DNA of 64,000 nt from Streptomyces sp. BR123 (GTDB lineage: Bacteria; Actinomycetota; Actinomycetes; Streptomycetales; Streptomycetaceae): NCBI RefSeq assembly GCF_013401435.1, contig NZ_JACBGN010000006.1, positions 1 through 64,000 of the forward strand. Reading direction: 5' to 3'. The notes below the pieces were generated by a model. It was not told where the DNA came from and made no database searches. It saw only the letters and a list, made by a program, of their open reading frames with translations. Of the stretch, positions 1-64,000 are shown piece after piece. Position numbers and translations under genes: made by a program. Position 1 is the first letter of the stretch, and every line of letters starts with the position of its first letter.

Positions 1-116
1 GCCCCCGCCCCCGCCGTCGCGCGCTGCGCACGCACGCCCGACGGCCCGCACGCCCTGCCGCTCACGCCCGGGCACGACACGGCCCTCCCTGCCCGCCTTC
101 CTGACGCCGGTGCGGT
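1..116. other. Left edge, no gene seen
   Basis: This short GC-rich stretch lies downstream of the minus-strand gene that ends at 117. I see no convincing reading frame, hairpin or promoter in it. It may hold the 3' flank of a gene outside the window. Confidence 0.4.
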
Positions 117-1643
117 TCAGGGCTGTCGCGAGCGGGCCTTGTAGGCCGCCTTGCGGGCCTCCTTGGCAGCCTTCCTGTCCGGGTGCAGCCGGCCCATCGC
201 CTCCAGCACCTCCCCCGCCGCCGGGTGGTCCACCCGCCACGCCTGGTCGAAGAAGCCCGTGTGGTGGGCGGTCAGGGACTCCATCAGCAGCGGCAGTTCC
301 ACGGCCTGCGCGTCCGCGGCCAGCTGCGCCGCGATCGTGTCGACGGTCAGCCAGTACACCATCGCCCCGTTCGGAGCCGGTACGTCGGCGGCCCCGCGCT
401 CGGCGAGCCACACCCGGGCGAGGCCGCCGAGCTCCGGGTCGTCCAGCACCGCCCGGACCGCCGGCTCGGCGCCCTCCCCGGCGGACGCGAGGGCCTGCTG
501 GCAGCGCAGCCGGCGCAGCGGGGCGCCGTGGTCCGAGCCGCGGGCAGCGGCCAGCAGCTCGGCGACCGCGCCGGACGGTTCGCGGTCGGCGAGCCACTGG
601 CCGATCTCGGCCTGGGCCGCGCCCTCGGGGTAGTCGCAGACCGCGTCGAGCAGCGCGTCGGCGCCCTTGTCGGCGAGGTCGCCGACGGCAGGGGCCGTGA
701 TGCCGGCCTCCCGCATGCGCGCGCGGAGGCCGTACAGACCGAGCGGGGTGAGGCGGACCATCCCGTACCGGGAGACCTCCTCCGCGTCGAGCTCGCGCGG
801 GCCGGCTCCGGCGGGCTCCTCGTCATCGGTCTGCGCCATCAGCGTTTCGTCGACGGGCCGGTACTCGACCAGCCCGATCGGCTCCAGCTGCCGGAACTGG
901 TCGTCCAGGCGCATCATCACGTCCGAGACCTGCTCCAGCGCGGCGTCCGTCGGCCGGGCCATGCCGTCCGGAACCACCATGGAGGCGGCGAGCACGGGCA
1001 GCGGCACCGCGCCGCCCCGCTCGACACCGGCGTCGGCGACGGTGAGCAGGTAGAGGTTGGCGAGAACGCCGTCGAGGAAGTCGGCCTCCCGCTGCGGGTT
1101 CCAGTCGAGCCGGTCGAAGTCGATGGTGCCGCCCTCGTCCAGCGCGTCGACGAGGTCGTCGAGTCCGGGCACGGCCGCGTCGGCGAGGACGGCGTCCAGA
1201 GCGGACAGCCACAGGTCGAGCACCTCGGCGGGCGCGCCGCCACCGACCCGCGCCAGGTCCTCGCCGGCCGTGGCGCCGCCGAACTCCCCGGTCCCGCCCG
1301 CCTCCGCAGCACCCGCTTCCCGGCGACCCGCCTCCGCACCGTCCGCCTCCGGCCCTTCCGGCTCGGTCAGTTCGACGAGGCCGGTGTCGAGGGCCGTCCT
1401 CCACGCCTGGCTCGCGTCCGCGCGGGCGTCCGCGTCTGCGGGGTCGAGGCCGAGCGCGGCGGCGGCCTCGGGCAGCTGCGCCCGGTCGAGTTCGCCGTTG
1501 CCGTCGACGCGGGTGCCGGGGCCGGCCCAGCGGGCCAGGCGCACGGCGCGGGCGAACAGGGGGGCGACGAGGGCGTCTCGGGCGAGTTCCGCGTCGGAGG
1601 GCAGCCGTACCGGCGGCAGGGTGGAACGCGGCTCTGCGGACAT
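117..1643 (-). CDS. Large uncharacterised protein (508 aa)
   Basis: I do not recognise this family. The protein is soluble, acidic and Ala/Leu/Asp/Glu-rich, without a signal peptide or membrane segment. An Ala/Gly/Glu-rich low-complexity stretch lies around residues 95-130. A segment near residue 290 (VRLTPLGLYGLRARMREAG) resembles the end of a winged-helix domain. The part after about residue 310 looks like an alpha-helical repeat with HEAT-like spacing. The C-terminus is strongly basic (KAAKEARKAAYKARSRQP). I chose the ATG at 1643 because GAGGAG lies about 10 nt upstream; the open frame continues further 5' without another good ribosome site. It stands alone and is divergent from the nuclease gene. 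Existence as a gene is well supported by codon use and length; its function is unknown. Confidence 0.75.
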   Translation of the reverse strand: MSAEPRSTLPPVRLPSDAELARDALVAPLFARAVRLARWAGPGTRVDGNGELDRAQLPEAAAALGLDPADADARADASQAWRTALDTGLVELTEPEGPEADGAEAGRREAGAAEAGGTGEFGGATAGEDLARVGGGAPAEVLDLWLSALDAVLADAAVPGLDDLVDALDEGGTIDFDRLDWNPQREADFLDGVLANLYLLTVADAGVERGGAVPLPVLAASMVVPDGMARPTDAALEQVSDVMMRLDDQFRQLEPIGLVEYRPVDETLMAQTDDEEPAGAGPRELDAEEVSRYGMVRLTPLGLYGLRARMREAGITAPAVGDLADKGADALLDAVCDYPEGAAQAEIGQWLADREPSGAVAELLAAARGSDHGAPLRRLRCQQALASAGEGAEPAVRAVLDDPELGGLARVWLAERGAADVPAPNGAMVYWLTVDTIAAQLAADAQAVELPLLMESLTAHHTGFFDQAWRVDHPAAGEVLEAMGRLHPDRKAAKEARKAAYKARSRQP

Positions 1644-2023
1644 GGATTGGGTCTCCTCGCGGACGCGGTCGTTCGGAGGGCCGTCAGCGGCCGTCCGGCG
1701 CACCAGAGTAGACGCAATTCGGACGTGTCCGGCGGTCATACCTTTGGTTCATCTCACAGTCGGCCTCCGTATGTCCTGGAGGTCTTGACAACGTCCCTGA
1801 TCACCCAGGAAATTGACGCGCGTAGACATTAGGGGGACCCCGGCGATCCCTGCGGAACACGTACGGCCAGCCCGTCGACCACCGTGGATTTCCGGCCATT
1901 CAGCACCGCAGTACCGCACCGCAGCACCGCATCGCAGCACCAAGGCACCGCCGCTGTACCGCTCCTCGCAGTACCGCGCCGCCCCCCTCCGCTTTCCTCC
2001 TCCACACACCGGAGTACCTGACC
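1644..2023. other. 380-bp intergenic region with short GCAGYACCGC repeats
   Basis: This divergent region separates the 508-aa gene from the nuclease gene. A possible plus-strand promoter is TTGACA (1785-1790) with GAAATT (1809-1814) 18 nt later. From about 1901 to 1980 the 5' leader of the nuclease contains several imperfect copies of GCAGYACCGC. A single GTTCATCT-like motif near 1747 recalls half of a PhoP box, but I see no second direct repeat. I see no gene here. Confidence 0.4.
1785..1814 (+). promoter_or_regulatory. Candidate promoter of the secreted nuclease
   Basis: The -35 TTGACA at 1785-1790 matches the housekeeping consensus. After 18 nt comes GAAATT at 1809-1814, which keeps the conserved A2 and T6 of a Streptomyces -10. 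This would give a leader of about 200 nt. The -10 is weak, so the call is tentative. Confidence 0.3.
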
Positions 2024-3868
2024 ATGCACTCCTCACACCCCCGCTCCGCCGCCGTCGCGGCCCTCGTCGCGGGCGCCCTGGCCACCGGCCTGCTCACGGG
2101 CACCGCCGGCGCGGCCGAAGGCGTCGCGGCCGACGGCGCGGTGCGCATCCACGACATCCAGGGCACCACCCGGATATCCCCGCTGAACGGCAAGCAGGTC
2201 ACCGACGTCGCGGGCATCGTGACGGGTGTGCGCGCCCACGGCTCGCGCGGCTTCTGGATCCAGGACCCCGACGCCGACGACAACGCGGCCACCAGTGAGG
2301 GCATCTTCGTCTTCACGGGCTCCGCCCCGACCGTCGCCGTCGGCGACGCCGTCAAGGTCTCCGGCCTGGTCGGCGAGTACGTTCCCGGCGGCGTCAACTC
2401 CGGCAACCAGTCGGTCACCCAGATCTCCAAGCCGGCCGTCACCGTGGTCTCCTCGGGCAACGCCCTGCCCGAGGCCGCCGCCGTCAACGAGTACACCGTG
2501 CCCGCCGCCTACGCCCCCGCGGGCGACCCGGCCGCCGCCGGCAGCATCAACGGCCTGGCCCTGAACCCGTCCCGCTACGCCCTGGACTTCTACGAGTCCC
2601 TGGAGGGCATGAACGTCGCCATCGGCACCTCGCGCGTGGTGGGCGCCACCGCCGCCGAGTACGGCGAGCTGTGGGTCACGGTCAAGGGCTGGGAGAACAA
2701 CGCCAAGCGCGGCGGCACCCTCTACGGTTCCTACGAGTCCCAGAACACCGGCCGCCTGAAGGTCCAGCAACTGGCCCCGCTCGCGCAGCAGCCCTTCCCG
2801 GTAGCCAACGTCGGCGACAAGCTGACGGGCACCACCGAAGGCCCGATGGACTTCAACCAGTTCGGCGGCTACACCCTGGCGGCCCGCACCCTGGGCACCC
2901 TCTCCAAGGGCACCACCGCCCCCGAGAAGACCAAGGCGCAGGCGCCGGGCGAGCTCGCGGTGGCCACGTACAACGTCGAGAACCTCGACCCGACCGACCC
3001 GCAGGAGAAGTTCGACGCCCTCGGGAAGGCGGTCGTGGAGAACCTGGCCTCGCCCGACATCCTGGCCCTGGAGGAGATCCAGGACGACAACGGCGCCAAG
3101 AACGACGGCACGGTGTCCGCCGAGCAGACCCTGGCCAGGTTCACGGCGGCGATCGCGGCCGCCGGCGGCCCTTCCTACCAGTGGCGCACCGTCAACCCGT
3201 CGAACAACCAGGACGGCGGCGAGCCCGGCGGCAACATCCGCCAGGTGTTCCTGTTCAACCCGGCCCGCGTCTCGTTCACCGACCGCGCCGCCGGCGACGC
3301 CACCACCGCCACCGGTGTGACCACGGAGAAGGGCCGCGCCGCCCTCACCCACTCCCCGGGCCGCATCGACCCGGCGAACCCTGCGTGGAAGGACAGCCGC
3401 AAGCCGCTGGCCGGCGAGTTCGTCTTCCGCGGCCGCCCGGTCTTCGTGATCGCCAACCACTTCGGTTCGAAGGGCGGCGACGAGGCCCTGACCTCCCACC
3501 ACCAGCCGCCGGCCCGCCCCTCCGAGGCCAAGCGGCTGCAGCAGGCGCAGGCCGTGAACGCCTTCGTCAAGGAGCTCCTGGCCGTCGACAAGAACGCCAA
3601 GGTCCTCGCCCTCGGCGACATCAACGACTTCGAGTTCTCGGACACGACGAAGGCGCTGGAGGACGGCGGCGCGCTGTACTCGGCCATCAAGTCGCTGCCG
3701 AAGTCGGAGCGCTACTCGTACGTCTTCCAGGGCAACGCCCAGGTGCTGGACCAGATCCTGGTCAGCCCGGCGGTCAAGGGCTACACGTACGACAGCGTGC
3801 ACATCAACGCCGAGTTCTCGGCGCAGAACAGCGACCACGACCCGCAGGTGCTGCGCTTCCGCCCGTAA
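2024..3868 (+). CDS. Secreted endonuclease/exonuclease/phosphatase-family nuclease (614 aa)
   Basis: Residues 1-30 form a Sec signal peptide with a hydrophobic Ala/Leu core and an AGA-A type cleavage site. Residues about 40-300 resemble the OB-fold accessory region of large extracellular nucleases (RGFWIQDPDADDNAATSEGI). The C-terminal half is an endonuclease/exonuclease/phosphatase domain: it opens with VATYNVENLDP, has the metal-binding Glu in LALEEIQDDNG, the catalytic region FVIANHFGSKGGD, LALGDINDFEF, and ends with the catalytic SDHDPQ. All expected active-site motifs are present. Its likely role is degradation of extracellular DNA or RNA for nutrient or phosphate recovery. It is monocistronic, with a strong hairpin 27 nt after the stop. 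The family is confident; substrate preference is not visible. Confidence 0.88.
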   Translation: MHSSHPRSAAVAALVAGALATGLLTGTAGAAEGVAADGAVRIHDIQGTTRISPLNGKQVTDVAGIVTGVRAHGSRGFWIQDPDADDNAATSEGIFVFTGSAPTVAVGDAVKVSGLVGEYVPGGVNSGNQSVTQISKPAVTVVSSGNALPEAAAVNEYTVPAAYAPAGDPAAAGSINGLALNPSRYALDFYESLEGMNVAIGTSRVVGATAAEYGELWVTVKGWENNAKRGGTLYGSYESQNTGRLKVQQLAPLAQQPFPVANVGDKLTGTTEGPMDFNQFGGYTLAARTLGTLSKGTTAPEKTKAQAPGELAVATYNVENLDPTDPQEKFDALGKAVVENLASPDILALEEIQDDNGAKNDGTVSAEQTLARFTAAIAAAGGPSYQWRTVNPSNNQDGGEPGGNIRQVFLFNPARVSFTDRAAGDATTATGVTTEKGRAALTHSPGRIDPANPAWKDSRKPLAGEFVFRGRPVFVIANHFGSKGGDEALTSHHQPPARPSEAKRLQQAQAVNAFVKELLAVDKNAKVLALGDINDFEFSDTTKALEDGGALYSAIKSLPKSERYSYVFQGNAQVLDQILVSPAVKGYTYDSVHINAEFSAQNSDHDPQVLRFRP

Positions 3869-3894
3869 CACCACGGCACCGCACCACCGTGCGC

Positions 3895-3928
3895 CCGCAG
3901 CCCCGGGGGACGACCCACGGGGCTGCGG
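3895..3928 (+). terminator. Hairpin terminator after the nuclease gene
   Basis: CCGCAGCCCCG (3895-3905) pairs perfectly with CGGGGCTGCGG (3918-3928) across a 12-nt loop. There is no U-tract, which is usual for Streptomyces terminators. Confidence 0.75.
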
Positions 3929-3990
3929 CCTCCGGTCCGCGTCAGGGCCCGGCCGCCGTCCCGGCCGGGCCCTCTGCCACACTTCCGGCC

Positions 3991-4428
3991 ATGATCCTCC
4001 GCGAAGCCACCCGCCCGGACCTGCCCGTCGTGCTCGCCCTGCTGGACGACGACCACGCCGAACGGGCCGAGGTCACCGAGGCCCACAAGCGGGCCTTCGC
4101 CGCCATCGGGGCGGACCCCCGCAACGAGATGCTGGTCCTCGCCGACGGGGACGAGGTGGTGGGCTGCCTGCAGTTGACCTACATACCCGGCCTCGGGCAG
4201 GGCGGCCGGGAGCGGGCGCTGGTGGAGGCGGTCCGGATCCGCGCGGACCGGCGCGGCGGCGGCCTCGGCGCCGAGCTGATGCGGCTCGCCGTGGAGCGGG
4301 CCCGCGGGCGCGGCTGCGGAATGGTCCAGCTGACCAGCAACAAACGGCGCGGCGCCGCCCACCGGTTCTACGAGCGGCTCGGCTTCGCCCGCAGCCACGA
4401 GGGCTTCAAGCTGCACCTGGAACCGTGA
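3991..4428 (+). CDS. GNAT-family N-acetyltransferase (145 aa)
   Basis: This is a complete single-domain GNAT protein. The acetyl-CoA pyrophosphate-binding motif A is seen as RADRRGGGLGAELMRLAVE near residues 83-101. Motif B is near the C-terminus (AHRFYERLGFARSHEGFK), with the Tyr that usually acts as general acid. The acceptor substrate cannot be read from the sequence. The ATG at 3991 is the first start after the upstream terminator and gives the expected length for the family. The gene is monocistronic. Confidence 0.85.
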   Translation: MILREATRPDLPVVLALLDDDHAERAEVTEAHKRAFAAIGADPRNEMLVLADGDEVVGCLQLTYIPGLGQGGRERALVEAVRIRADRRGGGLGAELMRLAVERARGRGCGMVQLTSNKRRGAAHRFYERLGFARSHEGFKLHLEP

Positions 4429-4624
4429 GTTCCGGCACCGGGAGGCCGCGGAGCGGCAGCCCGGCGGTTCTCCAGCCGAAAAAACGGGCAGAAAGGGGAA
4501 GTCGGGGACTTTCGACCCTGGCGTGACGCTCGCCACATCCCGGCCCCTTCGGCCCGGGTTGTGGTGTTGAGTGTGTTCACGCCCGGTCTCGCCTTCCTGC
4601 CTTGCCCGTCGCCCGGAGGTCCGC

Positions 4625-4903
4625 GTGCTCCCCTCGATCTCCCCCGCCCAGCAGATCGGCGTCGCCGTCCTGCTCGTGGCCGTCCTCCTGTGGCTGGCCG
4701 GATTCGGTCGCCTGGTCCGGGGGGCCCGCTTCCCCCACCGCCCGGAGCCCGAGCCCCGCGTCGCGGGCCTCGCCGGGCTCGCCGCGATCCCCGCCCAGCG
4801 CCGCGCGGAGGCGCACCCGATGGAGTCGGTCGAGTTGACCGAGGCGGAGGAAGAGGCCTTCGCGAGCCTGGTCCGCTCGATCCGCACCCTCCCCCAGCGC
4901 TGA
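4625..4903 (+). CDS. Small single-span membrane protein (92 aa)
   Basis: One transmembrane helix (QIGVAVLLVAVLLWLAGFG, about residues 8-26) follows a short N-terminus. After it come a basic stop-transfer segment (RLVRGARFPHR) and an acidic cytoplasmic tail with VELTEAEEEAFASLV. GTG at 4625 is chosen because GGAGG (4615-4619) sits 5 nt upstream; a longer frame from 4571 has no ribosome site. The family is uncharacterised. It is followed by a 20-bp bidirectional hairpin shared with dapD. Confidence 0.65.
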   Translation: MLPSISPAQQIGVAVLLVAVLLWLAGFGRLVRGARFPHRPEPEPRVAGLAGLAAIPAQRRAEAHPMESVELTEAEEEAFASLVRSIRTLPQR

Positions 4904-5011
4904 CCCACGACAGCCCCGCGGCAAACCCGGAGCCGAACCGGGGCTGAACCCGCCGCCCGGACACGAACACCGGACCGCCGGCCTCCCGCCACACCCAACC
5001 CCCGAAAACGC

Positions 5012-5064
5012 GCGCGGCCGGTGTGCGCTCCCCCGCTCGGGGAGGGAGCGCACACCGGCCGCGC
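5012..5064. terminator. Strong bidirectional terminator between the small membrane protein gene and dapD
   Basis: A perfect 20-bp stem is formed by 5012-5031 and 5045-5064, with a 13-nt loop that can pair further. It lies between two convergent genes and can serve both. Confidence 0.85.
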
Positions 5065-5079
5065 CAGGGCGGCGGGGCG

Positions 5080-6060
5080 TCAGTTGTGGCTGTGCAGGAC
5101 GTCGTTCAGGCCGCCCCAGACCGCGTTGTTCGGGCGTGCCTCGACGGCACCGGTGACCGAGTTGCGGCGGAAGAGGACGTTGTTGGCGCCCGAGAGGGTC
5201 AGCGCCTTGACGATCTCGCCGTCCGGCAGGGTGACGCGGGTGCCCGCGGTGAGGTAGAGACCGGCCTCGACGACGCACTCGTCGCCGAGCGCGATGCCGA
5301 TGCCCGCCTCCGCACCGATCAGGCAGCGCTCGCCGACCGAGATGATCTGCTTGCCACCGCCGGACAGGGTGCCCATGGTGGAGGCGCCGCCGCCGATGTC
5401 CGAGCCGTCGCCGATGACGACGCCCGCGGAGATGCGGCCCTCGACCATGGACGTGCCGAGCGTGCCGGCGTTGAAGTTGACGAAGCCCTCGTGCATGACG
5501 GTGGTGCCCTCGGCGAGGTGCGCGCCGAGGCGGACCCGGTCCGCGTCGGCGATGCGCACGCCCTTGGGGGCGACGTAGTCGGTCATCCGCGGGAACTTGT
5601 CGATCGAGGTGACCTGGAGGTGCAGGCCGGCGGCGCGCGCGTTCAGGCGCACGGTCTCGACCTGGTCCACGGCGACGGGGCCGAGGGAGGTCCAGGCGAC
5701 GTTGGCGAGGAGGCCGAAGACGCCGTCCAGGCTCTGGCCGTGCGGCTTGACCAGGCGGTGGCTGAGCAGGTGCAGGCGCAGGTACGCGTCGTGCGCGTCC
5801 AGCGGCTTGTCCTCCAGGGAGGCGATCACGGTGCGGACGGCCACGACCTCGACACCGCGCACCTCGTCCTTGCGGATCGCCTTGGCCGCGGCGGCGCCCA
5901 GGAGTTCCACGGCCTGCTCGGCGGTGAGGCGCTCGGTCCCGGCCGGGCCGGGCTCGGTGACCAGCTCCGGCGCGGGGAACCAGGTGTCGAGGACGGTGCC
6001 GTCAGCGGCGAGGGTGGCGAAACCGGCGGCGGCGGCGCCGGTGGTACGGGTAGCAGTCAT
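5080..6060 (-). CDS. dapD: 2,3,4,5-tetrahydropyridine-2,6-dicarboxylate N-succinyltransferase
   Basis: The enzyme transfers a succinyl group from succinyl-CoA to tetrahydrodipicolinate in the diaminopimelate/lysine pathway. The 326-aa protein has the actinobacterial DapD layout: an N-terminal alpha/beta domain and then a left-handed beta-helix of hexapeptide repeats (about residues 165-285; [41 protein letters not shown]). The Glu- and Gly-rich loop [15 protein letters not shown] carries the expected active-site region. No Shine-Dalgarno is visible. Instead TAGGTT ends 6 nt before the ATG, which suggests leaderless transcription from that -10. The gene ends 16 nt from a strong shared terminator. 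Confidence 0.95.
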
Positions 6061-6069
6061 ACGGGAAAC

Positions 6070-7317
6070 CTAACCGGCCGCGGCCCGAGGTTGCGAACCG
6101 GTCTCGGGTGCCGGGCGCAGCCCCTGTCGCGCCGGCCGCCGGCCCGCGTACAACACCGCGGCGCCCGCCCCGCCCGCCAGGACCGCGCACAGCGGCCAGA
6201 GCAGCCCGGGGGCCGTCGCGTACAGGGCGCCGCCGAGCGGTGGGCCGAGGACGACGCCGCTGACGGAGACCCCTGCGTACAGGCTCTGGAACCGGCCGAT
6301 GGCGTGCTCGGGTGCCTGGTCGGCGACGTAGGCGGTGGCGGTGGTCTTGTAGAGGATCTCGCCCAGGCTCAGCAGCACGATCATCGAGGCCGCGGTGCCG
6401 ACGCCCGCTCCGGGCAGGAGTGCCGCGTAGGCGGCACCGACCAGCAGCAGCCCGGTGCCGATGACGGGGAGCGGCGGCCGGGCGCGCAGGGCGACGGCGG
6501 CAGGCAGTTCCAGCAACAGGATGACGGCGCCGTTGAGGGCGATCACGAAGCCGAAGTCCCGGGTGTCGAGGCCGTGGTCGGCGAGGAAGACGGGGAAGGT
6601 TCCGTACTGCTGGCGGTAGACGAGGTCGGTCACCAGGACCGCTCCGAGGACGACGAGTACGGCGGGCCGGGCGCGCAGCTCGGCCCACAGGCCGCGGCCG
6701 GGCGCCGCATCGGGGCAGCCGGTGGTGGGACCGGCGGCAGGGGTGCGGGCGGCGGCGCGGGCGGGGACGACCCGCGCGGTCCACAGGGCGAAGAGGAGGG
6801 TGCCGAGGCCGTCGCCGACGAAGAGCCAGTCGTACGAGAGCCGGGTCGCGATCAGCGCGCCCAGCGGCGGGCCGAGGGTGAAGCCGCCGTTGGAGACGCA
6901 GCGTACGACGGCGAAGGCCTGGCGGCGGGCGCCCTCGGGGACGGCCACCGCGACGAGTGCCGAGTTCGCGGCCCGGACCACGCCGGAGGCGTACTGGGCG
7001 AGGGGCAGGGCGGCGTACAGCCCGGCGGCGGGCAGCAGCGGGAAGGAGATGAGGGTGAGGCCGCCGAGCGTGGAGGCGGCGAGCAGGACGCGGCGGTGGC
7101 CGAAGCGGTCGCCGTACCAGCCGCCGGTGAAGTTGCCGGCGACGAGGCCGATGCCGCCGATGCCCGTGACCAGGCCCGCCTGGGCGGTGCCGAGGCCGCG
7201 GGGGCCGGTCAGGTACAGGAAGACGAAGACGAAGGTGAAGCTGACGACGGCGTTGACGAACACCCCCGCTGCCAGCAGCCACACCACTCTCGGCACGTCC
7301 CTCAGCACTTGCACCAT
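6070..7317 (-). CDS. MFS transporter, divergent from an HxlR-peroxiredoxin gene (415 aa)
   Basis: This is a major facilitator with about 12 hydrophobic segments. The loop 2-3 signature is visible (GGWYGDRFGHRRVLLAAS), and the substrate is probably exported. The start is ATG 7317, which removes a hydrophilic 25-residue extension present in the longer open frame and places the protein start at MVQVLRDVPRVVWLL. The gene is divergent from the regulator at 7410, and a 27-bp palindrome lies between them. It is therefore probably repressed by that regulator. The substrate is unknown; a drug or an oxidant/electrophile such as a quinone is plausible given the regulator type. It ends 9 nt before dapD begins on the same strand. 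Confidence 0.82.
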   Translation of the reverse strand: MVQVLRDVPRVVWLLAAGVFVNAVVSFTFVFVFLYLTGPRGLGTAQAGLVTGIGGIGLVAGNFTGGWYGDRFGHRRVLLAASTLGGLTLISFPLLPAAGLYAALPLAQYASGVVRAANSALVAVAVPEGARRQAFAVVRCVSNGGFTLGPPLGALIATRLSYDWLFVGDGLGTLLFALWTARVVPARAAARTPAAGPTTGCPDAAPGRGLWAELRARPAVLVVLGAVLVTDLVYRQQYGTFPVFLADHGLDTRDFGFVIALNGAVILLLELPAAVALRARPPLPVIGTGLLLVGAAYAALLPGAGVGTAASMIVLLSLGEILYKTTATAYVADQAPEHAIGRFQSLYAGVSVSGVVLGPPLGGALYATAPGLLWPLCAVLAGGAGAAVLYAGRRPARQGLRPAPETGSQPRAAAG

Positions 7318-7340
7318 GCCGGACCGCTCCCCCCGCGACT

Positions 7341-7367
7341 TAGTAAGTTCCTTTTGGGAACGGACTA
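7341..7367. promoter_or_regulatory. 27-bp palindrome, probable HxlR operator
   Basis: Half-sites TAGTAAGTTCC (7341-7351) and GGAACGGACTA (7357-7367) are inverted around a 5-nt centre and match at 9 of 11 positions. It lies between the divergent MFS and HxlR-peroxiredoxin genes, where both promoters should be. HxlR-type repressors bind such long palindromes as dimers. The assignment of the binding protein is inference. Confidence 0.7.
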
Positions 7368-7409
7368 TGTCAGCATGACAGCCTTGGGTCAACGGACGAA
7401 GGAGTGCCC

Positions 7410-8288
7410 ATGGCCCAGCGCACGCACCTCGGCGACGCGGACTGTTCGATTGCCCAGGCCCTCGACGTCGTGGGCGACTGGTGGACGCTGCTGATCGTGC
7501 GCGACGCCGCGCGCGGGCTGCACCGCTTCGAGGAGTTCCAGCGCGAGCTGGGGGTTTCCCGGAAGGTGCTGGCCGAGCGGCTGAAGCTGCTGGTCGAGGC
7601 CGGGGTGCTGACGCGCGAGCCGTACCGGGAGCGCCCGGTGCGGCACGAGTACCGGCTGACCCCGCGCGGGCGGGGGCTGCTACCGGTCCTGGTGGCCCTC
7701 CAGGACTGGGGTGACACCTGGGTCCTGGGAGAGGGAGAGATGACGGCGACGACGCAGGAGGCCTCGCGGGAGGCGGAGCGGGTGCACGGGCTGCGCGGCC
7801 GGCGCGTACCGGAGCTGCTGCTGCCGGACCGGTTCGGTGAACTCCGCGACCCGGTCGCGGCCGACACCCCGTTCACCGTCCTGTACTGCTTCCCCGGCGC
7901 GTACGCCCGGGCCGATTCCTACCCGCCCGGCTGGGCCGGCATTCCGGGTGCGAAGGGCTGCACGCTGGAGTCGTGCACCTACCGCGACCAACTCGCGGAG
8001 TTCACGGCGGCGGGGGCGACCGTCCACGGGGTCTCGACCCAGCGGCCCGATGAGCAGCGCGCCTTCGCGGAGGCCGAGCGGCTGCGCTTCCCGCTCCTCT
8101 CGGACGCGGACCTGGGCCTGACGGCCGCCCTGCGGCTGCCGACGTTCCGCGCGGCGGGAGTGAGCCGGATCAGGCGGCTGACCCTCGTGCTGGACCGGGA
8201 CCGGACGGTGCGCGAGGTGATCTACCCGATCACGGACATCGAGGCGAGCGTCACCGCGGCCCTCGCCGCGGTCCGCGCCGCCGCCTGA
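7410..8288 (+). CDS. HxlR-type repressor fused to a PrxQ/BCP-type peroxiredoxin (292 aa)
   Basis: Residues 1-105 form an HxlR winged-helix DNA-binding domain (DVVGDWWTLLIVRD; recognition helix near VSRKVLAERLKLLVEAG). Its N-terminal Cys12 is the position used for redox or electrophile sensing in HxlR regulators. A linker of about 30 residues follows. Residues about 135-292 form a thioredoxin-fold peroxiredoxin: LYCFPG, then GCTLESCTYRD with Cys184 and Cys189 separated by four residues. That is the spacing of peroxidatic and resolving cysteines in PrxQ/BCP enzymes. The ATG at 7410 is chosen because GAAGGAG ends 5 nt upstream. It is divergent from an MFS gene with a palindrome between. The fusion suggests a regulator that reduces, or is switched by, peroxides through its own catalytic domain. 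Confidence 0.85.
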   Translation: MAQRTHLGDADCSIAQALDVVGDWWTLLIVRDAARGLHRFEEFQRELGVSRKVLAERLKLLVEAGVLTREPYRERPVRHEYRLTPRGRGLLPVLVALQDWGDTWVLGEGEMTATTQEASREAERVHGLRGRRVPELLLPDRFGELRDPVAADTPFTVLYCFPGAYARADSYPPGWAGIPGAKGCTLESCTYRDQLAEFTAAGATVHGVSTQRPDEQRAFAEAERLRFPLLSDADLGLTAALRLPTFRAAGVSRIRRLTLVLDRDRTVREVIYPITDIEASVTAALAAVRAAA

Positions 8289-8321
8289 CGACACCGGGAG
8301 GCAGGCCTCCGGCGCGGAGCC

Positions 8322-8447
8322 GGGCGGATCAGGGACCCCTTCAGGCCTCCCGGCGCAGGGCCCGGGCGGATCAGGGACCCCTTCAGGCCTCCCGGCGCAG
8401 GGCGCGGGCGAATCGGGGACCCCTTCAGGCCTCCCGGCGCGGGGCCG
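8322..8447. repeat. Three tandem copies of a 42-bp repeat covering the TetR gene end
   Basis: Copies are 8322-8363, 8364-8405 and 8406-8447. The first two differ at one base; the third differs at a few. Each copy includes the segment that encodes the last residues and stop of the TetR gene (RREA, stop at 8425). Because 42 is a multiple of three, all copies keep that stop in the same frame. This looks like duplication of the gene's 3' end. A partial diverged copy is seen just upstream at 8296-8321. Confidence 0.9.
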
Positions 8448-8997
8448 GTGCGTGCAGGACCCGGCTCAGGATCTCGCGGGCGTGGCCCTCGTCGTACGGC
8501 GTGTCCGTCAGCAGCACCTGGAGGCTGATCCCGTCCATCACCGCCACCAGTGCCCGCGCGGTCACCGGGTCGGTCCGCTCAGCCAGGGCCGCGGCCACCG
8601 ACCCGCACCACTGCGCGGCCACCGGCCGCAGCGCGGGGCGGCGCAGCGCCGCGAGGTAGAGGTCGTACTCCAGTTCCGCCCGCGTCCGGTCCGCCCCGAG
8701 GAAATCTCCCAGCAGCGCGGCCAGCGCCCCGGCGAGGTCCGCCTCCGGGTCCGCCAGGGCGGGAGAGGCGGCGACGGTCTCGGCGAAGCCCTCGTTGGCC
8801 TGCCGCAGCGCGGCGACCAGCAGGTCGTCAAGGGTCCTGAAGTGGTACGTGGTCGAGCCCAGCGGTACGTCCGCCTCCGCGGCCACCGTGCGGTGGGTCA
8901 GCCCGGCGATGCCCTTGGCGCCGGCCACGCGGATCGCCGCGTCGATGATCCGCTGCCGCCGCTCGGGGTCGTGGCGGCGGACTCCGGAGGAGCCCAT
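8425..8997 (-). CDS. TetR-family transcriptional regulator (190 aa)
   Basis: The N-terminal helix-turn-helix is clear: RRQRIIDAAIRVAGAKGIAG then LTHRTVAAEADVPLGSTTYH and FRTLDDLLVAALRQA (residues about 10-60). The C-terminal ligand-binding domain is helical. Its ATG overlaps the stop of the SMR transporter gene (ATGA), so the two are translationally coupled. It is the obvious candidate repressor of that transporter operon. The 3' end of the gene lies inside a 42-bp tandem repeat. Confidence 0.88.
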   Translation of the reverse strand: MGSSGVRRHDPERRQRIIDAAIRVAGAKGIAGLTHRTVAAEADVPLGSTTYHFRTLDDLLVAALRQANEGFAETVAASPALADPEADLAGALAALLGDFLGADRTRAELEYDLYLAALRRPALRPVAAQWCGSVAAALAERTDPVTARALVAVMDGISLQVLLTDTPYDEGHAREILSRVLHAPAPRREA

Positions 8998-9317
8998 CAG
9001 TGCGCCCCGCTCAGGTTGACGAGGACCACCCCGGCGATGATCAGCGCGATGCCGGCGAGCTTCGCGGCGGTCGCGGCCTCGCCCAGGAACGCCATGCCGA
9101 TGGCGGCGATGGCGGCGGTGCCGACTCCGGCCCATATGGCGTAGGCCGTGCCCACCGACATCGACTTCAGGGTCTGGGCGAGCAGCGTGAAGGCGACCAG
9201 GTACCCGACCACGGTGCCCACCGAGGGCCACAGCTTCGTGAACCCGTCGCTGAACTTCATGGCGGTGGTCCCGGCGACCTCGGCCGCGATGGCGGCGGCA
9301 AGCAGTACGTAGGGCAT
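8997..9317 (-). CDS. Small multidrug resistance (SMR) transporter (106 aa)
   Basis: This is a four-helix SMR/DMT protein of typical length. The conserved membrane Glu is in AAEVAGTTAMKFSDGFTKLW (Glu13), with the usual Trp downstream. WAGVGTAAIAAIGMAFLGE marks helix 3. It exports cationic drugs or related compounds by proton antiport as a dimer. The ATG at 9317 gives the standard SMR N-terminus; a longer frame exists but adds non-family residues. It is the first gene of a two-gene operon with the TetR regulator. Confidence 0.88.
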   Translation of the reverse strand: MPYVLLAAAIAAEVAGTTAMKFSDGFTKLWPSVGTVVGYLVAFTLLAQTLKSMSVGTAYAIWAGVGTAAIAAIGMAFLGEAATAAKLAGIALIIAGVVLVNLSGAH

Positions 9318-9495
9318 GCGCACGACAATACGCACCGTTGTGGACGGCCGTACACACACGCGGGAGGAGCAAGGGTCGGGACTGCGGGCCGACCGGATCG
9401 AGGCAAGCGGGCCGCCGCCCACCTCGTCCGGCTGGACTGGACCCGTGCCGGTGGCGCTTGACGGCTTCGACGCCACGGCCACCCACGAACGGGCG

Positions 9496-9521
9496 GGGCC
9501 CCCGGCAGGTGCCGGGGGCCC
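9496..9521. terminator. Terminator of the suf operon
   Basis: GGGCCCCCGGCA (9496-9507) and TGCCGGGGGCCC (9510-9521) form a perfect 12-bp stem. It lies 33 nt downstream of the last gene of the suf operon. Confidence 0.8.
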
Positions 9522-9553
9522 TCGTGGTCCCGCTCCGCGGAATGCGGAAGGTG

Positions 9554-9898
9554 TCAGACGTTGAAGCCGAGCGCGCGCAGCTGCTCACGGCCGTCGTCCG
9601 TGATCTTGTCCGGACCCCACGGCGGCATCCAGACCCAGTTGATGCGCAGCTCGTTGACGATGCCCTCGGTCGCCGACTTCGCCTGGTCCTCGATGACGTC
9701 CGTCAGCGGGCAGGCCGCCGACGTGAGCGTCATGTCGAGGGTGGCGATGTTCGCGTCGTCGATGTGGATGCCGTAGATCAGGCCCAGGTTGACGACGTCG
9801 ATGCCCAGCTCGGGGTCGACCACGTCGTAGAGGGCCTCGCGGACCTCCTCCTCGGTGGCCGGCTTGATCGACGCCTCGGGCGTCGCGTTCTCGGTCAT
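9554..9898 (-). CDS. sufT: SufT-like MIP18/DUF59 Fe-S assembly factor (114 aa)
   Basis: This is a single MIP18/DUF59 domain protein: YDVVDPELGIDVVNLGLIYG (residues about 24-43) and the conserved Cys-containing LTSAACPLTDVIEDQ, ending VWMPPWGPDKITDDGREQLRALGF. Such proteins help mature Fe-S proteins and are the usual last gene of actinobacterial suf operons. Its ATG overlaps the sufU stop (ATGA), showing translational coupling. The symbol is used by family resemblance and position. Confidence 0.85.
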   Translation of the reverse strand: MTENATPEASIKPATEEEVREALYDVVDPELGIDVVNLGLIYGIHIDDANIATLDMTLTSAACPLTDVIEDQAKSATEGIVNELRINWVWMPPWGPDKITDDGREQLRALGFNV

Positions 9899-10356
9899 GC
9901 CGTCTCCCTCTCCGCGCCGCCCAGCACCTGGGCGGTCGCGTCCTTCCACGCCATCCAGCTCAGCAGAGCACACTTGACACGCGCGGGGTACTTGGAGACG
10001 CCGGCGAACGCGACCGCGTCCTCCAGCACCTCCTCCATCTCCTCGTCCGGCTCGATCTTGCCCTTGGACTGCATCAGCTCCAGGAAGGTGGCCTGGATCC
10101 GCTGCGCCTCGGACAGCTGCTTGCCGACGAGCAGCTCGTTCAGCACGGACGCGCTGGCCTGGCTGATGGAGCAGCCCTGGCCCTCGTACGAGACGTCGGT
10201 GAGCGTCTCCCCGTCGTACTTCACACGCAGCGTGATCTCGTCGCCACACGTCGGATTGACGTGGTGCACCTCGGCGTCGCCCTCGCGCAGGCCACGCCCG
10301 TGCGGGTGCTTGTAGTGGTCCAGGATGAGCTCCTGGTACATCGAATCCAGCTTCAC
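9895..10356 (-). CDS. sufU: SufU Fe-S assembly / sulfur-transfer protein (153 aa)
   Basis: The protein has the three SufU cysteines: NPTCGDEI (Cys37), GQGCSISQAS (Cys62) and RVKCALLSW (Cys129), plus the Asp after the first Cys. In this family they bind zinc and receive sulfur from SufS. GTG at 10356 is preferred because GAGGACGAGGA lies just upstream; an ATG five codons later is an alternative. The gene is 25 nt after sufS and overlaps sufT. Confidence 0.93.
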   Translation of the reverse strand: MKLDSMYQELILDHYKHPHGRGLREGDAEVHHVNPTCGDEITLRVKYDGETLTDVSYEGQGCSISQASASVLNELLVGKQLSEAQRIQATFLELMQSKGKIEPDEEMEEVLEDAVAFAGVSKYPARVKCALLSWMAWKDATAQVLGGAERETA

Positions 10357-10381
10357 AGCGTCCTCGTCCTCGTGGCCCTGG

Positions 10382-11638
10382 TCAGGCGAAGAAGTTCCGT
10401 ACGTGCTCCAGCCCGTCGACCAGTGCGTCGACGTCGGCCGGAGAGGAGTACAGATAGAAAGACGCTCGCGTCGTCGCCGGAATTCCGTACCGCAGGCAGA
10501 CGGGGCGGGCACAGTGGTGTCCCACGCGGACGGCGATGCCCTGCTCGTCCAGGACCTGCCCCACGTCGTGCGGGTGGATGTCGCCGAGCACGAAGGAGAT
10601 CGCGGCGCCGCGGTCCTCGGCCGTGGTGGGGCCGATGATCCGCAGGTCGGGGACCTCCTGCAGGCGCTTCACCGCGTACTCGGTGATCGCGTGCTCGTGG
10701 GCGGCGATCTTGTCCATGCCGATCGCGGACAGGTAGTCCACGGCCGCGCCGAGGCCGACGGCCTGGGCGATCGGGGGCGTGCCCGCCTCGAACTTGTGGG
10801 GCGCCGGGGCGTACGTCGACGAGTGCATCGAGACGGTCTCGATCATCTCGCCGCCGCCGAGGAACGGCGGCAGGTCCTCCAGGAGCTCCTGCCGGCCCCA
10901 CAGGACGCCGATGCCGGTCGGGCCGCACATCTTGTGGCCGGTGAAGGCCACGAAGTCGGCGCCGAGGGCCTGGACGTCCAGGGGCATGTGCGGGGCGGCC
11001 TGCGAGGCGTCGATCAGCACCAGCGCGCCGACCTCCTGCGCGCGCCGGACGATCGTCTCGACCGGGTTGACGGTGCCGAGCAGGTTGGAGACCAGCGTGA
11101 AGGAGACGATCTTCGTCTTCTCCGTGATGACCTCTTCGATGTTCGACAGGTCGAGCCGGCCGTCGTCGGTCAGGCCGAACCACTTCAGCTTCGCGCCGGT
11201 GCGCTGCGACAGCAGCTGCCACGGAACGATGTTGGAGTGGTGCTCCATCTCGGTGATGGCGATCTCGGTGTCGCGGTCGACCCGGTAGGGCTCATCGGCC
11301 CAGCCGAGCATGTTCGCGACCAGGTTGAGCGACTCCGAGGCGTTCTTGGTGAAGATCACCTCGTCGCGGCTCGGTGCGTTGACGAAGGCGGCCACCTTGT
11401 CGCGGGCGCCCTCGTACAGTGCCGTGGCCTCCTCGGCGACCAAGTACACGCCGCGGTGGACGTTGGCGTTGTGCCGCTCGTAGTACTCGTTCAGCGCGTC
11501 GAGCACCTGGCGCGGCTTCTGCGAGGTCGCCGCGGAGTCCAGGTAAACGATCTTCTTCCCGTCGTGGACCACACGATCCAGCAGGGGGAAGTCCTTGCGG
11601 ATCGCCTCGATGTCGAGGAGGCCAGGCAGCTGTGTCAC
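10382..11638 (-). CDS. sufS: Cysteine desulfurase SufS (418 aa)
   Basis: This is a type II PLP-dependent cysteine desulfurase that removes sulfur from cysteine for cluster assembly. Seen are the substrate region YLDSAATSQKP, the cofactor region EHHSNIVPW, the PLP lysine in FTGHKMCGPTGIG, and the persulfide-carrying Cys in VRVGHHCARP near the C-terminus. The start is GTG and overlaps the sufC stop by four bases (GTGA), so it is coupled to sufC. Length is normal. Confidence 0.96.
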   Translation of the reverse strand: MTQLPGLLDIEAIRKDFPLLDRVVHDGKKIVYLDSAATSQKPRQVLDALNEYYERHNANVHRGVYLVAEEATALYEGARDKVAAFVNAPSRDEVIFTKNASESLNLVANMLGWADEPYRVDRDTEIAITEMEHHSNIVPWQLLSQRTGAKLKWFGLTDDGRLDLSNIEEVITEKTKIVSFTLVSNLLGTVNPVETIVRRAQEVGALVLIDASQAAPHMPLDVQALGADFVAFTGHKMCGPTGIGVLWGRQELLEDLPPFLGGGEMIETVSMHSSTYAPAPHKFEAGTPPIAQAVGLGAAVDYLSAIGMDKIAAHEHAITEYAVKRLQEVPDLRIIGPTTAEDRGAAISFVLGDIHPHDVGQVLDEQGIAVRVGHHCARPVCLRYGIPATTRASFYLYSSPADVDALVDGLEHVRNFFA

Positions 11639-12399
11639 GCGGTCGCGCCACCCTTCACGTACTTGTCGTAGCCCTCCGACTCCAGCTGGTCGGCCAGCTC
11701 GGCGCCGCCGGACTCGGCGATGCGGCCGTTCGCGAAGACGTGCACGAAGTCGGGCTTGATGTAGCGCAGGATGCGCGTGTAGTGGGTGATCAGCAAGGTG
11801 CCGACCTCGCCGGTCCCGCGGACGCGGTTGACGCCCTCGGAGACGATGCGCAGCGCGTCGACGTCGAGGCCGGAGTCGGTCTCGTCGAGGATCGCGATCT
11901 TCGGCTTGAGGAGCTCCAGCTGGAGGATCTCGTGGCGCTTCTTCTCACCGCCGGAGAAGCCCTCGTTGACGTTGCGCTCGGCGAAGGCGGGGTCCATCTG
12001 GAGGCGCTCCATGGCCTCCTTGACCTCCTTCACCCAGGTGCGCAGCTTGGGGGCCTCGCCGCGGACGGCGGTGGCGGAGGTGCGCAGGAAGTTGGAGACC
12101 GAGACGCCGGGGACCTCGACCGGGTACTGCATGGCGAGGAAGACGCCGGCGCGGGCGCGCTCGTCGACGGACATCTCCAGGACGTCCTCGCCGTCGAGGG
12201 TCACCGAGCCACCGGTGATGGTGTACTTCGGGTGGCCGGCGAGCGAGTACGCCAGGGTGGACTTGCCGGAGCCGTTGGGGCCCATGATGGCGTGCGTCTC
12301 ACCCTGCTTGACGGTGAGGTCGACACCCTTGAGGATCTCGCGGGCGCCGTTCTCCGCCTCGACGGAGACGTGCAGGTCGTGGATTTCAAGCGTTGCCAT
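11635..12399 (-). CDS. sufC: Fe-S assembly ATPase SufC (254 aa)
   Basis: This ABC-type ATPase works with SufB and SufD. Walker A is GPNGSGKSTLAY (about residues 39-50). The Q-loop follows. The ABC signature is in the SufC-specific form FSGGEKKRHEILQ, and Walker B is KIAILDETDSGLD. It starts at an ATG 7 nt after the Rieske gene and overlaps sufS. Confidence 0.96.
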   Translation of the reverse strand: MATLEIHDLHVSVEAENGAREILKGVDLTVKQGETHAIMGPNGSGKSTLAYSLAGHPKYTITGGSVTLDGEDVLEMSVDERARAGVFLAMQYPVEVPGVSVSNFLRTSATAVRGEAPKLRTWVKEVKEAMERLQMDPAFAERNVNEGFSGGEKKRHEILQLELLKPKIAILDETDSGLDVDALRIVSEGVNRVRGTGEVGTLLITHYTRILRYIKPDFVHVFANGRIAESGGAELADQLESEGYDKYVKGGATA

Positions 12400-12406
12400 G
12401 GGTGCC

Positions 12407-12724
12407 TCAGGACTCCTGGGTGAGGGAGACGAGCACGTCGTCCCCTTCGATCTTTACGGGGTATACGGGAACGGGGCGCGTCGCGGGCAGCCCGGACGGC
12501 TTGCCGGTGCGCAGGTCGAAGGCGGATCCGTGCAGCCAGCACTCGATCATGCAGTCGTCGACCTCGCCCTCCGAGAGCGAGACGTTCGCGTGCGAGCAGA
12601 TGTCGTTGATCGCGTACACCGATCCCTCGGTGGAGACGATGGACACCGGCGTACCGTCGAGTTCCACCCGCTTGGGGGTGTTCTCCTCCAGCTCGCTCAG
12701 CGCACAGGCCTTGATGTAGGTCAT
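12407..12724 (-). CDS. Rieske-type [2Fe-2S] ferredoxin inside the suf operon (105 aa)
   Basis: Cluster ligands are Cys43 and His45 (ICSHANVSLSEGEV) and Cys62 and His65 (ECWLHGSAFD). These match a soluble dioxygenase-ferredoxin type Rieske domain with no signal peptide. It is often annotated as a dioxygenase ferredoxin subunit, but no dioxygenase is nearby. Its ATG overlaps the sufD stop by one base and sufC begins 7 nt after it. It is thus a regular member of the suf operon, perhaps supplying electrons for assembly or serving as a client. That role is inference. Confidence 0.92.
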   Translation of the reverse strand: MTYIKACALSELEENTPKRVELDGTPVSIVSTEGSVYAINDICSHANVSLSEGEVDDCMIECWLHGSAFDLRTGKPSGLPATRPVPVYPVKIEGDDVLVSLTQES

Positions 12725-13902
12725 CAGACGGACGCCTCGAGCTCGGCCTCGATCTTGGCGATGAGGCGCTCCTCGATGTCGCCGACACCGATCTGCTGGA
12801 CGAGCTCGGCGAAGAAGCCGCGCACGACCAGGCGGCGGGCCTCGTCGGCCGGGATACCGCGGGCCTGCAGGTAGAACAGCTGCTCGTCGTCGAAGCGGCC
12901 GGTCGCGGAGGCGTGGCCGGCGCCGACGATCTCGCCGGTCTCGATCTCCAGGTTCGGCACCGAGTCGACCCGCGCGCCGTCCGTGAGGACGAGGTTGCGG
13001 TTCATCTCGTAGGTGTCGGTGCCTTCGGCGCTCTTCTGGATCAGGACGTCGCCGATCCAGACGGCGTGGGCGTCCTGGCCCTGGAGCGCACCCTTGTAGA
13101 CCACGTGGGACTTGCAGTGCGGGGCGTCGTGGGTGACCAGGAGGCGGTGCTCCTGGTGCTGGCCGGCGTCGGTGAAGTACAGGCCGAGCATCTCGGCCTC
13201 GCCGCCGGGGCCGGCGTAGCGCACGCGCGGGTGGATGCGGACGACGTCGCCGCCGAAGGTGACGACGACCGACTTGAAGCTTGCGTCGCGGCCGATCAGC
13301 GCGTTGTGCTGGGAGGTGTGGACGGCGGTGTCGTCCCAGTCCTGCACGGACACGAAGGTCACCTTGGCGCCGTCGCCGACGAGGATGTCGACGTTGGCGG
13401 CGCGGACGCCGTCACCGGTGTGGTCGATGACGATGATCGCCTCGGCGAACGGCTTGATGTCGAAGACGGTGTGGCCGAAGGTCGTGCCGCCCTCGCCGTG
13501 CAGGGCGACGCGGATCGGCTCGGCGAGCACGGTCTCCTTGGGCACGGTGACGACCGTGGCCTTGGCGAACGAGGTGAAGGCCTGGGCGGCGACCCGGTCC
13601 ACCGGGGTGCCGGCCTTGCCGATGCGCTCGTCACCGCGCTCGACGGTCTCGACCGTGACGCCCTCGGGCGCGTCGATCTGCGCCTTCATCGACCCGCTGG
13701 CCACGGCGGTGCCGTCGTGGAGTCCGCGCAGGCGTCCCAGCGGGGTGAAGCGCCACTCCTCCTCGCGGCCGTGGGGGATGGGGAAGTCCGCCACGTCGAA
13801 GGACGGCGGCGCGCTCATCCGAGTGGCGACGGTGGACTCTGCGGCCACCGCGATGGAGCCGGCGGTGGTGGAGCCCACCGGAATGTTCTGAGCATCAGCC
13901 AT
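12724..13902 (-). CDS. sufD: Fe-S assembly scaffold subunit SufD (392 aa)
   Basis: SufD pairs with SufB to form the SufBC2D complex with SufC. The protein has the SufD N-terminus (FDVADFPIPHGREEEWRFTP), a beta-helix core, and the conserved C-terminal region EIVGAGHASATGRFDDEQLF followed by RGIPADEARRLVVRGFF. The ATG at 13902 (MADAQNIPVG) gives the N-terminus usual in Streptomyces. A GTG at 13920 is a weaker alternative; neither has a strong ribosome site. It is 78 nt after sufB. Confidence 0.93.
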   Translation of the reverse strand: MADAQNIPVGSTTAGSIAVAAESTVATRMSAPPSFDVADFPIPHGREEEWRFTPLGRLRGLHDGTAVASGSMKAQIDAPEGVTVETVERGDERIGKAGTPVDRVAAQAFTSFAKATVVTVPKETVLAEPIRVALHGEGGTTFGHTVFDIKPFAEAIIVIDHTGDGVRAANVDILVGDGAKVTFVSVQDWDDTAVHTSQHNALIGRDASFKSVVVTFGGDVVRIHPRVRYAGPGGEAEMLGLYFTDAGQHQEHRLLVTHDAPHCKSHVVYKGALQGQDAHAVWIGDVLIQKSAEGTDTYEMNRNLVLTDGARVDSVPNLEIETGEIVGAGHASATGRFDDEQLFYLQARGIPADEARRLVVRGFFAELVQQIGVGDIEERLIAKIEAELEASV

Positions 13903-13980
13903 GGCTGTCGTTCTGCTCACTCTCTTTAAAGAACACTGCCTACGTCAAAGAATGTGCTGCGGGACGGTTGCGGGCCGGGC

Positions 13981-15396
13981 CTAGCCGACCGAGCCCTCCA
14001 TCTGCAGCTCGATCAGCCGGTTGAGCTCCAGCGCGTACTCCATCGGCAGCTCCTTGGCGATCGGCTCGACGAAGCCGCGCACGATCATCGCCATGGCCTC
14101 GAACTCGCTCAGGCCGCGGGCCATCAGGTAGAAGAGCTGGTCCTCGGAGACCTTGGAGACGGTCGCCTCGTGGCCCATCGTCACGTCGTCCTCGCGGACG
14201 TCGACGTACGGGTAGGTGTCGGAGCGGGAGATGGTGTCGACGAGCAGGGCGTCGCACAGGACGTTGCTCTTCGATCCGGCCGCGCCCTCGCCGATCTCGA
14301 CCAGGCCCCGGTAGGAGGTGCGGCCGCCGCCTCGCGCCACCGACTTGGAGACGATGTTGGAGGAGGTGTTCGGCGCCATGTGGACCATCTTGGAGCCGGC
14401 GTCCTGGTGCTGGCCCTCGCCCGCGAAGGCGATGGACAGGGTCTCGCCCTTGGCGTGCTCGCCCATCAGGTAGACGGCCGGGTACTTCATGGTGACCTTG
14501 GAGCCGATGTTGCCGTCGATCCACTCCATGGTCGCGCCCTCGTAGGCCACGGCGCGCTTGGTGACCAGGTTGTAGACGTTGTTCGACCAGTTCTGGATCG
14601 TCGTGTAGCGGCAGCGTCCGCCCTTCTTCACGATGATCTCGACGACCGCGCTGTGCAGCGAGTCGGAGGAGTAGATCGGGGCGGTGCAGCCCTCGACGTA
14701 GTGGACGTACGCGTCCTCGTCGACGATGATCAGCGTCCGCTCGAACTGGCCCATGTTCTCCGTGTTGATGCGGAAGTAGGCCTGCAGCGGGATCTCGACG
14801 TGGACGCCCTTGGGCACGTAGATGAACGAGCCGCCGGACCACACGGCGGTGTTCAGCGACGCGAACTTGTTGTCGCCGACCGGGATGACCGTGCCGAAGT
14901 ACTCCTTGAAGAGTTCCTCGTGCTCCTTCAGCGCGGTGTCGGTGTCGACGAAGATGACGCCCTGCTCCTCCAGGTCCTCGCGGATCTGGTGGTAGACGAC
15001 CTCGGACTCGTACTGGGCCGCGACACCGGCGACGAGGCGCTGCTTCTCCGCCTCCGGGATGCCGAGCTTGTCGTACGTGTTCTTGATGTCCTCGGGCAGT
15101 TCCTCCCAGGAAGCGGCCTGCTTCTCGGTGGAGCGCACGAAGTACTTGATGTTGTCGAAGTCGATGCCCGACAGGTCGGAGCCCCAGGTCGGCATGGGCT
15201 TCTTGTCGAAGAGCTTCAGGCCCTTGAGGCGGAGCTTCAGCATCCACTCGGGCTCGTTCTTCTTCGCCGAGATGTCCCGGACGACCTCTTCGGACAGGCC
15301 TCGCTTGGCAGCCGCGCCCGCCTCGTCGGAGTCGGCCCAGCCGTACTCGTAGTTGCCCAGACCCTCGAGCTCAGGGTGAGCAGTCTCCGTGGTCAT
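13981..15396 (-). CDS. sufB: Fe-S assembly scaffold subunit SufB (471 aa)
   Basis: SufB is the main scaffold on which Fe-S clusters are built. The sequence is highly conserved: [15 protein letters not shown] at the N-terminus, [38 protein letters not shown] containing the conserved Cys, and the C-terminal [19 protein letters not shown]. The frame has the normal length with no insertion, so no intein. GGGAGG lies about 9 nt before the ATG at 15396. The ATG also overlaps the sufR stop (ATGA), giving translational coupling. Confidence 0.97.
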
Positions 15397-16154
15397 GCGG
15401 GGTTCCTCCCGGCCGTGCTTGCAGATGCTGATGTGTTGGACTGTGCAGTGCCCGCGCCACGCGGGATGAAGGTGGTGCACACCCCGTCGCCGTGGGCGAT
15501 GGTGGCGAGGCGCTGCACATGGGTCCCGAGCAGACGGGAGAAGACCTCGGTCTCCGCCTCGCAGAGCTGCGGGAACTGCTCGGCTACGTGGGCCACCGGG
15601 CAGTGGTGCTGGCAGAGCTGTTCACCGCTGTGCGGACCGGGAGCGCTCTTGGCCGTCGCAGCGTACCCGTCCGCGGTCAGCGCCTCGGCAAGGGCCTCGG
15701 CGCGGTCCGCGGGGGCGGCTGCGTCGACCTTCGTGCGGTACGCCTCGGCCTGGGCCTCCATCCGCGCCCTGGCGAAGGCGGCGACGGCCGCCTCCCCCGC
15801 CTCGCCTCCGCCGGCGGCCTGCGCGATCCAGCGCATGGCGTCCGCGGCGAGCGAGTCGTAGGACTGGTCGAAGGCGTCGCGCCCGCAGTCGGTGAGCGCG
15901 AAGACCTTGGCCGGCCGGCCTCGGGTGCGCGTGCCGTACACCCGCTGCTCACGGGCCTCGACCACGTCGTCGGCGACGAGCGTGTCGAGGTGGCGGCGGA
16001 CGGCGGCCTGAGTGAGGCCGAGACGCGCGGCGAGGTCGGCGACGGTGGACGGACCGTGGTCCAGGATGGACCGCGCGACCCGGTTGCGGGTGGACCGCTC
16101 CCCGGTAGCGAGCTCCCCCTGGGGGGTCTCGATCAGCCGTTCGCCGTATTTCAC
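15393..16154 (-). CDS. sufR: SufR-type Fe-S-sensing repressor (253 aa)
   Basis: This is the first gene of the suf operon. The N-terminal ArsR/DeoR-like winged helix is at residues about 20-80 ([20 protein letters not shown]). The C-terminal half contains [18 protein letters not shown], giving Cys181, Cys185 and Cys198. This spacing matches the cluster ligands reported for Streptomyces avermitilis SufR. A fourth Cys is at 226. The start is GTG at 16154, which sits within a CAAC-N6-GTTG palindrome, so no room remains for a normal leader. The repressor with an intact [4Fe-4S] cluster should shut off its own operon and release it when clusters are lacking. Confidence 0.92.
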
Positions 16155-16167
16155 AACGCCATTGTTG
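16154..16167 (-). promoter_or_regulatory. SufR operator CAAC-N6-GTTG at the sufR start
   Basis: CAAC (16154-16157) and GTTG (16164-16167) form an inverted repeat with a 6-nt spacer. This is the form reported for the S. avermitilis SufR operator. It overlaps the GTG start of sufR. On the minus strand a TTGTCG-N17-CAACAA arrangement would place the transcription start almost on the GTG, so the message may be leaderless and repression direct. Confidence 0.75.
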
Positions 16168-16349
16168 CGTAATTACCTGAGGACCGACAAGCCGTGACGG
16201 ACGCCACCCCTGGTGTCCTCCATCACTAAGGGTCACCTAACCTGTCTACGGAGAGTGAGGAAGAGGCCCGGGTTCAACGGCCTGGCCAGCCATGATGCCC
16301 CGGGTGGCCGAACCTCGCCCCGGCGCCGGTACCGGCCCGTACGGCTCCG

Positions 16350-16355
16350 TAGACT
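16350..16355 (+). promoter_or_regulatory. -10 element of a leaderless ABC transporter mRNA
   Basis: TAGACT ends 7 nt before the ATG at 16363. No Shine-Dalgarno is present, so transcription probably starts at the A of the start codon. No clear -35 is visible. Confidence 0.5.
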
Positions 16356-16362
16356 CACCCGC

Positions 16363-17289
16363 ATGAGCAACGACCCCGCCGTGGAGATCCGCGGACTGGT
16401 GAAGCGGTACGGCCCGAAGACGGCGGTGGACGGTCTCGACCTCACCGTCCGCAGGGGCTCGGTCACCGCGGTCCTCGGCCCCAACGGCGCGGGCAAGACG
16501 ACCACCGTGGAAACCTGCGAGGGGTACCTGCGCCCGGACGCGGGAACCGTGCGCGTCCTCGGCCTCGACCCGGTCGCCCAAGCCGCCGCCCTGCGCCCGC
16601 GCGTCGGCGTCATGCTCCAGTCCGGCGGCGTCTACTCCGGGGCCCGCGCCGTCGAGATGCTGGGCCACATGGCACGCCTGTACGCCGACCCGCTCGACGT
16701 GGACGGCCTGGTGGAGCGGCTCGGGCTGGGCGGCTGCGGCCGCACCCCCTACCGCCGGCTCTCCGGCGGCCAGCAGCAGCGCCTGTCGCTGGCCATGGCC
16801 GTGGTGGGCCGCCCGGAGCTGGTCTTCCTGGACGAGCCGACCGCCGGCCTGGACCCGCAGGCCCGCCGCGCCACCTGGGACCTGGTGCGGGAGCTGCGCG
16901 CCGACGGGGTCGGCGTCGTCCTCACCACCCACCACATGGACGAGGCCGAGCAGCTCGCCGACGAGGTGGCCGTCATCGACGCCGGGAAGGTCATCGCCCA
17001 CGGCAGCCCCGAGCAGCTGTGCCGCGGCGGCGCCGAGAACACCCTGCGCTTCACCGGCCGCCCCTCCCTCGACCTCGCCTCGCTCCTCAAGGCGCTGCCC
17101 GACGGCACCGAGGCCGCCGAGCTCACCCCGGGCGTCTACCGGGTCACCGGCGACGTCGACCCCCAGATGCTGGCCACCGTCACCTCCTGGTGCGCCCAGA
17201 ACGGGGTCATGCCGGACAGCCTCTCGGTGGAGCGGCACACCCTCGAAGACGTCTTCCTGGAGCTCACCGGTAAGGAGCTGCGCGCATGA
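16363..17289 (+). CDS. ABC transporter ATP-binding protein (308 aa)
   Basis: This is a drug-export (DrrA/CcmA-like) ABC ATPase. Walker A is GPNGAGKTTTVE, the signature is LSGGQQQRLSLAMA, Walker B is PELVFLDEPTAGLD, and the H-loop is LTTHHMDEAEQLADE. A C-terminal extension of about 85 residues, typical of type-2 exporter ATPases, ends LEDVFLELTGKELRA. It overlaps the permease gene by four bases (ATGA). The transported compound is unknown. The gene is divergent from the suf operon, with 208 nt between. Confidence 0.93.
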   Translation: MSNDPAVEIRGLVKRYGPKTAVDGLDLTVRRGSVTAVLGPNGAGKTTTVETCEGYLRPDAGTVRVLGLDPVAQAAALRPRVGVMLQSGGVYSGARAVEMLGHMARLYADPLDVDGLVERLGLGGCGRTPYRRLSGGQQQRLSLAMAVVGRPELVFLDEPTAGLDPQARRATWDLVRELRADGVGVVLTTHHMDEAEQLADEVAVIDAGKVIAHGSPEQLCRGGAENTLRFTGRPSLDLASLLKALPDGTEAAELTPGVYRVTGDVDPQMLATVTSWCAQNGVMPDSLSVERHTLEDVFLELTGKELRA

Positions 17290-18053
17290 GCGCCGGTACG
17301 TTCGCCCCCCGCCCGGGGGCCGCGCCCGTGTCCCGCATGATCCTCGCCCAGACGGCGCTGGAGACCCGGATGCTGCTGCGCAACGGGGAGCAGCTGCTGC
17401 TGACCGTGGTCATCCCCGCGCTGCTGCTGACCCTGTTCTCGGTGGTCGACATCGTCGACACGGGCGAGGGCAGGCCGGTGGACTTCCTGGCCCCGGGCGT
17501 GCTCGCGCTCGCCGTGATGTCCACCGCCTTCACCGGGCAGGCCATCGCCACCGGCTTCGACCGGCGCTACGGGGTGCTCAAGCGGCTCGGCGCCTCGCCG
17601 CTGCCCCGCTGGGCGCTGATGGCCGCCAAGACGCTGTCCGTGCTGGTCACGGAGGTGCTCCAGGTCGCCCTGCTGACGGTGATCGCGCTGGCCCTGGGCT
17701 GGTCCCCCCAGGGGAACCCGCTGTCCGTGGCGCTGCTGCTCCTGCTGGGCACGGCCGCCTTCTCCGGGCTCGGGCTGCTGATGGCGGGCACGCTCAAGGC
17801 CGAGGCGACGCTGGCCGCCGCCAACCTGGTGTTCCTGCTGCTCCTGGTGGGCGGCGGGGTGATCGTGCCGCTGGAGAAGTTCCCCGGCTCGGTCCAGGCG
17901 GTGCTCGGCCTGCTGCCGATCTCGGCGCTGTCCGACGGCCTGCGCGAGGTGCTCCGGGACGGGGCCGCGCTGCCGTGGGGCGACGTCGCGGTGCTGGCCG
18001 GATGGGCCGTCCTCGGCCTCGGCGCCGCCGGGAAGCTCTTCCGCTGGGAGTGA
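17286..18053 (+). CDS. ABC-2 type transporter permease (255 aa)
   Basis: Six hydrophobic segments are visible, beginning LLLTVVIPALLLTLFSVV. The ABC-2 hallmarks include GFDRRYGVLKRLGASPLPRW between helices 2 and 3 and VLGLLPISALSDGLREVL before the last helix. It forms the membrane part of the exporter with the preceding ATPase, to which it is translationally coupled. A 9-bp hairpin terminator follows 34 nt after the stop, so the operon appears to contain just these two genes. Confidence 0.92.
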   Translation: MSAGTFAPRPGAAPVSRMILAQTALETRMLLRNGEQLLLTVVIPALLLTLFSVVDIVDTGEGRPVDFLAPGVLALAVMSTAFTGQAIATGFDRRYGVLKRLGASPLPRWALMAAKTLSVLVTEVLQVALLTVIALALGWSPQGNPLSVALLLLLGTAAFSGLGLLMAGTLKAEATLAAANLVFLLLLVGGGVIVPLEKFPGSVQAVLGLLPISALSDGLREVLRDGAALPWGDVAVLAGWAVLGLGAAGKLFRWE

Positions 18054-18087
18054 TTCCCGGCCCCCGGACGTTGGTCTTGCAGACCAC

Positions 18088-18114
18088 GGGCGCCGCCGCA
18101 CAGGCGCGGCGCCC
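18088..18114 (+). terminator. Hairpin after the ABC transporter operon
   Basis: GGGCGCCGC (18088-18096) pairs with GCGGCGCCC (18106-18114) over a 9-nt loop. It is 25 nt upstream of the next gene. Confidence 0.65.
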
Positions 18115-18138
18115 ACCAGGACGCCGGGGGGCGGACGC

Positions 18139-19287
18139 ATGGGGGAACGGGAAGCCGCACTGCGGCTGGACGAACAGTGGGCACGGATCCGGTCGGGGGC
18201 GGATCAGACCGAGTACGCCGCGGCGGAGGCGCTGCTGGCGGAGCTCATCGGCGCGCTGCGCGAGCCCGCCGCGAGCGATCCCGAGTGCGCCGCGCGCCTC
18301 GGGCTGCGCCTGGGCGACCTGGCGGCCCGCCGGTTCGCCGGCGGCGACCGGGCGGGGGCGCTCGCGGCGATCGAGGAGGGGCTGCGGTACGCGCAGCAGG
18401 CCGCCGGGTACGAGCCGGAGTACGCCCGCTGGTACGCCCGGGGGCTGATCAACCAGGGTGTCTGGCTGGCCTGGCCGCTCAGCGACGGCGACCGGCTGCC
18501 CCGGTACCCGCTGGGTGCGGCGGCGGAGCAGGGCCCGAGCGCCATCGAGCGGGCGGCGGGCGAGCGGGCCCGGGACCTGACCCGCGCCGCGGTGGAGGTG
18601 TGGGGCGGCCTGGACCGGCAGGACCCGGTCAACCGGCGGGGGCTCGCACAGGCCGAGGTGTTCCTCGGGGACCGCCTGGCGGAGCTGGGGCTCGCCGAGG
18701 AGGCGGTGGCCTGGGCGGTGGACGCCGAGGAGGGCTTCCGCCGGCTGCTGCTCGGCGGCGCCGGCCCGGAGGAGGCCCGGGAGGCGGAGGAGGCCCTGGA
18801 CCACATCGGCCGTCAGCTCCGGCTGCGGCTGCGCTTCCTGTCCTTCGACGCGCTGGCGAACCTGCGCGCCCGGGGGCTGCTGCCCGAGCGGCTGCTGCCC
18901 CAGGCCGTGGTGGCGGCCCGGATCGGCGGGGCGGCCGAGCCCGCGATCGCGGAGGGGCTGCGGCTGGATGCCGAGCAGGTGCGGACGATGCTGGAGGTCA
19001 CACCCTGGCTGGCCGTGTGGCGCTTCGAGGTGCGCGGCCCCGACGGGCTGTGGGAGGTCCTGGGGGACCCGTGGCGCGGCAGCGCGGAAGCGCGGAACCG
19101 GACGGCCGAGGACGTAGGGGACGAGCTCATACGAACCTTCCGGGCTTCCCCGGACCACCCCGGCGACGGCACCTACTGGCGCGTCCTGGTCTGGTGGCAC
19201 GAGGAGGGAGATCCTGCCGGGGCCCGGTTCCGGGCGCTGGCGGGGCCCGACGGCCGCGGCGGCGTGCTCGACGCGACCCCCTCGTGA
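18139..19287 (+). CDS. Uncharacterised TPR-like helical protein (382 aa)
   Basis: I do not recognise this protein. Residues 1-230 are almost wholly alpha-helical, with Ala-rich pairs of helices recalling tetratricopeptide repeats (LGDLAARRFAGGDRAGALAA, LGDRLAELGLAEEAVAWAVD). A middle part has the look of a helix-turn-helix (AAVVAARIGGAAEPAIAEGL). The C-terminal 100 residues are predicted alpha/beta (WLAVWRFEVRGPDGLWEVLG). There is no signal or membrane segment, so it is cytoplasmic. It lies between an ABC exporter and ctaA on the same strand, with 34 nt to the GTG of ctaA. A role linked to either is only a guess. Confidence 0.7.
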   Translation: MGEREAALRLDEQWARIRSGADQTEYAAAEALLAELIGALREPAASDPECAARLGLRLGDLAARRFAGGDRAGALAAIEEGLRYAQQAAGYEPEYARWYARGLINQGVWLAWPLSDGDRLPRYPLGAAAEQGPSAIERAAGERARDLTRAAVEVWGGLDRQDPVNRRGLAQAEVFLGDRLAELGLAEEAVAWAVDAEEGFRRLLLGGAGPEEAREAEEALDHIGRQLRLRLRFLSFDALANLRARGLLPERLLPQAVVAARIGGAAEPAIAEGLRLDAEQVRTMLEVTPWLAVWRFEVRGPDGLWEVLGDPWRGSAEARNRTAEDVGDELIRTFRASPDHPGDGTYWRVLVWWHEEGDPAGARFRALAGPDGRGGVLDATPS

Positions 19288-19308
19288 AAGTTTGCACAAG
19301 GGGCCGCC

Positions 19309-19314
19309 TACGAT
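19309..19314 (+). promoter_or_regulatory. -10 element for ctaA
   Basis: TACGAT ends 7 nt before GTG 19322, and no ribosome-binding site lies between. This supports the GTG as a leaderless start. No -35 at the usual distance is obvious. Confidence 0.5.
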
Positions 19315-19321
19315 AGGGGGC

Positions 19322-20281
19322 GTGTTTAACCCCCTCGCCTACCTCGCCGCCCGCTGGACGCCCTCGCCCGGGATCGTCCGGCGTGCCGCACTCGCCGCGC
19401 TCACCATGACCGTCGTCATCGTCGTCACCGGCGGCGCCGTACGGCTGACCGGATCCGGGCTGGGCTGCGACACCTGGCCCAAGTGCACCGACGACAGCCT
19501 GATCACCACCCAGGCCCAGGGCATCCACGGCGCCATCGAGTTCGGCAACCGCATGCTGACCTACGTGGTCAGCGCGGCCGTCGGCTGGTGCATCCTGGCC
19601 GCCCGGTGCGCCAAGCCGTGGCGCCGGTCGCTGACCAGGCTCGGCTGGGCCCAGTTCTGGATCGTCGGCGCCAACGCCGTGCTCGGCGGGATCACCGTCC
19701 ACACCAAGCTCAACCCGTGGAGCGTGGCCGGGCACTTCCTGCTCGCCACCGCGCTGATCACCGTCACCACGCTCACCTGGCAGCGGGCCCGCGAGGGCGA
19801 CGGCGCCCCCAAGCCGCGGGTGCCGGGGCCGGTGCGCAAGCTGTCGTGGGCCCTGCTCGCCACCACCGCCGTGCTGATCGCCGCGGGCACCGTGGTCACC
19901 GGCTCCGGGCCGCACGCCGGTGACAGCAGCGAGGTGCCGCGCATGCCCTTCGACTGGGAGAGCACGGCCCACGTGCACGCCGTCGCCGCCTGGGCGGTGT
20001 GTGCGCTCGCCGTCGCCATGTGGCTGGTGCTGCGGGTGGTGGACGCCCCCGACGACACCCGGGCCCGCGCCCGGGACCTGCTCCTCGTCCTCCTCGCGCA
20101 GGGGGCCATCGGATACGTGCAGTTCTTCACGGACCTGCCCGAGATCCTGGTCGGCGCCCACATGCTGGGGTCCTGCCTGGTGTGGATCGCCGTCCTCCGC
20201 GTGGCGCTGGGCCTCCGGGAGCGCCCGGCCGAGCAGGCGGAGATCCCGGCGCAGAGCGACCCGCAGCTCTCCGCGCTCTGA
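19322..20281 (+). CDS. ctaA: Heme A synthase (COX15/CtaA) (319 aa)
   Basis: CtaA oxidises heme O to heme A for cytochrome aa3 oxidase. The protein has eight transmembrane helices. The four heme-ligand histidines lie in HGAIEFGNRMLTY, VAGHFLLAT, AHVHAVAAWAV and VGAHMLGSCL. The conserved extracellular Cys pair is in GLGCDTWPKC. GTG 19322 is chosen because of the -10 just upstream; a TTG ten codons earlier is possible. A strong hairpin follows. Its partner ctaB lies about 1.8 kb downstream on the other strand. Confidence 0.93.
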   Translation: MFNPLAYLAARWTPSPGIVRRAALAALTMTVVIVVTGGAVRLTGSGLGCDTWPKCTDDSLITTQAQGIHGAIEFGNRMLTYVVSAAVGWCILAARCAKPWRRSLTRLGWAQFWIVGANAVLGGITVHTKLNPWSVAGHFLLATALITVTTLTWQRAREGDGAPKPRVPGPVRKLSWALLATTAVLIAAGTVVTGSGPHAGDSSEVPRMPFDWESTAHVHAVAAWAVCALAVAMWLVLRVVDAPDDTRARARDLLLVLLAQGAIGYVQFFTDLPEILVGAHMLGSCLVWIAVLRVALGLRERPAEQAEIPAQSDPQLSAL

Positions 20282-20313
20282 TCCGCCCGGTCCGCACCCG
20301 CTGATCCCGCGCC

Positions 20314-20345
20314 GAGCCGGGCCGTCCACCGCGACGGCCCGGCTC
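20314..20345. terminator. Bidirectional terminator between ctaA and the amidohydrolase gene
   Basis: GAGCCGGGCCGT (20314-20325) and ACGGCCCGGCTC (20334-20345) form a perfect 12-bp stem with an 8-nt loop between convergent genes. Confidence 0.8.
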
Positions 20346-20398
20346 CGCCGTACCCGCGCCCGCCGTGTCCGCGCCCCCTGCCCGCTCCGCCCGCCGGG

Positions 20399-21520
20399 TC
20401 AGGGGCGCTCGTCCAGGCGGTAGACCCGCCGGGCGTTGCCCGCCGCGACCATCGCTGCCACGCGCTCGGCGTCCCGCCAGGACCAGGCCCCCTCCCCCAC
20501 CCAGCCGCCGAGCACCCGGCTCAGCGCCTCCCGGAAGACCAGGGCGCCCACCGCGTGCAGCTCGGGCAGCCGCCGCCCGCCGCTGGAGAACAGCAGCTTG
20601 CCGAACGGGGCGAGCTCCAGCAGCTCGGCCAGGACCGCCGGGGCCCGTGCGCCGCTCTGCCCGAGGGCCGCTCCGAGGTCGGCGTGGACGTGCGGGAAGG
20701 CGGCCGCCAGCTGGGCCGTGCGCCGGTGGTACGGGTAGCCGCCGAGCAGTACCAGCGGGCTACCCCGCCCCTCGGTGGCCCGTACGAAGTCCGCCAGCAG
20801 CGCCGGATCGGCCTCCTCCGGCTGCCGCCGCGGCGCGGCCCCGCCCGTGTGCAGCTGGAGCGGCAGCCCGGTCGCCACCGCACTCCACAGCAGGTGCCGC
20901 AGGAGTACGGGGTCCCGTGCGCCCCCACCCGCGGCACGGCCGGCCAGCCACCGCCCGGCGGCCCCGCGCACCTCTCCGGGGCCGGGCGGCTCGGGGCACC
21001 ACGCGAGGGCGGCCGGGTACCCCGCGTCGGCGCCGCAGGTGAAGGCCACGGCCCCGGCGGCGGCATGGTGGACGGCCTCGGCGAGGCCGGCCAGGAAGGC
21101 GGGCACCGTCGCGGAGGTGTCGGCGACCCGCTCGGCCAGCAGCTCCAGCCGGACGACCTCGAAGGCCTCGGCGCCCCCGGCGAGGGCGAGTTCCACGGGC
21201 CCTGCGAGGTCGCCGGCCTCGCCGGTGTCGACCAGGTAGGCGGCGATGCCGGAGCCGCGCAGCAGTCTGCGCCCGGATTCGGCCGCACCGAGCTCGCGTC
21301 GCCGGGCCAGGTACCGGGCGGGGGCGCAGTGCGGTTCCAGGCCGAGCAGCGGCGGGCACCAGCGGCGCACGGCGAAGCCGGTCTGGGTGTCGAAGAAGGT
21401 GGTCCCGGGGGCGGGCGGTCCTGCCGGGGCGAACAGCTGGGCCTCGAAGGTGCCCAGACCCAGCTCCGTGCGGAGCAGTCCGTGGCAGTACTGGTCCACC
21501 AGGGGCGGCGTTTCGATCAT
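20399..21520 (-). CDS. Amidohydrolase-family protein (373 aa)
   Basis: This is an amidohydrolase 2-type TIM-barrel protein. It starts near the usual metal site but as LVDQYCHGLL rather than HxH. Later conserved positions are LPLQLHTGG, LLGGYPYHRRTAQLAAAFPH, VHADLG and KLLFSSGGRRLPEL, and it ends with the usual AGNARRVYRL. Several expected metal ligands appear altered (Cys-His near residue 11; SSGG where family members have GSD), so catalytic activity is uncertain. ATG 21520 gives MIETPPLVDQYC. Its position between ctaA and ctaB does not indicate a shared role. Confidence 0.75.
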   Translation of the reverse strand: MIETPPLVDQYCHGLLRTELGLGTFEAQLFAPAGPPAPGTTFFDTQTGFAVRRWCPPLLGLEPHCAPARYLARRRELGAAESGRRLLRGSGIAAYLVDTGEAGDLAGPVELALAGGAEAFEVVRLELLAERVADTSATVPAFLAGLAEAVHHAAAGAVAFTCGADAGYPAALAWCPEPPGPGEVRGAAGRWLAGRAAGGGARDPVLLRHLLWSAVATGLPLQLHTGGAAPRRQPEEADPALLADFVRATEGRGSPLVLLGGYPYHRRTAQLAAAFPHVHADLGAALGQSGARAPAVLAELLELAPFGKLLFSSGGRRLPELHAVGALVFREALSRVLGGWVGEGAWSWRDAERVAAMVAAGNARRVYRLDERP

Positions 21521-21702
21521 CCGGGCATCCCGTTGCGGGCGTGGGGGCTTCCACACGTCCTAACGGGTGAGCGGGGTGCGAGGTGTTGCTCGCGCTGTTG
21601 ACCGAGCGGCCACCGCCCGGGCCCGGGCCGCCGTACCGGCGCGCGCCCGGGCGGGCAGGCTCAGGCGGGCGGACCCAGGCGCGCGGCCCGGCGCGGGCGG
21701 GC

Positions 21703-22044
21703 TCAGGCCGCCGGGTTAGCCGTTCCGCCGAGCTGGATTCCGGCCATCCGGGTCCACTCGTAGGGCCCGGTCTTCACGCGGGCGGCGAATTCGCCGTCGA
21801 ACTCCTCGTGGAGGGTGAGCCCGGCCTTCTCGGCGGCCTTCTCGGCCACCGCGTAGCTCGGGGCGACCAGGTCGCCCCAGCCGCCGTCCGTGCCCACGAG
21901 CACGATCCGCGTGCCGGCCTGGCCGATGTGCGCGAGCTGGCCCTCGGCGCCGCCGTGCTCCCGCGCGAAGGCGCCGATCTGCTTGGCCAGCTTCGCGGCG
22001 GCCCGGTCCTGCTTCTTGGTGTCTGCGGTGGTGGTGTCAGCCAT
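21703..22044 (-). CDS. Small uncharacterised protein (113 aa)
   Basis: This is a compact soluble protein with a Lys/Ala-rich N-terminal helix (KKQDRAAAKLAKQIGAFARE) and then a mixed alpha/beta part (TRIVLVGTDGGWGDLVAPSY, GEFAARVKTGPYEWTRMAGI). No catalytic motif is recognised. ATG 22044 is preferred over the ATG three codons earlier. It lies 24 nt downstream of ctaB on the same strand and may be cotranscribed with it. Confidence 0.7.
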   Translation of the reverse strand: MADTTTADTKKQDRAAAKLAKQIGAFAREHGGAEGQLAHIGQAGTRIVLVGTDGGWGDLVAPSYAVAEKAAEKAGLTLHEEFDGEFAARVKTGPYEWTRMAGIQLGGTANPAA

Positions 22045-22068
22045 GGACAGCATGCTACCGGCGGGTAA

Positions 22069-23010
22069 TCAGCGGAGGAAGGGATCCACGGCCACGGCCA
22101 CGAAGAGCAGCGACACGTAGGTGATCGACCAGTGGAACAGGCGCATCTCCTTGAGCTTCGCGCCGGTCACACCCGCCTTCGCCCGCGCGTGCAGCGCGTG
22201 CGCCTCCCACAGCCACCAGCCGCCCGCCGCCAGCGCGACCGCGGTGTAGAACCAGCCGGTGTACCCCAGCGGGGTGAGCAGCAGCGAGACGCCGACCATC
22301 ACCCAGCTGTAGAGCACGATCTGCCGCGCGACGGCCTTGTTGCCGGCGACGACCGGCAGCATCGGCACGCCGACGCGCGCGTAGTCGTCCTTCACCTTCA
22401 TGGACAGCGGCCAGTAGTGCGGCGGCGTCCAGAAGAAGATGACGAGGAAGAGGATGACGGCGGCCCAGGAGACCTCGTTGCGGACCGAGGACCAGCCGAT
22501 GAGCACCGGCATGCAGCCCGCGATGCCGCCCCAGACGATGTTCTGGGTGGTGCGCCGCTTCAGCAGCATCGTGTAGACGACGACGTAGAAGAGGAGCGCG
22601 CCCAGGGCGAGCGCGGCGGACAGCCAGTTGACGAGCAGCCCGAACCACAGCGTGGAGACCACGCCCAGGGTGATGCCGAAGACCAGGCACTCGCGGGGGC
22701 TGACCATGCCGGTGACCAGGGGCCGCTGCGCCGTGCGGTCCATCAGGGCGTCGATGTCGCGGTCGATGTACATGTTCAGCGCGTTCGCGCCGCCGGCCGA
22801 CATGTAGCCGCCGAAGCAGGTCGCGAGGACCAGCCACAGCGACGGCACGCCCTGCTCGGCTAGGAACATCACCGGCACTGTGGTGATCAGCAGAAGTTCG
22901 ATGATTCGCGGCTTGGTCAAAGCCACAAAAGCCTTCGCACGGGCCCCGAACGGCCGGTGGCCGGGGCTCGTCCCGAGCACCCCCGAAGGACGGGATTCGA
23001 CGGCCGTCAC
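22069..23010 (-). CDS. ctaB: Protoheme IX farnesyltransferase (heme O synthase)
   Basis: CtaB adds a farnesyl group to heme B, giving heme O, the substrate of CtaA. The prenyl-diphosphate site is [19 protein letters not shown] with the second Asp-rich loop at [14 protein letters not shown]. Nine hydrophobic segments are visible. GTG at 23010 is chosen because AGGGGTG lies just upstream and the N-terminus ([10 protein letters not shown]) is as in Streptomyces. The open frame extends far upstream opposite tkt, but that part is shadow. The protein is 313 aa, a normal length. Confidence 0.95.
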
Positions 23011-23268
23011 GCACACCCCTGACAGAGAATCCAGCAAGTTCCGGACATGTTGGACCGGTAAAGACTTGCGCGTACCACGCCACTTTAGACGTTCCGCTGT
23101 GCGCGCCCCGCGCGGGGGTCGCCTCGTGTTGGTCCGATCGCGGGCGGCAACGTTTTGACGTACTGCGCGCACTCGAATAGCTGCACGCCGCGGCGGGGGT
23201 AGGCTCGGAATCGCCGGTGCACGGTAAGTCACCGGGAACCGACATCTGGAGAGGAGCCCTGACCCACG
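23011..23268. promoter_or_regulatory. Divergent promoter region ctaB / tkt
   Basis: This 258-bp region separates ctaB from the pentose phosphate operon. TAGGCT at 23200-23205 is a plausible -10 for tkt, giving a leader of about 55 nt that ends in GGAGAGGAG. I see no clear operator palindrome. Confidence 0.45.
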
Positions 23269-25353
<2,085 letters not shown>

Positions 25354-25388
25354 CGCCGGTACGAGAACCAGTAGGAGTTGCAATTCCC

Positions 25389-26507
25389 ATGACAGACGCA
25401 CTCAAGCGCCTCTCCGACGAGGGCGTGGCGATCTGGCTGGACGACCTGTCCCGCAAGCGCATCACGTCGGGCAACCTGGCGGAGCTCGTCGACGAGTCGC
25501 ACGTCGTCGGCGTCACCACCAACCCGTCGATCTTCCAGAAGGCGATCAGCAGCGGCGACGGCTACGAGCAGCAGCTCGCGGACCTGGCCGCCCGCAAGGT
25601 CACCGTCGACGAGGCCATCCGCATGATCACGACGGCGGACGTCCGCGACGCCGCCGACATCCTGCGCCCGGTCTTCGACCGGACCGACGGCCAGGACGGC
25701 CGCGTGTCGATCGAGGTCGACCCGCGCCTGGCCCACAACACCGCGGCGACGATCGCCGAGGCCAAGCAGCTCGCCTGGCTGGTGGACCGCCCGAACACGC
25801 TGATCAAGATCCCGGCGACCAAGGCCGGCCTGCCGGCGATCGCCGAGGTCATCGGCAAGGGCATCAGCGTCAACGTCACGCTGATCTTCTCGCTGGAGCG
25901 CTACCGCGAGGTCATGGACGCGTACCTGACGGGTCTGGAGAAGGCGAAGGCCGCGGGCCTGGACCTGTCGGAGATCCACTCGGTCGCCTCCTTCTTCGTC
26001 TCCCGCGTGGACACCGAGATCGACAAGCGCCTGGACGCGCTGGGCACGGACGAGGCGAAGGCCCTGAAGGGCAAGGCGGCGCTCGCCAACGCCCGTCTCG
26101 CCTACGAGGCCTACGAGGAGGTCTTCTCCTCCGACCGCTGGGTCGCCCTGGAGCGTCTGGGCGCCAACAAGCAGCGCGCGCTGTGGGCCTCGACCGGTGT
26201 GAAGGACCCTGCGTACAAGGACACCCTGTACGTGGACGAGCTGGTCGCCCCGAACACGGTGAACACCATGCCGGAGGCCACCCTGGAGGCCACCGCCGAC
26301 CACGGGCAGATCACGGGCGACACGGTGCGCGGCACCTACGAGCAGTCGCGTGCGGAGCTCGACGCGGTCGCGAAGCTGGGCATCTCGTACGACGATGTGG
26401 TCCAGCTGCTTGAGGACGAGGGCGTCGAGAAGTTCGAGGCGGCCTGGAACGACCTGCTGAAGTCCACCGAGGCGGAGCTGGAGCGCCTCGCTCCCACGGA
26501 GGCCTGA
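25389..26507 (+). CDS. tal: Transaldolase (372 aa)
   Basis: Transaldolase moves a three-carbon unit from sedoheptulose-7-phosphate to glyceraldehyde-3-phosphate. This is the longer TalB-like actinobacterial type. The signature [10 protein letters not shown] is at about residue 45. The Schiff-base Lys is in [13 protein letters not shown] near residue 140. [17 protein letters not shown] and [17 protein letters not shown] are also typical. AGGAG lies upstream of ATG 25389, 35 nt after tkt. Confidence 0.96.
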
Positions 26508-26512
26508 GCACT

Positions 26513-28039
26513 TTGTCTGTAAACGGAGCGAACCCGCTTCGTGACGCACAGGACCGGCGGCTCCCGCGCATCGCGGGGCCGTCCGGTCTGGTCATTTTCG
26601 GCGTTACGGGTGACCTGTCGCGCAAGAAGCTGATGCCTGCCGTCTACGACCTGGCCAACCGCGGCCTGCTTCCGCCGGGCTTTTCGCTGATCGGCTTCGC
26701 CCGCCGGGAATGGGAGCACGAGGACTTCGCCCAGGAGGTGTACGAGGCCGTCAAGCAGCACGCGCGCACGCCCTTCCGGGAAGAGGTGTGGCAGCAGCTG
26801 GTGCAGGGCTGCCGCTTCGTCCAGGGCGATTTCGACGACGACCAGGCCTTCGAGATGCTGAAGGCGACGATCGAGGAACTCGACAAGCAGCAGGGGACGG
26901 GCGGCAACTTCGCCTTCTACCTGTCCGTGCCGCCGAAGTTCTTCCCGAAGGTGGTCCAGCAGCTCAAGGACCACGGACTCGCCCAGAAGGAGGGCTCCTG
27001 GCGGCGCGCCGTCATCGAGAAGCCCTTCGGCCACAACCTCAAGAGCGCCGAGGAGCTCAACAAGGTCGTGCACGAGGTGTTTCCGCGGGACGAGGTCTTC
27101 CGCATCGACCACTACCTCGGCAAGGAGACCGTCCAGAACATCCTGGCGCTCCGCTTCGCGAACACGATGTTCGAGCCGATCTGGAACCGGTCGTACGTCG
27201 ACCACGTGCAGATCACCATGGCCGAGGACATCGGCATCGGCGGCCGGGCCGGCTACTACGACGGCATCGGCGCGGCCCGCGACGTCATCCAGAACCACCT
27301 GCTCCAGTTGCTCGCGCTGACCGCGATGGAGGAGCCCGGCTCCTTCCACCCCAAGGCGCTGGTGGCGGAGAAGCTGAAGGTGCTCAGCGCCGTCCAGATC
27401 CCCGAGGACCTCGGCAAGCACACCGTGCGCGGCCAGTACACCTCGGCGTGGCAGGGTGGCGAGAAGGTCGTCGGCTACCTCGAAGAGGACGGCATCGACC
27501 CGAATTCGAAGACCGACACCTACGCGGCCATCCGTCTGGAGATCAACAACCGCCGCTGGGCGGGTGTGCCGTTCTACCTGCGGACCGGCAAGCGGCTGGG
27601 CCGCCGGGTCACCGAGATCGCGGTGGTCTTCAAGCGGGCCCCGTACCTGCCGTTCGAGTCGGGTGCGACCGAGGAGCTGGGGCAGAACGCCCTGGTCATC
27701 CGGGTCCAGCCGGACGAGGGCGTGACGGTCCGCTTCGGCTCCAAGGTCCCGGGCACCTCCATGGAGGTCCGGGACGTCACGATGGACTTCGCCTACGGCG
27801 AGTCCTTCACGGAGTCGAGCCCCGAGGCGTACGAACGGCTGATCCTCGACGTCCTGCTGGGTGACGCGAACCTCTTCCCGCGGCACCAGGAGGTCGAGCT
27901 CTCCTGGAACATCCTCGACCCGATCGAGGAGTACTGGGACAGGCACGGCAAGCCCGCCCGGTACGCGGCGGGTACCTGGGGGCCGGTCGAGGCGGACGAG
28001 ATGCTCGCACGAGACGGACGGAGCTGGCGCCGGCCATGA
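26513..28039 (+). CDS. zwf: Glucose-6-phosphate 1-dehydrogenase (508 aa)
   Basis: Zwf catalyses the first, NADPH-forming step of the oxidative pentose phosphate pathway. The nucleotide-binding segment is VIFGVTGDLSRKKLMPAVYD and the substrate/catalytic signature is RIDHYLGKETVQN. The start is a rare TTG (26513) only 5 nt after the tal stop; GGAGG at 26498-26502, inside the tal end, lies 10 nt upstream. This short gap points to translational coupling. The stop overlaps the opcA ATG. Confidence 0.97.
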   Translation: MSVNGANPLRDAQDRRLPRIAGPSGLVIFGVTGDLSRKKLMPAVYDLANRGLLPPGFSLIGFARREWEHEDFAQEVYEAVKQHARTPFREEVWQQLVQGCRFVQGDFDDDQAFEMLKATIEELDKQQGTGGNFAFYLSVPPKFFPKVVQQLKDHGLAQKEGSWRRAVIEKPFGHNLKSAEELNKVVHEVFPRDEVFRIDHYLGKETVQNILALRFANTMFEPIWNRSYVDHVQITMAEDIGIGGRAGYYDGIGAARDVIQNHLLQLLALTAMEEPGSFHPKALVAEKLKVLSAVQIPEDLGKHTVRGQYTSAWQGGEKVVGYLEEDGIDPNSKTDTYAAIRLEINNRRWAGVPFYLRTGKRLGRRVTEIAVVFKRAPYLPFESGATEELGQNALVIRVQPDEGVTVRFGSKVPGTSMEVRDVTMDFAYGESFTESSPEAYERLILDVLLGDANLFPRHQEVELSWNILDPIEEYWDRHGKPARYAAGTWGPVEADEMLARDGRSWRRP

Positions 28040-29130
28040 AGATCGACCTCACGGAGACCACCTCCAGCAAGATCAATGCCGCGCTGGTGCAGGCACGCCG
28101 GGACATCGGCACGCCGGCCGTCGGCATGGTCCTCACGCTGGTGATCGTGACCGACGAGGAGAACGCGTACGACGCGCTCAAGTCGGCGAACGACGCGTCC
28201 CACGAGCACCCCTCGCGGATCATCGTCGTCATCAAGCGGGTCAGCCGCTCGCCGCGCAGCCGCCGCGACGCCCGTCTCGACGCGGAAATCCGCGTCGGGG
28301 CGGACGCCGGCTCGGGTGAAACGGTTGTCCTCCGCCTCCACGGTGAGCTGGTCAACCACGCCGACTCGGTGGTTCTCCCCCTGCTCCTGCCGGACGCCCC
28401 CGTGGTCGTCTGGTGGCCGGAGGGTGCCCCTTCGGATCTGGCGGGCAACCCGCTGGGCGCACTCGGGCAGCGCAGGATCACGGACACGTACGCCTGCGAG
28501 GACCCCATCGGCGTGCTGTCGGGGCGGGCGGCCGCCTACGCCCCCGGCGACACGGACCTGTCCTGGACCCGCATCACGCCGTGGCGCTCCATGCTCGCGG
28601 CGGCCATGGACCAGCAGCCCTTCCAGGTGACCGCGGCGGTCGTCGAGGGCGAGGACGAGAACCCGAGCTGCGAGCTGCTGGCCATGTGGCTGGCGGACCG
28701 CCTGAAGGTCCCCGTCCGGCGCACGCTGTCGGCGGGCCCCGGCCTGACGTCGGTGCACCTGGAGACCAAGGACGGGGAGATCGTCCTGGACCGGGCGGAC
28801 GGTTCGCTGGCGACGCTGCGGATGCCGGGCCAGCCCGACCGGAGCGTGGCGCTCAAGCGCCGCGACACGGCGGAGCTGCTGGCGGAGGAGCTGCGCCGGC
28901 TCGACCCGGACAACACCTACGCGTCCGCGCTGAAGTTCGGCGTGGCGAAGCTGGAGTCGGCCCGGGCCCAGGCCGCCCCGGCCGGGGCGGAGCCCGCCGC
29001 GGCCGAGGCCGTGGCCGAAGCCGTGGCCGACGCCCCGTCCGATGCCGCCGGGTCCGCGCCCGCGGCCAAGGGCGGCAAGTCCGCCGGCAAGGCGGCCGCG
29101 CCGGCCAAGAAGGCCCCGGCCAAACAGTGA
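28036..29130 (+). CDS. opcA: Glucose-6-phosphate dehydrogenase assembly protein OpcA
   Basis: OpcA is needed for assembly or redox control of Zwf in actinobacteria and cyanobacteria. The conserved body runs to about residue 300 (VVVWWPEGAPSDLAGNPLGA, DLSWTRITPWRSMLA). The last 55 residues are different: an Ala/Glu-rich stretch, then an Ala-Lys-Gly tail (KGGKSAGKAAAPAKKAPAKQ) like histone H1. The tail is not expected for catalysis and could bind nucleic acid or be a disordered anchor. The ATG overlaps the zwf stop (ATGA). Confidence 0.95.
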   Translation: MKIDLTETTSSKINAALVQARRDIGTPAVGMVLTLVIVTDEENAYDALKSANDASHEHPSRIIVVIKRVSRSPRSRRDARLDAEIRVGADAGSGETVVLRLHGELVNHADSVVLPLLLPDAPVVVWWPEGAPSDLAGNPLGALGQRRITDTYACEDPIGVLSGRAAAYAPGDTDLSWTRITPWRSMLAAAMDQQPFQVTAAVVEGEDENPSCELLAMWLADRLKVPVRRTLSAGPGLTSVHLETKDGEIVLDRADGSLATLRMPGQPDRSVALKRRDTAELLAEELRRLDPDNTYASALKFGVAKLESARAQAAPAGAEPAAAEAVAEAVADAPSDAAGSAPAAKGGKSAGKAAAPAKKAPAKQ

Positions 29131-29224
29131 AGCACGACGGCCGCCGGCCGGCCCGCCCCCCGTTCCCGGGGGTGCGGTCCGGTCGGCGGCCGAGCCATTT
29201 CCTGACGAAGAAGGCGGCAAGAAC

Positions 29225-30013
29225 ATGGGTATGACGACTCCCCAGGTCGTCGTCCACCGGGACAAGGAGCTGATGGCCCAGGCCGCGGCCGCCCGGCTCA
29301 TCACGAAGATCGTGGACGCGCAGACGGCCCGCGGCGGCGCCTCGGTGGTCCTCACGGGCGGCCGCAACGGCAACGGGCTCCTCGCGGCCCTGGCGGCGGC
29401 CCCGGCCCGGGACGCGGTCGACTGGTCCCGCCTGGACCTGTGGTGGGGCGACGAGCGGTACGTCCCGGCCGACGACCCCGAGCGCAACCACGTCCAGGCC
29501 CGCGAGGCGCTGCTCGACGCGGTCCCGGTGGACCCGGCGCGGGTCCACGTGATGCCGGCCTCGGACGGCCCGTACGGCAGCGACGTGGACGCGGCGGCCG
29601 CGGCGTACGCGGAGGACCTGCGCCGCGCCGCGGGGCCGGAGGACCACGGTCCGGTGCCCCGCTTCGACGTGCTGATGCTGGGCGTCGGCCCGGACACCCA
29701 CGTGGCCTCGCTGTTCCCGGAGCACCCGGCGGCGCGCGAGACCGAGCGCACGGTCGTCGGCGTCCACGGCGCCCCGAAGCCCCCGCCGACCCGGGTTTCG
29801 CTGACGCTGCCGGCCATCCGGGCGGCCCAGGAGGTATGGCTGCTGGCGGCCGGAGAGGACAAGGCGGGCGCGGTGGCGATCGCGCTCGGCGGGGCAGGCG
29901 AGCTCCAGGCCCCGGCGGCGGCCGCGTACGGGCGCTCGCGCACCCTGTGGCTGCTCGACCGGGCCGCGGCGGCGAAGCTCCCGCCGGGCCTGTACCCGCC
30001 GGCCTCGGCCTGA
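29225..30013 (+). CDS. pgl: 6-phosphogluconolactonase (262 aa)
   Basis: Pgl hydrolyses 6-phosphogluconolactone, the product of Zwf. Family motifs are present: VVLTGGRNGNGLLAAL, WWGDERYVPADDPERNH, and MLGVGPDTHVASLFPEHP near residue 155. ATG 29225 has AAGAAGG upstream; a second ATG two codons later is also possible. It is the last gene of the operon, 94 nt after opcA, and is followed by a 15-bp terminator shared with pgi. Confidence 0.95.
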   Translation: MGMTTPQVVVHRDKELMAQAAAARLITKIVDAQTARGGASVVLTGGRNGNGLLAALAAAPARDAVDWSRLDLWWGDERYVPADDPERNHVQAREALLDAVPVDPARVHVMPASDGPYGSDVDAAAAAYAEDLRRAAGPEDHGPVPRFDVLMLGVGPDTHVASLFPEHPAARETERTVVGVHGAPKPPPTRVSLTLPAIRAAQEVWLLAAGEDKAGAVAIALGGAGELQAPAAAAYGRSRTLWLLDRAAAAKLPPGLYPPASA

Positions 30014-30071
30014 CCCGACACGGGGCCGGCGCCCGGCCCGGCCCGGCCGGCCCGGCCCCGTCAGCACGCAC

Positions 30072-30124
30072 AAGGGCCCGCCCTCCCCCGGAATGGTGAA
30101 TTCCCCGGCGGAGGGCGGGCCCTT
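30072..30124. terminator. Bidirectional terminator between pgl and pgi
   Basis: AAGGGCCCGCCCTCC (30072-30086) pairs perfectly with 30110-30124. The 15-bp stem ends in a TT on one strand and AA on the other, so it works in both directions. Confidence 0.85.
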
Positions 30125-30172
30125 GGCGGATGCCGCGGCCGGCGGCCGCGGCGGGCCGCGAGCCGCGAAGGG

Positions 30173-31837
30173 TCAGGAGCGGCCGCGCAGCGAGCGGTAC
30201 GCGTCGACCAGGGCGCGGGTCGAGGCGTCGAGGCCCGGGACGTCGGCGCCCTCGGTCAGGGCCGGCTCCACCCGCTTGGCCAGGACCTTGCCGAGCTCCA
30301 CGCCCCACTGGTCGAAGGAGTCGATGTTCCAGACGGCGCCCTGGACGAACACCTTGTGCTCGTAGAGGGCGATGAGCTGGCCGAGCACGGACGGGGTCAG
30401 CTCGGCGGCCAGGATCGTGGTCGTGGGGTGGTTGCCGCGGAAGGTCTTGTGCGGGACGAGGGGCTCCGGCACGCCCTCGGCGCGGACCTCGTCCGCGGTC
30501 TTGCCGAAGGCCAGCGCCTGCGTCTGCGCGAAGAAGTTGGCCATCAGCAGGTCGTGCTGGGCGGCCAGGGCCGGGGACAGCCCGTCCACGGGGTTGGCGA
30601 AGCCGATGAAGTCCGCCGGGATCACCTTGGTGCCCTGGTGGATCAACTGGTAGTACGCGTGCTGCCCGTTGGTGCCGGGGGTGCCCCACACGACCGGGCC
30701 GGTCTGCCAGTCCACCGGCCGGCCGTCGCGGTCCACGGACTTGCCGTTGGACTCCATGTCCAGCTGCTGGAGGTACGCGGTGAACCGGGACAGGTAGTGG
30801 CTGTAGGGCAGGACGGCGTGCGACTGGGCGTCGTGGAAGGCCCCGTACCAGATCCCGAGGAGGCCGAGCAGCAGCGGGGCGTTCTCCTCGGCGGGCGCCG
30901 TGCGGAAGTGCTCGTCCATCAGCCGGAAGCCGCCCAGGAGTTCGCGGAAGCGGTCGGGGCCGATCGCGATCATCAGGGAGAGGCCGATCGCCGAGTCGAA
31001 GGAGTAGCGGCCGCCGACCCAGTCCCAGAACTCGAACATGTTGGCTGGATCGATGCCGAAGTCCGACACCTTCCCGGCGTTGGTGGACAGCGCGACGAAG
31101 TGCCGTGCCACGGCGGCCCGGTCGCCGCCGAGCCCGTCCAGCAGCCAGGCGCGCGCCGATTCGGCGTTGGTGATGGTCTCGATGGTGGTGAAGGTCTTGG
31201 AGGCGATGATGAACAGGGTCCGCGCCGGGTCGAGGTCGCGCACCGCCTCGTGCAGGTCGGCTCCGTCCACGTTGGAGACGAACCGGACGGTCAGGTCGCG
31301 GTCGGTGAAGGAGCGCAGTGCGTCGTAGGCCATGGCCGGACCCAGGTCGGAGCCGCCGATGCCGATGTTGACGACGTTGGTGATGCGCTCGCCGGTGAAG
31401 CCGGTCCACTCCCCCGAGCGGATCCGGTCGCTGAAGGCGGCCATCTTGTCGAGGACGGCGTGCACCCCGGGGACGACGTTCTCGCCGTCCACCTCGACGA
31501 CCGCGTCGGGGGCGGCGCGCAGCGCGGTGTGCAGGACGGCGCGGTCCTCGGTGGTGTTGATCTTCTCGCCGCGGAACATGGCCTCGCGCAGTCCGGCCAC
31601 GCCGGTTGCCGCCGCCAGCTCGCGCAGCAGCGTCAGCGTCTCGTCCGTCACGAGGTTCTTGGAGTAGTCGATGTGCAGGTCCCCGACCCGCAGCGTGTAG
31701 TCCGCGCCCCGGCCCGGCGCGGCCTCGAACAGCTCGCGCAGATGCGTCTGCCCCAGCTCTTCCCGGTGCTTGCCGAGGGCAAGCCACTCGGGGGTCCGGT
31801 TGAGCCTCACACGGCTGTCTGCGTTCATATCGGACAT
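30173..31837 (-). CDS. pgi: Glucose-6-phosphate isomerase (554 aa)
   Basis: Pgi interconverts glucose-6-phosphate and fructose-6-phosphate, joining glycolysis to the pentose phosphate genes opposite. Motifs include [38 protein letters not shown] (signature 1), [19 protein letters not shown] with the catalytic Glu/His neighbourhood, and [13 protein letters not shown] (signature 2). ATG 31837 has GGAAG about 11 nt upstream; the ATG at 31828 (MNADSR) is an equally sensible start. A longer frame has no support. Confidence 0.96.
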
Positions 31838-31914
31838 CAACCCGTTTCTTCCGTCCTGTCGTGCCCCGCCGATCACCAACTTAAAGGATCGGAAGGGGGC
31901 CGACCGCACGCGAA

Positions 31915-31956
31915 GGGGCCCGGCCCGCGGGAGAACACTCCTGCGGGCCGGGCCCC
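31915..31956 (-). terminator. Terminator after rbpA
   Basis: GGGGCCCGGCCCGC (31915-31928) and GCGGGCCGGGCCCC (31943-31956) form a 14-bp stem, and the loop can pair further (GAG/CTC). It lies 25 nt after the rbpA stop and before pgi on the same strand. Confidence 0.82.
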
Positions 31957-31980
31957 TGTCACATCGTCATCGCGCGTTCG

Positions 31981-32316
31981 TCAGATCTCGCCGCGGAGTT
32001 TGGCGAGTGCCTCGGCGAGGATCGCCTCCCCGTCGGCGTCCGTGCGCCGCTCCCGTACGTACGCCAGGTGCGTCTTGTAGGGCTCGGTGCGGGGCGGCGC
32101 CGGGGGGTTGTCCCGGTCCTGTCCGGCCGGGAACCCGCAGCGCGGGCAGTCCCAGGTGTCCGGCACCTGCGCGTCGCTGGCGAAGCTGGGCTGCGTCTCG
32201 TGCCCGTTCGAGCACCAGAACGAGATGCGCAGGCGGGGCGCGGACTCGCCGCGCTCGGCCTCGCCCATCGGCCCCGCCCCGACCCGGCTACCACGGATCG
32301 CGTTGCCACTTGCCAC
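31981..32316 (-). CDS. rbpA: RNA polymerase-binding protein RbpA
   Basis: RbpA binds the principal sigma factor and RNA polymerase, stabilises open complexes and raises basal rifampicin tolerance. The N-terminal tail (ASGNAIRGSRVGAGPMGEAE) and the central core with CSNGHETQPSFASDAQ and DTWDCPRCGFPAG are nearly as in S. coelicolor. The sigma-interacting region YKTHLAYVRERRTDADGEAI follows. Start is GTG 32316 with AGGGAG 8 nt upstream. The protein is 111 aa. Confidence 0.96.
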   Translation of the reverse strand: MASGNAIRGSRVGAGPMGEAERGESAPRLRISFWCSNGHETQPSFASDAQVPDTWDCPRCGFPAGQDRDNPPAPPRTEPYKTHLAYVRERRTDADGEAILAEALAKLRGEI

Positions 32317-32377
32317 GGTCGTAACTCCCTGCGTGATGGTGCCGCGAAGCGTGAGTGGTTTCCGCCGCGGGCGCCCC

Positions 32378-32427
32378 AGTCTACGTAAGGCCCAACGGAC
32401 GTCCAGCAAATGGAGTTACTCACTCCA
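32378..32427 (-). promoter_or_regulatory. rbpA promoter with an adjacent 17-bp palindrome
   Basis: On the minus strand CTGGAC (32401-32406), a 17-nt spacer and TAGACT (32378-32383) form a good housekeeping promoter. Immediately upstream TGGAGT-N5-ACTCCA (32411-32427) is a perfect inverted repeat at an activator-like position. I did not find the sigma-R consensus (GGAAT-N16-20-GTT) known for S. coelicolor rbpA. Confidence 0.55.
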
Positions 32428-32511
32428 GGCCGTGGACGCCCTCCTCATGATAGGCAGGGCGGGCCCGGCCGGACGGGCCGAATGGCAAGAACCGGCGGCT
32501 GCCCGTACGGG

Positions 32512-32748
32512 TCAGGTCGCCGACTTGGTGAGCAGGCCGAGCACCACGATGCACGCGAACCACAGCAGCCCCACCACGATGGTGATGCGGTCGAGGTTGC
32601 GCTCGGCGACCGAGGAGCCGCCGACCGACGACTGCATGCCGCCGCCGAACATGTCCGAGAGGCCGCCGCCCTTGCCCTTGTGCATCAGCACGAGCAGCAT
32701 CAGCAGGGCGCTGAAGACGATCAGGGCAATCGAGAACCCCATAACCAC
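32512..32748 (-). CDS. secG: Preprotein translocase subunit SecG (78 aa)
   Basis: SecG assists the SecYEG protein export channel. Two transmembrane helices (IALIVFSALLMLLVLMHKG and ITIVVGLLWFACIVVLGLL) flank the conserved loop GGGLSDMFGGGMQSSVGGSS. GTG 32748 has AGGAA 7 nt upstream; an ATG two codons later is the alternative. It is 166 nt after tpiA, separated by a hairpin, so read-through or its own promoter must supply it. Confidence 0.93.
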   Translation of the reverse strand: MVMGFSIALIVFSALLMLLVLMHKGKGGGLSDMFGGGMQSSVGGSSVAERNLDRITIVVGLLWFACIVVLGLLTKSAT

Positions 32749-32799
32749 GGCTGATTCCTACTTTCTGGCTTCTCTGGCTTCCGGCTGTGCTGGACGTGC

Positions 32800-32840
32800 G
32801 CGGGGGCCAGAGGCTGCTGGTTCAGCCCCCTGGCCCCCGC
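32800..32840 (-). terminator. Hairpin between tpiA and secG
   Basis: GCGGGGGCCAG (32800-32810) pairs with CTGGCCCCCGC (32830-32840), with further pairing inside (GCTG/CAGC). It should end or lower transcription from the gap/pgk/tpiA side. Confidence 0.75.
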
Positions 32841-32914
32841 AAGGGTACGACGGATCCGCCCCGCCGCCTACTCGCTGCCGCGAGCGTCAGACCTGCGTGC
32901 GGACCCGCCGCGGA

Positions 32915-33691
32915 CTACTGGTCCCGGAAGCGGACGATCTTGACGAACTCGTCCGCGTCGAGGGCCGCGCCGCCGACGAGCGCGCCGTCGACGTCCGGCT
33001 GGGCCATGATCGCCGCGATGTTGCCGGCCTTGACCGAGCCGCCGTACTGGATGCGGACCGTGTCGGCCAGCTCCTGGGAGTACAGCTCGGCGAGGCGGGT
33101 GCGGATGGCCCCGCAGACCTCCTGGGCGTCCTCGGGGGTGGCGACCTCGCCGGTGCCGATGGCCCAGACGGGCTCGTAGGCGATCACGATGGACTCGGCC
33201 TGGTCGGCCGGGACGTCCTTCAGGCCGCCGTCGACCTGGGCGAGGGTGTGCGCGACCTGGTTGCCGGCCTTGCGGACGTCGAGGCCCTCGCCGACGCACA
33301 GGATCGGGGTGAGGCCGTTGCGGTAGGCGGCCTTGACCTTGGCGTTGCAGAGCTCGTCGGTCTCGCCGTGGTACTGGCGGCGCTCGCTGTGGCCGACGGC
33401 CACGTACGTGCACTTCAGCTTCGAGAGCATCGGGCCGGAGATCTCGCCGGTGTAGGCGCCGGAGTCCTGCGCCGAGATGTCCTGGGCACCGTACTTGATC
33501 TTCAGCTTGTCCCCCTCGACCAGCGTCTGGATCGAGCGCAGGTCGGTGAAGGGGACCAGTACGGCGACCTCGACGGCGTCGAAGTCCTTGTCGGAGAGGG
33601 CGAAGGCGAGCTTCTGGGCGTGGGCGATGGCCTCAAGGTGGTTGAGGTTCATCTTCCAGTTGCCCGCCATCAGCGGGGTGCGCGTGGTCAT
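32915..33691 (-). CDS. tpiA: Triosephosphate isomerase (258 aa)
   Basis: TpiA interconverts dihydroxyacetone phosphate and glyceraldehyde-3-phosphate. Catalytic residues are visible: Lys in GNWKMNLN, His in [14 protein letters not shown], and Glu in the signature [15 protein letters not shown]. The phosphate loop is [11 protein letters not shown]. It begins 6 nt after pgk and is therefore coupled to it. Confidence 0.97.
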
Positions 33692-33697
33692 GCGGGG

Positions 33698-34909
33698 TCA
33701 GACCTCCAGTGCAGCGATGCCGGGGAGCGTCTTGCCCTCGAGGTACTCGAGGGAGGCGCCGCCGCCGGTAGAGATGTGGCCGAAAGCGTTCTCGTCGAAG
33801 CCGAGCGTACGCACGGCGGCGGCGGAGTCACCGCCGCCGACGACGGTGAACGCGGAGCTGTCGACGAGGGCCTGCGCGATCGCGCGGGTGCCGCCGGCGT
33901 AGTCGGGGTGCTCGAAGACGCCCACCGGGCCGTTCCAGAACACGGTCTCGGCGTCGGCGATCTTCGAAGCGTACAGCTCCCGGGTCTTGGGACCGATGTC
34001 CAGACCCTCCTTGTCGGCGGGGATCCCGTCCGCGTCGACGGTCTCGAAGTCGGCCGGGGCCTTGGTCTTGAGGTCGGGGAAGTCCGTCGAGACCAGGACG
34101 TCCACCGGCAGGAGCAGCTCGACGCCATTGGCCTGCGCCCGCGCCATGTACTCCTTGACCTTCTCCACCTGGTCCTTCTGGAGCAGGGAGATGCCGACCT
34201 CGTAGCCCTTGGCGTACAGGAAGGTGTACGCCATGCCGCCGCCGATCAGCAGGCGGTCGGCCTTGCCGAGCAGCTCGTCGATGACGGCGAGCTTGTCGGA
34301 GACCTTGGCGCCGCCCAGGACGACGACGTAGGGGCGCTTGACCTCGGCGGTCAGCTTCTTCAGGACGCCCACCTCGGTGGCGATGAGGAAGCCGGCCGCG
34401 TGCGGGAGGCGGGCGGGCAGGTCGAAGACCGAGGCGTGCTTGCGGTGGACGGCGCCGAAGCCGTCGCCGACGTAGACGTCGGCGAGCTCGGCGAGCTGGT
34501 CGGCGAAGGCGCCGCGCTCGGCGTCGTCCTTGGACGTCTCGCCGGGGTTGAAGCGCAGGTTCTCGAGGACCGCGACCCGGCCGTCGGCGAGCTTGGCGAC
34601 GGTCTCGCGGGCCGAGGCGCCCACGGTGTCGGTGGCGAAGGCCACCTCGGCGCCGAGCAGTTCGCCGAGCCGCTTGGCGGCCGGGGCGAGCGAGAAGGCC
34701 GGGTCCGGAGCGCCCTTCGGGCGGCCCAGGTGCGAGGCGACGACCACGCGGGCGCCGGCCTCGGCGAGCTTCGCGATGGTCGGCTGCACGGCGCGGATGC
34801 GGCCGTCGTCGGTGATCTCGTCACCGGCGAGCGGCACGTTGAGGTCCGCGCGCACGAAGACCCTCTTGCCGGAGACGCCCTCGGCGAGGAGTTCGTCGAT
34901 CGTCTTCAT
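33698..34909 (-). CDS. pgk: Phosphoglycerate kinase (403 aa)
   Basis: Pgk makes ATP from 1,3-bisphosphoglycerate. The signature is KRVFVRADLNVPLAG. The basic patch is VVASHLGRPKGAPDPAFSLA, the hinge is YVVVLGGAKVSDKLAVID, and the nucleotide-binding end is VVGGGDSAAAVRTLG. AAGGAG lies 10 nt before ATG 34909. It follows gap by about 146 nt and is coupled to tpiA. Confidence 0.97.
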   Translation of the reverse strand: MKTIDELLAEGVSGKRVFVRADLNVPLAGDEITDDGRIRAVQPTIAKLAEAGARVVVASHLGRPKGAPDPAFSLAPAAKRLGELLGAEVAFATDTVGASARETVAKLADGRVAVLENLRFNPGETSKDDAERGAFADQLAELADVYVGDGFGAVHRKHASVFDLPARLPHAAGFLIATEVGVLKKLTAEVKRPYVVVLGGAKVSDKLAVIDELLGKADRLLIGGGMAYTFLYAKGYEVGISLLQKDQVEKVKEYMARAQANGVELLLPVDVLVSTDFPDLKTKAPADFETVDADGIPADKEGLDIGPKTRELYASKIADAETVFWNGPVGVFEHPDYAGGTRAIAQALVDSSAFTVVGGGDSAAAVRTLGFDENAFGHISTGGGASLEYLEGKTLPGIAALEV

Positions 34910-35055
34910 CTGTTTCTACTCCTTGTCCCCCGGCACGGGCGGTGCCGGTGCGGGGTGGGTGGGACAGGCAAGCAACAGGGCCCGTACAACGCTTCATCGC
35001 GCTGCGCGGACCCTGTGCTCACATCATCGTGTTTGGCTTTGGTGCCCGACGAACC

Positions 35056-36135
<1,080 letters not shown>

Positions 36136-36270
36136 CTACCTCTCCGTGAGCTTGCGAGTGACATCGTCCAAGGGCTGACACACCCGGGGACCCGCACCGT
36201 GAAGCCCGTGCGGGAACCCTCGGGCAACTCGGCCCCCGTGACGCAGGGTGAGCGGCGGTCGGGCCTTCGA

Positions 36271-39228
36271 TCAGTGGTGCAGCGAGCGGAGCGCCTTACC
36301 GATCAGTACGGCTCGGTCCCGGGCCGTCGGCAGGTGCTCCAGGCCGAATCCGAGCAGGACGGTGTTACGCGTGGTGATCGACGCATAGGACTTGAACAGC
36401 TCTCCGGAGAGGGACCAGTCGCCCTGGACCACGGGACTTCCGGCCGGCCCGGGCTGCACCGTCCAGGCTCCCGTGGAGCCCTCGAAACCGTCAGTGGTCT
36501 GGTCCACTGACCCGAGGGAGATGCGCGCGTTGTCGAGGAAGACGCCCCGGCCGCCCTCGCTCCCGTCGGTGATGTACGAGAAGGAGAGTTCGACCGTCTT
36601 CCCCGCGTAGGCGCTCAGGTCGAAGGAGACCTGCTTCCAGCCGTCGGAGGAGCCGGTGAAGCTGTGCCACGCACCGCTGGTGCCCTGCGCGGTGCAGCCG
36701 CCGCTGCCGAGGGTCAGGTAGTGGCCCAGGAACGGGTGGCCGCCCAGGAAGAACCCGGCGGCGCAGTCCGTCGGGACCTGCGAGCGGGTCAGGCCGCCGG
36801 CCTCCGGCAGCGTGGTCCAGTCGTCCGCGCCCGTGGTGCGGGCCTCCAGGACCGCATGGTCGTAGCCCGGTTCGGTGTTCCAGTGGAGAGCGGCCTTCAG
36901 CTGCGGCCGGTCGGCCGCGGTGACCTTGGTGAGGTCGACGGTGCGGGTCAGCCGCTTCCAGTCGTCGTCGGCGTGGGTCGCCGCGGCCATCCCGGTGCCG
37001 GCGTACGGGGCGTACGGGTTCACGACCCCGGCGTAGCTGCCGCCCTGTGCACTCTTGAACTGCGGGAACTGCGCCGGGGGCAGGGCATCGGAGGTCACCG
37101 TGTACGCCCCGGGGGTGTCCAGCGGATTGCCGGCCGCGTCGCCGACGGCCCCCCGGGCGCCGGCCAGGGATCCGGCGCCGGTGAAGCCGGTGGCGCCGCC
37201 CGCTCCGGCGCGGCCGTACGCGCCGAGCCAGTACTGGCTGAAGTCGTCGGTCAGGGCGGGCCCGACCCGGGCGCTGCCGCCCGCCAGTTCGCCGGCCTCG
37301 ACCAGCCGGCCGCCCTCGTTGAGGAAGTCGCGCACGGCGAGCTGGGTGGGGCCGCCGGGGGCCGCGGCTCCGGTGTAGTGGACGGCGGTGCGGAAGTGGG
37401 AGAGGACACCGAGGTGGTGCGGGGCGCCGCGCTCGGCCACGTCCCAGACCGCCGCGGACCGGCCGGCCGCGCGCAGGGCGTCGACGTAGGTCTGCGCGTG
37501 CCGGGCCGTGGCGCCTTCCTCGGCGATCACCAGGACATCGGCGCGGGGCCGCTGTGCGACCGTGTACGTGAAGTGCTCGCTGGCGACCTGCCGGCCGGAC
37601 TCGTCGCGGCCGGTGAACCAGACCTCGACGCGGTCGCCGGGCCGGGCGCCGTCGACCTTCGCCCGGTACCGGTCGAACCAGTTGTTGTCCTCGCCGCCGT
37701 AGACGGAGCCGCCCTTCCACGGGCGCAGGCCCTCGTCGTGCGTGCGGCCGCCGTTGATGCGGTATGTGAGCCTCTTGTCCTTCAGCGCCTTGCGGGCCGT
37801 GACGGAGACGGCCTGGTCCTGGCCGCGGGCGGCGTAGGAGGTGGTGAAGGGGTCGAGGGTGAAGTCGGCGGCGGTCAGGCCCACGGGGGACTTCGGTCGG
37901 TCGGGGCGGGCGGCGCTCTCGGCGACGGCCAGGGCGAAGGGGACGTTCTTGGCGAACTCGGCCTGGATCAGCTTCTCGTCGTCGGGGAAGGTGAAGCCGG
38001 AGCGGCAGTCCTCGGGCCGCCAGCGGTCGTCCGGATCGCTTGCGGAGGCCGTCTGGCAGGTCGTCATCTCCGGCGTGAACATCATGATGCCGTTGACGTT
38101 GGATGCGTGGCCGTCGGCCTCGCCGTTGGTGGTGTAGAGCTCCGACGACAGCTGCGGGTGGTAGCCGGGCACGGCCGGGTTCTCGGGGGTGCCGGCCAGC
38201 GCCTCGTAGGCCACGTCGTCCGGGGTGCCGGTGGCGACCTGCCAGCCCACGCCGTAGAGCAGCAGCTCGGCGGCGGAGTGGTAGTTGACGGCGTACCGGA
38301 AGCCGATGCGCTTCTGGAACCGGTCGAGGGCGACGGTCTCAGGCTCGGAGGAGGCGCGGGGACCGCGGTAGGTCTCGCTCGCCGGGACGGGGGAGGAACC
38401 CTCGTTGTCGTAGCCCCACTTGTAGGCGAAGTTCCGGTTGAGGTCGACGCCGTCGCCGGTGGTGATCTTTCCGTCCCGGTTGTTGTCCGCCAGGTTCTTG
38501 CGCCACAGCCGCTTGCCGTCGGGGGCGTGGGTGTAGTCGTACCCGTCGGGGTTGGCGGAGAGCAGGAACCACAGCTCGGTGGAGTCCACGAGAGCGGTGA
38601 TCCGCGGGTCCTTGCCGTAGCCGTCGAGGGTGTGGTGCATCAGCCGCCGGGTCATCTCGGGGGTGATCCATTCGCGGGCGTGCTGGTTGGACATGTAGAG
38701 CACGGCCGGCTTCCGGCCGTCGCCGGTCCGGGCGGCGTCCTTCGTGACCTTCAGCGCGAGGATGTCCTTGCCCTGGACGGTCTTGCCGATGGAGACGGCC
38801 TTGGTGAGCCCCGGGTGGTCCTGGGCGGTCTTGAGGATCTCCTCCTGGAGGCCGCCCTTGCCGCTGTACGGGCGGAAGACGCCGTCGCCGGGGGCCTGGG
38901 CGCGGGCCGACTCCCCCACGCGCCGCTCGGCGAGGCTGATCCCGCGGGCGGAGAGCTGCCCGGCCTGGGCGGGGGTGAGGATCAGTTCGATGCGGGCGGT
39001 GCCCGTCTGCGGGGCGCGCTCGGTGAGCTCGTGGGCGTCCTGGCCGGCGGCCAGGACGAGGGGGATCTGCTCCTTGGTGACGTCGGCGTCGTAGACGCGC
39101 ACGTCGTCGGTGTCGGCGCCCGGTGCGGTGTCCGCCGCGGGGCGCGCGTGGGCCGCCGGGAGGGCGGCGAGGGTGGTCCCTAAGAGGAGTGCGCCGGCGG
39201 CGAGGATCGATCTCGTGAGGTGCCTCAT
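36271..39228 (-). CDS. Very large secreted M14 zinc carboxypeptidase (985 aa)
   Basis: Residues 1-28 are a signal peptide ending AHA. Residues about 40-115 look like a propeptide. The M14 domain follows: zinc ligands His183 and Glu186 (SNQHAREWITPE) and His317 (YAVNYHSAAEL), the DLNRNF segment, and the catalytic Glu in MMFTPEMTT. After about residue 440 comes a beta-rich region of over 500 residues. It includes a glutamine amidotransferase-like part (ADVLVIAEEGATARHAQTYV) and, from about residue 760, a domain similar to the accessory part of immune inhibitor A peptidases (VEDLT-like strands, GWKQVSFDLSAYAGKTVELS). Average carboxypeptidases are about 400 residues, so most of this protein is accessory. 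It is monocistronic and extracellular. Confidence 0.9.
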   Translation of the reverse strand: MRHLTRSILAAGALLLGTTLAALPAAHARPAADTAPGADTDDVRVYDADVTKEQIPLVLAAGQDAHELTERAPQTGTARIELILTPAQAGQLSARGISLAERRVGESARAQAPGDGVFRPYSGKGGLQEEILKTAQDHPGLTKAVSIGKTVQGKDILALKVTKDAARTGDGRKPAVLYMSNQHAREWITPEMTRRLMHHTLDGYGKDPRITALVDSTELWFLLSANPDGYDYTHAPDGKRLWRKNLADNNRDGKITTGDGVDLNRNFAYKWGYDNEGSSPVPASETYRGPRASSEPETVALDRFQKRIGFRYAVNYHSAAELLLYGVGWQVATGTPDDVAYEALAGTPENPAVPGYHPQLSSELYTTNGEADGHASNVNGIMMFTPEMTTCQTASASDPDDRWRPEDCRSGFTFPDDEKLIQAEFAKNVPFALAVAESAARPDRPKSPVGLTAADFTLDPFTTSYAARGQDQAVSVTARKALKDKRLTYRINGGRTHDEGLRPWKGGSVYGGEDNNWFDRYRAKVDGARPGDRVEVWFTGRDESGRQVASEHFTYTVAQRPRADVLVIAEEGATARHAQTYVDALRAAGRSAAVWDVAERGAPHHLGVLSHFRTAVHYTGAAAPGGPTQLAVRDFLNEGGRLVEAGELAGGSARVGPALTDDFSQYWLGAYGRAGAGGATGFTGAGSLAGARGAVGDAAGNPLDTPGAYTVTSDALPPAQFPQFKSAQGGSYAGVVNPYAPYAGTGMAAATHADDDWKRLTRTVDLTKVTAADRPQLKAALHWNTEPGYDHAVLEARTTGADDWTTLPEAGGLTRSQVPTDCAAGFFLGGHPFLGHYLTLGSGGCTAQGTSGAWHSFTGSSDGWKQVSFDLSAYAGKTVELSFSYITDGSEGGRGVFLDNARISLGSVDQTTDGFEGSTGAWTVQPGPAGSPVVQGDWSLSGELFKSYASITTRNTVLLGFGLEHLPTARDRAVLIGKALRSLHH

Positions 39229-39344
39229 GTGCCCCCCTGGGCGTCGTCAGCCACGAAAGCGAAAGCGTGTGCACGACAGGCTCACGAGAGCCCATGTTCA
39301 TGTCAATGGGGCCTCGTGGGTTTGAGTGGGATTGAGTCGCCGCA

Positions 39345-39393
39345 CGGCGGGGGCCGGCACGTGACGCGGTCTGCGACGTGCGGGCCCCTGCCG
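39345..39393 (-). terminator. Imperfect hairpin after whiA
   Basis: The arms 39345-39362 and 39376-39393 match at 16 of 18 positions. It lies 24 nt after the whiA stop. Confidence 0.6.
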
Positions 39394-39416
39394 CGCGGCG
39401 TAGGGGCGGCGACTGC

Positions 39417-40406
39417 TCAGCCGGCCAGGTTGTCGGCCATCTCCTCGCTGAGGTTCGACTCGGTGCCGGGGATGCCGAGGTCCTGCGCCCGCTTGTCGGC
39501 CATCGCCAGCAGGCGCCGGATGCGGCCGGCGACCGCGTCCTTGGTCAGCGGCGGGTCGGCGAGCGCGCCGAGCTCCTCCAGGGAGGCCTGCTTGTGCTCC
39601 ATGCGCAGCCGGCCGGCGGCGGCGAGGTGCTCGGGGACCTCCTCGCCGAGGATCTCCAGGGCGCGCTGGACGCGGGCCCCGGCGGCCACGGCGGCCCGCG
39701 CCGAGCGGCGCAGGTTGGCGTCGTCGAAGTTGGCGAGGCGGTTGGCGGTGGCGCGGACCTCGCGGCGCATCCGCCGCTCCTCCCAGGCCAGCACCGATTC
39801 GTGGGCGCCGAGCCGGGTCAGCAGGGCGCCGATCGCGTCGCCGTCGCGGACCACGACCCGGTCCACCCCGCGCACCTCGCGCGCCTTGGCGGCGATGGAG
39901 AGCCGGCGGGCGGCGCCCACCAGGGCGAGCGCGGCCTCCGGGCCGGGGCAGGTGACCTCCAGGGAGGAGGACCGGCCCGGCTCGGTGAGCGAGCCGTGGG
40001 CCAGGAAGGCACCGCGCCAGGCCGCCTCCGCGTCGCAGGTCGCCCCGGACACCACCTGCGGGGGAAGACCCCGGATCGGACGGCCGCGGCCGTCCACGAG
40101 CCCCGTCTGGCGGGCCAGCTGGTCGCCCCCGGCCACGACCCGGACGACGTACCGGCTGCCGCGGCGCAGGCCGCCCGGGGCCATGACCACCAGGTCCGAC
40201 GAGTGGCCGAAGATCTCCAGGATGTCCTTGCGCAGGCGCCGGGCGGCGATCCCGGTGTCCAGCTCCGCCTCGATGACGATCCGGCCGCTCACCAGGTGCA
40301 GCCCGCCCGCGAACCGAAGGATCGCCGAGACCTCCGCCTTCCTGCAGCAGGTCCGGGTGACGGGGAGCCGGGAGATCTCATCCTTCACCGCTGGCGTCAT
40401 CGCCAT
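39417..40406 (-). CDS. whiA: Sporulation regulator WhiA (329 aa)
   Basis: WhiA is the DNA-binding partner of WhiB in control of sporulation septation. The N-terminal LAGLIDADG-like domain is inactive as a nuclease ([40 protein letters not shown]). The C-terminal helix-turn-helix is [20 protein letters not shown]. The first ATG (40406) overlaps the yvcK stop by 10 nt. A second ATG at 40400 would give the ATGA overlap, but MAMT is the usual Streptomyces N-terminus. It ends the uvrC-rapZ-yvcK-whiA cluster. Confidence 0.97.
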
Positions 40407-41467
40407 GGGCCGATCCTTCCATGCATCCGAAAAATACGGTCGTACGCGGCGGCCAGCAGCTCCGGGTCGTGCTTCGGGGAGCCGTCCTCCCTGGCCACCG
40501 GCGCCAGCTCGACCGCGGCACCGAAGCGCTGCGCGGCATCGGCGAGGGACTCGCGGTCGGGCACGGCGGCCTGGTCGGCCAGCACCACGTCCAGGGCGAG
40601 TTTAGGGGCGTGTCGGGCCAAAACCTCCAAATGACGCTGCGGAGAGAAGCCCTCTGTTTCGCCGGGCTGCGGAGCCAGGTTCAGCGAGAGGACCCGCCTG
40701 GCCTTGGTCTCCATCAGCGCGTCGAGCAGCTCCGGCACCAGCAGGTGCGGGATCACGGAAGAGAACCAGGATCCGGGGCCCAGCACCACCCAGTCCGCGT
40801 CCAGGACCGCGGCGACGGCCTCGGGCACGGCCGGCGGATCACCCGGCACGACCTGCACCGACAGCACCTCGCCGGGGGTGGTGGCGACGGTGGCCTGCCC
40901 GCGGACGGTGTCGACGTCCGCGGGCCGGGCCGGGTCGTGGCCCCTGACCATGGCCTGGAGCTCCAGCGGCACCGCCGACATCGGCAGGACCCGGCCCTGC
41001 GCGCCGAGCAGCCTGCCGACCAGGTCCAGGGCCTGGACGGGGTCGCCGAGCTGCTCCCACAGGGCCACGATCAGCAGGTTGCCCACCGCGTGCTCGTGGA
41101 GGGCGCCCGCCGACTGGAAGCGGTGCTGGATGACGCGGGCCCAGGTCTGCCCCCAGTCGTCGTCGCCGCACAGGGCGGCCAGTGCCTTGCGCAGGTCGCC
41201 GGGCGGGAGCACACCGAGTTCCTCGCGCAGCCGGCCGCTGGATCCGCCGTCGTCGGCGACGGTGACCACGGCCGTGAGCTCGCCGGTGATCCGGCGCAGG
41301 GCGGCCAGGGAGGCCGACAGCCCCATGCCGCCGCCGAGGGCGACGACCTTGGGGGCGGCCCCCTTGGAGGCCGCGCCGCGGCGCGGCGCGGTGCGGCCGG
41401 CGATGTCCTCGCCCCGCCCCGAGGTGAGGCGGCGCAGGCGGCGCAGCCTCAGGGTGCGTCCGGTCAC
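40397..41467 (-). CDS. yvcK: YvcK/CofD-like gluconeogenesis factor (356 aa)
   Basis: YvcK-type proteins bind UDP-sugars and influence cell-wall and carbon metabolism. The start of the fold is [20 protein letters not shown], followed by [20 protein letters not shown]. The cluster [20 protein letters not shown] is also typical. A basic N-terminal extension of about 38 residues ([13 protein letters not shown]) precedes the domain. GTG 41467 overlaps the rapZ stop (GTGA). It is coupled to whiA at its 3' end. Confidence 0.93.
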
Positions 41468-42411
41468 TCGCGCCCCATGTCCCGGTGGACCACGACGGTC
41501 TCGACCCCTTCGGAGGCGAGGCGGGCGGCGAGCTTCTCGGACATGGCGACGCTGCGGTGCTTGCCGCCCGTGCAGCCGACGGCGATGGTCACGTACCGCT
41601 TGCCCTCGCGGCGGTAGCCCGCGGCGATGAGCTGGAGCAGCTCCGTGTAGCGGTCCAGGAACTCCTTGGACCCCGGCTGGCTGAAGACGTAGCCCGACAC
41701 CTCCGGGTTGAGGCCGGTGAAGGGCCGCAGCTCGGGCACCCAGTGCGGGTTGGGGATGAAGCGGCAGTCGACGACGAGGTCGGCGTCGACGGGCAGGCCG
41801 TACTTGTAGCCGAAGGACATGACGGTGGCCCGCAGCTCCGGCTCCTCGTCGCCGGCGAACCGGGCGTCCATCTTGGCGCGCAGCTCGTGCACGTTCAGGC
41901 TGGACGTGTCGATCACCAGGTCGGCGTCGCCCCGCAGCTCGCGCAGCAGGTCGCGCTCGGCGGCGATGCCGTCGACGATGCGGCCGTCGCCCTGGAGGGG
42001 GTGCGGGCGGCGGACCGACTCGAAGCGGCGCACCAGGGCCTCGTCGGAGGACTCCAGGAACACGATGCGCCGGGTGACCCCGCGCAGCTCCAGGTCGGCG
42101 AGCGACTCGCGCAGGGCGTCGAAGAACTGGCGTCCGCGGACGTCGACGACGACGGCGATCCGCGCCACGTTGCCCTGCGAGCGGGCGCCGAGCTCCACCA
42201 TCGTGGGGATCAGCGCCGGCGGAAGGTTGTCCACGACGAACCAGCCGAGGTCCTCCAGGCACTTCGCCGCGGTGCTGCGGCCGGCCCCGGACATCCCGGA
42301 GATGATCACCAGCTCGGGGATGGCGGCCTCGGCGCTCTCGCCGGGCTCTGGTGTCGTGCCCGTACTCACCTGTGCTCCGTCTCGGTCGTACTCGGTCTCG
42401 TGCTCGGTCAT
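41464..42411 (-). CDS. rapZ: RapZ/YvcJ nucleotide-binding protein (315 aa)
   Basis: This is a P-loop protein of the RapZ family: Walker [19 protein letters not shown] (about residues 39-56), the central DVRGRQFF, and the C-terminal [20 protein letters not shown] that forms the ligand/RNA-binding domain in E. coli RapZ. The GlmY/GlmZ RNAs are not known in actinobacteria, so the role here is open. It overlaps uvrC (ATGA) and yvcK (GTGA). Confidence 0.93.
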
Positions 42412-44462
42412 TGATCGGTCCCCCGTTCGGACGATGTCCCCCGGCTGCCGCCGGGCGGTGGCCCCACCGCCGGCGCGGGGCTCTCATCCTCAATGATCTC
42501 CCCTGTCGCCGTGTTGACGGCAGGAGCGGCGGGGGCCGCCTGGGCGAGGGCCGCGGCCACGGTCTCGGCCGTCTTGCGTCCTATGCCCGGGACCTCGCAG
42601 ATCTGGTCGATTGTCGCCTGCCGGAGCCTCTTCACCGAACCGAAGTGCTTGATCAGGGCCTGCTTGCGCGTGTCGCCGAGCCCGGGCACCTCGTCCAGCG
42701 GACCTGCCTTGAGCCGTTTGCCGCGCTTGCTGCGCTGGTACTGGATGGCGAACCGGTGGGCTTCGTCACGCACCCGCTGGAGCAGGTACAGGCCCTCGCT
42801 GGTGCGGGGCAGGACGACGGGGTCGTCCTCGCCGGGCAGCCAGACCTCCTCAAGCCGCTTGGCCAGCCCGCACACGGCGACGTCGTCGATGCCGAGCTCC
42901 TCCAGGGCCCTCCGGGCGGCGGCCACCTGCGGCTGCCCGCCGTCGACCACGACGAGCTGCGGCGGGTAGGCGAAGCGCTTGGGCCGCCCGTCGTCCGGCG
43001 CCTGCTCGGCCATCCCGTCCACATGCCCGTCCCCGTCCTCGGGAGACCACTCGCCGGTCTTGAGCTTCTCCTGGAGGTAGCGGCGGAAGCGGCGGGAGAC
43101 GACCTCGTGCATGGAGCGGACGTCGTCCTGGCCCGCGAAGGACCTGATCTGGAAGCGCCGGTACTCGCTCTTGCGTGCGAGCCCGTCCTCGAAGACGACC
43201 ATGGACGCCACCACGTCGTCGCCCTGGAGGTGCGAGATGTCGAAGCACTCGATGCGCAGCGGGGCACTGTCGAGGTCGAGGGCCTCGGCGATCTCCTCCA
43301 GGGCCCGGGAGCGGGTGGTGAGGTCGGCCGCGCGCTTCGTCTTGTGCAGGGCCAGGGCCTGGAGGGCGTTGCGGTGGACGGTCTCCATCAGGGCCTTCTT
43401 GTCCCCGCGCTGCGGCACGCGCAGGCTCACCAGGGAGCCGCGCCGCTCCGCGAGCCACTGCCCGAGGGCGGTCTCGTCCTCGGGCAGGGCCGGGACGAGC
43501 ACCTCCTTGGGGACGGCCTCGCCGGTCTCCTCCCCGTACAGCTGCTGCAGGGCGTGCTCGACGAGCCCGGCCGTGTCGACGGCCTCGACCTTGTCGGTGA
43601 CCCAGCCGCGCTGGCCGCGGACCCGGCCGCCGCGCACGTGGAAGATCTGGACGGCGGCTTCGAGCTCGTCCTCGGCGACCGCGATCAGATCGGCGTCGGT
43701 GGCGTCCGCCAGTACGACCGCGTTCTTCTCCATGGCGCGGCGCAGCGCCCCTATGTCGTCCCGCAGCCGGGCCGCCTTCTCGTACTCCATCTCCTCGGCG
43801 GCCTCGTGCATCTGCGCTTCGAGCCGGGAGAGGTAGGCCCCCGTCCGGCCGGCCATGAAGTCGCAGAAGTCCTCGGCCAGTTCCCGGTGCTCTTCGGCGC
43901 TGACCCGGCCGACGCAGGGCGCGGAGCACTTCCCGATGTAGCCGAGCAGGCAGGGCCGGCCGATCTGCGCGGACCGCTTGAACACCCCGGCCGAGCAGGT
44001 CCGCACGGGAAACACCCGGAGCATCAGGTCGACGGTCTCGCGGATGGCCCAGGCATGCGCGTACGGCCCGAAATACCGCACGCCCTTCTTCTTGGGCCCC
44101 CGCATGACCTGGACCCGCGGGAACTCCTCGTTCATGGTCACGGCGAGGGACGGGTAGCTCTTGTCGTCCCGGTACTTGACGTTGAACCGGGGGTCGTACT
44201 CCTTGATCCAGGAGTACTCCAGCTGGAGCGCCTCGACCTCGGTGGACACCACGGTCCACTCGACGGAGGCGGCGGTGGTGACCATCGTGGCCGTACGGGG
44301 GTGGAGCCCGGCCACGTCCTGGAAGTAGTTCGCCAGGCGCTGGCGCAGGCTCTTGGCCTTCCCGACGTAGATCACCCGGCGGTGCTCGTCACGGAATCGG
44401 TAGACGCCCGGGGAGTCCGGGATCTGTCCCGGCTGGGGACGGTAGCTGGAAGGGTCGGCCAT
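42408..44462 (-). CDS. uvrC: Excinuclease ABC subunit C (684 aa)
   Basis: UvrC makes both incisions in nucleotide excision repair. The N-terminal GIY-YIG domain reads [20 protein letters not shown]. The Cys cluster is [17 protein letters not shown]. The UVR motif is near [20 protein letters not shown], and the RNase H-like domain has [20 protein letters not shown] with Asp and later [10 protein letters not shown]. Two helix-hairpin-helix motifs are near the end ([35 protein letters not shown]), then a disordered Pro/Gly/Ser tail. TAGGGT ends 6 nt before the ATG, suggesting a leaderless transcript. Confidence 0.96.
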
Positions 44463-44534
44463 GCCGCCACCCTACTGTCGCCCACCGACAACCCACATGC
44501 CCCGCGCCCCCACGCTTCGCGCCCCCCGTCCGCG

Positions 44535-44582
44535 CAGTTCCCCGCGCCCCGGCGGGGCGCCCCGCCGGGGCGCGGGGAACTG
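44535..44582. repeat. Streptomyces REP-like palindrome (48 bp)
   Basis: Two 23-bp arms (44535-44557 and 44560-44582) are exact inverted copies around a 2-nt centre. The sequence CAGTTCCCCGCGCCCC and its complement occur many times in Streptomyces genomes, from general knowledge. A 16-bp half copy is at 49327-49342. Here it sits between uvrC and the Rieske lipoprotein gene, where it could also act as a terminator. Confidence 0.85.
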
Positions 44583-44655
44583 GGGGGACGGCCATGGTCG
44601 GCCCGCAGCCGGCACGGCACCCCCGCCCGGGCGGAACGCAACGGCTCGGCGGGGC

Positions 44656-45090
44656 TCAGCCGGCGATCAGCTTGCCGCCCTCGGCCCGGACCGGAACCGC
44701 CGGCAGCGGATCGGTGGCCGGCCCGCGCAGCACCCTCCCGGTGGCGACATCGAAGCGGCTGCCGTGGCAAGGGCAGTTGCCCTGCCCCTCGACGATCTTG
44801 TCCAGGACGCAGCCGGCGTGCGTGCACTGCGCGCTGAACGCCTTGTACTGGCCCTCCGCCGGACAGCTGACGACGACCTTCCGCTCCCGGTACAGCTTCG
44901 CGCCCCCGACCGGCACCTCGGAGGCGGCGCCCAGTTCCACCGGGGCGGTGGGGACGGCCGGGGAGCCGGCGCCGCTGTTGGTCTCGGTGGAGCAGGCGGT
45001 GAGCGCCGCCCCGGCCCCGGCGGCTCCGACGATCGCGGCGGCGCCCTTGAGCACGGTACGGCGGGCGGCTGCGGGCTGCGGCGCGGGCAT
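44656..45090 (-). CDS. Tat-exported Rieske [2Fe-2S] lipoprotein (144 aa)
   Basis: The N-terminus has a twin-arginine motif (AARRTVLKGAAAIVG) and then a lipobox (ALTAC) near residue 31, so it should be folded, exported and anchored outside. The Rieske ligands are in QCTHAGCVLD and GNCPCHGSRFD. A further Cys pair, one in each motif, could form the usual disulfide. AGGAGAA lies 6 nt before ATG 45090. No cytochrome or oxidase partner is adjacent; it is divergent from a sugar kinase gene. Confidence 0.9.
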   Translation of the reverse strand: MPAPQPAAARRTVLKGAAAIVGAAGAGAALTACSTETNSGAGSPAVPTAPVELGAASEVPVGGAKLYRERKVVVSCPAEGQYKAFSAQCTHAGCVLDKIVEGQGNCPCHGSRFDVATGRVLRGPATDPLPAVPVRAEGGKLIAG

Positions 45091-45166
45091 GCGGTTCTCC
45101 TGGCGTGAGCATGGGGGTTTCAGACCCCTCCGACGATACCGGCGGCGGATGGGATACCTTCCCCGC

Positions 45167-46051
45167 GTGATCGTCGTCGGTGGAGAGGCCCTGATCGACC
45201 TTGTCCCCGTGGCGCAGCCGCCGGGTGCGCTGCTGCCGCGCCCGGGCGGGGGGCCGTACAACACGGCCGTGGCACTGGGCCGGCTCGGCGCCGAGGTCGC
45301 CTTCTGCTCCCGGGTGTCGTCCGACGGGTTCGGGGAGGGCCTGCTGGCCGGGCTGCGGGCGGCCGGGGTGGACTGCTCGCTGGTGCAGCGCGGGCCGGAG
45401 CCCACCACGCTGGCCGTCCCCTCGGTGGGCCCGGACGGCTCGGCGGCGTACGGCTTCTACGCGGAGGGCACCGCGGACCGGCTGTTCCGGCTGCCCGGGG
45501 CGCTGCCGCGGGGGGCCCGGGCCCTGGCGCTCGGCACCTGCTCGCTCGTGCTGGAGCCGGGCGCGAGTGCGTACGAGGCCCTGCTGCGCCGGGAGGCCGG
45601 GCGCGGGCTGCTGACCCTGCTGGACCCGAACGTGCGCCCGGCGCTGGTGGCGGATCCGGCGGCGTACCGGGCCCGGTTCCTGGGCTGGCTGCCGTCGGTG
45701 TCGGTGCTCAAGCTGTCGGAGGACGATGCCGACTGGCTGGGCGGGCGGGTGGCGGACTGGCTGGCGGCGGGGCCGTCGGCGGTGGTGCTCACCCGCGGGG
45801 CGCAGGGGATGAGCGTGTGGACGCGGGAGGGCGCCCGGTACACGGTGGCCTCGCCGGCGGTGGCGGTGGCGGACACGATCGGCGCGGGCGACACGGCCAG
45901 CGCGGCGCTGCTGCACCGGCTGGCGGCTGCGGCCGGGGGCCCCGGCGGCGCGGTGGACTGGCCGGAGGTGCTGGCCTATGCCGCCCGCGCGGCGGCGCTG
46001 GCCTGTACCCGGCCGGGAGCCGAGCCGCCGTACGCGGCCGAACTCGGCTGA
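45167..46051 (+). CDS. PfkB-family carbohydrate kinase (294 aa)
   Basis: This is a fructokinase/ribokinase-like kinase. Signatures are GGEALIDLVP, PGGGPYNTAVALGRLGAEVA (signature 1), and the ATP/catalytic DTIGAGDTASAALLHRL (signature 2) with the catalytic Asp. GTG 45167 is chosen because TACCTT ends 6 nt upstream, giving a leaderless message and the canonical VIVVGGEALID start. An ATG six codons earlier is an alternative. The sugar substrate is unknown; fructokinase is the best guess. Confidence 0.88.
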   Translation: MIVVGGEALIDLVPVAQPPGALLPRPGGGPYNTAVALGRLGAEVAFCSRVSSDGFGEGLLAGLRAAGVDCSLVQRGPEPTTLAVPSVGPDGSAAYGFYAEGTADRLFRLPGALPRGARALALGTCSLVLEPGASAYEALLRREAGRGLLTLLDPNVRPALVADPAAYRARFLGWLPSVSVLKLSEDDADWLGGRVADWLAAGPSAVVLTRGAQGMSVWTREGARYTVASPAVAVADTIGAGDTASAALLHRLAAAAGGPGGAVDWPEVLAYAARAAALACTRPGAEPPYAAELG

Positions 46052-46091
46052 GCGTCGTCGCGGAGCACGGCCCGGAGGGTGTGCGCGTGTA

Positions 46092-46135
46092 CGGCCCCGC
46101 CCCTGCCCGGGGTGTCCCGGGCAGGGGCGGGGCCG
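46092..46135. terminator. 20-bp bidirectional terminator between the PfkB gene and uvrA
   Basis: Arms 46092-46111 and 46116-46135 are perfect inverted copies with a GTGT loop. It lies between convergent genes. Confidence 0.88.
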
Positions 46136-46172
46136 GTCGGCGCCGGGCTGCCGCCGACCGCAGCGGGCGCGG

Positions 46173-49133
<2,961 letters not shown>

Positions 49134-49408
49134 GCCGGTCCGCACCTTTCTTGAGAGAACGGGGGCACGGGCCCCCGTCCCAGGGTATGGGGGGCGCCTC
49201 TGCATTGGGGTCGAGCTGACGGAGTCAGGCTGGACTTCCGAGCGTATAGCACGCGCATTCGATTTACGGCACTCCGGCCACCGCTTCACCCGTTCGTGTG
49301 GCCGAGGTCCCGTACCGCCCTCCGCAGGGGCGCGGGGAACTGCGCGCCGACCCCCACCGGACCGCGGTTTCATGACCGGACTCCACCGGAGCGCTTAGGC
49401 TCGGCCCC
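49134..49408. promoter_or_regulatory. Divergent uvrA / mycothiol-enzyme promoter region
   Basis: On the minus strand TATACG (around 49241-49246) is a good -10 for uvrA. Overlapping it just upstream, 49247-49262 read as TCGAATGCGCGTGCTA matches 9 of 12 defined bases of the actinobacterial SOS box. A half REP element (49327-49342) also lies here. On the plus strand TAGGCT at 49397-49402 ends 6 nt before ATG 49409. Confidence 0.4.
49327..49342. repeat. Half copy of the REP-like palindrome
   Basis: GGGGCGCGGGGAACTG is identical to the right-arm end of the element at 44567-44582. The left arm is degenerate. Confidence 0.7.
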
Positions 49409-50098
49409 ATGACCGATCATGTGCACGACCTGCAATGCGTACGTGAGGCCACGGACCGGCTGCTGACCGCCGCCGCACACCTGGACAACGCCGCCCTGGC
49501 CGGGCAGTCACACCTCCCGGGCTGGACCCGCGGCCACGTGCTCGCCCACCTCTCGCGCAACGCCGACGCCCTCGTCAACGTCTTCGCCGGGCGGCCCATG
49601 TACGACAGCGCCGAGGCCCGTGACAAGGACATCGAGCAGGGCTCCGGCCGCCCCCTCCCGGAGCAGCTCGCCGACCTGCGCGCCAGCCACGACCGCTTCA
49701 TGGCGCAGACCGAGGGCGACCAGGACTGGTCCCGCACCGTCGAGCTCCGCAACGGTGTCACCGACGTCGCCGCGAACGTGCCGTTCCGCCGTCTCGTCGA
49801 GGTCGAGCTGCACCACGTCGACCTGAACGTCGGGTACGGGCTGGAGGACCTCCCGGAGGAGTTCACCGGCCGCGAGATCGCTTTCCTCGCGGACCGCTGG
49901 TCCGACCGTCCCGAGGTCCCGCCGACCGCCCTGGCCGCCGACGACGGCCGCACCTGGCGCACGGGCGCGGCCGGGGAGCCGGCCCTGACCGTCTCCGGCC
50001 CGGCCGCCGCACTGCTGGCCTGGCTGGCCGGCCGCGGCGACAAGGGCGCCTCCCTGACCACCTCGGGCGGCCCCCTCCCAGCCCTCCCGCCGCTCTAG
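49409..50098 (+). CDS. Maleylpyruvate isomerase-family mycothiol-dependent enzyme (229 aa)
   Basis: This is a DinB/MDMPI-fold protein: LPGWTRGHVLAHLSRNADAL contains the metal-binding His, and VEVELHHVDLNVGYG has the second and third. The C-terminal domain is the MDMPI-C type (WRTGAAGEPALTVSGPAAALLAWLAGR). Members use mycothiol, the actinobacterial thiol. The leaderless arrangement (TAGGCT, 6 nt, ATG) supports the start. It is 9 nt before the next gene, a metallo-beta-lactamase-fold hydrolase, suggesting a thiol-dependent pair. The exact reaction is unknown. Confidence 0.88.
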   Translation: MTDHVHDLQCVREATDRLLTAAAHLDNAALAGQSHLPGWTRGHVLAHLSRNADALVNVFAGRPMYDSAEARDKDIEQGSGRPLPEQLADLRASHDRFMAQTEGDQDWSRTVELRNGVTDVAANVPFRRLVEVELHHVDLNVGYGLEDLPEEFTGREIAFLADRWSDRPEVPPTALAADDGRTWRTGAAGEPALTVSGPAAALLAWLAGRGDKGASLTTSGGPLPALPPL

Positions 50099-50107
50099 GA
50101 TCAGCAC

Positions 50108-50764
50108 ATGACGTACACCGGAGCGGTCAAGGTCGGCGGTCCCGCCGACGTACACGAACTCGCGGACCTGATGATCTCCAAGGTCGCGGTGGGTCCCATG
50201 GACAACAACGCCTACCTGCTGCGGTGCCGGGCCACCGGCGAGCAGCTGCTGATCGACGCGGCCGCCGAACCCCGGACGCTGCTGAACCTGATCGGTGACG
50301 ACGGCATCGCGTCCGTCGTCACCACGCACCGGCACGGCGACCACTGGGGGGCCCTGAGGGAGGTGGTCGACGCGACCGGCGCGCGGACGTACGCCGGCGC
50401 CCTCGACGCCGAGGGCATCCCGGTGCCCACCGACGTGCCCGTCGGGGACGGGGACGTGATCCGGGTCGGCCGGGTGGAGCTGACCGCCCGGCACCTGGTC
50501 GGGCACACCCCCGGCTCGATCGCCCTCGTCTACGACGACCCGCACGGGCACGCGCACGTGTTCACGGGGGACTGCCTCTTCCCCGGCGGCGTCGGCAACA
50601 CCCACGACGACCCGAAGGCCTTCGCGAGCCTCCTCGACGACGTGGAGCAGAAGCTCTTCGGTCGGCTCCCGGACGAGACCTGGGTCTACCCGGGCCACGG
50701 CAACGACACCACGCTCGGTGCCGAGCGGCCGCATCTGGCCGAGTGGCGCGAGCGCGGCTGGTAG
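50108..50764 (+). CDS. Metallo-beta-lactamase-fold hydrolase, glyoxalase II-like (218 aa)
   Basis: The metal motif is VVTTHRHGDHWGAL (HxHxDH). Other ligands are in RHLVGHTPGS, FTGDCLFPGG and YPGHGNDTTLG. This is the glyoxalase II/persulfide dioxygenase-like branch. Being directly after a mycothiol-type enzyme, it may hydrolyse mycothiol thioesters; this is inference. TAGGAT, overlapping the upstream stop, ends 6 nt before the ATG, so an internal leaderless promoter is likely besides read-through. Confidence 0.88.
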   Translation: MTYTGAVKVGGPADVHELADLMISKVAVGPMDNNAYLLRCRATGEQLLIDAAAEPRTLLNLIGDDGIASVVTTHRHGDHWGALREVVDATGARTYAGALDAEGIPVPTDVPVGDGDVIRVGRVELTARHLVGHTPGSIALVYDDPHGHAHVFTGDCLFPGGVGNTHDDPKAFASLLDDVEQKLFGRLPDETWVYPGHGNDTTLGAERPHLAEWRERGW

Positions 50765-50857
50765 GTCTCGGTCACCCTTCGGGCGCCGTGCACTCGTTCC
50801 GGTCGAAGATGACCGGACGCACGTCCCGGCGGTGCGGGGAGGGGTAACTGCTGCACC

Positions 50858-52207
50858 ATGCAACAGGATCCCTCCCCGTCCCCGGTTCCCCGATCCCCGT
50901 CGATGCTGCGCCTCGCGTCGGCCGCGCTCGCCGGCACCGCCATCGAGTTCTACGACTTCTTCGTCTACGGCACGGCCGCGGCCCTGGTCCTCGGCCCGCT
51001 CTTCTTCCCCTCGTTCTCCCCGCTCGCCGGCACCCTGGCCGCCTTCGGGACGTTCGGGGTCGGCTTCCTCGCCCGCCCGCTGGGCTCGGCGCTCTTCGGG
51101 CACGTCGGCGACCGGTACGGGCGGCGTCCGGTGCTGCTCGCCTCGCTGCTGCTGACCGGCCTGGCGACGGTGGCGGTCGGCTGCGTGCCCACGTACGCCT
51201 CCATCGGGCCGGCCGCGCCGGTACTGCTGCTCGCGCTCCGCTTCCTCCAGGGCCTCGGCCTCGGCGGCGAATGGGGCGGGGCGGTCCTGGTGACCGCCGA
51301 GCACGCCCCCGAGGGGCGGCGCGGACTGTGGACGAGTTTCCCGCAGGTGGGCCCGTCGGTGGGCTTCCTGCTGGCCAACGGCATCACCCTCGCGCTGTCC
51401 GCGACGCTGACCGAAGCCCAGTTCGCCGCGTGGGGCTGGCGGCTGCCGTTCTGGGCGGCGGGGCTGCTGGCCCTGGCCGGGCTGTGGCTGCGCCGCTCCG
51501 TCGAGGAGACCCCGCAGTTCCGTGCGCTCGCCGAGTCCGGGCAGCGGGCCGAGGCCCCGCTGTCGGAGGTGGTGCGCGGGCACTGGCGGCTGATCCTGCT
51601 GACCGGCGGGGCGCTGGCCGCGGCGTACGCGGTCTTCTACGGGGTCACCACCTGGTCCCTCGCGTACGGCACCGAGCGCCTCGGGGCGGACCGCACCACG
51701 ATGCTGGTCTGCATCATGACCGGGGTCGGCATCATGGCCCTGTGGACGCCGGTGGCGGCGGTCCTCGGCGACCGCTGGGGGCGCCGCCCGCTGTGCCTGG
51801 CCGGCTGTGCGGCCTGCGCGCTGTGGATGTTCCCCTTCGTGGCACTGCTGGGGACGGCCGACGCGGTGCCGATGGCGGTGGGCGCGGTCGGCGCGCTGCT
51901 GTGCATCGGGACGGTGCTGGCGGTGATCGGCGCGTACCTGCCGGAGCTGTACGCCCCGCGGATCCGCTGCACGGGCGCGGCCGTCGGCTACAACCTGGGC
52001 GGGGTGCTGGGCGGGGCGCTGACACCCGTCGTGGCGACGGCGCTGGCGGACGGCTCGGGTCCGCCGTGGGGCGTGGCGGCCTACCTGGGCGGGATCGGAC
52101 TGGTGAGCCTGGTCTGCTTCGCACTGCTGCCGGAGACCAGCCCGGAGGCGGTGCGGCGGGCCGCGCACGCGGATACGGGGGCGGCCGAAGCGACCGCCCC
52201 CGTGTAG
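50858..52207 (+). CDS. MFS transporter, metabolite:H+ symporter type (449 aa)
   Basis: This is a twelve-helix carrier of the MHS family (ShiA/ProP/KgtP-like). Signatures are GTAIEFYDFFVYGTAAALVL at helix 1, GDRYGRRPVLLASLLLTG in loop 2-3, and RFLQGLGLGGEWGGAVLVTA. The substrate is probably an organic acid or osmolyte. The gene lies on the same strand as the mycothiol pair but 93 nt away. A hairpin overlaps its 3' end. Confidence 0.9.
   Translation: MQQDPSPSPVPRSPSMLRLASAALAGTAIEFYDFFVYGTAAALVLGPLFFPSFSPLAGTLAAFGTFGVGFLARPLGSALFGHVGDRYGRRPVLLASLLLTGLATVAVGCVPTYASIGPAAPVLLLALRFLQGLGLGGEWGGAVLVTAEHAPEGRRGLWTSFPQVGPSVGFLLANGITLALSATLTEAQFAAWGWRLPFWAAGLLALAGLWLRRSVEETPQFRALAESGQRAEAPLSEVVRGHWRLILLTGGALAAAYAVFYGVTTWSLAYGTERLGADRTTMLVCIMTGVGIMALWTPVAAVLGDRWGRRPLCLAGCAACALWMFPFVALLGTADAVPMAVGAVGALLCIGTVLAVIGAYLPELYAPRIRCTGAAVGYNLGGVLGGALTPVVATALADGSGPPWGVAAYLGGIGLVSLVCFALLPETSPEAVRRAAHADTGAAEATAPV
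52175..52203. terminator. Hairpin overlapping the MFS stop
   Basis: ACGGGGGCGG (52175-52184) pairs with CCGCCCCCGT (52194-52203), with a 9-nt loop. It lies within the last codons of the MFS gene, 37 nt from the convergent terC end. Confidence 0.65.
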
Positions 52208-52240
52208 CCCCGGGCCGGGGCCTGCCGTACCGCGCCGGCG

Positions 52241-53242
52241 TCAGGCCTTGATGCCCTCCTGGGCCGGCTCGTCGTCCCGGCGGGCGGCCGCCTCGGCGGC
52301 CGCCTGCTTCTTCGAGGCCATCAGGCTGGTGACGGTGGTGGTGACGAGGACACCGCAGATGACGCCCAGGGAGACCGGGATGGAGATCTGCGGGACGTGG
52401 ATCCCGGACTCGTGCAGGGCGTGGAGGACCAGCTTGACGCCGATGAAGCCGAGGATGACGGACAGGCCGTAGCTGAGGTGGACCAGCTTCTTGAGCAGGC
52501 CGCCGATCAGGAAGTACAGCTGGCGCAGACCCATCAGGGCGAAGGCGTTGGCCGTGAAGACGATGTAGGGGTCCTGGGTGAGGCCGAAGATCGCGGGGAT
52601 CGAGTCCAGGGCGAACAGCACGTCGGTGGTGCCGATGGCGAGCATGACCACCATCAGCGGGGTGAGGATGCGCTTGCCGTTGCTCGTGATGAACAGCTTG
52701 GTGCCGTGGTACTTGTCGGCGACGCCGAACTTCTTCTCGATCGACTTCAGGAGGCGGTTCTCCTCGAACTCGTCCTCGCCCTCGTCGGCGCGGGCCTCCT
52801 GGATGAGCTTCCAGGCGGTGTAGATCAGGAAGGCGCCGAAGAGGTAGAAGACCCAGGAGAAGGTGGTGATGATCGCGGCGCCGGCGGCGATGAAGACCGC
52901 GCGCAGGACCAGGGCGATCAGCACGCCGATGAGCAGCACGCGCTGCTGGAGCTGCGAGGGCACCGAGAACTTCGCCATGATCAGGACGAAGACGAAGAGG
53001 TTGTCGACGCTCAGGGACTTCTCGGTGATGAAGCCGGCGAAGAACTCCTGGGAGGCCTGGGCGTTGCCGAAGTACAGCAGGCCGAGGCCGAAGAGCGCGG
53101 CGAGGACGATCCATACGACGGTCCAGGTGCCCGCTTCCTTGATCGACACGTCGTGCGGTTTGCGGCCGATGAAGAAATCGGCGCCGATGAGGATGCACAG
53201 ACCGAGAATGGTCAGCACCCACACGTTCAACGAAACATCCAT
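52241..53242 (-). CDS. terC: TerC-family membrane protein (manganese exporter type)
   Basis: This integral membrane protein of 333 aa has about nine helices. TerC hallmarks are FITEKSLSVDNLFVFVLIMA and DSIPAIFGLTQDPYIVFTAN with the intramembrane acidic residues. TerC/Alx/YkoY proteins export manganese, and some help metalation of exported proteins. Its message begins with a probable yybP-ykoY manganese riboswitch; GGAGG lies 8 nt before ATG 53242 and belongs to the switch. Two TerD genes follow upstream on the same strand. Confidence 0.93.
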   Translation of the reverse strand: MDVSLNVWVLTILGLCILIGADFFIGRKPHDVSIKEAGTWTVVWIVLAALFGLGLLYFGNAQASQEFFAGFITEKSLSVDNLFVFVLIMAKFSVPSQLQQRVLLIGVLIALVLRAVFIAAGAAIITTFSWVFYLFGAFLIYTAWKLIQEARADEGEDEFEENRLLKSIEKKFGVADKYHGTKLFITSNGKRILTPLMVVMLAIGTTDVLFALDSIPAIFGLTQDPYIVFTANAFALMGLRQLYFLIGGLLKKLVHLSYGLSVILGFIGVKLVLHALHESGIHVPQISIPVSLGVICGVLVTTTVTSLMASKKQAAAEAAARRDDEPAQEGIKA

Positions 53243-53250
53243 GGTTCAGG

Positions 53251-53407
53251 CCTCCGGCAGATGGCTTGGCACACAGGTCAGCGACATCGCTGCCGGAGGT
53301 CTCTTCCACCCTGGCGGCCTGGAGGCCGTGGGCCGGCGCCCCGGGACCACCCATGGGTCCGTACTGACGGGCACGCCGTAGCAGGAAAGCAGGAATACTC
53401 CCCTCCG
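53251..53407 (-). promoter_or_regulatory. yybP-ykoY manganese riboswitch of terC
   Basis: On the minus strand the leader begins with CGGAGG then GGAGTA (53407-53396) and closes with GAAGAGA then CCTCCG (53299-53294). The P1 helix CGGAGG/CCUCCG framed by GGAGUA and AAGA is the yybP-ykoY arrangement. Internal hairpins are visible (GGACC/GGTCC, CGGCCT/AGGCCG). The closing strand CCTCCGGCAG (53299-53290) can pair instead with CTGCCGGAGG (53260-53251), which contains the ribosome site of terC. Manganese should favour P1 and free the site. Confidence 0.82.
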
Positions 53408-53415
53408 CACGCACC

Positions 53416-53445
53416 AGGGTATCCACCGAAGGCCGAAAAGGTAAA
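53416..53445 (-). promoter_or_regulatory. terC promoter
   Basis: On the minus strand TTTACC (-35, 53440-53445), an 18-nt spacer and TACCCT (-10, 53416-53421) place the transcription start near 53409, right at the riboswitch P1 helix. Confidence 0.65.
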
Positions 53446-53463
53446 GGGAAGACCAAGGACTGG

Positions 53464-55461
53464 TCACGGGCGGGCATGGCGGCGGGCCGTGGCGACCCGC
53501 TGCAGCACCTCCTCCAGCACCAGGCTGCCGGGCGGCGGCAGGTCCGGTTCGAAGGTCCAGTGATGGCCGACCCACGGGTCGGAGAGGTGGTCGTCGGGCA
53601 CCGGCGTCAGCCGCATCAGCGAGCGCCACAGCGGGTCCAGCAGGGGCCCGTACGCCGAGGCCTCGTCCCGGTCGGCGACCAGCAGCAGGTGCACGCCGAC
53701 CGCCGGGCCCTCGTCGGCGAGGTAGCGCAGCTGTGTGACGGCCCGGTCGTCGAAGCCGTGCGGGAAGTCGTGCACGATCAGCAGCTGCTCGGCCGTGTCC
53801 ACGTCGGGCGGCAGCTCCTCCGGCGCCCCGGCCCGCAGCGCCATCTGCACGAGGTCCACCCGGCGGGTCAGCCTCGCCAGTGTCTCGGAGACCCCGGCGG
53901 CCCCGGCGGCGGGCGGCGCGGCGAGCACGCCGGCGTGCACGAGCGGGCCGAGGGAGGCGGCCCCGGCCCCGGCCGCATCGATGACGTGGACCGAGAACCG
54001 GCCGGCGGGGTGGACGGCGAGCAGCCGCGCCGCGTGCGCGACGGCCATGTCCATGGCGGCCTTGCGGAGCCGGTCGGTGTCGGTGGCCATCGCGGCCTCG
54101 GAGCCGGTGCGGCCGTTGTCGATCCACAGGCCCCGCTCCAGCGGGACCCGGACGAGCATGGGGATCCGCAGACCGGGCCGCTCCGGCAGGTGCAGGTCCC
54201 CGAGGCGCAGGGCCATCGGGGCCTCCTCGGGCAGCGCGAGCCCCTGCCAGACCGGGTTGGACCAGCGGGCGTACGCGGCCGGCAGGGCCGGTTCGACCAC
54301 GTCGGACTCGGCGGCCAGCTGGGCGAGGTCCCGGTCGAGGGCGGTCTTGGCCTGGGCGACGAGTTCCTCGCGGCGGGCCCGGGCCGCCGCCTGCGCAGAG
54401 GCGCCGGCCGCGCGGTCGCGGGGGTCGGACAGGGCCTGGTCGAGCTCGCGGTCGAGCCGGGAGTCGGCGAAGTCGCAGGCGCTGCGGTACGCCGCGACCG
54501 TCCGGGCCAGGTCCTCGAACATGCCCCAGACCTGGTTGTAGAGCCGCTCGTCCATGGACCAGCCGGAGGCGTCGCCCGCGACGGGGGCCGGCGGCTCCCC
54601 GGGCCGGCCGGCAGCGACGGCGGGCGCCGGCTCGGGCGGCTCGCCGGTGGTGCGGCGGCGGCGCGGGTGCACGTAGTCGACGGTCGGCGGACCGCCCGGG
54701 GAGTCCGCGGGTCCGGCAGCCGGGGCAGGGCCGGGTGTGCCCGGGTACGGGGTGCCGGAGGCCGGGGCGGCGACCGCCTCCGGATCCGGCCGACCCGTCG
54801 GCCCCGTCGGCCCGGCCGGCCCCGGCCCCGTCGAGCCGGTCGGCCCGGGGACCATGAGGCCCTGCGGCGGAGTGGGCACGGTCGCGGCCTGCACGGGTGT
54901 GGGCGCACGGCCGTCCGCCGCGGCCGGACCCGCCACCGCGGAGGCCAGATCCGCGGCCGCCGGGGCGCCCAGCCCGGCGTCGGCGAGCAGCGCGGCGAGC
55001 CCGCCGGCGTAGCCCTGGCCGACGGCGCGGACCTTCCAGGCGCCCTGGCGGCGGTACAGCTCCACGGCGACGACGGCGGTCTCCGGGTCCAGGCCGGTCA
55101 GCGCGTACCCTGCGAGCACATCCCCATCCGGGGCGGCCACGGCCACGTACGGGGCCGGGATCGCCCCGAACCGGGCCGGGCCCCCGGGCGGCAGCACGAG
55201 CACCACCTTGATCTGGTCCGCCCCGGGCCCGACGGCGCCGAGGTCGACCGCGAAGCGGTGCTCGCCCGCCGCGGGACCGGGCGCCTGCAGCCCGGGCGGG
55301 GCCGAGGAGCCGGGGCGGGCCAGCGCGCCGGGCCCGCCGACCCGGCCCTCGGCGTCGTAGACGGCAGCCAGGGCGAGCACCGGTGCGCCCGCCGTGACCC
55401 TGATCTCCACCCGGCTCTGGGACAGGGGGTGGTTCTGCCCCCGGACCAGTTCGGCCGTCAT
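53464..55461 (-). CDS. TerD-domain fusion protein with a C-terminal FtsK-like region (665 aa)
   Basis: Residues about 1-185 form a TerD-type beta-sandwich, ending with the family sequence VAVELYRRQGAWKVRAVGQG. Residues about 190-300 are a disordered Pro/Gly/Thr linker. A helical part follows (WSMDERLYNQVWGMFEDLAR). Residues about 405-665 resemble a P-loop ATPase of the FtsK/EccC class (LVRVPLERGLWIDNGR, FSVHVIDAAGAG, QLLIVHDFPHGFDD, VGVHLLLVADRDE) but I see no Walker A, so it may be inactive. Ter-system fusions of this kind are thought to be stress-signalling scaffolds. It lies 48 nt after the TerD gene and probably shares its operon. Confidence 0.8.
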   Translation of the reverse strand: MTAELVRGQNHPLSQSRVEIRVTAGAPVLALAAVYDAEGRVGGPGALARPGSSAPPGLQAPGPAAGEHRFAVDLGAVGPGADQIKVVLVLPPGGPARFGAIPAPYVAVAAPDGDVLAGYALTGLDPETAVVAVELYRRQGAWKVRAVGQGYAGGLAALLADAGLGAPAAADLASAVAGPAAADGRAPTPVQAATVPTPPQGLMVPGPTGSTGPGPAGPTGPTGRPDPEAVAAPASGTPYPGTPGPAPAAGPADSPGGPPTVDYVHPRRRRTTGEPPEPAPAVAAGRPGEPPAPVAGDASGWSMDERLYNQVWGMFEDLARTVAAYRSACDFADSRLDRELDQALSDPRDRAAGASAQAAARARREELVAQAKTALDRDLAQLAAESDVVEPALPAAYARWSNPVWQGLALPEEAPMALRLGDLHLPERPGLRIPMLVRVPLERGLWIDNGRTGSEAAMATDTDRLRKAAMDMAVAHAARLLAVHPAGRFSVHVIDAAGAGAASLGPLVHAGVLAAPPAAGAAGVSETLARLTRRVDLVQMALRAGAPEELPPDVDTAEQLLIVHDFPHGFDDRAVTQLRYLADEGPAVGVHLLLVADRDEASAYGPLLDPLWRSLMRLTPVPDDHLSDPWVGHHWTFEPDLPPPGSLVLEEVLQRVATARRHARP

Positions 55462-55509
55462 CGTGCAGCCCTCCCCCGTGCCTTGCTCTTCCGTTCCGCC
55501 GTGTACTGC

Positions 55510-56088
55510 TTACAGGTGCGGCACGATCGCCGGCATCAGGTCCTGGAACGTGCGGCCGTTGGCCGCCTCGCCCAGGGCCGTCATCTGCCAGCCGCCGCCG
55601 CTGCGCGACACCTTGGCCATGATCTGCGCCGTGTACTGGCCGCCGCCGTCGAGGGTGTAACGGGCCAGCTCCTGGCCGTTGGTCTCGTCGACGAGGCGGC
55701 AGAACGCGTTCTGCACCTCCTGGAACGTCTGTCCGGTGAACGAGTTCACCGTGAAGACGATCTGGTCGATGTGGACCGGGACGCGCTGGAGGTCGACGAG
55801 GATCGACTCGTCGTCCCCGCCCTGGCCGGCGCCGCCGATCAGGTTGTCGCCGGTGTGCCGGACCGAGCCGTCGTCGCTCTGCAGGTGCCGGAAGAACACC
55901 ACGTCCACCGGCTGCTTCTCGGCGAACAGCACCGCCGAGGCGTCGAGGTCGATCTCCCGGGTCCGCGAGCCGAACAGGCCGCGGCGCTTGGCCGCCTGCC
56001 AGCCGAGCCCCATGCGGACCGACGTCAGCGAGCCGCCGTCACCCTTCGTCAGACTGATGGCCTGACCCTTGGTCAAGTTGACCGTCAC
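55510..56088 (-). CDS. TerD-family calcium-binding stress protein (192 aa)
   Basis: This is a classic single TerD domain: VTVNLTKGQAISLTKGDGG at the N-terminus, an acidic metal-binding region near DDESILVDLQRVP, and IVFTVNSFTGQTFQEVQNAF. GTG 56088 is chosen because AAGGGG lies just upstream and gives the standard MTVNLTKG start; an ATG six codons earlier is possible. TerD proteins are linked to tellurite, oxidative and metal stress. It leads the probable TerD/fusion operon, 78 nt after uvrB. Confidence 0.9.
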   Translation of the reverse strand: MTVNLTKGQAISLTKGDGGSLTSVRMGLGWQAAKRRGLFGSRTREIDLDASAVLFAEKQPVDVVFFRHLQSDDGSVRHTGDNLIGGAGQGGDDESILVDLQRVPVHIDQIVFTVNSFTGQTFQEVQNAFCRLVDETNGQELARYTLDGGGQYTAQIMAKVSRSGGGWQMTALGEAANGRTFQDLMPAIVPHL

Positions 56089-56166
56089 GCGCTGTCCCCT
56101 TTCCATAGCCACCCCCAGGCAGCGTGTACCTGCGGCTGCTGCCAACCCTACTGACCTCGGCGGGGG

Positions 56167-58323
<2,157 letters not shown>

Positions 58324-58580
58324 GACTCCACCGTACGACCCGCCACTGACACTCACGCACCCGCGCGGCCCCGCGGACGGCCGGACGCCCGCCCGTCTCC
58401 GGCGCGCCCGGCGCACTTCCCCCTTTCTGGTCCGTTTGTCGTAGTTCGGTGGCGGCCCGGTGATCTTCAAGCCCATGATCGCTTCAACGGACACCGCAGA
58501 CGCTGCGTCGTGGCAACGGCTGCCGTTCTGCACCCGTTTGACGCCGGAGCAGGGTTCACGACCCGAGGAGAAGAACGCAC

Positions 58581-59492
58581 ATGTACGTCCGACCCTCCGC
58601 AGCGGCCGCCGCCGCCTTCCTGGGCTTCACCCTCACCGCGCTGGGCGGGACGGCCGCCGCCGCCACCGGGCCCCGGTCCCCCGCCGCCGACGGACCGGGG
58701 ATGCTGGGCCCCGTCGTGTACGCCCACCGGGGGGCCTCGGCGTACGCCCCGGAGAACACGCTGGCCGCGGTCGACGCGGCACTGCGGCTCGGCTTCGCCT
58801 GGGTCGAGAACGACGTCCAGCGCACCCGGGACGGAGAGCTGGTCGTGATCCACGACGACACCCTGGCCCGCACCACGAACGCCGAGGAGGTGTTCCCGGA
58901 CCGCACTCCCTGGCGGGTGCGGGACTTCACGGCCGCGGAGATCGCGCAGCTCGACGCGGGCAGCTGGTTCGACGCGGCGTACGCGGGCGCCCGGGTGCCG
59001 ACCCTGCGGGAGTACCTGGCCCGGGTCGAGCGCAACCGGCAGCGGCTGCTGCTGGAGATCAAGAAGCCCGAGCTCTACCCGGGGATCGAGAAGCAGACCC
59101 TGGAGGTCCTGGACGAGGCCGGATGGCTGGACCGGGGGCACGTGCAGCGCCGCCTGGTCGTGCAGAGCTTCAGCGCCGACACGGTGCGCCTCGTGCACGA
59201 ACTGCGGCCGGACCTCGAAACGGCCTTCCTGGGCACGCCGAAGGTCGCCGACCTGCCGAAATACGCCGCGTTCACCGACCGCATCAACCCCTGGCACACC
59301 ACCATCACGGCGGAGTGGGTGGCGGCCGTGCACGGCCTGGCGGGGGCCCACGGCAAGACGATGGAGGTGGACACCTGGATCGTGGACGACGCGGTGACCG
59401 CCCGGAAGGTCCGGGGGATGGGCGTCGACGGGATCATCACGAATGCCCCGGACGTGGTGCGGCAGGCGGTGATCGGCGGGTTCGCCGACTGA
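58581..59492 (+). CDS. Secreted glycerophosphodiester phosphodiesterase (303 aa)
   Basis: A signal peptide of about 27 residues ([20 protein letters not shown]) precedes the catalytic TIM barrel. Active-site motifs are [20 protein letters not shown] (HRG, ENT) and [22 protein letters not shown] with the Glu, Asp and catalytic His. [11 protein letters not shown] carries another metal ligand. It hydrolyses deacylated phospholipids outside the cell and so supplies phosphate and glycerol. GAGGAGAAG lies 8 nt before ATG 58581. Confidence 0.92.
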
Positions 59493-59493
59493 T

Positions 59494-59544
59494 CGGGGGC
59501 GCCGACCGGTCGGGGGCGCCGACCGGTCGGGGGCGCCGACCGGT
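59494..59544. repeat. Three tandem copies of a 17-bp repeat
   Basis: CGGGGGCGCCGACCGGT is repeated exactly three times (59494-59510, 59511-59527, 59528-59544), starting right after the phosphodiesterase stop. Each copy contains the palindromes GGCGCC and ACCGGT. Confidence 0.92.
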
Positions 59545-59583
59545 CGGGGCAGGGATGTCGGTGGCCGCCCGTACGGTGGAGGG

Positions 59584-60147
59584 GTGGACACCACCGAGCG
59601 GCCGCGCGGGCCGCACCTGGAATGGACCGTCGCCGCGAGCGACATCGGTCCCCTGCTGCTGGCCGCCACCCCGGAGGGCCTGGTCCGGGTCGAGTTCCAT
59701 GCCGGTCCGGACCGGGTCGAGCGGATGATCGGCGCGCTGATATCCCGGCTCGGCGCCGACCCGCGGCGGCCGGAGCCGGGCGAGGAGGTCCTGCTCGCCG
59801 AGCCGGTACGCCAGCTCTCCGCGTACTTCGAAGGCTCGCTGCGGCGCTTCGAGCTGCCGCTGGACTGGCGCCTGAGCTCCGGTTTCAACCGGACGGTGCT
59901 GCAGGAGCTGGACCGCTCGGTGCCGTACGGGTCGGTCGTCGGATACGGGGAACTGGCCGCCCGCGTCGGGCAGCCGGGCGCGGCCCAGGCCGTGGGCCAC
60001 GCCATGGGGTCCAATCCGCTGCCGCTGGTGGTGGCCTGCCACCGGGTCGTGGAGAACGACGGGGGGATCGGCGGCTTCGGCGGCGGGGTGGAGACCAAGC
60101 GTGCCCTGCTGGCGCTGGAGGGGGTGCTTCCGCAGCCGCTGTTCTGA
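59584..60147 (+). CDS. ogt: Methylated-DNA-protein-cysteine methyltransferase (187 aa)
   Basis: Ogt removes alkyl groups from O6-alkylguanine onto its own Cys. The acceptor is Cys152 in VVACHRVV; the family norm is PCHRV, so a Pro is replaced by Ala. The DNA-binding helix is VPYGSVVGYGELAARVGQPG, and the Asn-containing NPLPLVV and GGFGGGVETKRALL are intact. The start is GTG 59584, with TACGGT 6 nt upstream, so a leaderless start is likely. Confidence 0.92.
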   Translation: MDTTERPRGPHLEWTVAASDIGPLLLAATPEGLVRVEFHAGPDRVERMIGALISRLGADPRRPEPGEEVLLAEPVRQLSAYFEGSLRRFELPLDWRLSSGFNRTVLQELDRSVPYGSVVGYGELAARVGQPGAAQAVGHAMGSNPLPLVVACHRVVENDGGIGGFGGGVETKRALLALEGVLPQPLF

Positions 60148-60230
60148 GGGCGGGCGGGCCGGCTCCGGGCAGGGCACGGAGCGGTGTTCTCCCTGTTCCA
60201 CCGAGGGGTAAGGGGTGGGAAACTGCTGCG

Positions 60231-60304
60231 GTGACTACTCCTGCCGCACCAGGTTCCGCCGCTCCCTCCCCCCTCCCGCCACGCCGCACGGGACGTCCGC
60301 AGTG
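60231..60304 (+). CDS. Possible 24-codon leader ORF upstream of the MFS gene
   Basis: GTG at 60231 opens a 24-codon Pro/Ala/Arg-rich frame (ends PPRRTGRPQ, stop 60302-60304). GAAACT ends 6 nt before it, a possible -10. Its stop overlaps the GTG of the MFS gene (GTGA), so translating it could drive initiation there. It may be only a chance frame; conservation must decide. Confidence 0.35.
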
Positions 60305-61603
60305 AGCGCCGCGCCCGGCACCGGAACGGGCACCGGCACCGGCCGGCCCGTCCCGGCCGTGGACCCGGCCGAGCTGCCCCGCCTGCGCCGCCGCACCTCC
60401 TCCGTGCTGATCGCCTCCCAGACCCTGGGCGGCCTCGGCGTGCCCGTCAGCATCGCCCTGACCCCGGCCCTGGCCACCGAGGTCAGCGGCACCGAGGCGC
60501 TGTCCGGGCTCGCCTCCACCGCCGCCGTGGTCGGCACCGCGCTCGTCTCGCTGCCCCTCGCCGCTCTGATGACCGCGCGGGGCCGCAGGCCGGGCCTGGT
60601 CCTCGGGTACGCGATCGGGGCCGCGGGCGCGGCCCTGGTCGTGCTGGCCGCCGCCATCCGCAGCTTCCCGCTGCTGATGCTCGGCATGGCCGCGTTCGGA
60701 GCCGCCTCCTCCGCCAACCTCCAGGCCCGGTTCGCCGCCGCCGACCTGGCCGCCCCGGACCACCGGGCCCGGGCCATCTCCGTCGTGGTCTGGGCGTCCA
60801 CCATCGGCGCGGTGCTCGGCCCCAACCTCTCCGCCCCGGCCAGCCGCACCTTCGCCGGAACCTCCATACCCGAGACGGCGGGCCCCTTCCTGTGGGCCGG
60901 CGCCGTCTTCGTCCTCACCGGCACGCTGATCGCCGTGCTCCTGCGGCCCGACCCGCTGCTGACGGCCCGGGCGCTGGCCGGGCCCGAGGAGCACGTCCGC
61001 GGGGGCCACTCGGTGCGCGCCGGTTTCGCGGCCGTCAAGGCCTCCCCTCGGGCGCGGCTCGCGCTGGTCACCGTCGCGGTGTCACACACCACCATGGTCT
61101 CGATCATGGTGATGACCCCGGTCGACCTCGGCCACCACGGCGCCGGCATCCAGCTCATCGGCCTGGTGATCAGCGGGCACATCGCCGGCATGTTCGCCTT
61201 CTCGCCGGTCATGGGCTGGCTGTCGGACCGGCTCGGGCGGCTGTCCGTGATCGGCCTGGCGGCCGGCCTGCTGTCGGTGGCCGCACTGCTCGCGGGCACC
61301 GCGGGCCCGCGCCACGGGCAGAGCGCGCTCGGCCTGTTCCTGCTGGGCCTCGGCTGGTCGGCCGGCATGGTGTCCGGCTCGGCGCTGCTGACCGACTCGG
61401 TGCCCACCCGCGCCCGGGCCGCCGTACAGGGCCTGAGCGATCTGACGATGAACACCTGCGCGGGCGTCGGCGGGGCCCTGGCCGGCCTGGTCATGGCGGA
61501 GGCGGGCTACGGCTGGCTGAACGCGATCGGGGCCTCGCTGCTGCTGCCGATGGCGGTGCTCGCACTGTTCACCGCGCGCCGCCATCCGGCCGTCAGAAGC
61601 TGA
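60302..61603 (+). CDS. MFS transporter (433 aa)
   Basis: This is a twelve-helix major facilitator, probably an exporter. Helix 1 is preceded by a hydrophilic Gly/Thr-rich tail (residues 1-35). The loop 2-3 signature is weak (LMTARGRRPGLVLGY) and a second one, MGWLSDRLGRLSVIG, is clear in the second half. GTG 60302 has no strong ribosome site but overlaps a 24-codon upstream frame. An in-frame start at 60215 would cross the upstream stop region, so I did not use it. The last bases overlap the end of a convergent cupin remnant. Confidence 0.85.
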   Translation: MSAAPGTGTGTGTGRPVPAVDPAELPRLRRRTSSVLIASQTLGGLGVPVSIALTPALATEVSGTEALSGLASTAAVVGTALVSLPLAALMTARGRRPGLVLGYAIGAAGAALVVLAAAIRSFPLLMLGMAAFGAASSANLQARFAAADLAAPDHRARAISVVVWASTIGAVLGPNLSAPASRTFAGTSIPETAGPFLWAGAVFVLTGTLIAVLLRPDPLLTARALAGPEEHVRGGHSVRAGFAAVKASPRARLALVTVAVSHTTMVSIMVMTPVDLGHHGAGIQLIGLVISGHIAGMFAFSPVMGWLSDRLGRLSVIGLAAGLLSVAALLAGTAGPRHGQSALGLFLLGLGWSAGMVSGSALLTDSVPTRARAAVQGLSDLTMNTCAGVGGALAGLVMAEAGYGWLNAIGASLLLPMAVLALFTARRHPAVRS

Positions 61604-61848
61604 TGTGGTGGGCCTTGCGCAGCGTCCCGTGAACGGTCCGGGCGGTCCACTCGCCCTCACGGAGCACGCAGGCCGATCCACGGCCCCACCTCCACGGTCG
61701 CGCCGCCCTCGGCCTCGGCGGTGGCGCGGCCGCTGACGACGGCGAACAGCTCGTTCGCCTCGACGTCCGTGACCACCCCCGGGGTGATCTGCCGGATGCC
61801 GCGCACCAGCGTGCCGTCCGGGGACTCCCACAGCACCTTGCCCGTCAC
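61593..61848 (-). pseudogene. Frameshifted small cupin-domain protein
   Basis: From GTG 61848 the frame encodes a cupin-like start (VLWESPDGTLVRGIRQITPG, then ELFAVVSGRATAEAEGG) and after VEVGP it runs to a stop at 61657. One base removed near 61682 restores GSACVLREGEWTARTVHGTL and the ending RKAHHISF, stop at 61593. The rejoined protein is about 84 aa and looks like a complete small cupin. Either a real single-base insertion (T) or a sequencing error is present. Its 3' end overlaps the MFS gene by 11 nt. Confidence 0.75.
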
Positions 61849-62144
61849 GACGGGGCTGCCGGAGACGATCCGGCCGGGTCCGGCTCCTCGGCCTCCGGGT
61901 CGGCGTCCGGATCGTCCGGAACGGAGACGGCGAAGGAGGCGGGAGCCGCAGCGGCGGCGGCAGCCGGGTGGCGTGGTCGCCGGTGCTCATGGGGCGCCGG
62001 CGTCGCGCGGCCGGACCCGCCGCGGAGTGGCCACGGTGTCCGGCCCGGCCGCGCCGGGCGAGGCATCCTGTCGGGGACGGCGACAACCGGCCACTGCGCG
62101 GGCGCCGCGTTTGGCGGTGCTGATCGCGTGCCAGGGATGGGGGC
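61849..62144. other. Region with no convincing gene
   Basis: Between the cupin remnant and psuG I find only low-complexity frames. One minus-strand frame (61845-62066, Ala/Pro/Asp/Glu-rich) overlaps the cupin start as GTGA and could be a real short upstream gene or remnant, but it has no recognisable features. Confidence 0.4.
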
Positions 62145-63095
62145 ATGTCACAGCACACAGCATCCGCACCCCTGCCCCCGCCCGGCACGCCCGTCCTGTC
62201 CGAGGAAGTCCGTGAGGCGCTGGGACAGGGGCAGCCCGTCGTGGCCCTGGAGTCCACGATCATCACGCACGGCCTGCCGCGCCCCCGCAATCTTGCGGTG
62301 GCCGCCGAACTGGAGGCGATCGTCCGCGCCGAGGGGGCCGTTCCGGCCACGATCGCGGTCGTGGACGGGGTGCCCCACGTGGGCCTGGACAAGGAGCAGC
62401 TGGAGCGGATCGCGGGCGGCGAGGGGGTGCGCAAGCTCGGCCACCGGGACCTGGCACCCGCCGTCGCGGCGGGCGCGACCGGCGCGACGACGGTGTCGGC
62501 GACGGCGTTCCTGGCCGCGCGGGCCGGTCTGCGGGTCTTCGCCACGGGCGGGCTGGGCGGCGTACACCGGGAGTGGACGCAGAGCCAGGACGAGTCGGCG
62601 GACCTGCGGCTGCTGGCGCGGACGCGGATCACGGTGGTGTGCGCCGGGGTGAAGTCGATCCTGGACGTGCCTGCCACGCTGCAGCGGCTGGAGACGCTGG
62701 GGGTGACCGTGGTGGGGTACGGGACGGAACGTTTCCCCGGCTTCTACCTGGCCAGTTCCGGCGAGCCGGTGGACTGGACGGTGCACCGGCCGGAGGAGGT
62801 GGCGGAGGTGATGGCCGCTCAGGACCTGCTGGCCGGTCCGGAGTCCGCGCTGCTGGTGGCCAACCCGGTGGAAAAGGCGGAACAGCTGGATCCGGGCCTG
62901 CACGACCGGGTGCTGGCGCAGGCCCTCGACGAGTGCCGGAAGCGGGGGATCACGGGGCAGGAGGTGACCCCGTTCCTGCTGGGCTTCCTGGTGCGGGCGA
63001 CGGGCGGGGCCTCGCTGGAGGCCAATCTGGCGGCGGTACGGGGCAACGCGGCCCTCGGGGCCAGGATCGCCGGGGCCTGGGCGGCCCGACAGTGA
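62145..63095 (+). CDS. psuG: Pseudouridine-5'-phosphate glycosidase (316 aa)
   Basis: PsuG splits pseudouridine 5'-phosphate to uracil and ribose-5-phosphate. Key parts are VVALESTIITHGLPRPRN with the catalytic Glu, KLGHRDLAPAVAAGATGATT with the Lys, VFATGGLGGVHREW, and AGVKSILDVPATLQRLETLG with the catalytic Lys, ending NPVEKAEQLDP and FLLGFLVRATGGASLEANLA. The next gene, a PfkB kinase, overlaps it (GTGA), as expected for a pseudouridine degradation pair. Confidence 0.95.
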   Translation: MSQHTASAPLPPPGTPVLSEEVREALGQGQPVVALESTIITHGLPRPRNLAVAAELEAIVRAEGAVPATIAVVDGVPHVGLDKEQLERIAGGEGVRKLGHRDLAPAVAAGATGATTVSATAFLAARAGLRVFATGGLGGVHREWTQSQDESADLRLLARTRITVVCAGVKSILDVPATLQRLETLGVTVVGYGTERFPGFYLASSGEPVDWTVHRPEEVAEVMAAQDLLAGPESALLVANPVEKAEQLDPGLHDRVLAQALDECRKRGITGQEVTPFLLGFLVRATGGASLEANLAAVRGNAALGARIAGAWAARQ

Positions 63096-64000
63096 CGACG
63101 GCCGGCCCGGGGCCGGAGCGGGGTGCGGGGCCGGATCCGGGACCGCAGCGGGAACAGGATGCAGGTCCGGGTCCGGGACCGGGACCGGGACCGGCACCGG
63201 GACCGGGACCGGATGCCGCATCCGGTCCGGGTCCGGGCTCGGGTTCCGGCTCCGGCTCGGGTTCCGGCTCCGGATCGGGTTCCGGCTCCGGATCCGGATC
63301 GGGGGCGCTGCTGGTCGTCGGGGACGTGGTGACGGACGTGGTGGCGGTGCACCCGGAACCGCTGGTTCCGGCCACCGATACGGCGGCCCGGATCCGCACA
63401 CTGCCCGGCGGCGCAGGGGCCAACGCGGCCTGCTGGGCCGCCCGCGCCGGGCTCGCCGACGTACGCCTCCTCGCGCGGGTGGGCGCGGAGTCGGCGCAGT
63501 GGCACGAGCGGGCCCTGCTGGCCGGCGGGGTGCGGCCGCGGCTGTTGGTCGACCCGGACGCGCCGACAGGGACGGTGGTGGCGCTGGTCGGCAAGGACAC
63601 GGAGCGGACCTTCCTCACCGACAGCGGGGCGGCACTGCGGCTCTCCCCCGCCGACTGGGCGTCCGACCTGCTGGACGGGGCTGCCCACCTGCACCTCTCC
63701 GGTTACCTGTACTTCGCCGACACCAGCCGCGAGCTGGCCCTCGTCGCGCTGCGGGACGCCCGCGCCCGCGGGGTGCCGGTGAGCGTGGACCCGGCCTCGG
63801 CGGGGTTCCTGGCCACGCTCGGGCCGCGGCGCTTCCTCGACGCCGTGGCGGGGGCGGGCGTCCTGCTGCCCAACGAGGACGAGGCCCTGCTGCTGGCCGG
63901 GCTGCCGCGGCCGGCCGGGACGGACGGGACGGACGGGACGGACGGGGCGGGCGGGACGGGCGGGGCGGCCCGGGCGGCAGCGGAGCTGAGCCGTCTGGTG
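63092..64000 (+). CDS. Pseudouridine kinase-like PfkB protein, truncated by the window edge, with a Gly-Pro/Gly-Ser N-terminus
   Basis: The first 72 residues are not kinase: Gly-Pro repeats (residues about 24-48) then eleven consecutive Gly-Ser pairs (49-70). The PfkB fold then begins (ALLVVGDVVTDVVAVHPEPL, RTLPGGAGANAACWAARAGL). LLPNEDEALLLAGL is the usual substrate-lid part, followed by another repeat, TDGTDGTDG. The catalytic GAGD motif must lie past 64000. It starts at a GTG inside the psuG stop and is therefore coupled to psuG, so the substrate is probably pseudouridine. The repeat arm may be a long flexible tether. Confidence 0.85.
   Translation, partial: MTTAGPGPERGAGPDPGPQREQDAGPGPGPGPGPAPGPGPDAASGPGPGSGSGSGSGSGSGSGSGSGSGSGALLVVGDVVTDVVAVHPEPLVPATDTAARIRTLPGGAGANAACWAARAGLADVRLLARVGAESAQWHERALLAGGVRPRLLVDPDAPTGTVVALVGKDTERTFLTDSGAALRLSPADWASDLLDGAAHLHLSGYLYFADTSRELALVALRDARARGVPVSVDPASAGFLATLGPRRFLDAVAGAGVLLPNEDEALLLAGLPRPAGTDGTDGTDGAGGTGGAARAAAELSRLV

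Follow-up and report, generated by a model that had tools for sequence, protein, structure and literature searches.

The window, by which we mean the whole stretch of 64,000 nucleotides analysed here, encodes a protein of 292 aa in which an HxlR winged helix and a peroxiredoxin (Prx) module are joined in one chain. We propose with moderate confidence that this fusion is a one-component redox repressor that regulates its own gene, with the Prx domain as the input that would relieve repression. Several features can be read from the sequences, namely the fusion, its conservation, a predicted operator, the overlap of operator and promoter in this clade, and one type of divergent neighbour per clade. 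Beyond these features, we infer that the protein would bind DNA and repress transcription, that an oxidant would be the signal, that the switch would run towards release, and that a relay between two cysteines may be involved.

The HxlR-Prx fusion gene

The fusion gene is a single ORF on the forward strand (7410..8288), which starts with the ATG at 7410, ends with the stop at 8288, contains no internal stop or frameshift, and has full-length homologues. Its winged-helix domain (residues 20-105; 7467..7724, forward strand) matched Pfam PF01638 with an E value of 4.9e-25 and passed the cut-off of this family (87.6 vs 20.8 bits). The Prx module (residues about 125-292; 7782..8285, forward strand) contains the Pfam match to AhpC-TSA (PF00578; residues 182-269, E 9.2e-14), and the AhpC-TSA/Redoxin fold of the PrxQ/BCP proteins was found with both Pfam and Foldseek. 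The NCBIfam equivalog cut-offs for PrxQ/BCP were not reached by the fusion (39.9 vs 140 and 37.7 vs 260 bits). The protein has cysteines at positions 12, 160, 184, and 189 and no others. On the forward strand, the codon of the N-terminal HxlR cysteine, Cys12, lies at 7443..7445, that of Cys184, at the peroxidatic position, at 7959..7961, and that of Cys189, at the resolving position, at 7974..7976. The sequence-only reading of this DNA had described a 292-aa HxlR-Prx fusion with Cys12 and Cys184-x4-Cys189, and the ORF, the Pfam matches, and the cysteine positions agree with it. The coordinates given in that reading start from the start codon of the neighbouring MFS gene (7317), and the fusion itself starts from 7410.

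An AlphaFold2 model, built with 47 sequences of one clade, had a mean pLDDT of 81 and a pTM of 0.79. Its top Foldseek match was BcpB of M. tuberculosis (5epf, target TM 0.84), followed mostly by PrxQ/BCP structures. The pLDDT was below 50 at residues 1-20 and 179-182, so the model says nothing reliable on the distance between Cys12 and Cys184.

In the 11 pairs compared, the HxlR half had a dN/dS of 0.03-0.22 and the Prx half one of 0.07-0.43; by this measure, the fusion is under purifying selection. An artefact or a pseudogene is excluded by the intact frame, the conserved homologues, and the dN/dS below 0.45 in both halves of these pairs.

Distribution of the fusion

A count of genomes holding the domain fusion, which had been suggested along with the sequence-only reading, gave 59 full-length loci (L009-L067) in 58 of the 199 Streptomyces genomes. 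Within this genus sample, the nearest relatives of the window's fusion were 88-92% identical to it. The fusion was rarer in non-Streptomyces Actinomycetes. When the family was searched, 107 of 297 genomes matched at E <= 1e-60, with partial or split rows for G681, G682, G761, and G777. At the level of the class, 21 of 394 genomes matched at E <= 1e-55, 15 of them in the window's genus and six outside the family; here G682, of the window's genus, had no HxlR part, and G927, from outside the family, was partial. An even sample of the phylum yielded 14 matching genomes out of 396 at 1e-40, and the full fusion was present in three, all of the window's genus. A scan of named genomes returned at least 80 loci; among the matches listed, 79 were from Streptomyces and one from an 'Actinobacteria bacterium'. 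Twenty plasmid records also matched, and five of them (four Streptomyces, one Nonomuraea) cover 80% or more of the query. Two of these five records carry an annotated gene, labelled merely 'winged helix-turn-helix transcriptional regulator', and the description given here would improve on this generic annotation.

For the comparisons below, identical proteins were removed from 198, which left 183 distinct full-length proteins. Copies of the window locus (L005, L073, and L079) were dropped, 14 loci with partial matches (<220 columns) were set aside, and family regions were retrieved for some of the 107 matching family genomes. Many of the 183 rows are closely related, and they do not represent 183 independent events. 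Taken together, the comparisons indicate that the HxlR-Prx fusion is a real, conserved kind of protein. The suspicion that it may occur only in this strain, with signs of stops or frameshifts, clearly fails, given its wide spread and intact frame.

Genes facing the fusion

The predicted target in the window is a divergent MFS transporter gene (6070..7317, reverse strand; MFS_1 E 3.7e-40), and a gene of this type, MFS_A, is divergent at 95 of the 183 loci. Its NCBIfam matches, which included antiporter and efflux families, were all below the cut-offs. The other loci face an MFS_B-type gene (best Pfam MFS_3; 29 loci), an enolase (19), dapD after loss of the MFS gene (14), an ABC transporter (12), or an O-methyltransferase (8); five neighbours were unassigned and one locus met the contig end. 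These labels denote similarity to one reference each, and a Pfam run on one reference per type gave MFS_1, MFS_3, Enolase_N/C, ABC_tran, and Methyltransf_3. At the ABC loci, the first divergent gene resembles an ABC-2 permease by eye, and the ATPase is encoded by the second. A MOSC-domain gene was seen near some of the O-methyltransferases.

The target types clustered on the fusion tree, where 21 changes were counted vs a shuffled mean of 65, and the pattern appears to be one divergent neighbour type per clade. In the window, the next gene after the MFS gene on the same strand is dapD (TIGR03535). DapD is unlikely to be the target, because it faces the operator just where the MFS gene is missing (14/183 loci). 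With regard to the enolase clade, another and better-scoring enolase was found in all four genomes searched, so by this comparison the enolase facing the fusion is an extra copy. The second enolase of the window's genome had no fusion and no operator (<=5 mismatches) in the retrieved flanks, and a comparison of the cysteine content of the enolase paralogues showed no clear pattern.

The predicted operator and the promoters

The palindrome that had been noticed earlier between the fusion and the divergent MFS gene is indeed present at 7341-7367, and it is imperfect, with 9 of 11 arm positions complementary (counted by eye). We predict that this element, TAGTAAGTTCC-N5-GGAACGGACTA (7341..7367), which is conserved upstream of the fusions, is an operator. 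Its core, GTNAGTTCC-N5-GGAACNNAC, had one zero-mismatch match in the 8.16-Mb genome assembly, and at up to 2 mismatches there were 8 matches at 6 places vs 3 for a reversed-pattern control. A wide-spread regulon was not seen in the window's genome, which has just one exact operator. Across the fusions, 176 of the 183 genes had a GTGAGTTCC-N5-GGAACTCAC site with no more than 5 mismatches out of 18 in the 250 bp upstream; equal downstream stretches had such a site in 0 of 181 cases. In a block-shuffle control, the best of 20 shuffles per locus got to <=5 mismatches at 32 of the 183 loci. The strength of the operator prediction would lie in the persistence of the site beside quite different divergent genes. 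Several clades have two operator sites.

Near standalone HxlR relatives were also inspected, and four of five loci had the site 15-45 bases ahead of the matched HxlR region (L070, L071, L167, and L168, with 5, 3, 2, and 4 mismatches, respectively; L072 had 6), where the 5 mismatches of L070 are weak by score alone, since the HxlR-less L162 also reached 5, at a distant place. No operator at <=5 mismatches was found at 7 other HxlR loci of the window's genome. The site at the near standalone loci and its absence from the other HxlR loci point to an operator linked to the HxlR domain. L162 is one of eight loci with a Prx part and no HxlR match; among the others, L208 had 2 mismatches and the remaining six had 6 or 7. 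L208 carries the Prx module and the operator without the HxlR part and is a former fusion.

The sole promoter-like match in the intergenic region is directed towards the MFS gene. This predicted promoter, TTGACC-17-CATAGT (7364..7392, reverse strand; promoter scan), has its -10 partly inside the right arm of the operator. With a slightly looser rule, an operator-overlapping MFS promoter was found at 86 of the 94 MFS_A loci and at no downstream control of these loci. Of the 14 loci that have lost the MFS gene and have dapD opposite the operator, just 3 have such a promoter, while all 14 retain the operator (<=4 mismatches). Since the MFS promoter has mostly disappeared with its gene and the operator has stayed, this element appears to act on the fusion gene as well as on the divergent one. 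Overlapping promoters on the target strand were few at the other target types (MFS_B 4/26, ABC 1/11, none for enolase or O-methyltransferase), so repression is less well supported there. The sequence-only reading had the protein control a detoxification exporter. For this clade that view is supported, with an exporter-like gene as the predicted target and a predicted operator that overlaps its predicted promoter; as a general rule it was rejected, because in other clades the divergent gene codes for an enolase, an O-methyltransferase, or an ABC transporter.

Conservation of the cysteines and of the peroxiredoxin motif

Cys12 is kept in 181 of the 183 proteins, and the two exceptions, L174 and L206, are without the N-terminus; the fusion thus has the N-terminal redox-type cysteine of the HxlR/DUF24 proteins. 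Cys184 is likewise kept in 181 of 183. The exceptions, L191 with Ala and L224 with Gly, belong to the enolase clade, and both retain the rest. Pro162, Glu187, and Arg256 are present in all 183. The peroxidatic cysteine and the conserved Pro and Arg of PrxQ/BCP are therefore in place, and their catalytic roles are assigned by analogy.

The second cysteine is more variable. Cys189, the resolving cysteine at +5 that is typical but not universal for PrxQ/BCP, is present in the window protein and in 119 of the 183 proteins; it is absent from 64, with Arg in its place in 56. Cys160 is found in 131 of 183. A protein tree was built with 103 of the 183 proteins (MFS_A thinned to 19; short rows, L191, and L224 omitted), and on it the presence of Cys189 changed at least 5 times. 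One of the two main sides of the tree (48 proteins, support 100) has Cys189 in none of its members, whereas 91 of 95 MFS_A proteins retain it. The natural variants range from six cysteines to two; 15 of the 183 proteins have exactly two, Cys12 and Cys184, so 12-184 is the sole disulfide possible within one chain there.

The usual Prx motif is P-x-x-x-T/S-x-x-C, with Thr or Ser three residues ahead of the peroxidatic cysteine, and PrxQ has about six residues between the corresponding Pro and Cys. In the window fusion, 21 residues separate Pro162 from Cys184, and residue 181 is Ala, so the Thr of T-x-x-C is absent. Residue 181 is Ala in 149, Thr in 26, Ser in 4, Gly in 2, and Val in 2 of the 183 proteins. 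Ordinary peroxidase chemistry is not assured with this replacement in most proteins, and peroxidase activity of the Prx domain is uncertain. The label PrxQ-type given by the sequence-only reading thus suits the cysteine spacing of the window protein and does not suit the family, which departs from a normal two-cysteine PrxQ (Cys189 absent from 64/183, Ala for Thr in 149/183).

Ala also occupies this position in all eight related modules of alignment A3 (six standalone, two MerR-fused). It therefore looks ancestral to the Prx module rather than a sign of decay, and its origin by degeneration after the fusion was ruled out. All eight modules retain the second cysteine, so the HxlR fusions probably lost it after the two domains had been joined. 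They are not alone in this loss, because the standalone-type module L274, outside the A3 set, is also without the second cysteine.

A second fusion of the same module, with MerR

The Prx module also occurs joined to a MerR domain, as in L068 (MerR E 2.4e-15, AhpC-TSA E 6.2e-15). This MerR-Prx protein had matches at 1e-30 in 23 of the 199 Streptomyces genomes, with both parts spanned in 20, and it was also found in a genome of another family (L270). The Cys-x4-Cys pair is retained in 20 of 20 proteins. The C-terminus of L248 is altered. Upstream of the genes, TTGACC/G and a TA-type -10 are separated by a 20-bp spacer in 18 of 20 cases (0/1000 block shuffles), and 17 of 20 have a 9-4-9 dyad (at least 7 pairs) centred in the spacer. 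We take this layout to be that of a MerR-activated own promoter.

A tree of the module was computed with 25 HxlR fusions, 19 of the 20 MerR fusions, and 8 standalone modules. The HxlR fusions, including the HxlR-less L208, formed one clade (100/98) with the standalone modules L161 and L162 as sisters (100/99), and the MerR fusions (89/98) grouped with the standalone modules L165 and L166 (86/89). The outgroup branch was very long, and the split between HxlR and MerR fusions is independent of the root. Since the two kinds of fusion group with different standalone modules, two origins are indicated, and the module appears to have been fused twice independently, to HxlR and to MerR. A third kind of DNA-binding partner was not evident among ten further Prx module loci.

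Proposed mechanism and alternatives

In the repressor that we propose, the HxlR domain would bind the operator at 7341-7367. The operator covers part of the -10 of the MFS promoter and lies within the fusion's own upstream region, and transcription would be blocked. Cys184 of the C-terminal Prx module would react with a peroxide, an electrophile, or some other compound that oxidises thiols, and the altered state of the Prx module would free the DNA, upon which the regulator would be expressed along with the divergent detoxification gene. The fusion would probably turn an oxidation event directly into gene expression in this way. The presence of both kinds of cysteine in one chain, together with a dispensable second Prx cysteine, points to the Prx module as the receiver and to Cys12 or the domain interface as the switch; the second fusion of the module, to MerR, fits an input module. 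In the most specific version, oxidised Cys184 would hand the oxidation to Cys12, within one chain or a dimer, as with Orp1/Yap1. We put forward only tentatively the wider idea that the Prx module is a plug-in oxidant sensor gained at least twice, by HxlR and by MerR, and that the HxlR line is a single-chain peroxidase-to-repressor relay from Cys184 to Cys12. If so, the relay would permit loss of the resolving cysteine with retention of the two relay cysteines, and a plug-in sensor would account for the variety of its partner genes, from exporters to an O-methyltransferase and an enolase. All five near standalone HxlR sequences compared also have Cys12, so the conservation of this residue is no proof of a relay. 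Mycothiol could be an alternative resolver of Cys184.

A rather unlikely alternative, which we nevertheless take seriously, is a bifunctional protein without a relay. The HxlR part would sense an electrophile via Cys12, the Prx part would remove peroxide or lipid hydroperoxide or re-reduce Cys12, and the fusion would merely co-express sensor and enzyme. The retention of Cys189 in MFS_A proteins (91/95) fits this account, as does the MerR-type promoter of the MerR-Prx gene, which a self-controlled enzyme would have. 1-Cys Prx exist; however, the loss of the resolving cysteine in 64/183 proteins and the Ala at C-3 are ill-suited to a turnover enzyme, and little enzyme would be expected from a repressed regulator gene. 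Sensing by the N-terminal cysteine has a precedent in HypR, YodB, and CatR, as reported in the accessible part of PMC6943732.

We regard it as unlikely that the Prx module is a non-catalytic domain for ligand binding or dimerisation, which would bind a specific small molecule, such as a natural product that the target gene deals with, with Cys184 for its covalent capture. Such a domain could do without the Thr of T-x-x-C, could have 21 residues between Pro162 and Cys184 (about six in PrxQ), and could lack Cys184, as two proteins do, and targets as varied as exporters and an O-methyltransferase could serve antibiotic handling. Nevertheless, Pro162, Cys184, Glu187, and Arg256 are kept in 181-183 of 183 proteins, a conservation that a mere scaffold would not require. 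MocR is a known case of a regulator with an enzyme-like sensory domain, according to the accessible part of PMC5320631. Less likely still is a reversed direction, which overlaps the other readings and in which the protein would activate the divergent gene, as B. subtilis HxlR and oxidised HypR do. The accessible part of PMC6943732 calls HxlR a positive regulator and describes HypR as activated by thiol modification. However, an operator over the -10 of the predicted MFS promoter (overlap at 86/94 loci) is the position of a repressor, which is the role that we prefer for the fusion.

Comparison with known systems

HxlR/DUF24 redox regulators use local operators. By sequence, the PDB matches of the fusion included YybR/HypR (2.6e-11) and YodB (3.1e-9), with QsrR at just 0.038. 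The fusion resembles YodB, CatR, HypR, and QsrR in the HxlR fold, the conserved N-terminal cysteine, and the detoxification targets, and the accessible part of PMC6943732 describes HypR, YodB, and CatR as sensing HOCl, quinones, and diamide through this cysteine. The PDB-matched HxlR/DUF24 proteins, in contrast, have 107-168 aa and no Prx part, whereas the window fusion carries the Prx module. A Streptomyces HxlR protein of 128 aa has been described, and peroxiredoxin is unmentioned in the accessible part of that paper (PMC4763440). We found no description of the HxlR-Prx fusion in the titles and abstracts of open-licence papers retrieved on Streptomyces HxlR repressors, on a second enolase, and on HxlR-Prx, MerR-Prx, or relay fusions.

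The PrxQ/BCP proteins, such as BcpB of M. tuberculosis (5epf) and PrxQ of X. campestris, share with the fusion the fold, sequence similarity, and, in 119 of 183 proteins, the Cys-x4-Cys pair. The fusion family differs from them in having Ala for the motif Thr in most members, a long loop ahead of Cys184, an often lost resolving cysteine, and modules joined to DNA-binding domains. MocR, which combines a GntR DNA-binding domain with an aminotransferase-like domain, is likewise a one-component regulator with an enzyme-like sensory domain; however, it is PLP-dependent and built from other domains, and no redox thiol is described in the accessible part of PMC5320631.

If the proposed repressor is real, it would supply a compact, oxidant-responsive switch whose operator is short, and it would give a lead to what the Streptomyces exporters, O-methyltransferases, and second enolase defend against. 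OhrR, PerR, and OxyR are peroxide-responsive regulators, and to our knowledge they sense by their own cysteine or metal without a Prx domain. As far as we know, bacterial peroxide regulators in general sense with their own thiol or metal, and a single chain holding both peroxidase and regulator would differ from them. Sensing with the help of a peroxidase is known above all from eukaryotes, where it involves two proteins. In yeast, Cys36 of Orp1 is oxidised first and the oxidation is then handed to Yap1, a separate protein (accessible part of PMC6545440). Orp1/Gpx3-Yap1 is thus a likeness in that a thiol peroxidase may sense and pass the oxidation to a regulator (PMC6545440, same part), but its two separate eukaryotic proteins belong to other families, while the fusion is one chain for which a relay is proposed. 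Natural single-chain versions with six down to two cysteines would provide a ready-made test of the relay idea.

Enolase genes divergent from fusions, and a genome with two fusions

In the loci L057, L059, L060 and L063-L067 and their relatives, an additional enolase gene lies divergent from the HxlR-peroxiredoxin (Prx) fusion. These enolase-facing loci carry the same predicted operator, frequently in two copies. The window's own genome encodes a second enolase (L262) of similar sequence, and neither a fusion nor the operator was found within the fetched flanks of this gene.

Two fusions from different clades, L019 and L050, are carried by a single genome, G074. Their operators are similar but their putative targets differ, which makes cross-regulation between the two fusions possible.

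Variant fusions and surroundings of the fusion gene

The Prx module at L208 lacks the HxlR part; nevertheless, the predicted operator is retained upstream of it with 2 mismatches. On its sequence, L208 is a natural Prx-only derivative. In the L198 fusion, an additional insert rich in Ala and Thr separates the HxlR part from the Prx part. Cys184, the cysteine at the peroxidatic position, was lost in two enolase-clade fusions, L191 and L224, which are possibly decaying or redox-blind versions. A run of phenylalanine codons lies within the HxlR domain of L040, possibly as a sequencing or assembly error.

In the window, a 42-bp tandem repeat of 3.5 copies (8302-8446) is located shortly 3' of the fusion gene, and the genes for a TetR regulator and a small multidrug resistance (SMR) exporter (8434-9320, minus strand) adjoin the fusion locus.

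MerR-Prx fusions

At L229-L248, L267, L269 and L270, a MerR-type DNA-binding domain is joined to the same peroxiredoxin module as that of the HxlR fusions. Upstream in most of these MerR-Prx loci, a putative promoter of the fusion's own gene was recognized, with a MerR-type dyad and a 20-bp spacer.
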